A DNA stretch of 34,185 bases from Candidatus Tanganyikabacteria bacterium (lineage in GTDB: Bacteria; Cyanobacteriota; Sericytochromatia; S15B-MN24; VGJW01). The stretch spans positions 1 to 34,185 of the forward strand of contig VGJY01000028.1 of assembly GCA_016867235.1 (NCBI GenBank), given 5' to 3'. The position numbers were made by a program, and so were the translations under genes. Below are positions 1 through 34,185 of the stretch, in pieces. The notes beneath the pieces were generated by a model, which did no database searches, was not told the origin of the DNA, and was given only the letters and a program-made list of their open reading frames with translations. Every line of letters begins with the position of its first letter. Position 1 is the stretch's first letter.

Positions 1-474
1 CCGCCCAGACCGAAGCCCGCGCCACCGGCCAGGCCGGCCCCGGCCAAGCCCGCCGCTCCCGCGGCGCCCCAGCCCGCGGCCGCCGCGAAACCCAAGGTCG
101 TCTTCCTGCCCAACGTCCCGGGCGATCGCATCCTGCAGCTGTTCAACCCGCCCCACGTCTCGCTGGGCCAGAACCTGGTGCTGCGCCACGGGCGCGCCGG
201 CCCGCGCGGCTACGGCTGGACGCGCATCGTCACCGAGCATCCGAACGTGCAGGTCGCCGACATCGCCCGCGCCGCGACCTACCCGCACCAGGTCTGGAGC
301 GACGGCCGCACCTTCCTGTACCTGCGCTGGAGCGAGGACCAGAACGGCGCGCTGGTCATCCAGGTGGCGGGCGACCTGATCGTCAACGCCCAGTGGGCCA
401 CCTACGAGGAACTCCTGTACTGGCTGGGCCCCGGCCACGTCTACCCGCGCCTGGTCTACCAGGGCGCGCGGTAG
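1..474 (+). CDS. Hypothetical protein with Pro/Ala-rich linker, 5' end outside window
   Basis: The frame is open from the first base, so the start lies upstream and the ATG-like codons inside are not the true start. The visible 157 residues begin with about 35 residues of Pro/Ala/Lys low-complexity linker, followed by a compact C-terminal domain of about 115 residues. That domain is rich in aromatic residues ([29 protein letters not shown]) and is probably beta-rich. I do not recognise the family. The linker and small folded end resemble periplasmic or envelope proteins such as TonB-like or secretion-associated C-termini, but this is only an analogy. It ends 4 bases from the convergent DAHP synthase, leaving no room for a separate terminator. 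Confidence 0.6.
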
Positions 475-478
475 CCTC

Positions 479-1525
479 CTACGCCGGCGCGCGCTCCAGG
501 TCCACGGACGCGACCGTGCGGCCGACGGCGGCCGCCACCGAGCGGACGCCGTCCATCAGGTCGGCGAACTGCCCGGGATACAGCGACTGCGGCCCGTCGG
601 ACCGCGCGCGGTCGGGATCGGGGTGGACCTCGATGATGAGGCCGTCGGATCCGGCGGCGACGGCCGCCAGGCCCATCGGGGCGACCAGGGTGCGCCGGCC
701 GGTGCCGTGCGACGGGTCGGTGATGATGGGCAGGTGCGACAGTTGCTTGAGAGACGGGATGGCCGCCAGGTCCATCATGTTGCGGGTGTAGTCTTCGAAC
801 GACCGTACGCCGCGCTCGCAGAGGATGACTCGCTCGTTGCCCTCGGCCAGCAGGTACTCGGCCGCGAGCAGGAACTCCTTGAACGTCGCCGACAGGCCCC
901 GCTTGAGCAGCACGGGCTTGAGCGCCTGGCCGGCCCGCTTGAGCAGGGAGAAATTCTGCATGTTGCGCGCGCCGATCTGGATGATGTCGGCGTACTCCTC
1001 GACCATGTCGATCGATTCGTGGTCGATGGCCTCGGTGACGATTTTGAGGCCGAAACGGTCGCGGGCCCTGGCGAGGAGCTTGAGGCCCTCCAGCCCCAGT
1101 CCCTGGAACGCGTAGGGCGACGTGCGCGGCTTGAAGGCGCCGCCGCGCAGCATGCGCGCCCCGGCCTGCTTGACCGCCGCGGCGGTCGCCATGACCTGCT
1201 CCTCGGACTCGACCGCACAGGGGCCCGCCATCACCACGATTTCCTGGCCGCCGACCACCAGGCCGCCGCCCACGTCGATCACGGTGGACTCGGCCCGCCA
1301 CTCGCGGCTCACCAGCTTGTACGGCGCCGAGACGTGGATGACCTCCACCACGCCCGGCAGGCCCTCCAGGCGCTTGCTGTCCACGCGCCCGTCGTTGCCC
1401 ACGACGCCGATGGCCGTGCGCTGGCCTCCGGGGATGGGCCGGGCCTGGTAACCCATGTCCACGATGATGTCCACGACCGTCTGGATCTGGTCGGGGGTGG
1501 CCGCGTGGTGCATGACGACAAGCAT
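479..1525 (-). CDS. aroF: 3-deoxy-7-phosphoheptulonate (DAHP) synthase, type I-beta
   Basis: Condenses phosphoenolpyruvate and erythrose 4-phosphate to DAHP, the first step of the shikimate pathway, in the cytoplasm. The 348-residue protein has an N-terminal ferredoxin-like regulatory domain (about 1-70), as in the Thermotoga-type enzyme, then the (beta/alpha)8 barrel. Family motifs are intact: GPCAVES at 101-107 with metal-binding Cys103, KPRTSPYAF at 132-140, GARNMQNF near 185-192, and DPSHGTGRR at 270-278. The N-terminal domain in this family mediates feedback inhibition by aromatic amino acids (established for relatives, inferred here). The frame extends further upstream, but the ATG at 1525 is preceded by GAGGAGA at proper spacing and starts the conserved domain, so I use it. 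It is transcribed divergently from the peroxiredoxin, with a 118-base shared intergenic region, and no other aro gene is adjacent. Confidence 0.93.
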
Positions 1526-1643
1526 CGGTCTCTCCTCGGGTGCTCCCGCCCCCAGTCTAGGCGAACCGGGGCGGGGACGGCAACCGCCGCCCTGCACGAC
1601 GTCCCTCGTCCGCCCGCCTGACCCGCGGTGGTAAGATCTCGGC

Positions 1644-2147
1644 ATGTTCAGCTTCCTGCTTCCCATGGCCGCCGCCGCGGTGGTCGTCGGCCAGGCGGCG
1701 CCGCCGTTCGAACTTCTCGACGACCAGGGCGCAAAGGTGAAACTCGCGGATTTCCGAGGCAAGAAGGTTGTGCTGGCTTTCTTCCCGAAGGCGTTCACTC
1801 CTGGCTGAGAGCGCGAGATGAAGGCGTTTACCGCTGATTACGAGAAGTTCCAGCAGGTCGGCGCCGAGATCCTGGGGGTCTCCCAGGACCAGGTGGGCAC
1901 GCAGCGCAAGTTCCGCATCCACTGCGCGACGCCGTTTCCCCTGCTGTCGGACGCGGGAGGCAAGGTCGCCAGGGCGTATGGCGTGGCGATGCCCGTCATC
2001 GGCGTGTCTCGTCGCGTCACGTTCCTGATCGACCGGCAGGGCGTCGTGCGCCACGTCGCGGACGGAATGCCCGACGACGCCGCTCTCCTGGAGGTCCTCG
2101 CCTCCTGGGACCTAGACGAGAGGAAACCCGATGTCGGCAAACCATGA
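1644..2147 (+). CDS. Peroxiredoxin, probable selenoprotein (in-frame TGA at peroxidatic Cys)
   Basis: A thiol/selenol peroxidase of the PrxQ/AhpE-like group that would reduce hydroperoxides using thioredoxin or a similar donor. One frame runs from the ATG at 1644 to the TGA at 2147 with a single internal TGA at 1806-1808. It reads FPKAFTPG-[TGA]-EREMKAF, so the TGA sits exactly where the family has its peroxidatic Cys (normally TPGCT.E). Peroxiredoxin homology continues on both sides: GQAAPPFELLDDQG before, and LGVSQDQ, PFPLLSD, ARAYGV, RRVTFLID after. Read through as selenocysteine, it gives 167 residues with Sec55, a normal length. Cys94 (RIHC) is the only other Cys, so there is no classic PrxQ resolving Cys five residues downstream. 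The first 16 residues are hydrophobic and could be a short leader. Later ATG/GTG starts have no better ribosome binding site. A nonsense mutation or sequencing error is the alternative; simple annotation would split the gene in two. Confidence 0.8.
1806..1808 (+). other. In-frame TGA, proposed selenocysteine codon
   Basis: This TGA is the only stop between the peroxiredoxin ATG and its terminal TGA, in the same frame as both flanks. It replaces the catalytic Cys codon of the TPGC motif. Selenocysteine insertion at this position is known for bacterial Prx selenoproteins; no sel gene is in the window, so recoding is inferred. Confidence 0.7.
1823..1835 (+). promoter_or_regulatory. Possible bacterial SECIS hairpin
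   Basis: Just downstream of the TGA, bases 1823-1826 (GGCG) can pair with 1832-1835 (CGCT, one G-U pair) around the loop TTTAC. The apical loop lies about 18-23 bases after the TGA, within the distance range described for bacterial SECIS elements. The stem is short, and the preferred G at the start of the loop appears only if the top pair is open, so the element is weak by eye. Confidence 0.28.
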
Positions 2148-2475
2148 GCGCCATCTCCGCCTGAAACTCCGTTGCGGTTGCACGAGCGCGCTGGTCCGGC
2201 GGGAACCGGACGAGAAGTTCGTCGCCGGACCGTTCGATCGCGACCCGGGATGCCGCCTCCACGAGAGTCCGCCGGGTGCGGGCACGCCGGTAACCGGCTT
2301 CGGGCCGTACCCCGAGTGGTCGGCGAACCTGGCGCTGCGCGTCGCTTCCCTTCCCGAGGCGGGAGGACTGATGGAACGCGAGCACGCTTTCGTGCTCGAC
2401 GAGCAGTTCGTCTTCTTCGGAGAAGGCGCCGACCCGCGGCCCCTGGGCCCCATCGCCGACGCCCGCTGGAACTGA
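2131..2475 (+). CDS. Hypothetical protein overlapping the peroxiredoxin
   Basis: A 114-residue soluble protein of unknown family. The ATG at 2131 lies inside the last 17 bases of the peroxiredoxin gene and is preceded by GAGGAAA at good spacing, so the two genes are probably translated from one message. Visible features are an N-terminal basic/hydrophobic strand, RCGCTSALVRR (two Cys separated by Gly, near residues 15-17), a third Cys in RDPGCRL, and a C-terminal part rich in Gly/Pro and acidic residues. There is no signal peptide or membrane segment. The Cys pair next to a redox enzyme could suggest a redox or metal role, but nothing in the sequence proves it. Confidence 0.6.
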   Translation: MSANHERHLRLKLRCGCTSALVRREPDEKFVAGPFDRDPGCRLHESPPGAGTPVTGFGPYPEWSANLALRVASLPEAGGLMEREHAFVLDEQFVFFGEGADPRPLGPIADARWN

Positions 2476-2487
2476 TCTCCTCAGGGG

Positions 2488-2513
2488 TTAACCGAAACCT
2501 TACCCGACGATAA
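2488..2513 (+). promoter_or_regulatory. Possible promoter (TTAA...GACGATAA) upstream of the 2599 gene
   Basis: An AT-rich island in otherwise GC-rich DNA carries TTAA at 2488 and GACGATAA at 2506-2513, separated by 14 bases. This resembles a sigma28 (FliA) site, whose consensus -10 is GCCGATAA. A similar CGATAA occurs upstream of the genes starting at 5539 and 22759. The transcript leader would be about 75 bases. This rests on pattern alone. Confidence 0.25.
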
Positions 2514-2598
2514 GAAAGAACCCTCCGGGCCAAGACGAAAAGAACACTACGTTAACACCGGAGTCGAGGAGTCGGTTTTCACCGTAGGAGGGTTTCAC

Positions 2599-3150
2599 AT
2601 GGCGGTCGGAGCTATCGGCGCACCCAAGGTTTCCGCTCCTGGCGGATACCAGAAGCCCCCAGCGGTTTACGACCAGGTGAAGTCGGTCGTCGTGCCCGCC
2701 GGCGCGTGGCTCTACCAGAACGTCTGGAAGCCCAGCCAGGGTATCGTCAAGCCGGCCGGCAACTTCTGGAAGGAACTCGGCCAGTCGACCCTGAAGAACA
2801 ACGTCATGAGCGCCCTGTGGTACGACGGCGTCGGCTCCGTGGTCCGCAACGGCCTCGCCCTCATCCAGGGCAAGGAGAACGTGCAAAGGGCCGCCGGCAA
2901 CATCGTCGCGGATGTCGGCATCGGCGCCGGCAAGGGCATCGTGTCCGGCCTGGCCGTCACGGGCGCCACGATGGGCCTGACCGCCATCGGCCTCACCGCC
3001 GCTCCGTTCCTGCTGGGGTGGCCGATCATGCTCGGCACCATCGGCGTCAGCATGCTCGCCTACAAGTTCCTCAACAAGGCCGATCAGAAGTACGGCTGGC
3101 ACCAGAAGGTCAGCGATTTCGTCACCAGCAAGCTGGGCGGCGACAAGTAG
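2599..3150 (+). CDS. Hypothetical protein with Gly-rich hydrophobic C-terminal region
   Basis: A 183-residue protein I do not recognise. The ATG at 2599 follows a near-ideal Shine-Dalgarno AGGAGG at 2586-2591, so strong translation is expected. The N-terminus (Ala/Gly/Pro-rich, no signal peptide) leads into an amphipathic region (residues 25-95, with VYDQVKSVV, LYQNVWKP and FWKEL). Then come about 55 Gly/Ala-rich hydrophobic residues (about 105-160; GIGAGKGIVSGLAV, then MGLTAIGLTAAPFLLGW and a third hydrophobic segment). It closes with a charged tail ending in KLGGDK. The hydrophobic part could form two or three membrane helices, or a membrane-inserting hairpin like those of glycine-zipper proteins. 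It is the first of four neighbouring genes of unknown role whose products lack signal peptides, and is followed by a strong hairpin at 3165-3194. Confidence 0.75.
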   Translation: MAVGAIGAPKVSAPGGYQKPPAVYDQVKSVVVPAGAWLYQNVWKPSQGIVKPAGNFWKELGQSTLKNNVMSALWYDGVGSVVRNGLALIQGKENVQRAAGNIVADVGIGAGKGIVSGLAVTGATMGLTAIGLTAAPFLLGWPIMLGTIGVSMLAYKFLNKADQKYGWHQKVSDFVTSKLGGDK

Positions 3151-3164
3151 ACTTTTCCGGAAAT

Positions 3165-3194
3165 CAGGGGCCCTGGTTGCGACCGGGGCCCCTG
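3165..3194. terminator. Strong hairpin between convergent genes
   Basis: Thirty bases fold into a 13-bp stem (one G-T wobble, otherwise fully paired) with the tetraloop TGCG. The arms start CAGGGGCCC and end GGGCCCCTG. It lies 15 bases after the 2599 gene and 15 bases before the end of the convergent 3209 gene. There is no long T tract on either side, only TT/AA-rich flanks. It fits a bidirectional terminator or an mRNA 3'-end stabiliser. Confidence 0.6.
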
Positions 3195-3208
3195 AACTCG
3201 TTGAAAGT

Positions 3209-4204
3209 CTAACTGCGCCGCCGGGTGGCGATGGCAGTCAATTCCTCGAACATCTGCTGGAACATCTTGCGGTAGATCTGCAACGCGCCCATGTGGCGGA
3301 CGATCATTGCTTCTTCCCGCTTGATCTTCGCCTTGTCGCCCACGACCTCCAGGGTCGAGAAGCGCTCGCGCTTGAGCGGGTTGATCAGGCGGGGATCGTC
3401 CTCGGGGGCGATCTGCTTGCCGTCCTTGTCCCTGAGCTCGAGTTCGACGCCGTCGATCATCGTGCTGCCCCACACCTGGAGCAGCGTGCTCGCCTGCTCG
3501 GTGAAGGACATGGCGTCGTTGGTGAACTTGCCGTTGCCGTCCCGCTTGTTCTCGTGGATGAAGACGTTCTCGAGGCCCATCTCCTTGCCGATCTCGGCGA
3601 GAACCCCGGGGATGACCTTCTGGAACTCCTCGGCCGCCTTGTTGACGGCCTCCACGTCCGCGCGGGTGGCGTCGATCTTGGCCTTGAGCTCGCCGATGAT
3701 GCGCTCGCCGTTGTCGACCCAGTACTTCGAATCGTCCCAGTCGCGCTTGATGGCGTCGAACTCGCGCTGCGCCTGGCCCAGTCGCGCCCTGGCCGCCGCC
3801 ACCGCGTTGGGATCCTCGGGATCGGTATTGTCCAGATCCGAGCGGGCGGCGCCCAGCTTGGCTTCCGCGTCGTTCTTATTCTTGTCGAGGGCCTCGAAGC
3901 GGTTGGCGTGGAACTGGATCTTGTCGGCGGTCTCGTTGAACTCCTTGACGGCCGCGCTCTGCCGCTCCTCGGCGACCTTGCCCAGTTCCTGCAGCTTCTT
4001 GAGCTTGCCGTCGAAGACCTTGACCATGTCGGCGGCGACCTTGGCATTATGGATGATGTCGTCGATCTTGTTGGGGCCGATCGACCACGTGAAGCCGGTC
4101 GAGCGCAGGCGGATGCCGAAGAGCTCGACGCCCTTGCCCTTGCCGGCATCGCGGATGGCCTTGACGTCGACCACGCCCGGCAGCTGGTTGGTGATGTCCG
4201 ACAT
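3209..4204 (-). CDS. Hypothetical coiled-coil protein
   Basis: A 331-residue, highly charged, helical protein. The frame is open further upstream, but ATG 4204 (MSDITNQLPG) has GAGGAGA eight to nine bases before it and begins the well-behaved sequence, so I use it. Residues about 60-240 show heptad-like patterns of long coiled coils (KVFDGKLKKLQELGKVAEER, AARARLGQAQREFDAIKRDW, ELKAKIDATRADVEAVNKAA). A C-terminal region of mixed composition (EMGLENVFIHENKRDG; EDDPRLINP) ends in a basic helix. There is no signal peptide or membrane segment. I do not recognise the family; a structural, scaffold or secreted effector/needle-associated role would be speculation. It is divergent from the 4323 gene across a 118-base intergenic region containing AT-rich patches. 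Confidence 0.75.
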   Translation of the reverse strand: MSDITNQLPGVVDVKAIRDAGKGKGVELFGIRLRSTGFTWSIGPNKIDDIIHNAKVAADMVKVFDGKLKKLQELGKVAEERQSAAVKEFNETADKIQFHANRFEALDKNKNDAEAKLGAARSDLDNTDPEDPNAVAAARARLGQAQREFDAIKRDWDDSKYWVDNGERIIGELKAKIDATRADVEAVNKAAEEFQKVIPGVLAEIGKEMGLENVFIHENKRDGNGKFTNDAMSFTEQASTLLQVWGSTMIDGVELELRDKDGKQIAPEDDPRLINPLKRERFSTLEVVGDKAKIKREEAMIVRHMGALQIYRKMFQQMFEELTAIATRRRS

Positions 4205-4322
4205 GCGCGCAGATCTCCTCAGCGCTCTTGTCCCCCGAGGGCCGCCGCTCCTGGCGCGGTTTTGCACAAGCCTAACGGGAAATTGCGGGTGCTTAACAAA
4301 CGAAACCGGGAATACTGGAACC

Positions 4323-4697
4323 ATGTCGAACATAACCGGTCCGCTGCGCGGGGCATCCATCCAGGTTCCAAAGGGCGGTCCCGCCCCGCTTCCCGACGAT
4401 CTGGTAAAGGAGAGCGCGGCCCTGGCGAAGGACTACCTCGCCAAGGGCGGCGAAGTGCCGGACGATCTGGTCGAGGCGATCGCCGCGAAGGTCGAGGCGC
4501 ACCTCGCGAGCCAGGGCAAGACCGTGGATGCGGCCAAGCTGCGCGACGGCATCCGGCATGGTCTGGCGCAACTGGCCGATCGGCCCGCGGGCAGCCAGAT
4601 GACCGACAACCAGCTCGAGGGAGCCGCCCGCGGCGGCCTGACCAGTCTGATCGCCCAGCTAGGCGGCAAGCCGGGAATCGGCACTCACGGGATGTAG
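4323..4697 (+). CDS. Small hypothetical helical protein
   Basis: A 124-residue protein with no recognised family. It starts at the ATG at 4323; the frame is open upstream only because it shadows the opposite-strand gene. The N-terminal 25 residues are Gly/Pro-rich (MSNITGPLRGASIQVPKGG). An alpha-helical acidic region follows with an internal echo: LPDDLVKESAAL and VPDDLVEAIAAK both carry the PDDLV motif about 22 residues apart. The C-terminus is Gly-rich and ends in GIGTHGM. It has no signal peptide. The short N-terminal style resembles the proteins encoded at 2599 and 3209. It ends in a palindrome shared with the convergent peptidase gene. Confidence 0.65.
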   Translation: MSNITGPLRGASIQVPKGGPAPLPDDLVKESAALAKDYLAKGGEVPDDLVEAIAAKVEAHLASQGKTVDAAKLRDGIRHGLAQLADRPAGSQMTDNQLEGAARGGLTSLIAQLGGKPGIGTHGM

Positions 4698-4708
4698 CCC
4701 GCGGGCTA
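4695..4708. repeat. 14-base palindrome carrying both stop codons of convergent genes
   Basis: TAGCCCGCGGGCTA is a perfect inverted repeat. Its left TAG (4695-4697) is the stop of the 4323 gene, and its right CTA (4706-4708) is the TAG stop of the minus-strand peptidase gene. It may form a small termination hairpin, but it has no T tract. Confidence 0.7.
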
Positions 4709-5539
4709 GCCGACGGCGATCCCGTAGCCGCCGTTGGTATTCGAGGTGATGTAGTACCGGAGTTCGTCCTCGCTGACGCTCCGGGCGCGGCTGTCCGCCG
4801 GATCGAGCACCAGGAAGTTGCCGTAGGCATCCAGGCCGGTCAGCAGCACGTAGTGGCCCGAGGTGCGGGAGGGGTCTTCGTGGGGCCGCATCGCGAAGTA
4901 GTCGCCGTTGGCGATCACGAACTTCCCGGCCCGCAACTGGTCGGCGATCCAGCCCACCTGGCCCCCGGGCCGGATCTGGGCGGGCAGGCCCATGGTCTGC
5001 GCCATCGCCGCGATGCCGTTGACCGACGTGCCGGCCTCGGTGGTCTTGCCGATGGACCCGAGGTAGTTGATCAACTGGGCGTCGCCCAGGTTGCCGCCGT
5101 AGCCGATCGCCCGGGCGATCATCGCCGCGGTCGTGGGCCCGCAGTTGGCGTTGCCGTTGGTGTAGCCGTACTCGCGGCCGGCCGGCGTGTACTGGCTCAT
5201 GTAGGGGACGCCTCGCGCCGGCGCGGGACCGCCGGCCGGAGTGCCGAGGGCCGCGCTCAGCTGCGCCCAGATGCTCGTCGCTTGCGGCGGGGCCGAAGGG
5301 GCCTGGTTGAGCTGACCCAGGGGAACGAACGTGCCTGTCTGGAAGCCGTAGACCGGCGCCGTGTCGGGCTGATACACGGGCTGGGCGGGCGGGGCGGCCG
5401 CGGGAGCCGGAGCGTAGGCCGGCGGCGCATACGCGGCGGGCGTCGGCGCGTAAGCCGGGGCGGGCGGCGGCGGAGCATAGACCGGCGCCTGGTCCGCATG
5501 GAGCGGGACCATGCCATACGCCCGGATCGTCTCGGCCAC
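4706..5539 (-). CDS. C39-like papain-fold cysteine peptidase with Pro/Ala/Tyr-rich N-terminus
   Basis: The C-terminal domain (about residues 110-277) matches the C39-like peptidase pattern: NANCGPTTAAM with nucleophile Cys133, SGHYVLLTGLD with His229, and FLVLDPADS with Asp246. This gives a full Cys-His-Asp set, so an active peptidase or deamidase/acyltransferase-type enzyme is expected. Residues about 15-60 are a low-complexity run of YAPPPPAP/YAPTP-type repeats, a flexible spacer or surface-binding stretch. No Sec signal peptide precedes it, which is unusual if the enzyme acts outside the cell. I start at GTG 5539, which has AGGA and GAGGG upstream. A TTG at 5560 gives seven more residues, but lies only a few bases from a CGATAA -10-like site, which favours the later start. 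Substrate unknown. Confidence 0.78.
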   Translation of the reverse strand: MAETIRAYGMVPLHADQAPVYAPPPPAPAYAPTPAAYAPPAYAPAPAAAPPAQPVYQPDTAPVYGFQTGTFVPLGQLNQAPSAPPQATSIWAQLSAALGTPAGGPAPARGVPYMSQYTPAGREYGYTNGNANCGPTTAAMIARAIGYGGNLGDAQLINYLGSIGKTTEAGTSVNGIAAMAQTMGLPAQIRPGGQVGWIADQLRAGKFVIANGDYFAMRPHEDPSRTSGHYVLLTGLDAYGNFLVLDPADSRARSVSEDELRYYITSNTNGGYGIAVG

Positions 5540-5625
5540 TCTTCCTCGTTCCCTCTTCAATAGGCTTATCGCCCGCGAAGCGAGAAATTCGAGAAAGCGA
5601 CGGCTAAGCTAGGTCCAAGGAAAGG

Positions 5626-6051
5626 TTAATGACCGCCAGAGGCCTCGGCGAGCGCGTGGAAGGCCTCGTGGACCTCCTCGAAGGCCTTGGCGAACTTCTT
5701 GTCGTCCTGCTTGGCCGCGTCGAGGTTGCTCACCGCCTTGACCAGCTTGTCCCGCTGCGAGCGCTTGGCCCGCGCTCCCGGGGGCAGCGGCACTGCGGCC
5801 AGGGCCGCGGCCTTGGCCTTGAGTTCGGGGACCTTCCGCTTGATGCTGCCGTAGTCCTTCTTCGGGAAGGCGTCGTGCCACAGCGGCCGCAGCGAGTCGT
5901 GGAAGGCCTCCAGCCCCTTGGCGAGGGGCCCGGTGAAGGAGTGGTGCTGCTCGTGGCCCGCGTGGTGGTCGTGCTTCAGCGCGTCGGCGGGCGTCGTGAG
6001 CGATCCCCCGCCGACGGCCAGCGAGAAGGCGAGCAGGGCATGCGCGATCAT
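5626..6051 (-). CDS. Secreted His-rich small helical protein
   Basis: A 141-residue protein with a Sec signal peptide (hydrophobic residues 3-16, likely cleavage after ADA near residue 24). A histidine cluster follows at 27-37 (HDHHAGHEQHH) suited to binding Cu, Zn or Ni. The rest is Lys/Ala-rich helices (KGLEAFHDSLRPLWHD, then AKAFEEVHEAFHALAEA), consistent with a small periplasmic helical bundle. Its ATG overlaps the stop of the aminotransferase gene in an ATGA arrangement, so the two are translationally coupled. No named family is recognised. A periplasmic metal-binding role is inferred from composition, and its link to pyrimidine catabolism genes is unexplained. Confidence 0.75.
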   Translation of the reverse strand: MIAHALLAFSLAVGGGSLTTPADALKHDHHAGHEQHHSFTGPLAKGLEAFHDSLRPLWHDAFPKKDYGSIKRKVPELKAKAAALAAVPLPPGARAKRSQRDKLVKAVSNLDAAKQDDKKFAKAFEEVHEAFHALAEASGGH

Positions 6052-7367
6052 GCGAGCACCGCCTGGCTGACCTGGGCGAGGGCCTTCGAGAGGATCGCGA
6101 TCGCCTGGTCCACGTCGGCCTTGGTGATGTTCAGCGGCGGCTGGATGCGCAGCGTGCACCCCATCTGCCCGCCCTTGCCGATGATGAGGCCGGCGTCCTT
6201 GGTGAGGTCGAGCACGCCGTTGCACAGGTCCACGGCGGGCTCCTTGGTCGATCGATCCTTGACCAGTTCGACGCCGATCATCAGGCCCTTGCCGCGCACG
6301 TCGCCGATGATCGGATACTGCTCGGCGAGTTCGCGCAGCTTGTCCATCAGGTACCCGCCGACCACGCTCGCGTTGTCCTGGAGCTTCCGATCCTCGATGT
6401 AGCCGATGGTGGCCATGGCCGCCGCCGACGAGATCGGGTTGCCGCCGAAGGTGTTGATCGTGGGCCGTTGCAGCTTGTCGGCCACCGCGGCCTTGGCCAC
6501 GCAACCGCCCGCGGCGAAGCCGTTGGCGATGCCCTTGGCCATCGTAACCAGGTCGGGCTCCACGCCGTACGAAGAGATGCCCCAGAAGGCCTCGCCCGTG
6601 CGCCCGAAGCCGGTCTGCACCTCGTCGGCGATGAGCAGGACGCCGTACTTGTCCAGCACCTGCTTGGCCAGGGAGAAGTACGGCGGCGGCGGGGCGATCA
6701 GGCCGCCGACGCCCTGGATGGGCTCGGCGATCATGACGGCCGGCTCGCCGTTGGTCTGCGTCTGGATGGTCTCCTCGAGAGCCTTGACGCACTGCATCTC
6801 GCACGAGCCGTACTCGAGGCCGAAGGGGCAGCGGTAGCAGTACGGATTCTGCGCGAACACGATGCCCGGTACCGGCATGGGATCGACGCGGTAGGCGCCG
6901 TTGCTGGTCAGCGAGCCCGCGAGCCACGACCGCCCGTGATACGAGTGCTTGAGCGCGATGATCTCGTTGCGGCCCGACGCCACCTTCGAGAGCATGATGG
7001 CCGTCTCGTTGGCCTCGGTGCCGGAGTTGGTCAGGAAGGCCTTGCCGCCCGAAAACGGCGCCAGGGCCACGAGCTTTTCGGCCAGATCGACCATGGGCTG
7101 GGACATGAAGATCGTCGAGGTGTGCTGCAGTTCCTTGGCCTGCTCGACCACGGCGTCGGTCACGACCGGGTTGCAGTGGCCCACCGAGACCGTGCAGATC
7201 CCGCCGAAGAAGTCGAGGTACTCCTTGCCGGTCTCGTCATAGAGATGCTGCATCTCGCCGCGCACGAAGTGCGGCGGATCGGTGTACCAGTGCTTGACCG
7301 TCGGGATGATGTACCGCTCCCGCTTGGCCTTGAGATCCTTGGCCGAGAGCGGCGCCTGCTTCGCCAT
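6048..7367 (-). CDS. Class III PLP-dependent aminotransferase (AGXT2/beta-alanine type)
   Basis: A cytoplasmic fold-type I aminotransferase of 439 residues. Motifs seen: NSGTEAN at 114-120 (phosphate binding), SYHGRS near 142-147, ADEVQTGFGRTG with Asp248 (pyridine nitrogen), and the PLP Schiff-base Lys278 in MAKGIANG. A Cys set (Cys177, Cys180, Cys189, Cys193 in NPYCYRCPFGLEYGSCEMQC) is present, as in AGXT2-like members. It lies 25 bases downstream of preA with a strong GGAGGA ribosome site. In the reductive pyrimidine pathway the end products beta-alanine and 3-aminoisobutyrate are transaminated to the semialdehydes, and the neighbour makes that the best substrate guess. Other omega-amino acids or alanine-glyoxylate remain possible. 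The family call is sure; the substrate is inferred. Confidence 0.88.
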   Translation of the reverse strand: MAKQAPLSAKDLKAKRERYIIPTVKHWYTDPPHFVRGEMQHLYDETGKEYLDFFGGICTVSVGHCNPVVTDAVVEQAKELQHTSTIFMSQPMVDLAEKLVALAPFSGGKAFLTNSGTEANETAIMLSKVASGRNEIIALKHSYHGRSWLAGSLTSNGAYRVDPMPVPGIVFAQNPYCYRCPFGLEYGSCEMQCVKALEETIQTQTNGEPAVMIAEPIQGVGGLIAPPPPYFSLAKQVLDKYGVLLIADEVQTGFGRTGEAFWGISSYGVEPDLVTMAKGIANGFAAGGCVAKAAVADKLQRPTINTFGGNPISSAAAMATIGYIEDRKLQDNASVVGGYLMDKLRELAEQYPIIGDVRGKGLMIGVELVKDRSTKEPAVDLCNGVLDLTKDAGLIIGKGGQMGCTLRIQPPLNITKADVDQAIAILSKALAQVSQAVLA

Positions 7368-7392
7368 GTCGTTATCCTCCTGGTACGTCGGG

Positions 7393-8715
7393 TCAAGCCT
7401 GGGCGGGGACGGTCTGCTTCTTCCAGCGCGCGGCGCCGAGATAGCGGGCGTCTGGGCCGACCGAAAGCTGCTTGTAGCTTTCGTCCAGCGTGGCGCCGGG
7501 GACTTCCTGGAGATCGATGCAATCGACCGGGCAGACGTGCTGGCACAGGCTGCAACCCGTGCACAGGTTGACGTGGATCTCGGGCACGCCCTTGTCCTTG
7601 ACCGGCGACGAGCGGGCGTGGGAGATGCTGATGGCCTGGTAGCCCGAGTCCTCGCACGCCACGTAGCAAAGGTCGCACTTGATGCACTTGGCCCCGTCGA
7701 TGGCGGCCTTGGGCTTGTAGCCCAGCGGGAGCTTGCTGTGGTCGGTGATCTTGGGGACCGTGAGCCCGATCATCTCCTCGAGCGACGAGAAGCCGTGCTC
7801 CTCCATGTAGCGCTCCAGGCCCCGCTTCATCGGCCCGACGATGCCGAAGCCGTGGTGCATGACCTCGGTGCAGACCTGCAAGGTCCGCGCCCCGACCAGC
7901 AGGAACTCGACGGCGTCGCGCCAGTTGGCGATGCCGCCGGTGGCCGAGAGCGGGATGCCGGGGATCTTGCGCGCCAGGTCGGAGATGGCCTTGAGGGCGA
8001 TCGGCCGCACGGCCACCCCGCTGTAGCCGCCGTAGGTGCTGTGCCCGGCGACCGAGGGCAGGGGCTCGAAGGTGTCGATGTCGACGCCCATCATGATGTT
8101 GACCGTGTTGATCGCCGTGAGGGCGTCGGCGCCGTTGTCGGCGGCCGCCCGGCCGGGCACGGTGATGTCGGTGACGTTGGGCGACAGCTTGATCAGGATA
8201 GGGACCTTGGCGACTTCCTTGGCCCATTTGGTGATGTTGCCCGTGATCTCGGGGTTCTGGGAGCACACCGAACCCATGCCGCGCTCGGGCATGCCGTGCG
8301 GGCAACCAAGGTTGAGCTCCATGAGGTCGCAGCCGGCGTCCTGGAACTCGACCACCAGTTGCTGCCAATCCTCCTTGGCGCTACCGGCCGCCATGATCGA
8401 GCCCACGAGCACGTGCTCGGGGTAGCGATCCTTGATGATGCGGCATTCCTCGAGCCACACGCTGGTCGGCCTGTCGGAGATCAGCTCGATGTTCTGGAAG
8501 CCGATCATCCGGCTGCGGCCGGCGTGCAGCGCGGCAAAGCGCGGGTTGGGGTTTTCGATCTTCTCGCCATGCGGGCCGGCGGTCTTGATGATCGCCCCGC
8601 CCCAGCCGGCGTCGAACGCCCTCATGATCATCTCGCCGGTGGTGGTGGGCGGAGCCGACGCGAGCATGAAGGGGTTGGGGAACCTCACGCCGCAGAAATC
8701 GACTTCCAGGCTCAA
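7393..8715 (-). CDS. preA: NAD-dependent dihydropyrimidine dehydrogenase subunit PreA
   Basis: Reduces uracil and thymine to the 5,6-dihydro forms, the first step of reductive pyrimidine degradation. In this 440-residue protein, residues 1-310 form the FMN barrel of the DHOD/DPD group (LNLGCPHGMPERGMGS followed by Cys151, the likely active-site acid). The C-terminus holds two 4Fe-4S ferredoxin motifs: Cys344/347/350/354 and Cys385/388/391/395. This is the E. coli PreA layout; the partner flavoprotein PreT is not in the window. The start is a TTG at 8715 fixed by GAGGAG eight bases upstream. It heads a three-gene minus-strand unit with an aminotransferase and a His-rich protein; hydantoinase and beta-ureidopropionase genes are absent here. 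Confidence 0.9.
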   Translation of the reverse strand: MSLEVDFCGVRFPNPFMLASAPPTTTGEMIMRAFDAGWGGAIIKTAGPHGEKIENPNPRFAALHAGRSRMIGFQNIELISDRPTSVWLEECRIIKDRYPEHVLVGSIMAAGSAKEDWQQLVVEFQDAGCDLMELNLGCPHGMPERGMGSVCSQNPEITGNITKWAKEVAKVPILIKLSPNVTDITVPGRAAADNGADALTAINTVNIMMGVDIDTFEPLPSVAGHSTYGGYSGVAVRPIALKAISDLARKIPGIPLSATGGIANWRDAVEFLLVGARTLQVCTEVMHHGFGIVGPMKRGLERYMEEHGFSSLEEMIGLTVPKITDHSKLPLGYKPKAAIDGAKCIKCDLCYVACEDSGYQAISISHARSSPVKDKGVPEIHVNLCTGCSLCQHVCPVDCIDLQEVPGATLDESYKQLSVGPDARYLGAARWKKQTVPAQA

Positions 8716-8723
8716 TTCGACTG

Positions 8724-8729
8724 CTCCTC
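8724..8729 (-). promoter_or_regulatory. Ribosome binding site fixing the preA TTG start
   Basis: On the minus strand this reads GAGGAG, eight bases before TTG 8715. No ATG or GTG near the conserved N-terminus has a comparable site. Confidence 0.7.
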
Positions 8730-8833
8730 ACAGGTTTGTACGTGGCTGCCTTGCTGTTATACCCCCTACGTGACAACTAGGGTAGTATGGAAGCCGCGAG
8801 GCGGACGGCAAGCCCGTCCACGGGAGGAAGTAC

Positions 8834-9100
8834 ATGCAGCTCAGGCGTTCGGCGCCACCATCGGGCGAGAGCCCCGTCGTGCCGCAGGTGGCGGGCGACG
8901 GCAAGGAGCCCAAGGTCCAGGAGTGGGAGTACGAGGTCCTGCAGGATCTCGGCAAGGACATGAAGGACAAGCTCAACGATCTGGGCAAGGAAGGTTGGCT
9001 CCTCACGGCGACCGAGCCCGCGTTCATCTTCCGGCGCCCCCGGCAGCCCGAGCCCGAGAAGTTCCGGGGGCCGGTCGGGTTCGGCGCGCAGCGGGACTGA
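8834..9100 (+). CDS. Small DUF4177-like protein
   Basis: An 88-residue cytoplasmic protein. The central part (about 29-68) reads EWEYEVLQDL ... LNDLGKEGWLLTATEPAFIFRR. This fits DUF4177 and similar small domains: a strand, then a helix with LN.LG.EGW, then two strands ending in basic residues. The flanks are Pro-rich and disordered. The ATG at 8834 is preceded by GGGAGGAAG, a strong ribosome site. Function of the family is unknown. It is divergent from preA and 66 bases before another unknown gene, with which it may be cotranscribed. Confidence 0.75.
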   Translation: MQLRRSAPPSGESPVVPQVAGDGKEPKVQEWEYEVLQDLGKDMKDKLNDLGKEGWLLTATEPAFIFRRPRQPEPEKFRGPVGFGAQRD

Positions 9101-9166
9101 CCGACACTCGCGGCAAGTCGCCGGTTTACCCCCTTCCGGCCGCGGGGAACATGACCAGGGTAAGCC

Positions 9167-10060
9167 GTGCAGGACAAACCGAAGGGCAACAGCGAGCCGA
9201 CCAGACCGTTCCAGCGGGGTCGTACGACCCCGTTCGGCGACGAGTTCGTGTCCAGCGGCCGGCTGACCCCGGCGGCCGGCGGCGAGGCGGGCACGCGGCC
9301 GTTGCCCGGCGCGCCCGGCCAGAACCTCATCCCGCAGGTGACCAACAAGATCGGCGAGATCCGGCGCGAACTCGACTACATCCGCCACCTGGTCAACCTG
9401 TTCGCCGCGCCCGTCAACATCCTGCGCGTCGGCGTGAAGCTGTCCGATCCGCCGCCCGAGAGCCCGCCCGCGCCGCCACGCGAGCTTCCGCCCGATCCGG
9501 GTGACGAGTTCGCTGCCGGCGAGGATGCCGCCCCGGAGGATGCCTCCGAGTCCCCACCCGCCGGCTCCTGGGAGGACGAGCTCCTGATGGGGCTATCCCC
9601 CGAGCAGGCGGACCTGGCCCGCCACATCGGCCTTTTCCTCCGGTCGAATCCCAAGGTGAAGCAGCGCGCCCAGGTGTGCCTCTTCCAGTACGAGGAGGCG
9701 TTCCGCTCCTACCAGGAGAGCCAGCAGAGCGTGGAGGAGGCGCTCAAGCTTCCGCCGGCCGCCGCCTGGGACAAGCTGCACGACATCGGCATCGAGCGCG
9801 TCAAGGGCAAGGCCTACGCCATCTGCGGGTTCTACGAGAACTTCAAGACCGACGGCCCCCTGGGCAACGTCTTCCCGCCGCCGCGCAACAAGGAGGATGC
9901 CCCCCAGAACGCCACGCGCCCGCTGACCGCCGCGCCCCCCACGAAGGCCCCCACGAAGCAACCCCCGGGGCCGCCGCCCGACGACGACCTGGATGCCCCG
10001 CTACCGATCGAGCACGCCATCGGCGGCCTCCTGGGCAAGCTCAAGGGCCTGTTCAAGTAG
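9167..10060 (+). CDS. Hypothetical protein, helical with disordered Pro-rich segments
   Basis: A 297-residue protein of unknown family. The start is a GTG at 9167 with AGGG six bases upstream. Visible layout: a disordered basic N-terminus; a helix at about 50-85 (NKIGEIRRELDYIRHLVNLF) running into a hydrophobic patch (AAPVNILRVGVKL); and an acidic Pro-rich linker at about 90-135. An all-helical domain follows at about 137-235 (SPEQADLARHIGLFLRSNP, YEEAFRSYQESQQSVEEAL, DIGIERVKGKAYAICGFYENF). A Thr/Pro-rich linker then leads to a short C-terminal helix (GGLLGKLKGLFK). No signal peptide or clear transmembrane segment is seen. It ends 14 bases from the convergent methyltransferase gene. Confidence 0.7.
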   Translation: MQDKPKGNSEPTRPFQRGRTTPFGDEFVSSGRLTPAAGGEAGTRPLPGAPGQNLIPQVTNKIGEIRRELDYIRHLVNLFAAPVNILRVGVKLSDPPPESPPAPPRELPPDPGDEFAAGEDAAPEDASESPPAGSWEDELLMGLSPEQADLARHIGLFLRSNPKVKQRAQVCLFQYEEAFRSYQESQQSVEEALKLPPAAAWDKLHDIGIERVKGKAYAICGFYENFKTDGPLGNVFPPPRNKEDAPQNATRPLTAAPPTKAPTKQPPGPPPDDDLDAPLPIEHAIGGLLGKLKGLFK

Positions 10061-10074
10061 CTGGCGGGCGGCGC

Positions 10075-10644
10075 TCAGAATACGCCCGGAATCAGCCTTG
10101 CGGTTCGCCGGCAGTAATCCCGGTACGTCGCTCCGAATGCGGCCGTCAGGGCGGCTTCCTCCACGCGGATGCGGAAGAGCAGCACCGCGAGGGGGATGCC
10201 CACCAGCACCAGCAGACAGGGCCAGTTCTGCAGCGCGATCCCGATGCCGAGCAGCGACAGCAGCGAACCGGAGTAGCCGGGGTGGCGCATGAAGCGGTAG
10301 ACTCCCGCCGTGATCAGCTCGTGGCCTTCCTGGATGGCGACGTGGATCGTGAAGAACCGCCTGAGGGTCAGGATGGCCGACCACCGCAAACCGATGCCCG
10401 CGACGACCAGCACGATGCCCGCGACGGGAAGCGCGGGGTGCTCGAAGGCGAAGCGGCCGATGCCCTTCCACCAGCAGATCAGGGCGGCCGCGATGGCCAG
10501 CAGGGTGCCGCCCACGCCGATGAAGAGGGAGTTCCTGTCGTGCCGCCGCGCCTCGCGGCGCGAGTACGTGGCCAGGAGCACGCCGCACTCGGAGAGCGCC
10601 CAGAGCGCGGAAAGGGGCAGGACCACGACCTTGGCCAGATCCAC
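10075..10644 (-). CDS. Membrane methyltransferase of the isoprenylcysteine carboxyl methyltransferase (ICMT/PEMT) family
   Basis: A 189-residue integral membrane protein with about five transmembrane segments. The C-terminal half carries the family signature: GVYRFMRHPGYSGSLL at about 114-129 (SAM/substrate-binding RHPGYSG at 120-126), RIRVEEAAL with Glu162/Glu163, then FGATYRDYCRRTARLIPGVF. These enzymes methylate lipid-linked or prenylated carboxyl, amino or hydroxyl groups at the membrane; the substrate here is unknown. The start is a GTG at 10644 with only a weak ribosome site. It is divergent, across 120 bases, from the radical SAM operon, which also contains a membrane protein and a methyltransferase, so it may work on the same lipid. 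That functional link is inference. Confidence 0.82.
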   Translation of the reverse strand: MDLAKVVVLPLSALWALSECGVLLATYSRREARRHDRNSLFIGVGGTLLAIAAALICWWKGIGRFAFEHPALPVAGIVLVVAGIGLRWSAILTLRRFFTIHVAIQEGHELITAGVYRFMRHPGYSGSLLSLLGIGIALQNWPCLLVLVGIPLAVLLFRIRVEEAALTAAFGATYRDYCRRTARLIPGVF

Positions 10645-10674
10645 CGGTCATCTCACGAGGAGGCGTGCCGACCC

Positions 10675-10680
10675 AGTATA
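10675..10680 (-). promoter_or_regulatory. Possible -10 element for the ICMT-like gene
   Basis: On the minus strand this reads TATACT, about 31 bases before the GTG start at 10644. No convincing -35 hexamer is seen at 17 bases. Confidence 0.3.
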
Positions 10681-10731
10681 CCTGCGTCAGGGGCCACCGC
10701 GATCCGCCAGCGGGCGCCAGGACCTCGGTGA

Positions 10732-10740
10732 TGGTATGAT
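10732..10740 (+). promoter_or_regulatory. Extended -10 promoter of the radical SAM operon
   Basis: TGG followed by TATGAT (10735-10740) matches the extended -10 pattern TGnTATAAT in a GC-rich background. It would start transcription near 10747, about 18 bases before the ATG at 10765. No -35 hexamer is evident, which is tolerated at extended -10 promoters. Confidence 0.42.
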
Positions 10741-10764
10741 GGGGCGCGTTTGGCTTGGCAGGTG

Positions 10765-11457
10765 ATGGCTTCTTCTCGACGGTTCTTCGACCTCTACCAG
10801 TATCTCGCTCCCGTGGTGCTCTTCCCGTTGAGCTACTGGCTCTGGTTTCGCGTCGTGGGCGACCACCGGACCGTCCTGGAGATCGTGTCCATCCCCGTCG
10901 TGGCCTTCTACGTCATTCCCGCGCTGGGGACCAACAAGCTGGGGCTCTGGGAGTTCAACACCAGGCACCGCATCGGCGGATTCAGGATCCAGCACGGGTT
11001 CGTGTTCGGTTCCGCCACCAGCCTCATCTCGGCGCTGGCGCTCGGCTACGGCCAGGAAGTTCCGCTGTCGGCCATGTCGTTGCTGCGCGCCGGGCTATTC
11101 CTGGGCGCCCTGCTCGGTATCGTCAACTGGTGGTACGACATCGTCGCCATCAAGGCGGAGGTCATCAGGGTCTACACTCGCGCCGCCTTCGAAGGACGGG
11201 GAGCCGAGGCGATCGCCACCGAGTACGCTCCCGTCTACTTCGGCACTTTCGGCTTCCTGTACGGCCTCTACCTGGCCGTGGTCCAGAGCGGCTGGTTCGC
11301 CCAGGCCACTCTCCCCGTCGTCGCGGGCGTTTATGTACTGGCTCTGGGAGCGGTTCTCGTGGGTCCCGTCCTGGCCTTCGTCTGCCTGTCGCTCGCGACC
11401 ACCGGCAAGAGCGGGCTCCAGTCCTACCGCGACGCCACGTACCGCGATGCTGCATAG
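10765..11457 (+). CDS. Polytopic membrane protein of unknown function, first gene of radical SAM operon
   Basis: A 230-residue protein with six or so hydrophobic segments (roughly 12-30, 37-53, 73-93, 100-121, 151-171, 180-213). Charged loops include KLGLWEFNTRHRIGG and VNWWYDIVAIKAEVIRVYTR. The polar residues around FNTRHR, WWYD and EYAPVYF could form an active site or ligand pocket, but I recognise no named family. I use ATG 10765, with AGG a few bases upstream; a TTG at 10750 adds five residues. The 3' end overlaps the next gene by 11 bases, tying it to the methyltransferase and the three radical SAM genes. It may be a membrane-embedded enzyme, or a carrier for the lipid product of the pathway. 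Confidence 0.78.
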   Translation: MASSRRFFDLYQYLAPVVLFPLSYWLWFRVVGDHRTVLEIVSIPVVAFYVIPALGTNKLGLWEFNTRHRIGGFRIQHGFVFGSATSLISALALGYGQEVPLSAMSLLRAGLFLGALLGIVNWWYDIVAIKAEVIRVYTRAAFEGRGAEAIATEYAPVYFGTFGFLYGLYLAVVQSGWFAQATLPVVAGVYVLALGAVLVGPVLAFVCLSLATTGKSGLQSYRDATYRDAA

Positions 11458-12277
11458 CCTCTACTGCCGCCTGTCGCGAGGAAATCCGTGGCTGAAGGCC
11501 AGGGCCTTTTCCCTGGGATACGAGACGCTGTCGCGGGTCTTCTTCCGCCAGCGGCCCGTGCACTTCCTGAACTACGGCTTCGAGAGCGCCGACTCCCTGA
11601 AGCCCCGGCTCCTCGCGGAAGACGAACCGGACCGCGCTTCCATCCAGCTATATCACCACCTGGCGTCCCAGGGGCCCGTGGCGCATGCCCGGGTCCTGGA
11701 GATCGGCTGCGGGCGCGGGGGCGGGGCCTCCTATCTGGCGCGGTACTTCCAGCCTCGCGAGGTGATCGGGATGGACATCTCGCCCTCCGCGGTGCGGTAC
11801 TGCCGCTCCAGCCACGGGGCGGAAGGCTTGAGCTTCTTGGTAGGAGACGCCGAGAGCGTGCCGTTTCCCGCCGCTTCCTTCGACGTGGTGCTCAACGTCG
11901 AGTCGTCGCACTGCTACGGCTCCATGAGCCGCTTTCTCGCCGAGGTGCGCCGCATCCTGCGTCCGGGGGGCCACTTCCTGTTCTGCGACGTGCGCCCCGC
12001 CGCCGACGTGGAGGCCCTGTGCCAGGCCATGGCGGACAGCCGGCTGGAAATCGTCTCGAGGGGCGACATCACGCCCCAGGTGCTCCGCGCCCTGGAGCGG
12101 GAAAGCGATACGCGCAAGGAGCAGATCAGGCGCGTCTTTCCGCGCTGGCTCCACGCGTCGGTCTTCGACTTCTCCGGGGTCGCCCCGGGCACGGTCTTCG
12201 AGAGCTTCTCCGCCGGCACCAGGCGCTACCTGAGCTTCATGCTGCGCGCTCCCGTGGGGAGCGAGGCCGCGCCGTGA
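11447..12277 (+). CDS. SAM-dependent methyltransferase, Rv2952-like (phthiotriolone/phenolic glycolipid methyltransferase type)
   Basis: A 276-residue class I methyltransferase. Motif I is VLEIGCGRGGG at 83-93; downstream are GMDISPSAV, GDAESVPFP, SFDVVLNVESSHCY and LRPGGHFLFCDVR. The stretches HFLNYGFES, ASIQLYHHLA and NVESSHCY closely match my memory of mycobacterial Rv2952, which methylates the hydroxyl of phthiotriolone dimycocerosates, and of related polyketide/lipid methyltransferases. A hydroxyl on a lipid or polyketide is therefore the best substrate guess. The ATG at 11447 lies inside the end of the membrane protein gene; upstream codons in frame belong to that overlap. The 3' end overlaps the first radical SAM gene by 4 bases (GTGA). 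Confidence 0.85.
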   Translation: MLHSLYCRLSRGNPWLKARAFSLGYETLSRVFFRQRPVHFLNYGFESADSLKPRLLAEDEPDRASIQLYHHLASQGPVAHARVLEIGCGRGGGASYLARYFQPREVIGMDISPSAVRYCRSSHGAEGLSFLVGDAESVPFPAASFDVVLNVESSHCYGSMSRFLAEVRRILRPGGHFLFCDVRPAADVEALCQAMADSRLEIVSRGDITPQVLRALERESDTRKEQIRRVFPRWLHASVFDFSGVAPGTVFESFSAGTRRYLSFMLRAPVGSEAAP

Positions 12278-13692
12278 GGGTCCTGCTGGTCAAGCCGCCT
12301 CCGGTCAAGAACTCCGAGGTCGAGAACGTCCTGGAGCCCCTCGAACTCCTCTCCCTGGCGGGTGCCCTCGAAGGGCACGAGGTCCACCTTTGCGACCTCC
12401 GCGTGGAGGCCGGGCCGTTCGAGCGGAAGCTCCGGGATCTCGCTCCCGACCTCGTGGGGTTCACCTGCCTCATCATGGACGTGCCCGCCGTGCTGGCCAT
12501 GAGCCGCCAGGTCCGCGAGATCGCCCCCGCCGCGGTGGTCGTCGTGGGCGGGCACCATCCCACCCACTGCCCGCAAGATTTCAACGTGCCGAGCATCGAC
12601 GCCATCGTGCTCGGGATGGGCGAGCAGGCGCTGCGCGACATCCTGGTCGCGGCCGGCGCCGGGCGAGACTTCCGCGACGTCCCGGGGCTGGCCCTTCCCG
12701 GCGAGGGAGCGGTGCACTTCACGGCGCCGCGGCACCATCCCGCGAGCCTGGACGAACTGCCCTTTCCGGACCGCCGCGTGCCTGGCTACCGCCCCGAGCG
12801 CTACAAGGTCTTCGGCCTCATGAAGATGCAGTCGGTCAACACCTCGCGGGGCTGCACCGCCCGCTGCAAGTTCTGCCTCGTCTGGCAAGAGATGCGGCGC
12901 GTCTGCCTCCACAAGAGCGCGGGCCGGATCTTCGCCGAGATCCAGCGCATCGGTCCCGAGGTTCCGCTGGTGGGCTTCGTGGATCCTCACTCCTTCGTCG
13001 ATGGCGCCGATCGGATGAACGAGCTTGCCGGCCTCATCGAGCGTGCCGGGCTGAAGAAGCGCTACGTGATGTCGCTCCGGTCGAGTTCCGTCGTGAAGTA
13101 CCCCGAACAGATCGCGCGCTGGGCGAAACTCGGCCTGAGCGCCGTGTCGATCGGTCTCGAGGCCATCACCGACTCGCGCCTGGCGGCGCTGCGCAAGGGG
13201 CAGAACGCCCAGACGGGCGACCGGGCGCTCCGGATCCTCGCCGACAACGGCATCCACGTGATCGCGAACTTCATCGTGAGCCAGGACTTCACCCGCGCCG
13301 ACTTCGACCAGCTCCAGCGCTACGTCTACGACAACCGGCTCCAGTCGCTCCGCTTCTCCATCCTCACGCCGCTGCCGGGCTCGGAGCTGTGGGAGGAAGT
13401 CAAGCACCTGGTGCGGTCGCGCGACCCCGAGCACTACGATCTCCTGCATTCCGTGCTTCCCACCTTGCTTCCCGACAGGGAGTTCCACCGCGAGGTCCTG
13501 ATGCTGTATCGCCGGAGCTACAGCTGGCGCCACTGGCTGCGGGTCACGGGGAGCCACTGGGCCTTTCGCCTGGGTCTGAGCAAGCGGCGCGTCCCCAAGC
13601 TCCTGGGCGCCGCGATGGTCGTGTACATGAAGTACAAGCTGGCGAAGATCCAGCGAAATCACGTCGCATTCCGCGAAGCCGGGACCGCATGA
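12274..13692 (+). CDS. B12-binding-domain radical SAM enzyme (HpnR-like), first of three
   Basis: A 472-residue protein. Residues 1-130 form a cobalamin-binding Rossmann-like domain (VGFTCLIMDVP, VVVVGGHHPTHCP). Residues about 185-400 form the radical SAM barrel with the 4Fe-4S motif CTARCKFC (Cys194, Cys198, Cys201), then SIGLEAI and a basic C-terminal tail. The end of the barrel (LTPLPGSELW ... HYDLLHSVLPTLLP) resembles what I recall of the hopanoid C-3 methylase HpnR, so a methylation at an unactivated carbon of a lipid or terpenoid is plausible. No hopanoid cyclase or other hpn gene is nearby, so I do not use that name. The GTG start overlaps the preceding TGA. The basic, aromatic C-terminus (YSWRHWLRVTGSHWAF) may touch the membrane. 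Confidence 0.87.
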   Translation: MRVLLVKPPPVKNSEVENVLEPLELLSLAGALEGHEVHLCDLRVEAGPFERKLRDLAPDLVGFTCLIMDVPAVLAMSRQVREIAPAAVVVVGGHHPTHCPQDFNVPSIDAIVLGMGEQALRDILVAAGAGRDFRDVPGLALPGEGAVHFTAPRHHPASLDELPFPDRRVPGYRPERYKVFGLMKMQSVNTSRGCTARCKFCLVWQEMRRVCLHKSAGRIFAEIQRIGPEVPLVGFVDPHSFVDGADRMNELAGLIERAGLKKRYVMSLRSSSVVKYPEQIARWAKLGLSAVSIGLEAITDSRLAALRKGQNAQTGDRALRILADNGIHVIANFIVSQDFTRADFDQLQRYVYDNRLQSLRFSILTPLPGSELWEEVKHLVRSRDPEHYDLLHSVLPTLLPDREFHREVLMLYRRSYSWRHWLRVTGSHWAFRLGLSKRRVPKLLGAAMVVYMKYKLAKIQRNHVAFREAGTA

Positions 13693-15311
13693 CGAGCTCC
13701 CGCGCCGCCCTGAAAGTCGGCCTCGTCGAGCTTTACGCCGACTCGGTCGCGCACCGCGTCCAGATCAAGTTTCCGTCGCGCTCGATCGATCTCCTCGCGG
13801 CCATCCTCGGCCAGAACGGCTTCTCCCGGGTCGAGACCTACAACCCCATCTACGACGGCACGCGCGGCCGGGTCACCCGGAGCGATGTCGAGCGCCTGGC
13901 GTCGTACGACGCGGTCGGCTTCTCGGCCATCTCGTCCACGCAGAACCTCTCGTACGATCTGGCGGCAAAGCTCAGGAAGCTCAATCCCCGGATCAAGATA
14001 GTCTTCGGCGGTTACCACACGACCTGCCTCCCCGAGGAAACCCTCGACCACGCCGACATCGCCGTCCTCAACGAGGGCGACCGGACCATCGTGGACGTCA
14101 TGGATCGCATCGCCGAGCACAAGGAACGGCCCGTGCTCGCCGACGTGCCGGGCATCGTCTTCCGGGACGAGGACGGCGCCATCCGCCACACGGCGCACCG
14201 GCCGTTGCTGACGGTCGAAGAACTGGAAGCGCTCCCCGTTCCGGCGTTGCCCGCGCGGGTGCGCGGGAAGATGAACTGCGGCAAGGTCGTGCTGGCACGC
14301 GGTTGCCCCTTCCAGTGCAGCTTCTGCACCATCAGCGACCACTTCGGGAGACGGGTGCGGGCCGTGAGCGTGGAACGGTCGGTGGAGATCATCGAGCGCT
14401 CCATCACCCAGTTCCCGGGGCTCCACCTGTTTGCCGACGACAATTTCGCGCTCAATCCCGAGCGCGCCAAGCGCATCCTCGAGCGCATCCTCGAAAAGGG
14501 GCTGAAGATGCCGTCGTGGTCGGCCCAGGTGCGGGTTGACGCCGCGTTCGACGACGACCTCCTGAAACTCCTCCGGCGCGCCGGCTGCCGCAAGGTGTTC
14601 GTCGGCCTCGAGAGCATGAACGACGAGAGTCTCAAGCTGCTCAACAAGCGGTCGACCCTGGAAAAGAACGATCGGGCCATCCGTCGCTTTCACGAGGCGG
14701 GCCTCATGATCCACGGCCACTTCATGTTCGGCACCGACGCCGACAGCGTGGACACGGTGCGCACCACCGCCGAGTACGTGCGCAAGATGGGCCTCGACAC
14801 GGCCTACTTCCTGTTCATGAGCCCCGGCCCGGGTTCGCCGCTGGCTCAAAGGTACCAGGCCGAAAACAAGCTCATCACGCGCAACTGGGCGCGCTACGAC
14901 GGCAATTCCGTGTGCGTATACCCCGACCAGGTGCGCCCCTCGGAGCTCAAGAAGGCCGTGGACCAGGCCTACCTCCACTTCTACTCGCCGCTCGAAGCCC
15001 TCCGGTACCTGTTTCGCCCCAGGAAGAAGCTCACGACGCTCCTGCTCCGGACGGTGGGCTATCCGGTCATGCGGTATCTCATCCGTCGCGACCGGCCCTA
15101 CGTGGCCGACCTCGAAAGGCTCGAGCGCTGGGTCATGGACTTCGAGGCCGCGTTCGGGAAGGTGAAGGAAGACCCCGGCGTCCCTCCGGCGGCGCGGGAG
15201 GAGTTCTTCCGGGCCTGGAGCGACCGGGCGCGGGCGCTGGCGCCCGATTTCCAGGAATTCTGCCGGCGGAAGATCGATCTGGCCGCCGCGGGCCCGAAGG
15301 ACCAGCCCTGA
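13689..15311 (+). CDS. B12-binding-domain radical SAM enzyme, second of three
   Basis: A 540-residue protein. The cobalamin-binding domain spans about 8-140 (YDAVGFSAISSTQN, KIVFGGYHTTCLPEE, NEGDRTIVDVM). The radical SAM domain spans about 200-420 with GCPFQCSFC (Cys206, Cys210, Cys213), FADDNFALNP, VFVGLESMNDE and HGHFMFGTD. The C-terminal 120 residues are an extra domain with a basic, hydrophobic stretch (EALRYLFRPRKKLTTLLL ... YPVMRYLIRR), probably a membrane-binding helix pair, followed by a charged helical tail. Enzymes of this class methylate, form C-C or C-S bonds, or contract rings on lipids, peptides and antibiotics; the reaction here is unknown. ATG 13689 overlaps the previous stop (ATGA). 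An open frame extends upstream inside the previous gene but is a shadow. Confidence 0.87.
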   Translation: MTSSRAALKVGLVELYADSVAHRVQIKFPSRSIDLLAAILGQNGFSRVETYNPIYDGTRGRVTRSDVERLASYDAVGFSAISSTQNLSYDLAAKLRKLNPRIKIVFGGYHTTCLPEETLDHADIAVLNEGDRTIVDVMDRIAEHKERPVLADVPGIVFRDEDGAIRHTAHRPLLTVEELEALPVPALPARVRGKMNCGKVVLARGCPFQCSFCTISDHFGRRVRAVSVERSVEIIERSITQFPGLHLFADDNFALNPERAKRILERILEKGLKMPSWSAQVRVDAAFDDDLLKLLRRAGCRKVFVGLESMNDESLKLLNKRSTLEKNDRAIRRFHEAGLMIHGHFMFGTDADSVDTVRTTAEYVRKMGLDTAYFLFMSPGPGSPLAQRYQAENKLITRNWARYDGNSVCVYPDQVRPSELKKAVDQAYLHFYSPLEALRYLFRPRKKLTTLLLRTVGYPVMRYLIRRDRPYVADLERLERWVMDFEAAFGKVKEDPGVPPAAREEFFRAWSDRARALAPDFQEFCRRKIDLAAAGPKDQP

Positions 15312-15313
15312 TC

Positions 15314-16774
15314 GTGCGCGTGGGTCTGGTAGCCACCAATCGCAACGACTACGACCATCCCATCACTCCCATCGGGCCGCTGCATCTGGCCGCCGGGCTC
15401 CGGGCGCGGGGCCACGAGGTCCGCCTGTTCGACTGCATGTTTGACCACGCTTCGGCCGAGGAGTCGCTGCTCGCGTGGGTCGCGGCCGCTCGGCCCGACG
15501 CCGTCGGCATCTCGATTCGCAACGTCGCCTCCGTGCTCGGTCAGCGCGAGCACGACCTGGATCGGCTCGCGGGCCTGGTGAAGCGCCTGCGCGCGGTCAT
15601 GCCCCGGCAGATCATCCTGGGCGGTGCGGGCTTCAGCCTGGTGCCCAGGGCGATCATGGACAGGCTCCAGGTGGATCTGGGCATCGTGGGCGAGGCCGAT
15701 CGCTCCCTGCCGTCGCTCCTCGAACGCCTGGGCGACGAGGCGGCGTACGCCGGGATTCCGGGTCTGGTCCACCGGACGCCGGCAGGGGGGTGGATCGAGA
15801 ATCCCCCGGACCAGGACGTCGACCTGGATTTCATCCCGACCCAGAGCCTGGCCGATCTCGACAACCGGCGCTACCGCAAGCGCGGCGGCAACATCGGCGT
15901 GTACTCCCGCAAGGGGTGCGCGATGCAGTGCACTTATTGCGCGGAGCCCTGCCTCAACGGCGCGACCATGCGGTTGCGATCGCCGCGCCTCGTGGTCGAC
16001 GAGATCGAGAAAGTCACGAAGGAGGCGGGCTACCCCTTCGTGGGGTTCGCCGATACCCTGTTCAACTTCCCGCGCGACCACGCCATGGAGCTGTGCCGGG
16101 AAATCATCCGGCGCCGGGTGAAAGTCCGGTTCTGCATCGAAGGCAATCCCGTGGGTCAGGATGCCCGGAGCGTCGACCTCCTCGCGGAGGCGGGCTGCAT
16201 CGGCGTGGACTTCTCGGTGGAGTCGGGCTCCAGCCGGATGCTCCGCGCCATGCGCAAGGGCTTCACCGCCGAGGATGCGCTGCGGGTGGCGGCTCTCTAT
16301 GCCGAGCGCGGGATCTCCTACGCCGCGGGCTTCCTCATCGGCTGTCCCGGCGAGGATCTCGAAAGCGTCCGCGAGTCCGTGCGCGTGGCCGAAGCCCTCG
16401 AGAGACCCGGCGTCGTCTACTTCGGTGTCGGCGTCCGCGTCTTTCACCAGGCGGAGCTGGCGCGGCAACTCGGCGCCAGCCGGCCTCACCAGGGGACTCC
16501 CGATGCCTACGGCCTATCGTCGTACCTCAGCGAGACCTTCGACGCGAATTGCGCCCGGGAACTCCTCGCGTGCTACCGGCGCCACGACGTGGTCCTGATC
16601 TCGCACCAGTTCAACGAGCGGACCGTGCGGTTCGTCAAGCGGCTCTCTTTTCTGCCCCGAGCGCGCCCGGCCTGGCGCGCCGCCGCCTGGCTCAACCATC
16701 TCGAGCGCTTGCGGACCTTGCGGCGCTGCCCGCTGTACTGGGACGATCGAGAGCGCGCCTTCCGGAGCGTGTAG
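15314..16774 (+). CDS. B12-binding-domain radical SAM enzyme, third of three
   Basis: A 486-residue protein starting at GTG 15314, two bases after the previous stop. The cobalamin-binding domain is about 1-140 (PIGPLHLAAGLRARGHEVRLFD, PDAVGISIRNV, ILGGAGFSLVP, GIVGEADRSLP). The radical SAM motif is GCAMQCTYCAEPC (Cys202, Cys206, Cys209). Later barrel strands include FVGFADTLFNFP, RFCIEGNP, CIGVDFSVESGSSRML and AAGFLIGCPGE. It differs clearly from its two neighbours, so the three are paralogues with distinct steps rather than recent duplicates. The C-terminal 70 residues are Arg-rich, without an obvious extra domain. It is the last gene of the operon; 126 bases without a visible terminator follow before the molybdoenzyme gene. 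Confidence 0.86.
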   Translation: MRVGLVATNRNDYDHPITPIGPLHLAAGLRARGHEVRLFDCMFDHASAEESLLAWVAAARPDAVGISIRNVASVLGQREHDLDRLAGLVKRLRAVMPRQIILGGAGFSLVPRAIMDRLQVDLGIVGEADRSLPSLLERLGDEAAYAGIPGLVHRTPAGGWIENPPDQDVDLDFIPTQSLADLDNRRYRKRGGNIGVYSRKGCAMQCTYCAEPCLNGATMRLRSPRLVVDEIEKVTKEAGYPFVGFADTLFNFPRDHAMELCREIIRRRVKVRFCIEGNPVGQDARSVDLLAEAGCIGVDFSVESGSSRMLRAMRKGFTAEDALRVAALYAERGISYAAGFLIGCPGEDLESVRESVRVAEALERPGVVYFGVGVRVFHQAELARQLGASRPHQGTPDAYGLSSYLSETFDANCARELLACYRRHDVVLISHQFNERTVRFVKRLSFLPRARPAWRAAAWLNHLERLRTLRRCPLYWDDRERAFRSV

Positions 16775-16900
16775 GCGAGATCGCTCCGTCCACGGTGTGA
16801 CGGCCGACCACGTACGAGATATCCCCCAAGATCACGGATCTGCTTGGCGGCCAGGCATCGGAAGATCACGTACGCACCCTTCGTGCGACAGGAGCGTCCC
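16775..16900. other. Intergenic region before the molybdoenzyme
   Basis: No coding potential is supported here. ACGTACG occurs twice (near 16811 and 16868). A TTG in frame at 16844 could extend the next gene, but it lacks a ribosome site. No clear promoter or terminator is seen. Confidence 0.4.
16890..16894 (+). promoter_or_regulatory. Ribosome binding site fixing the GTG start of the molybdoenzyme
   Basis: AGGAG lies six bases before GTG 16901, whereas the longer TTG start at 16844 has no such site. The shorter start also gives the usual N-terminus of the 2Fe-2S domain. Confidence 0.7.
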
Positions 16901-19525
16901 GTGGCAGTCGAACTACGCAAGGCAGATGAGGTCGCAATAGCGTTCTTCCTGAACGGCGCGCGCACGCTGCTCACGGTCCGAGAGGACGAAAAGCTGCTCG
17001 AGACGCTGCGCGAGCGCTGCGGCATCGTCTCCCCCAAGAACGCCTGCATGCCTGTTGGCGGCTGCGGGGCCTGCACGGTGCTCGTGGGCGGCAAGCCCAC
17101 TCTTAGCTGCGTGCTGCCGTCCCGGAGCGTCGACGGAAAGGAGGTGTTGACCCTCGAAGGGCTCGCGGATCGCGACCGCGCGGCCCTGGCGGACGGCTTC
17201 GTCCGGGTGGGCGGCTTGCAGTGCGGTTTTTGCGCGCCCGGCGTGGCCCTGCGGACCAAGGCCCTGTACGACCGGGACCCGCACGCCGGGGCCGAGGAGT
17301 GCCGGAAGGCCCTGCAGCCTCACATCTGCCGCTGCACGGGCTACAAGAAGCTCATTGACGGCATGCGGGAAGCCGGCAGGGCGCTCCGCGGCGAGGCCGG
17401 CGAAGCCTGCGAAGGCGCGGGTTGCGGTCGGATCGGCTCGAGCCTGGAGCGGTACCAGGGCCGCGACCTCGTGCTGGGCCAGCGGGAGTTCGTGGACGAC
17501 ATGCGGCTGCCCGGCATGCTGCACGGCGCCCTGGTGTTCGGCGCCCACCCCCGCGCCCGGGTGCTCTTCATCGACGTGGGCCCCGCGCTGCTCATCCCGG
17601 GAGTGCGGGCGGCAATCACGGCCGCGGATGTCCCCGGCGAGAGGCTCCGCGGCCTGGTCGAGCGCGACTGGCCGGTCTTCGTGGCCGAGGGCGAGATCAC
17701 GCGGTACGTCGGGGACGTGCTGGCGGCGATCGCCGCGGACGACGCCCACACCGCCCGGCTCGGGGCACAGGCCGTGCGCGTGACGTACGAAGTGCTCGAA
17801 CCGGTGACGAGCCCCGCCGAAGCGCTGCAACCCGGTGCGCCGCGCCTTCATCCCGGGGGGAATATCCTCTCGACTTCCCGCGTCGTGCGAGGCGACGTCG
17901 AGGCGGCCCTCGCGGGCTGCGCGCATGTCGTGTCCGAGGTCTTCGAGACGCAGTTCATCGAGCACGCGTTTTTGGAGCCGGAAGCGGCGGTGGCGGTTCC
18001 GGAGGACGGCGAAATGCTGCGGGTCTTCACGCAGAACCAGGGCGTCTTCGACGATCGCCGGCAGCTCGCGCGGATCCTGGCCATTCCCGAAGAACGGCTC
18101 CGCGTGACGCTGGTGGCCGCGGGCGGGGCGTTCGGCGGCAAGGAGGATCTCACGGTCCAGCCCTACGCGGCGCTGCTGGCGCTGCGGACGCGGAAACCCG
18201 TCAAGCTCGCGCTGAGCCGCCAGGACAGCATCCGCATGCACCCCAAGCGGCACCCGATGCGGCTGGAGTATACGGTCGGCTGCGACGGGGCGGGCATGCT
18301 GCAGGCCGTGAAGGTCCGCCTGGTGGGCGAGAAGGGGGCCTACGCGTCGGTCGGCTCGAAGGTCGTCGAGCGGGCGGCCGGCCACGCGACGGGCGCGTAC
18401 GCCGTGCCGAACGTGGCCGTCGAGGCCTTGGCGGTGTACACGAACAACCCGCCATGCGGGGCGATGCGGGGTTTCGGGGTCAACCAGACCGCGTTCGCCA
18501 TCGAGGGCTGCCTGGATCGGCTGGCCGAGAAGGCGGGCCTCGACGGCTGGGAGATCCGCTACCGCAACGCCTTGCGTGATGGCGCGGTGTCCACGCCGGG
18601 CGAGCGCATGACCCACGCCATGGGCCTGCGCAAGACCCTCGAGGCGGTGCGCGACGTGTATCGCGGCGCGCGTTTCGCCGGCATCGCCTGCGCCATCAAG
18701 AACGTGGGAGTCGGCAACGGCAAGCCCGACATCGGCCGCGTGCGCCTGGTGGTGGCTGCCGGCGGCGAGACGATCACCGTGTTCACGGGGCACTCCGAGA
18801 TGGGTCAAGGTCTGTTCACGATCCTGGTGCAGGTGGTGTGCGAGGAGACCGGGTTGCCTCCCGCATGCGTCCGGGTCGTCACCGACACCGCGCGGCCGGT
18901 CGATTGCGGCATGACCACGTCGTCGCGGGCCACGGTGCTGGCGGGCCGCGCCGCGATCGCCGCCTGCGCCGAGCTGCGCCAGGCGCTTTCGGAAGCCGGA
19001 AGCCTGGCGCAACTCGCCGGTCGCGAGTTCCACGGCGAATACGTCTTCGACCGGAGCAGCCCGCTCGGCAGCGACGATCCCGAGCCGATCATGCACCTGA
19101 CCTACGGCTACGCCACGCAGGTCGTGCTGCTGGACGACGAAGGCCGCCTCGCCAAGGTGGTGGCCGCGCACGACGTGGGCCGCGTGCTGAACCCGCACCT
19201 GCTCGAGGGCCAGATCGAGGGCGCCCTCCACATGGGGCTGGGTTTCGCCCTCACCGAGGAACTGGTCGTCGAGCGCGGCGTGCCGCGGCAGAAGGGCCTG
19301 CACGACCTGGGCATCCTGCGCGCGCGGGACATGCCCGAAGTCGAGGTGATCTTCGTCGAGGAGCCGGCTCCCGAGGGGCCCTACGGCGCGCGGGGGGTCG
19401 GGGAAATCGGCCTGGTGCCGACCGCCGCGGCCGTGGCCGGGGCCCTGCACGCCTTCGACGGGATTCGCCGCACCAAGCTGCCCATGCTCGACTCGCCGGC
19501 GGCCCGGGCGATCAGGCGGAGCTGA
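16901..19525 (+). CDS. Xanthine dehydrogenase/aldehyde oxidase-type molybdoenzyme with fused 2Fe-2S domains, no FAD domain
   Basis: Hydroxylates purines, aldehydes or N-heterocycles with water-derived oxygen. In 874 residues it has a plant-type 2Fe-2S domain (Cys49, Cys55, Cys58, Cys70; a C-x5-C spacing rather than the common C-x4-C). A second 2Fe-2S domain follows (Cys108, Cys111, Cys143, Cys145; GLQCGFCAPG and HICRCTGYKK), then the molybdopterin-binding domains. Typical stretches are GGAFGGKEDL, AMRGFGVNQT, GHSEMGQGL and the catalytic Glu835 in GARGVGEIG. There is no FAD domain and no adjacent FAD subunit, as in Desulfovibrio aldehyde oxidoreductase and in the selenium-dependent xanthine dehydrogenase group. 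The overall layout and size remind me of that latter group, but its usual accessory genes are not here. Presence of preA about 8 kb away fits nucleobase catabolism; the substrate is not decided. Confidence 0.87.
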   Translation: MAVELRKADEVAIAFFLNGARTLLTVREDEKLLETLRERCGIVSPKNACMPVGGCGACTVLVGGKPTLSCVLPSRSVDGKEVLTLEGLADRDRAALADGFVRVGGLQCGFCAPGVALRTKALYDRDPHAGAEECRKALQPHICRCTGYKKLIDGMREAGRALRGEAGEACEGAGCGRIGSSLERYQGRDLVLGQREFVDDMRLPGMLHGALVFGAHPRARVLFIDVGPALLIPGVRAAITAADVPGERLRGLVERDWPVFVAEGEITRYVGDVLAAIAADDAHTARLGAQAVRVTYEVLEPVTSPAEALQPGAPRLHPGGNILSTSRVVRGDVEAALAGCAHVVSEVFETQFIEHAFLEPEAAVAVPEDGEMLRVFTQNQGVFDDRRQLARILAIPEERLRVTLVAAGGAFGGKEDLTVQPYAALLALRTRKPVKLALSRQDSIRMHPKRHPMRLEYTVGCDGAGMLQAVKVRLVGEKGAYASVGSKVVERAAGHATGAYAVPNVAVEALAVYTNNPPCGAMRGFGVNQTAFAIEGCLDRLAEKAGLDGWEIRYRNALRDGAVSTPGERMTHAMGLRKTLEAVRDVYRGARFAGIACAIKNVGVGNGKPDIGRVRLVVAAGGETITVFTGHSEMGQGLFTILVQVVCEETGLPPACVRVVTDTARPVDCGMTTSSRATVLAGRAAIAACAELRQALSEAGSLAQLAGREFHGEYVFDRSSPLGSDDPEPIMHLTYGYATQVVLLDDEGRLAKVVAAHDVGRVLNPHLLEGQIEGALHMGLGFALTEELVVERGVPRQKGLHDLGILRARDMPEVEVIFVEEPAPEGPYGARGVGEIGLVPTAAAVAGALHAFDGIRRTKLPMLDSPAARAIRRS

Positions 19526-19681
19526 AGGCGCCCGGCCCGGCGAGCGCCTGGCGGCGTGCCTCTGGGTCCGCCGGCGACGGGGGCCGGGTACGCGGCGCAC
19601 CGACGGCCGGCGCCCGGCCGGGCAATACTGGCGGAGGATCCGAGGCATGCCAGGAGGGCGCCTCGCGTAGCAGGAGCGAAG

Positions 19682-20104
19682 ATGCTCGGTGAATGGCAAA
19701 GCGGCTCCATCGTCGAGATGGAGGCGGCACATGGACTGCGCGAGGTCGGCGACGTCTTCGCGGTGCTCGACTTCTCCATCGCCGTTCGCCTTCGCGAGCC
19801 GTCCCGGCTGGCGGCCGGGGCGATCGTATCCCTCGTCGCCTGGGATGACGAAGGCGCGATGCGGCGGCGCACCGGAGAGATCCTGCAGGTCCACGGGCGC
19901 TTCGTGGCCGTGGCGATCGTCCTGGGATTGCCGCGCCCGCCCACCGAGGAGCCCTCGCCGTCCCGACCGGCGGGGCCGGGACTCTGGATGCCGGCCGGCG
20001 GGGGGCCGGCGGTCGCCCGCATACGGCGTCCCGATCCGGAGTGGCAGCCCCTTCACCAGTCCCGGCTCGAGTACTGGCTCGGCCGCCGTCTCATCGGGTG
20101 GTGA
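19682..20104 (+). CDS. Small hypothetical protein, possibly a degenerate PilZ-like domain
   Basis: A 140-residue soluble protein. The ATG at 19682 has AGGAG five bases upstream; in-frame upstream codons lack support. Residues about 20-80 read as alternating beta strands (FAVLDFSIAVRLREPSRL, GAIVSLVAWDDEG, RRRTGEILQVHGRFVAVAIVLG). These resemble the second half of a PilZ barrel (D.S near the first strand, L..G..V.L), but the RxxxR motif and the full D.S..G motif are missing, so c-di-GMP binding is doubtful. A Pro-rich linker and a C-terminal helix with WQPLHQSRLEYWLGRR follow. It is convergent with the protease gene at 12 bases. The family is unassigned. Confidence 0.6.
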   Translation: MLGEWQSGSIVEMEAAHGLREVGDVFAVLDFSIAVRLREPSRLAAGAIVSLVAWDDEGAMRRRTGEILQVHGRFVAVAIVLGLPRPPTEEPSPSRPAGPGLWMPAGGGPAVARIRRPDPEWQPLHQSRLEYWLGRRLIGW

Positions 20105-20117
20105 CTCGCCCGGGGGC

Positions 20118-21083
20118 CTACTCGGCGGGTTCGAGCAGGCGGAAGCTCACGCCGTCGTAGCCGGCCGCGGTGCTGGCGCGCGTCGCGAAGGGCATCAGCC
20201 TGCCGAGTTCCCGCGCGGCCCGCGCCGGCGGCATGCCGCGCGCAAGCACGAGATCCAGGAACATGAAATCCGTCACCGCGCTCGCTCCCCAGTCCACGGT
20301 CTGGGCGAAGCCGGAGACGGGGAAGCGCACGGCCGGCGCGAGGCGTTTCTGGAGGTCGGCGGGCAGGGAGCCGCGCATCACGTCGCAGGCCCCGAAGTGG
20401 AGGAGCGTGACGTTGCCGGCGTGGCGCAGGGCGGCCGCGAAGGTCTCGACCCCCGCCGGTCCCGAATCGGTCGCGGGCCCCGCCGGCGAACCGTGCGCCG
20501 AGACGTACAGGACCACCGGCTCTGCCAGGAGCGCGGCTTCCTGGAGCCACTTGCCCAGGCTGGCCTTGTCGGTGAAGTAGCGGTGGCGCACGTGGACCGC
20601 GGGGGAACGGGTGAAGAATGCCCGCAGCATCTCGCCGTAGGAGTATTCGGGTTCCGAGAGGTGAGTTTCCCAGCGAGACTCCAGGACCACCAGCCAGCGC
20701 CGTCCGGACACCGCCTTGACGCGCGTGCCGTTCCAGGTGCCCCAGGTCCCGGTGCCCGCGGGTCGCCAGCGGCCGGTGAAGCGCTGGCCATCGGGAGCCA
20801 GCGTGAACTGGCCCTCGCCTGCCGCCTCGTCGCGGTACGTGAAGGTCGCACGCGCGCCGGCGACTTTTCCTTCCAGGCTCCCGCCCGGGTAGGACCCCTC
20901 GAGCCGGCCGTTCGCCTCGACCAGGCGCAGCCGCCCGTAGGGCGTATCCCAGAGGCCGGCGAAGCCCCCGCCTGGCCGCGGGCGCGAGAGGGCGGCAGAA
21001 CCCGAGGCCGGATCCGCCGGAGGCGCCGGGGTCGCGCCCGTGGCGGCAAGCGCCGCCGCGAGCAGGAGGATGCCAAGCCTCAT
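20118..21083 (-). CDS. Secreted clan CD (caspase/CHAT-like) cysteine protease
   Basis: A 321-residue exported protein. Residues 1-20 form a Sec signal peptide (MRLGILLLAAALAATGA). Residues about 40-120 form a small beta-rich domain with repeating G.W/G.L patterns (GLWDTPYGRLRL, GRLEGSYPGG, FTGRWRPAG), similar to the lipocalin-like GxW domains often found in secreted bacterial proteins. The C-terminal half has the caspase-like dyad: VVLYVSAHGSP with His197, and LLHFGACDVM with Cys233 about 36 residues later, each at a strand end as in CHAT, caspase and gingipain families. Proteolysis in the periplasm or outside is inferred; cleavage specificity is unknown. The ATG overlaps the stop of the upstream barrel/transglutaminase gene (ATGA), so the pair is coupled. 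Confidence 0.72.
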   Translation of the reverse strand: MRLGILLLAAALAATGATPAPPADPASGSAALSRPRPGGGFAGLWDTPYGRLRLVEANGRLEGSYPGGSLEGKVAGARATFTYRDEAAGEGQFTLAPDGQRFTGRWRPAGTGTWGTWNGTRVKAVSGRRWLVVLESRWETHLSEPEYSYGEMLRAFFTRSPAVHVRHRYFTDKASLGKWLQEAALLAEPVVLYVSAHGSPAGPATDSGPAGVETFAAALRHAGNVTLLHFGACDVMRGSLPADLQKRLAPAVRFPVSGFAQTVDWGASAVTDFMFLDLVLARGMPPARAARELGRLMPFATRASTAAGYDGVSFRLLEPAE

Positions 21084-22759
21084 CGGGAGTTGCGAGAAGG
21101 CTGCACGAAGCGGTAGTACTCCCGGGCCGTGCGCGAGTAGTGGATGTCCACCTGGTGGCGCTTGTCGCCGGGTGAGCCGTCCGACCAGTTGGAGTACACG
21201 AGGGCGTCGGGCCGGATGCGCTCGAAGGCCTCCTCGGCGCTCCCGGCTTGCGTGTAATGGATCCGGCCGTACTCGACCACGTTCCAGCGGCCGGAGGCGG
21301 GATCCTTGTAGACGGCGATGGCATGGGAGGTGTCGGGGGACAGGTAGCCGATCTGCCGGCCCTCGATCCCCTGGCCCTCCTTCATGACCGAGACCAGGAA
21401 GGCGTGCTGGTCGCGGCAGACACCCGCCAGCAACCGCGCCACCTCGTCGGGAGTCAGCGACCCGTAGTCGCCCTTCGGATCCGCCAGGCGGGCGTTGTCG
21501 TAGCGCACGAACTCGTCGAGGTACGCCACGACCTGCTCGGGCGTCCGCAGGATACCCGCCAGTTCGGCTACCGGCTTGCCCTTCATGGCGTTGATCTCGG
21601 CTTGCGAGAAGTAGTCCCGCAGCCGCGGCTGGCGCACGGGCGCGGCGGGGCCGCGGGTCGGCCGCCGGTCGGGCTCGGATCGCCAGTCGGGGCTCGGGTG
21701 GGTCGCGGGTCGGGGCCGGCCGCCACCGCCGCCGAAATTCAGTCGCAAGCCCACGCCCGCCTGGACCTCGGGGCGACCGCCGAAGGGATCGGCGACCGCC
21801 GCCATGACCGAGGCGTCGAGGTTGCCGGCGATGCGCCAGGTGCGCGCCGCCTCGATGCGATCCACCCCGCGCGCGCTCGCGGTGATCGCCAGATCCGGCG
21901 CCCAGGTGCTCCGCGGCATGCTGATCGCGGCGCGGAAGCGCGGATCGGCCGAAAAATCGCTGGTGGCCGACGCGATCGGCAGGTAGGCGTCCGCCCGGTA
22001 GAGCACCGGCCCCGCCTGCCCGGATACGCCGGCTTCCACGAAGTGCGTCTGCGGGAAGAGCCCGGAGCCGCCGGTCAGGTAATAGCTGCCGATCATGCCC
22101 AGGTCGAGATGGTTGCCGTACCCGACCCGGGCAGACATGCTCCCGAAGCGCCGGGAGACGCCAGCCTCGCCCGTCACCGTGGCCTTACTCAGGCCGGCCG
22201 AGGAGCTTGGATCGAACGCGCCGGTACCATGGTTGTAGGCCAGTGTCGCCACGCCCAGGGCGTGGAGGCCCAGATCGGCCCGGAAGCCGCCGCCAAGGTC
22301 GAACTCCCGGGAGGGGGCGGCCTCGATGCCGGCGAAACCGACCGAATGCGGCGCCGAGACCGCCTCGTTGGGACCGATCGTCCGGTTGAAGAAGCCCGGC
22401 AGGTGGCCACCGCCGGCGAAAGCCGTGACGTCGCGGCCCAGGTCGTAGTCCAGCTTCAGCAACCCGCCGCCTTGCAGCATCGTCGGCGAGGAGTGGAAGA
22501 AGCGGCCCGAGAGCCGGAAGCGCTCCCCGAGGCGGGCGGACAGGGTCACGTCCTCGCCGGTGAGTTCGGTCGCCAAGTTGCTCGAACAGCGCGGCGGATC
22601 GCCGGCCCCGGCCGCCGCGGCGCGCTGGCGGGCTTCGGGTGAGAGCGCGAGCGAATCGGGCGGTGGCGCCTGGCCGTCGCGACGGGGCGCGCCCGGGTTG
22701 CGCTGCGGCCTGCGCGGCGGCGGCACGGCCGCAATGCGGCCATCCGGCGCTCCAATCAT
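21080..22759 (-). CDS. Beta-barrel-like N-domain fused to transglutaminase-like C-domain
   Basis: A 559-residue protein. After a Pro/Arg-rich N-terminus without a Sec signal peptide, residues about 65-345 show repeated short alternating strands with Gly turns (DVTLSARLGERFRLSGRFF, GGGFRADLGLHALGVATLAY, GSMSARVGYGNHLDLGMIGSYYL), like an outer-membrane barrel. A Pro/Arg linker (about 345-385) precedes a transglutaminase-like core. This has AGVCRDQHAFL with Cys448, TSHAIAVY with His479, and RWNVVEYG with Glu496 where Asp is usual. It may be a cross-linking, amidase or protease-type enzyme, or a structural relative. The start ATG 22759 follows GAGAGGAGAGG. The gene directly precedes and overlaps the caspase-like gene, suggesting a joint envelope-modifying role. 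The missing signal peptide is odd for a barrel. Confidence 0.7.
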   Translation of the reverse strand: MIGAPDGRIAAVPPPRRPQRNPGAPRRDGQAPPPDSLALSPEARQRAAAAGAGDPPRCSSNLATELTGEDVTLSARLGERFRLSGRFFHSSPTMLQGGGLLKLDYDLGRDVTAFAGGGHLPGFFNRTIGPNEAVSAPHSVGFAGIEAAPSREFDLGGGFRADLGLHALGVATLAYNHGTGAFDPSSSAGLSKATVTGEAGVSRRFGSMSARVGYGNHLDLGMIGSYYLTGGSGLFPQTHFVEAGVSGQAGPVLYRADAYLPIASATSDFSADPRFRAAISMPRSTWAPDLAITASARGVDRIEAARTWRIAGNLDASVMAAVADPFGGRPEVQAGVGLRLNFGGGGGRPRPATHPSPDWRSEPDRRPTRGPAAPVRQPRLRDYFSQAEINAMKGKPVAELAGILRTPEQVVAYLDEFVRYDNARLADPKGDYGSLTPDEVARLLAGVCRDQHAFLVSVMKEGQGIEGRQIGYLSPDTSHAIAVYKDPASGRWNVVEYGRIHYTQAGSAEEAFERIRPDALVYSNWSDGSPGDKRHQVDIHYSRTAREYYRFVQPSRNSR

Positions 22760-22790
22760 GCGGGCGCTACCTCTCCTCTCTCAGCTTTGG

Positions 22791-22811
22791 TTATCGCTAA
22801 AAGGGAGTTAA
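22791..22811 (-). promoter_or_regulatory. Possible promoter (TTAA...CGATAA) before the barrel/transglutaminase gene
   Basis: On the minus strand TTAA (22811-22808) is followed after 11 bases by CGATAA (22796-22791), in a 60-base AT-rich gap between two co-directional genes. The leader would be about 25-30 bases. It is similar in style to the site at 2488-2513, but with a different spacing. Confidence 0.22.
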
Positions 22812-22819
22812 GGCTTACG

Positions 22820-24988
22820 TCACTGGAACGAGTGCCGGAGGTGGATTCGCCGCACCACGTGGTTGGCCTGGTCGCAGAACACCAGGTCGCCCCCGCGCAG
22901 CACGGCCATCCCGGCCAGGCCGTTCGACAGGACGGCGCGGCCGGCGTCGCCCTCTGCGAAGGTCGGGTCGTTCTTCGCAAGGGTGGCTACCTTGTCGGCA
23001 GTCAGCTCGATCACCCGGATGGCGCGGTTGTTGGTGTCGGCCACGTAGAGCCGGCCGTTGGCCGCGTCCAGCGCCATGCCGCCCGTCACCACCTGCGCCA
23101 CGCTCTTGTCGTCGGGGTTGTAGGTGGCGAAGCGGAACGCGACCTCCCGGCGCTTGCCGTCCGCCGGGATGTCCGGGCGGCCGATGGTCACCGTGTACGG
23201 CCGCTTGTCGCTCGTGAACTCCTGGGTCTGCCCGGCAAAGGTCTCGACCGCGGCGTCCTTGAAGGAGCCGCCAGGATAGCCGGTGGACGCGCGCCGGATC
23301 ACGTTGTTGTAGCCGTCGTAGACGAACAGATCCTGCTTGTCGGCGCCGTTCTTCCGCCAGGCGATCTGGAGCGGGCGGTTGAACGAGGCCTTCAAGCCGT
23401 TGCCGCTGCCGGCGGGCTGATCCACGAGCCGTCCGTAGTCGGTCACGTCGACCAGGTCCACCCCGTTGAGGCCCACCTCGCTGCGGGTCAGCTTGTACGA
23501 GGGCTCGGCCATGTAGTACGTGTCCGGCGTGCCGGGTGGAGCGTCGGGCGCCTTCGGATCGGCCGCCTCGCGAATCCGCTTGAGGAACGGCCAGCCGTCT
23601 CCCAGCACCGTCTCGACCTCGCCGCTGGAGGCCGCGATGCGCCGGATGAGGTTGTTGCGGCGATCGCAGACGTAAAGGTTGCCCTGGTCGTCGAAGGTCA
23701 TGCCGTTGGGCTCGCGGAAGCGGGCCTTCGGGACGCCGGCCTCGGGCGCGCCTTCCACCCAGCCGGGTTTGCCGTCGGGAGCCGACAGGTAGTAGAGCGC
23801 GTCCTTCGCCATCGCGCGGCCGAAGTACGTCCCGGCCGACCGGCAGATGAAGCCCACCATGTCCAGGCCCTTGAAGGTGACGGCGAGGTTGCCCTTCGCA
23901 TCGGCGGCGATCGTGTGGACGTACGGCATCGGCATGAACGCGTTGGCTAGCGGCGTGGCGTCGGCGGAGTAGGTGGCGCCCAGGACCGACGGGTCGCGCC
24001 CCTGGAGCTTGCCGGCGATCACGGTCATGCTCCCGTCCGGAGCCACCCGTTTGACGTGCCAGCCGTCGCGTTCGGCGATGTAGATCGCGTCGTCGCCGAC
24101 CGGCCCCTGCACGACTCCGGCCGGGCCGTGCAGGCCCAGCGAGGTCGCGTTGACGGCTTGCGTCGGCTCGTTGTCGGCGAGGTTGAACGTGCCGGCGAGC
24201 GTGGTCAGGGCGTACAGGCCGGGGAAGACCGCGCTCCACGCGCGGAAGGTGGGCCCGTTGCCGGCCAGGGCGCGCGCGACGTACCTGGCGCCCAGCACCG
24301 CCCCGTTGCCGATGGTCAATTCGGCGTCCGGGTCGGCTCCGGACTCGGCCATGATGGCGTCGGCACGTTCGCCCTCGCCGACGATCGTCTGGCGCACTTC
24401 ATCCCGGCTCAGGAGCGCGGCGGCATCGAGCTTGCGATAGCCCACCGTGTCCCGGAAGAACTCGAAGGCGAAGGTGGATCCGATGGTGATGCGGGCGGGC
24501 ACCGCGCCCGCGACGCCGAAACCGACCAGGCGCCGATTGCGCGCCAGCAGGGCGTTGGCCACGACGGCCTGGCCGCTCGGAAAGACGCCGGGCGTCGCGA
24601 AGTTGCCGGCGTGATCGGTGCGCACCGCCACCAGGTACCGCGTGGTCTCGCTCTCGCTGCTGCGCGCCACGTAGTACTTCTCGTCGGGCGACGTGAAGTA
24701 GACGAAGGCGTCGTTGATCGCCACGCTGCCGCTGCCGACCACCGAACCGGTCATCGCGACCGATCCGGCCACCTCCTGGATGCGGGAGGGGTGCAGCGGC
24801 AGGGTGAACCCGTACGGCACCACGACGTCGGCCGCCGCGATCGCGCCGGCCGCCTCGGTGGGCGGAGAGCTGGAGCCGGGTGCGCCCTTCGCGGGGGCCG
24901 GATCGCCCGTGGGAGCGACGTGGCAGCCCGCCACCGCCAGCGCGAGGGCGGCGCCGAGCCATGTCGCGGTCGAATTCGTCATGCGCAT
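22820..24988 (-). CDS. Lipoprotein with NHL-type beta-propeller (paralogue of next gene)
   Basis: A 722-residue exported lipoprotein: hydrophobic signal ALALAVAGC with lipidated Cys22. After a Pro/Ser-rich spacer comes a domain with AFVYFTSPDEKYYV, RTDHAGNFATP and ARNRRLVGF, a carboxypeptidase-regulatory-like strand set. The rest is a propeller with NHL-type repeats, e.g. PNGMTFDDQGNLYVCDRRNNLIRRI, NGRLYVADTNNRAIRVIEL and LVFCDQANHVVRRI. Such propellers bind proteins or ligands at the cell surface. ATG 24988 is chosen; a GTG at 24997 is possible and leaves 3 bases to the upstream stop. Domain order and the SPDE..FV / NRRL motifs match the next gene (25001-27139), showing tandem duplication and divergence. 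The Asn-rich repeats of the neighbour are absent. Confidence 0.82.
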   Translation of the reverse strand: MRMTNSTATWLGAALALAVAGCHVAPTGDPAPAKGAPGSSSPPTEAAGAIAAADVVVPYGFTLPLHPSRIQEVAGSVAMTGSVVGSGSVAINDAFVYFTSPDEKYYVARSSESETTRYLVAVRTDHAGNFATPGVFPSGQAVVANALLARNRRLVGFGVAGAVPARITIGSTFAFEFFRDTVGYRKLDAAALLSRDEVRQTIVGEGERADAIMAESGADPDAELTIGNGAVLGARYVARALAGNGPTFRAWSAVFPGLYALTTLAGTFNLADNEPTQAVNATSLGLHGPAGVVQGPVGDDAIYIAERDGWHVKRVAPDGSMTVIAGKLQGRDPSVLGATYSADATPLANAFMPMPYVHTIAADAKGNLAVTFKGLDMVGFICRSAGTYFGRAMAKDALYYLSAPDGKPGWVEGAPEAGVPKARFREPNGMTFDDQGNLYVCDRRNNLIRRIAASSGEVETVLGDGWPFLKRIREAADPKAPDAPPGTPDTYYMAEPSYKLTRSEVGLNGVDLVDVTDYGRLVDQPAGSGNGLKASFNRPLQIAWRKNGADKQDLFVYDGYNNVIRRASTGYPGGSFKDAAVETFAGQTQEFTSDKRPYTVTIGRPDIPADGKRREVAFRFATYNPDDKSVAQVVTGGMALDAANGRLYVADTNNRAIRVIELTADKVATLAKNDPTFAEGDAGRAVLSNGLAGMAVLRGGDLVFCDQANHVVRRIHLRHSFQ

Positions 24989-25000
24989 CGTCACCACCGC

Positions 25001-27139
25001 CTACTTGATGAAGCTCGTCCAGACCTTGCGGACCCGCGGTTCGCGGACGTCCGACAGGATCAGGTTGCCGTCCGTGTCGAGGGCCATGCCGTTGACCTCG
25101 TTGAGGGAGACCTGGCGCGCCTCGCCATCCTGGAACGAATACGGTGGCGGCAAGCCGACCGCCTCGCAGCGGTCGTTGGTCTGCTGCGGCAGGCCGGCCA
25201 GCGTCCAGATGAGGGGCGTGGTGTCGTAGACCGTCGCGATGCGGATCAGCCGGTTGTCCGAATCGGCCAGGAGCATGCGGTTGGCCTTGTCGAACAGCAC
25301 CTTGTGCGGGAAGCGGAGGTGCGCGTCCCGGGTCTTGATGCCGTAGAGCCCCTTCTCAGCTGCCTGAGCGCCGTAGCACAGGGCCTTGCGCGGCGCGCCC
25401 GGGACGGGCGGCGGCAACTCGCCGACCACGTGCTCGACGACCCCGGAGCCCAGGTCGATGCGCACGATGATGTGGTCGCCGTTGTCCGTCACGTAGAGCC
25501 AGCGCTTGCCGCCATTCGCGTGGAACGTCAGCTTCGACGGCTGGTTGAAGACCACCTGGTCCACCGTCGTGGGCACGACCGTGCCCTCGAACACGCCATC
25601 CTTCTTGCCGGCGAGGATCGACAGCGGGGCGGTCGCGTCGGCGCCGCCGGCCAACGCCATCCCCTTGCTGCGGACGGTCGCCCGGGTGAGGTCGACCATG
25701 AAGATGTCGGGGTTTTCCTTGTCGTCGAATGCGACGTCGTCGACCGACGTGAAGGGGCCCATCTCGTCCCCGGCACCCGTGTAGACGTCCACGAGGAGCC
25801 GGGGGTTCTTCCACTTGGCCGGGTCGAAGATGTCGAGGAAGCTGCCCCCTTCCCCGTCGGCCTGCGGATTCGCCGTGGGCAAGGGATTCAGCAGCGCGAT
25901 CCACTGCTTCCCGGAGTCCATGATGACGACCTCGCCGGTCTTGAGGGCCACCATGGTGCCCGGCACTTCCCAGACGCCCTTGCCGGGCACGTCGATGTGC
26001 GTGCGCGGGGCGCCGGAGCCCGCCGGGAACTCGGTCACCCGGGTCTGGTTGTCGTTGACGTGCAGCACGAAGAGGTTGCCCTTGTTGGGCGCCTCGGCGG
26101 GCGCGACGGCCACCGCCATCACCCGGTCGCCCTCAGGGATCTTGCCCTTGGTGTCGACGGTGGTGATCGCTAGCGGCCGCGCCACCCAGTCGGGCAGCGT
26201 CGTGGGCTTCTTGACGAGGCGGATCAGGTTGACCCACTCGTCCGAGAGCGACTTGTCGGTGCCGGTCCCCAGGAGCACGGCGTAGCGCTGCCGCAGGACC
26301 GGGATGTTGTTGATCGCCAGGTCGGACGCGCTGAACTTCGCGATTCCCTCCCGGTCCAGGAACGTGCCTGTCAGGCTGACGATCTTGACCCAGCTTGCCG
26401 TCGTCTCCGAGGTGGCGAACACGTCCTTGAGGGCGAACTCGAACTCCCTGGCCTTGCCGCGGAGGAACTCGGTGGCGAGCGTGGAGGCGAGGTTGACCGT
26501 GACGCTAGGGGACGCCTCGGAAGCCGTGTTGACCAGGGCGGTCAGGCGGCGGTTGTCCGTGAGCATCACGTTGACGATCACGTCCAGTTCGCGCGGCGCC
26601 TTCGGCAGATCGAACTTGCCGGCCGCGTCGGTGACCGTGCCGATCAGCTTGTTCTCGTCGTTGACCCAGAAGCGCTCGTCCGGCGAAGTCAGGTAGACGA
26701 AGCCGTACTTCACGGCATCCTCCGCCAGCGCCGACGCGCGGAAGCCGGCGGCATTGTTGGACACGAGTCCGGCGGCATTGTTGGAAACCAGGCCGGCGGC
26801 GTTGTTGGAGACCAGGCCCGCGGCGTTGTTGGAGACCAGGCCCGCGGCGTTGTTCGAGACCAGCGCGGCCGGGCCCTTGACGGTTCCGCCGAGGCCGGCG
26901 GCGTTGTTGGACACCAGGAAGCCGAGAGCCGCGGCCTTGAGTGCCCCGGCCGGCGGCGGTGTCGGCGGCGCGGTCGTGACGTCGCCGGGAAGAGCCGTCG
27001 GTTTGGGGGTGGCCGGAGCATCGTCCCCCGCCGCGGCGACGGTCTTGGGCGGATTGCCCCCCAGGAACGGCAAGAGGTTGCACCCGGAGAGCGCCAGCGC
27101 TACGGCTATCGCCAGGACCTTGCTTGACTGACGCTGCAT
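25001..27139 (-). CDS. Lipoprotein with VSNNAAG repeats and NHL-type beta-propeller
   Basis: A 712-residue lipoprotein: signal VLAIAVALALSGC, lipidated Cys20. Residues about 22-70 are a Pro/Thr/Ala-rich spacer. Residues about 75-132 hold six copies of LVSNNAAG (one apart, five in tandem). The next part has YGFVYLTSPDERFWV, GTVTDAAGKFDLPKAP and TDNRRLTALVN, shared with the neighbouring lipoprotein. The remainder is a propeller with NHL-like repeats (KLTFHANGGKRWLYVTDNGDHIIVRI, HKVLFDKANRMLLADSDNRLIRI, NGMALDTDGNLILSDVREPRVRKV). ATG 27139 is preceded by GGGGGAA; a TTG at 27157 adds six residues. It lies 78 bases after the kinase gene on the same strand. The role is likely surface binding; the partner is unknown. 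Confidence 0.83.
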   Translation of the reverse strand: MQRQSSKVLAIAVALALSGCNLLPFLGGNPPKTVAAAGDDAPATPKPTALPGDVTTAPPTPPPAGALKAAALGFLVSNNAAGLGGTVKGPAALVSNNAAGLVSNNAAGLVSNNAAGLVSNNAAGLVSNNAAGFRASALAEDAVKYGFVYLTSPDERFWVNDENKLIGTVTDAAGKFDLPKAPRELDVIVNVMLTDNRRLTALVNTASEASPSVTVNLASTLATEFLRGKAREFEFALKDVFATSETTASWVKIVSLTGTFLDREGIAKFSASDLAINNIPVLRQRYAVLLGTGTDKSLSDEWVNLIRLVKKPTTLPDWVARPLAITTVDTKGKIPEGDRVMAVAVAPAEAPNKGNLFVLHVNDNQTRVTEFPAGSGAPRTHIDVPGKGVWEVPGTMVALKTGEVVIMDSGKQWIALLNPLPTANPQADGEGGSFLDIFDPAKWKNPRLLVDVYTGAGDEMGPFTSVDDVAFDDKENPDIFMVDLTRATVRSKGMALAGGADATAPLSILAGKKDGVFEGTVVPTTVDQVVFNQPSKLTFHANGGKRWLYVTDNGDHIIVRIDLGSGVVEHVVGELPPPVPGAPRKALCYGAQAAEKGLYGIKTRDAHLRFPHKVLFDKANRMLLADSDNRLIRIATVYDTTPLIWTLAGLPQQTNDRCEAVGLPPPYSFQDGEARQVSLNEVNGMALDTDGNLILSDVREPRVRKVWTSFIK
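26744..26863 (-). repeat. Five tandem 24-bp coding repeats (LVSNNAAG)
   Basis: Five consecutive 24-base units each encode LVSNNAAG, with only a few synonymous changes between them (GCATTG/GCGTTG, GACACG/GAGACC forms). Near-identity at the DNA level points to recent slippage or unequal crossing-over. A sixth copy sits at 26894-26917. Confidence 0.9.
26894..26917 (-). repeat. Sixth, separate LVSNNAAG repeat unit
   Basis: The same 24-base unit as the tandem array, separated from it by 30 bases encoding a Gly/Lys-rich spacer. Confidence 0.85.
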
Positions 27140-27217
27140 TGGCTCGACTTCCCCCAAAGCTCGGACGTTGGACCTATTCCCGCTCAGGGCGCCCCGTACA
27201 CCTTGCGCCCGGGAATG

Positions 27218-30200
27218 TCAGGCCTGGGCGCCTTCGGGCGTACCGGTCTCGGCGTTGCTCGCTTCAGGGACGGTGTAGGTCGTCACGCGGTTCCGGCCGC
27301 CCTTCTTCGAGACGTACATCGCCTGGTCGGCGTGCTCCACCACGTCGTGGGGCGATTCGTCCGGGCCCATCTGCGCGACGCCGATGGAGATGGTGACGCT
27401 CAAGGGATCGCCGTTGGGCCCCACGAGCGCCGCGGAGGCGACCGCCTCGCGCAGGCGTTCGGCCAGGACCAGCGCGCCTTCCAGCGGCGTGTCCGGCATC
27501 AGCACGAGCATCTCCTCGCCGCCGAAGCGGGCGGCCATGTCGTCCTCCCGGATGTTCCGGCGGATGGTCTGCGCGACAAGCCGGAGCACGTCGTCGCCGG
27601 TGGAGTGGCCGTACGTGTCGTTGAACCGCTTGAAGTGGTCGATGTCCGACAGCAGCACCGACAGGGGGCTGCCGATGCGGGCGGAGCGGCCGGCCTCCTC
27701 GATGAGGCGGCGCTCGAAGAAGCTCCGGAAGTACAGGCCCGTGAGGGCGTCCACGGTCGCGCGTTCGTAGAGTTGCGCGTTGTAGATCGCCAGGGACGCG
27801 TGGCTGGCGATGGACTCGAGCAATTGCAGATCCCGCTCGTTGAACGCGTTGACGACCACCTTGGAGTCCACGTACAGCACGCCGTGGTACTCCTCGCGGG
27901 GCTCGCGGAACTCCACGTCGGGCTTCTGCCGCTTGTCCTCGCGCTTCTTCGTACCCTGCTTGGCCCGGGGCATCCGGAACGCGACGCACATGACCGTGCG
28001 CAGCTCCAGGTCCAGGATGGACTTCTGCGCCTGGAAGACGTCGCTGTTCTGGGTATCGAGCAGGCAGACGGCTTCGCCGGTCTCGAGCACCTGCCGGGTG
28101 ATGGACGTGGACACCTGCGCCTGGTCGCTGGTGATGTCCAGGAAGCCGTTGTCCATGGCCAGGCGGCACGTGAGCAGGCCGTTGTGGTCTTTCAGGAAGA
28201 TGAATGCGCGCTCGGCGCGGGTGTGCTCGAGCGTGCGCCTGATGACCATGTCGAGCACCTTGGGCAGGTCCAGGGTGGTGCTGACCTCGCGGATCAGGGC
28301 GTTGAGCTTCTCGAGCTTCGATCGCTGATCCTCGCTGTCGGTGTGCAGGCGGGCATTCTCGATCGCCTGGCAGGCCTGTGCCGCCAGGGCCTCCACCAGC
28401 ACGAGGTCGCGCCGGAGGAAGGCGTTGGAGACCGACTGGCGATCGAGGTAGATGACGCCGATGGTCCGGTCCTGGCTCGCCTGGCCGGCCTCGCCCCGGG
28501 ACACGGCGCGGAGCGGCACGCACAGCACCGTGCGGACGTTGAGGTCGACGATGCTCTGCGCGTTCTGGTAGCCCTCGGCCTCCAGCACGTCGTCGATGAA
28601 TACCGGTTCGCCGCTCTGATAGACCTTCTCGGCGACGGATTCGGAGAATTTCCACGTGGTCGGGCGGCGATCCCGCGGGTCGATGTTGTAGGTGCTCTTG
28701 GGCACCAGGCCGTCGGCCTCCTTTAGCAGCAGGAAGCCGCGATCGGCGCCGACCATCGAGCCCACGAGGTTCATGATGCCTTCGAGCAGGCGCGACAGGT
28801 CGGTCTCCCGGTTGGTCTCGACCGTGAACTTGAGCAGGCGCTCCAGCCGCTCGCGCGCGGCGCCCGTCTCGTCGAGTTCGGACCGGAAGCGCCGGCCCTC
28901 CTCGAGGAGCTCCAGGTACTTGCGCTCCAGTTGCTGGTACCGCAGGCGACTGCCGGCGCCCTCGGTCTCGCCCTCGACTCCCGGCAGTTCCTCGGGCGAC
29001 AGGTCGCCCTTCTGGATGCGCCAGCGCTCGTCGGGCGAGTAGAAATCCTGGATGTCCTCGTCCGAGAGGCCCTTGAGCTGGCCGGCCAGGAGGGCCTGCG
29101 CGGCCCGGAGGTGCTTGTACGCGTCGTCGGAGCGGTTGCCCAGCCGGGCCAGGCCGAATTCCCCGAGCGCTTCCAGGTGCGGGCAGCCGATCTCCTTGCC
29201 GCGCCGCAGGACCTCGTCGAACGCCGAGGCCGCCACGGCCCGGTCGGCGCCGACCAGGGCGATGCGCCCGCGCAGGAATGCGGTCTCGGCCGCGAGGTAC
29301 GCAGCGCCGATGTTGCTGGCGGAAGCGTGGGCCTCCTCGACCAGCCGGGCCGCGGACTCCAGCTCGCCCCGCTTGAGCGCGAGGTGGCCCAGCCCGGCGT
29401 TGGCACGGGCGATGGTGCCCGGCGCCCCGACGGTGCGGCCCTTCTCGAGCCCCAGCTCGAACTGCTGCGCCGCGCTCTCGAATTCACCCAGCCGCGCATA
29501 CGCCTCGCCGAGCAGCGTCAGGATACGCTGCTCGTACTCCAGCATGCCCGTCTCCAGCGTGATGCGCATGGCTTCCTGGGCCGAGGCGAGCGCCCGCAGG
29601 ACCTGGCCCATGAAGAGCTGGCGCTCGGCGAAGTAGGGCAGGACCGTGATCTCGATGCCGGTGCGCACGTCCGGCGGCAACTCGTGCAGCACGCCCAGCA
29701 CGTGGTCATGCATGCGCTCCGCCTCGGCCGGATGGCCGAGGTAGGCCAGGGCGACCGATCGCAGCACCTCGGCGATGAGCTCGAAATCCTGGCTCTTGGT
29801 GGCCACCGACTCGCGGTGCGCCTTTGCGGCCTGGTTCTCGACCTCCTTGAAGTCGCCCAGTTCGTGGCTCTGGATCGCCAGGTTGAGGTAGGCGACTATC
29901 TCGTCGTTCTTCGCGCCGATTTCGATCGCGATCGACAGATTCTCCTCGAAAATCTGGCGCGCCGCCTGGTACTCGCCGAGGATCTGGCCGCGGGCGTTGC
30001 CCAGCAGGTTCAGGCTGTCGTTGAGGCCGACCTTGTCACCTATTTCCCGCTGGAGCATGGCGGCGCTCTCCAGGTACTCGACGCCGCGCCGGGTGCGCGT
30101 GGTGGCGTCGAGGCCCGGCACGTCGGCCGAGACATACATCAGCCCGAGGAAGGCCATCGGGCCCGAGCCGTCCACCCGCCCGCGAGCCTCGCCGGCCACC

Positions 30201-32608
30201 TGGAGGGCCTGCTCCGAGTACTCGATGGCCTTGAGGGGATCGGCCTTCTTGTAGTAGACCCGCGCCATCGTCCGCAGGGCGCGCAACCGCTCGCGCTCGT
30301 TGCCGGTCTCGCGCGCCACCGCCTCGGCGGATTGCAGCGTCTCGAGCGCCGTATCGAACTCGTTGCGGATCTGGTGCACGATGCCCAGGGAGGTGAGGGC
30401 GTTGGCCCGGATCTCGGCGTCGCCCAGCTCTTCGGCCAGGGCCAGCGCCGCCTTGTACCGGGTGGCCGCCTCCTCGAGGTTGCTGCGGTAGCGCGCGAGG
30501 GTGGCCAGCCCGTGGTGGTAGTGCATTCCGGCGACCCGATCGTCCTCGGGCACCAGGGGCAGGCCGGCCTGGAGGAACTCGGTGGCCTCGCCCAGGGCGT
30601 AAAGCTGCAGGTTGGCCAGGCCGGCGACGAGGGCGGCCGCGGCGGCCTTGCGCGAATCCCTGGAGCGCAGGAAGTGCCTCGCCAGCTCGTTCTTGCCCTG
30701 GAGACCCTCCACACCCTGATCCTCGATGCCGTAGGCGAGCTGGGTGTGAAGCTCCAGGGCGGCATCGTCCGGGATCTCGTCGCGGATGACCTCGGCAAGC
30801 TGGTTCTGGACGAACGATACGCGCCCCTCTTCGTTGACCATGACGCCGGCCGCGCGCAAGTCTTCGATCGCCTCGAACAGGGGCTCTTCCGACAGCCCGG
30901 TGGCCCGGCTCAAGAGCTGGAGCGATCCAGGTCGGCCCAGCAGGGCGCCGGCCCGCGCGATGCGCAGGGCGTCGGCCGTGAGGCGGTGCACCTGCTCGCG
31001 CAGCAGGTCCTTGATGCTTCCGGGGAGGTGCTTGGCGGTCAGCGTGGTGTTGGCGATCCAGCGGCCGCCCTCGCTGACGATGATGCCGTTTTCCCTCAGG
31101 TGGCGCAGCGACGACTCGACGTAGAGCGGGCTGCCGCCGGTGAGGCGGGCGAACGATTCGAGGAAGTCGCCGGCGACTTCCGAGCCGCCGAGCATCGCCT
31201 TGACCATCTCGGCCACGGCGGAATCCTGGAGCGGCGGGATGGCCAGGGTACGCTCCTCGTTGTCGGCTTCGAGGGTCCGGGTCGCCGCCACGACCAGCAA
31301 CGGCCGGTCGGCGAGGTTGCGCAGCAGGTAGCTGAGCAACTTTCGCGACATCTCGTCGGCCAGGTGCCAGTCGTCTAGGGCCAGGACCAACCCGCGGGAA
31401 CACGCCTCGCCCACCAGTTCGCCGAACGCGGCCCGCATGCGGTGCTGCTCTTGATTGGGTTCGAGATCCAGCCGGGGGCCGCCGTCGTCGAGTTCGGGCA
31501 GCAGCCGGGCCAGCAGGCCCCGGTGGCGGTCCACCACCTCGCCCGGGACCATCGGGATGAGGCCGCGCAGCACGTCCAGGAACGGGCCGTAGGGCGCCAT
31601 GCCCTCGGTGGCGCGGCCCGCCAGGATGGGCATCTCGGCAAGCTGGACCTGGAACCGGAACTCTTCCAGAAGGCGGGTCTTGCCGATGCCCAGGTCGCCC
31701 ACCAGCCAGAGCTGGCCGCCACGGCCCTCCTTGAGGCGGGCCAGCAAGCCGGTGAGCTCGCCCTGTTCCTTCTCCCGGCCCACCAGGGGGCTGCCCAGGA
31801 GCATGGCCTCGCCTTCCTCGGCTGTCGTGTCGCCCAGGGCGCCCAGCAACTCGGCCGCGCTCTGGAAGCGGGCGCGGGGATCCTTCTCCAGCAACCGCGC
31901 GACGATGTCCTCGAGATCGGCGGGGGTATCGGGCACCAGCGTGCGCAACGCCGGGGGATCGGCCTCGAGGTGGGCGCGGAGGACCGACACGGGATCCTCG
32001 CCGGGGAAGGGCGGCAGGCCGGCCAGGAGGTGGAAGGCCAGGGCGCCGAAGCCGTAGAGGTCGGCGCGAGCGTCGATCTTGCCGCGCCGGGCGACCTCAG
32101 GAGCCATGTACGCGATGGTGCCGCGGATCGTGCCGCCGGCCGTGCCGGCGTCCACCATCAGGCCGAAGTCCATCAGCTTGACGACGCCGTCCGGCGTCAC
32201 GCGGATGTTTTCGGGCTTGATGTCGCAGTGGACCAGGCCCTGCCGGTGAATGTAGCCCAGGGCGCGCACCAGTTGCAGGGCGACCGACCGGCAGTCCTCG
32301 GCGGGCAGGGGCAGGCGCTCGTCGAGGCCGTGGCCCGGGACGACCTCCATCGTGAAGAAGGGCGTGCCGTCGGATAGCTGGCCGTAGTCGTAGACCTCGA
32401 CCGTGTTGGGGTGGCGCAGCCGGGTCATGGTCCGGAACTCCTGCTTGAATCGCAGGTGCGCCTCGGTCGGATCGCCGGAAACCTTGGAGAGGACTTTCAG
32501 CGCGACCTGGCGACCGGTCGTAGTGTCCTCCACCAAGAAGACAACGCCCATCCCCCCTTCGCCGAGGGTGGACAGGACCTTGTACCTGTTGGTCAGCTGG
32601 TCGATCAT
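27218..32608 (-). CDS. Ser/Thr protein kinase-AAA ATPase-TPR-GAF-GAF-GGDEF hybrid signalling protein
   Basis: A 1796-residue cytoplasmic sensor. Domains in order: a PknB-type kinase at about 8-270 (LGEGGMGVVF, Lys38, HCDIKPEN near 127, DFG near 147, APEVARRG); an AAA/STAND ATPase (Walker A GDLGIGKT near 303-310, Walker B LVLALDDWH near 405-412); and about 500 residues of TPR-like helices (600-1150). A coiled coil, two GAF domains (about 1266-1420 and 1443-1612) and a GGDEF domain (about 1619-1785) follow. The cyclase has SDIDHFKRFNDTYGH and GGEEM near 1696, and a proper inhibitory RxxD (REDD) five residues before it, so it looks active and product-inhibited. Kinase-AAA-GAF proteins ending in histidine kinases are known in cyanobacteria; here the output is c-di-GMP. 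ATG 32608 is supported by a promoter at 32641-32670, although the ribosome site is weak and the frame is open upstream. Confidence 0.9.
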   Translation of the reverse strand: MIDQLTNRYKVLSTLGEGGMGVVFLVEDTTTGRQVALKVLSKVSGDPTEAHLRFKQEFRTMTRLRHPNTVEVYDYGQLSDGTPFFTMEVVPGHGLDERLPLPAEDCRSVALQLVRALGYIHRQGLVHCDIKPENIRVTPDGVVKLMDFGLMVDAGTAGGTIRGTIAYMAPEVARRGKIDARADLYGFGALAFHLLAGLPPFPGEDPVSVLRAHLEADPPALRTLVPDTPADLEDIVARLLEKDPRARFQSAAELLGALGDTTAEEGEAMLLGSPLVGREKEQGELTGLLARLKEGRGGQLWLVGDLGIGKTRLLEEFRFQVQLAEMPILAGRATEGMAPYGPFLDVLRGLIPMVPGEVVDRHRGLLARLLPELDDGGPRLDLEPNQEQHRMRAAFGELVGEACSRGLVLALDDWHLADEMSRKLLSYLLRNLADRPLLVVAATRTLEADNEERTLAIPPLQDSAVAEMVKAMLGGSEVAGDFLESFARLTGGSPLYVESSLRHLRENGIIVSEGGRWIANTTLTAKHLPGSIKDLLREQVHRLTADALRIARAGALLGRPGSLQLLSRATGLSEEPLFEAIEDLRAAGVMVNEEGRVSFVQNQLAEVIRDEIPDDAALELHTQLAYGIEDQGVEGLQGKNELARHFLRSRDSRKAAAAALVAGLANLQLYALGEATEFLQAGLPLVPEDDRVAGMHYHHGLATLARYRSNLEEAATRYKAALALAEELGDAEIRANALTSLGIVHQIRNEFDTALETLQSAEAVARETGNERERLRALRTMARVYYKKADPLKAIEYSEQALQVAGEARGRVDGSGPMAFLGLMYVSADVPGLDATTRTRRGVEYLESAAMLQREIGDKVGLNDSLNLLGNARGQILGEYQAARQIFEENLSIAIEIGAKNDEIVAYLNLAIQSHELGDFKEVENQAAKAHRESVATKSQDFELIAEVLRSVALAYLGHPAEAERMHDHVLGVLHELPPDVRTGIEITVLPYFAERQLFMGQVLRALASAQEAMRITLETGMLEYEQRILTLLGEAYARLGEFESAAQQFELGLEKGRTVGAPGTIARANAGLGHLALKRGELESAARLVEEAHASASNIGAAYLAAETAFLRGRIALVGADRAVAASAFDEVLRRGKEIGCPHLEALGEFGLARLGNRSDDAYKHLRAAQALLAGQLKGLSDEDIQDFYSPDERWRIQKGDLSPEELPGVEGETEGAGSRLRYQQLERKYLELLEEGRRFRSELDETGAARERLERLLKFTVETNRETDLSRLLEGIMNLVGSMVGADRGFLLLKEADGLVPKSTYNIDPRDRRPTTWKFSESVAEKVYQSGEPVFIDDVLEAEGYQNAQSIVDLNVRTVLCVPLRAVSRGEAGQASQDRTIGVIYLDRQSVSNAFLRRDLVLVEALAAQACQAIENARLHTDSEDQRSKLEKLNALIREVSTTLDLPKVLDMVIRRTLEHTRAERAFIFLKDHNGLLTCRLAMDNGFLDITSDQAQVSTSITRQVLETGEAVCLLDTQNSDVFQAQKSILDLELRTVMCVAFRMPRAKQGTKKREDKRQKPDVEFREPREEYHGVLYVDSKVVVNAFNERDLQLLESIASHASLAIYNAQLYERATVDALTGLYFRSFFERRLIEEAGRSARIGSPLSVLLSDIDHFKRFNDTYGHSTGDDVLRLVAQTIRRNIREDDMAARFGGEEMLVLMPDTPLEGALVLAERLREAVASAALVGPNGDPLSVTISIGVAQMGPDESPHDVVEHADQAMYVSKKGGRNRVTTYTVPEASNAETGTPEGAQA

Positions 32609-32640
32609 CCGGCGGTGGCGCCCATTCCAAACCCCGGCAG

Positions 32641-32670
32641 ATTCTAGCACCCGGTGCGGCCGCCTGACAA
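32641..32670 (-). promoter_or_regulatory. Sigma70-like promoter of the kinase/GGDEF gene
   Basis: On the minus strand TTGTCA (32670-32665) and TAGAAT (32646-32641) are separated by 18 bases, close to the TTGACA-N17-TATAAT consensus. Transcription would start near 32634, leaving a leader of about 26 bases before ATG 32608. This argues against the longer open frame that begins at 32824. Confidence 0.52.
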
Positions 32671-32882
32671 ACTGCCACCGGCGGTCGCCCACGCTCAGCA
32701 CCATACCCGCCGGGTAGCCAACCAAATGCCAGCCTGCCCGGGAGACGGCGATACCGCGCGATCGCCCCCGCGCCGCGAGCGCCCGTTTGGGCGGGCGGGC
32801 CAACGAATCCGGGACAGGTTGCAAGTCGCCGCCGGCCTGGCGGGGCCGGACGATGTCCCCGGAACCGATCGGACGGCACGGG

Positions 32883-33563
32883 ATGAAGAGTCACGCCCGG
32901 AGAGCGGCGCTGGCCCTGGGCGCGCTGGTGGCATGGGCGTGTGGCGCCGCGCCGGCCGCCGCCACGCCCGGCGAGCCGCTGGCCGCGGCGCTCCGCTGGC
33001 TGGCCACTCACCCGTACCTGGGGCCGCCGCGCCTGGCGCCCGTCGAGGGCCTGGGCGTGCTCCTGGCGTTCGACGCCTGGCAGGCGGCGCGGAAGTTGCC
33101 GGAAGGCGAGGTCCGCCTGGTCCTCGACGTCCCCGAACCCCACCCTCACCCGCCGGTCAAGCGCGAGTACGCCGAGAATCGCGTGCGCCGGGAGTTGCTC
33201 GTGCACACCCAGCGCGCCCCGGGCGACGGGCCGCCGCCGATCGCCGAACTCCTCGCCCGCATCTACGGCCCCCGGGTCGCCGCCGAGTACCGCGCGGCCG
33301 AACCGATCCCCCTCGGGGCCGACGATCTGCCCAACGGCGAGAATCTGGCCGGCCTGGGCATCGGGCCGCTCCGCCTCGAGTACGCCGTTGCCCGCCGTGG
33401 CGGCAACCTGGAATTCACCGAAGCGGCCTATCGCGGAGAGGAGGATCCCTTCGCCAAGGCGACCTACGAGCTGCGGCGGACCGTCGTGGCGATCGTCCCC
33501 GGCGCCGGAGAGCCACCGGTGCCGCCACCGCCGCCCACGGTGATCGGCGCGCGGCCCCGGTAG
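32883..33563 (+). CDS. Secreted hypothetical protein
   Basis: A 226-residue protein starting at ATG 32883. Residues 1-26 form a Sec signal peptide (ARRAALALGALVAWACGAAPAAA, likely cut after AAA); the Cys in AWACG does not fit the lipobox well. The mature part has a helix (EPLAAALRWLATHPYLG), then beta-rich segments (GEVRLVLDVPEP, GPLRLEYAVARRGGNLEF, TYELRRTVVAIV). His/Pro-rich PEPHPHPPVK near the middle might bind metal. It ends in a Pro-rich tail. No family is recognised. Only a weak ribosome site precedes it; it is divergent from the kinase gene across 274 bases. Confidence 0.68.
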   Translation: MKSHARRAALALGALVAWACGAAPAAATPGEPLAAALRWLATHPYLGPPRLAPVEGLGVLLAFDAWQAARKLPEGEVRLVLDVPEPHPHPPVKREYAENRVRRELLVHTQRAPGDGPPPIAELLARIYGPRVAAEYRAAEPIPLGADDLPNGENLAGLGIGPLRLEYAVARRGGNLEFTEAAYRGEEDPFAKATYELRRTVVAIVPGAGEPPVPPPPPTVIGARPR

Positions 33564-33671
33564 CGGCCCCGGCCACGCCAGGCCCGCGGCGGGCACCGCC
33601 AGGCAGCAACCGGCCGGCGGGCACGCCGATCACTGCGGCGCGGCGGGCGTCTCTGCTACGCTCCACGCGAC

Positions 33672-34185
33672 GTGCCGAACCGCCGCTTCGCAGCGACCAG
33701 CCTGCTGGTCCTCGGTGCCACCGGGGGCCTGCTCGCGGCCGTCCTGGCCAGCGAGGGGCCTGCCGGCGCGGTCGCGGGCAGGGTGCGCGATCGGGCCGGC
33801 AATCCGCTCCCCGGCGCGCACTTGCGCTTCGAGAGCGAGGACGGGCTGCACCGGGCCGCGGTCGCCGGCCCGCGCGGCGATTTCCGCGTCAACCTGCCCG
33901 AAGGCGCCTACCACTCCATGGCGGCGAGCGAGGCCTTCATGCCGGCCCGCACGACCAAACCCGTGCGCGTGGCACCCGGCGAACCGGCGCGCCTGCTCTT
34001 CGCGCTCGCCGTCCCCGGCGATCTGGGCGCGAGTTCGACCGTCACGGTCGTGGGCGGCACGGCCGAGATCGCCGCCCGGCCCACCGTCGTGCTCGAGTGG
34101 ACGCCGGGCTGGCCCCGCGTGCCGCCCGGCATGGTCGCCGGCACCTGGGTCCTGCGCGAATCGGGCGGCGATCCGCTGCCCGGCG
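33672..34185 (+). CDS. Protein with carboxypeptidase-regulatory-like domain, 3' end outside window
   Basis: A GTG at 33672 opens a frame that stays open to the window end (171 codons visible). Residues 1-27 form a signal peptide or anchor (RRFAATSLLVLGATGGLLAAVLA). Then a carboxypeptidase-regulatory-like/CNA-B-type domain follows: AVAGRVRDRAGNPLPGAHLRFESEDG, GPRGDFRVNLPEGAYHSMAASEAF. This beta-sandwich is common in surface, TonB-linked and cell-wall proteins. After it, VRVAPGEPARLLFALAVPG and a Val/Thr-rich strand set continue off the window. The start could alternatively lie further in; no clear ribosome site is seen. It is 108 bases downstream of the preceding secreted protein and may share its transcript. 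Confidence 0.62.
   Translation, partial: MPNRRFAATSLLVLGATGGLLAAVLASEGPAGAVAGRVRDRAGNPLPGAHLRFESEDGLHRAAVAGPRGDFRVNLPEGAYHSMAASEAFMPARTTKPVRVAPGEPARLLFALAVPGDLGASSTVTVVGGTAEIAARPTVVLEWTPGWPRVPPGMVAGTWVLRESGGDPLPG

Follow-up and report, generated by a model that had tools for sequence, protein, structure and literature searches.

What would a bacterium make with three cobalamin-dependent radical SAM enzymes, a methyltransferase and a membrane protein, all encoded in one compact operon? The locus that raises this question lies on a 34,185-bp contig, which was analysed as a whole and is referred to here as the window. The contig (C28) belongs to a 6.12-Mb MAG (G000) whose host is an uncultured member of Cyanobacteriota, probably of the non-photosynthetic class Sericytochromatia. 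We rejected the idea that the contig is a contaminant of the MAG, as its tetranucleotide signature agrees with other contigs of the genome (0.81-0.90).

The five genes, P1 to P5 (10765-16774; Table 1), lie on the same strand, and all five were judged real; their GC3 of 0.87-0.91 is like that of the adjoining genes. A previous sequence-only reading had described the genes as overlapping or 2 bases apart, and the junctions read from the sequence agree: P2 begins at an ATG and overlaps P1 by 11 bp, P3 (GTG) and P4 (ATG) each overlap the preceding gene by 4 bp, and a 2-bp gap separates the stop of P4 from the GTG of P5, which should be taken as the start of this gene, since position 15308 carries a CTG codon. 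The same reading placed an extended -10 promoter in front of the operon. The match itself (TGGTATGAT) is real, yet it counts little as promoter support, since 19 of 100 shuffles also hold at least one match, which is near chance level, and a search for a -35/-10 pair for the operon found none. While the gene set it listed stands, it overlooked a divergent ICMT-like gene (Pfam ICMT, 65.8 bits, cut-off 24) that is 42-43% identical both to a gene adjoining the P1 homolog in the genome UBA8530 and to a second copy on contig C23 of the same MAG. Further along the contig we observed a gene directly downstream of the operon (16844-19525, + strand) for a xanthine-dehydrogenase-like protein fusing iron-sulfur and molybdopterin domains, an upstream PreA-like gene of the dihydroorotate dehydrogenase family (7393-8715, - strand), and a gene (25001-27157, - strand) for a predicted lipoprotein-like protein with the tandem peptide repeat VSNNAAGL near its N-terminus.

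Table 1. Positions in the window of the operon genes, the divergent gene and the promoter-like match.
Feature	Position	Strand	Basis or remark
ICMT/PEMT-like membrane methyltransferase, probable associated gene	10075..10644	-	divergent from operon; Pfam ICMT
Extended -10 like match TGGTATGAT	10732..10740	+	sole such match in window
P1, polytopic membrane protein, undescribed family	10765..11457	+	six long helices; no Pfam or NCBIfam match
P2, class I SAM methyltransferase	11447..12277	+	Pfam Methyltransf_11; NCBIfam nearest phthiotriol MTase / Mtf2
P3, B12-binding radical SAM enzyme, HpnR-like	12274..13692	+	HpnR model; tree
P4, B12-binding radical SAM enzyme, sister to groups a-d	13689..15311	+	HpnJ/BchE models; tree
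P5, B12-binding radical SAM enzyme, TsrM/ladderane-radical-SAM-like	15314..16774	+	TIGR04072; PDB TsrM 6wte

P3, P4 and P5 each exceed the Pfam cut-offs for the radical SAM and B12-binding domains and each carry a CxxxCxxC motif, so that on their sequences all three belong to the cobalamin-dependent radical SAM superfamily; the claim of three divergent enzymes of this kind in a row is thus upheld. None of them passes any curated NCBIfam cut-off. P3 reaches 195 bits against the model of the hopanoid C-3 methylase HpnR (TIGR04367; cut-off 650), P4 reaches 144 bits against HpnJ (cut-off 578) and 140 against BchE (cut-off 481), and P5 reaches 243 bits against the ladderane-associated model TIGR04072 (cut-off 360), with a further match to the PDB structure of TsrM (6wte, E 3.5e-36). 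In the phylogeny that had been proposed as a check, here carried out on 42 proteins, P3 belongs to the HpnR clade (support 100/98) as sister to an enzyme of S. cattleyicolor with 37% identity, P4 is sister to the whole clade of the enzyme groups a-d introduced below (99/97), and P5 is placed with TsrM by a long-branch join that is unsure.

P3 thus shares with HpnR both its B12-binding/radical SAM architecture and its grouping, but it is only 31% identical to it and scores far below the cut-off. Together with HpnJ being the best model for P4, this grouping would fit a role in hopanoid modification, combining HpnR-like C-methylation with HpnJ-like side-chain chemistry. We consider such a role very improbable: the HpnJ score is likewise far below its cut-off, and hopanoids are an unlikely substrate in a 100%-complete MAG that yielded no squalene-hopene cyclase (PF13243), whereas two genomes of the same family (G001 and G004) have it. 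For P5, the best NCBIfam model is that of the proposed ladderane B12/radical SAM enzyme (TIGR04072, Kuste2803; PMC2649909), and the anammox ladderane proposal also pairs such an enzyme with SAM methyltransferases (PMC2649909). P5 differs from the proposed ladderane enzyme, however, in scoring below the cut-off, in having no fatty-acid synthase genes beside it and in being near TsrM as well.

P2 is a class I methyltransferase. Its best NCBIfam models are phthiotriol dimycocerosate methyltransferase, i.e. Rv2952 (NF045823; 233 bits, cut-off 300), and the fatty-acid O-methyltransferase Mtf2 (229 bits, cut-off 400); "Rv2952-like", as the gene had been called, is therefore a fair description, although P2 remains under both curated cut-offs.

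Peptides, sugars and antibiotics are also among the substrates of B12-radical SAM enzymes, and this counts against a lipid as the substrate. The operon might make or tailor a diffusible secondary metabolite, antibiotic- or signal-like, with P1 as an exporter or immunity protein and with no cell lipid involved. The closest relative of P3 that we found belongs to a megaplasmid cluster of S. cattleyicolor that includes three B12-radical SAM genes, P5 is similar to TsrM from the thiostrepton pathway, and the operon is unique to one genome in its class; orthologs of P3 and P5 were absent from 18 genomes of the class, where the best relatives are about 27-30% identical. Nevertheless, we judge a secondary metabolite to be a rather unlikely product, as no NRPS, PKS, precursor peptide, transporter family or scaffold enzyme was seen on the contig, P1 does not match a known transporter fold, and P2 is closest to lipid methyltransferases. 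The S. cattleyicolor cluster (L036, 8454-17409) is unannotated and includes a ligase-like gene beside its three B12-type radical SAM genes, with two dioxygenase-like genes nearby (by reading). It was rejected as a copy of the same system, since only P3 is clearly similar and P1 and P2 have no match there.

The membrane protein P1 proved to be the most informative gene of the operon. Its AF2 model (pLDDT 78, pTM 0.80) predicts six long helices, in keeping with the polytopic protein described before, and matches no PDB fold at E<=0.001. We rejected an assignment of P1 as a known transporter or prenyltransferase, since neither Pfam nor searches of PDB sequences and folds gave a match. When 84,980 species were scanned by pattern and sets of 386, 295, 298 and 399 genomes were searched by profile, full-length relatives turned up in only four other genomes: UBA8530 (apparently identical with G005, a genome of the same order as our MAG), Zhengella mangrovi and two of Elusimicrobiota (L016 and G601). 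These relatives are 38-48% identical to P1, and the five sequences share invariant columns and the conserved motifs YQY, GTN, HGF.FG and YD along their full length. Weak matches in G302, G671 and G1039 (E about 8e-4) are partial, two of them with stops, and were taken as chance; viral structures, plasmids and viral contigs yielded no relatives. B12-radical SAM enzymes adjoin the P1 family gene in all five loci, with two to four such genes in each of the other four.

Gene calls in the compared loci were made by ORF picking and reading. The radical SAM genes beside the P1 homologs fall into four orthologous groups, a to d, each with a member in our MAG, with support of 97/89 (a), 100/100 (b), 100/99 (c) and 100/98 (d); the clade of group d also takes in gut-bacterial relatives. 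In Zhengella the gene order is d-a-GNAT-c-b-P1, and in G601 it is a-GNAT-c-b-P1, the contig ending before d. Genes of groups a-d usually occur with GNAT-like genes (the second protein encoded in these clusters shows the fold of a GNAT) and often with GH3-like genes, for which the Elusimicrobiota cluster gives a Pfam match; an AurF-like gene is confined to the Zhengella locus and a desaturase-like gene, by reading, to that of G601. ICMT-like genes adjoin P1 in the window and in UBA8530, and they adjoin groups c and b on C23.

Our MAG carries all four groups together with the GNAT gene, on two contigs. On C23, the second ICMT-like gene is followed by c and b, which share 53% and 60% identity with their Elusimicrobiota counterparts, while C8 holds groups d and a with a GNAT gene that passes the Pfam cut-off. 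No GH3 gene was seen in the stretches of this genome that were read, and the copy in the window is the only P1 that was found in it, the stretches read around the loci on C23 and C8 containing none. Among 386 Cyanobacteriota, orthologs of group b that score above 700 bits are confined to G000 and UBA8530, which are the two P1-positive genomes (Fisher p 1.3e-5 for co-occurrence, with small counts and kinship ignored). P1 marks a set of four B12-radical SAM enzymes.

Related clusters of radical SAM, GH3 and GNAT genes were also seen in three other Cyanobacteriota (L079, L080, L081 and L082; G099, G076 and G296), which we take to be gut Gastranaerophilales. Their enzymes all lie outside groups b and c in the tree, and a full-length P1 was not detected in these genomes. 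One radical SAM gene of L082 (13179-14855) seems to be broken by a repeat, which is present again at 16426-16881. Our MAG itself holds two further paralogous pairs (L050, 6883-9805 on C81; L051, 7054-10047 on C5), in which a protein of 271-287 aa with the shared motif EVAGxGMGASKK...MLESEALAVY is encoded ahead of a B12-binding-type radical SAM gene; these are possibly a peptide-modifying system.

Since P1 occurs together with P2-P5 in one genome only, the case for linking these four genes with the core pathway depends on the overlaps between genes, which tie P1 to P2-P5 and so count in favour of a connection. P3, P4 and P5 fall inside none of the clades a-d, which counts against it, and no relative of P2 was found in the P1-bearing loci. 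It could therefore be that P1-P5 form a self-contained system for tailoring a cell lipid or isoprenoid, that the a-d pathway is unrelated, and that P1 serves radical SAM enzymes generally; the distinctness of P3-P5, and the fact that only P1 and the ICMT-like gene are shared with the other loci, would agree with this. We think such independence unlikely, as P1 sits with a-d genes in the four other genomes and the core loci of our MAG have no P1 of their own in the stretches read. The order of the five genes, for which conservation had been suggested as a check, was not found elsewhere, and a P5 scan of the contigs of 84,980 species, which detects close relatives only, gave none. As to whether the set is merely a scattered family, P1 and enzymes encoded outside the window are conserved, while P1-P5 as they stand are unique to this MAG. 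That several radical modifications are made on one hydrophobic molecule produced elsewhere, as the sequence-only reading had proposed, fits both the relatives of P1 beside B12-radical SAM genes and the four-enzyme set with GNAT elsewhere in the genome; its remark that no named pathway has such a gene set still stands after a literature search.

We suggest that the operon serves as an accessory module for tailoring within a larger B12-radical SAM pathway whose substrate is a hydrophobic molecule held in the membrane, and we give this reading a probability of roughly one half. We infer that all seven enzymes, a-d together with P3-P5, act in one pathway. A hydrophobic substrate is suggested by P1, the ICMT-like genes and the lipid-methyltransferase kin of P2, and an N-acylated scaffold by the GH3 and GNAT genes. 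The GH3- and GNAT-type enzymes of the fuller clusters would build this lipoamino-acid-like scaffold. Acting at the membrane, where P1 may be an anchor, flippase or chaperone, a-d would add C-methyl groups or form C-C bonds at unactivated carbons of the scaffold. P3, P4 and P5 might add up to three more radical modifications in this organism, and P2 and the divergent ICMT-like enzyme could methylate a hydroxyl or carboxyl group. The product would probably be a multiply methylated or cyclised lipid.

The closest comparison for such a scaffold is the OlsH/OlsI synthesis of ornithine lipids; in planctomycetes, N-acyl ornithine is produced by OlsH, an enzyme of the GH3 type (PMC12493201). P1-type clusters resemble this system in often holding GH3 and acyltransferase-like genes. 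They differ from it in that the Elusimicrobiota GH3 scores 43 against an OlsH cut-off of 620, in that no GH3 gene was seen in the window, and in the radical enzymes, which are not mentioned in PMC12493201.

It is possible, and we propose it tentatively, that these genes define an undescribed class of bacterial lipid, in which up to seven B12-radical SAM enzymes work around a new membrane protein that resembles no solved structure. The pathway would then be scattered through Cyanobacteriota, Elusimicrobiota and Alphaproteobacteria and be present here in an expanded version. The operon is probably one module of a scattered, uncharacterised pathway, with four other B12-radical enzymes elsewhere in the genome, and the product is likely an unusual lipid. 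One of the carriers, Zhengella mangrovi X9-2-2, is a named strain, which puts the pathway within direct reach of testing. Several lipid biomarkers used in geology, such as the 3-methylhopanoids, arise through radical methylation of unactivated carbons, and four to seven enzymes of this type assembled in one pathway with an unknown membrane protein indicate a heavily modified lipid that has so far escaped recognition.
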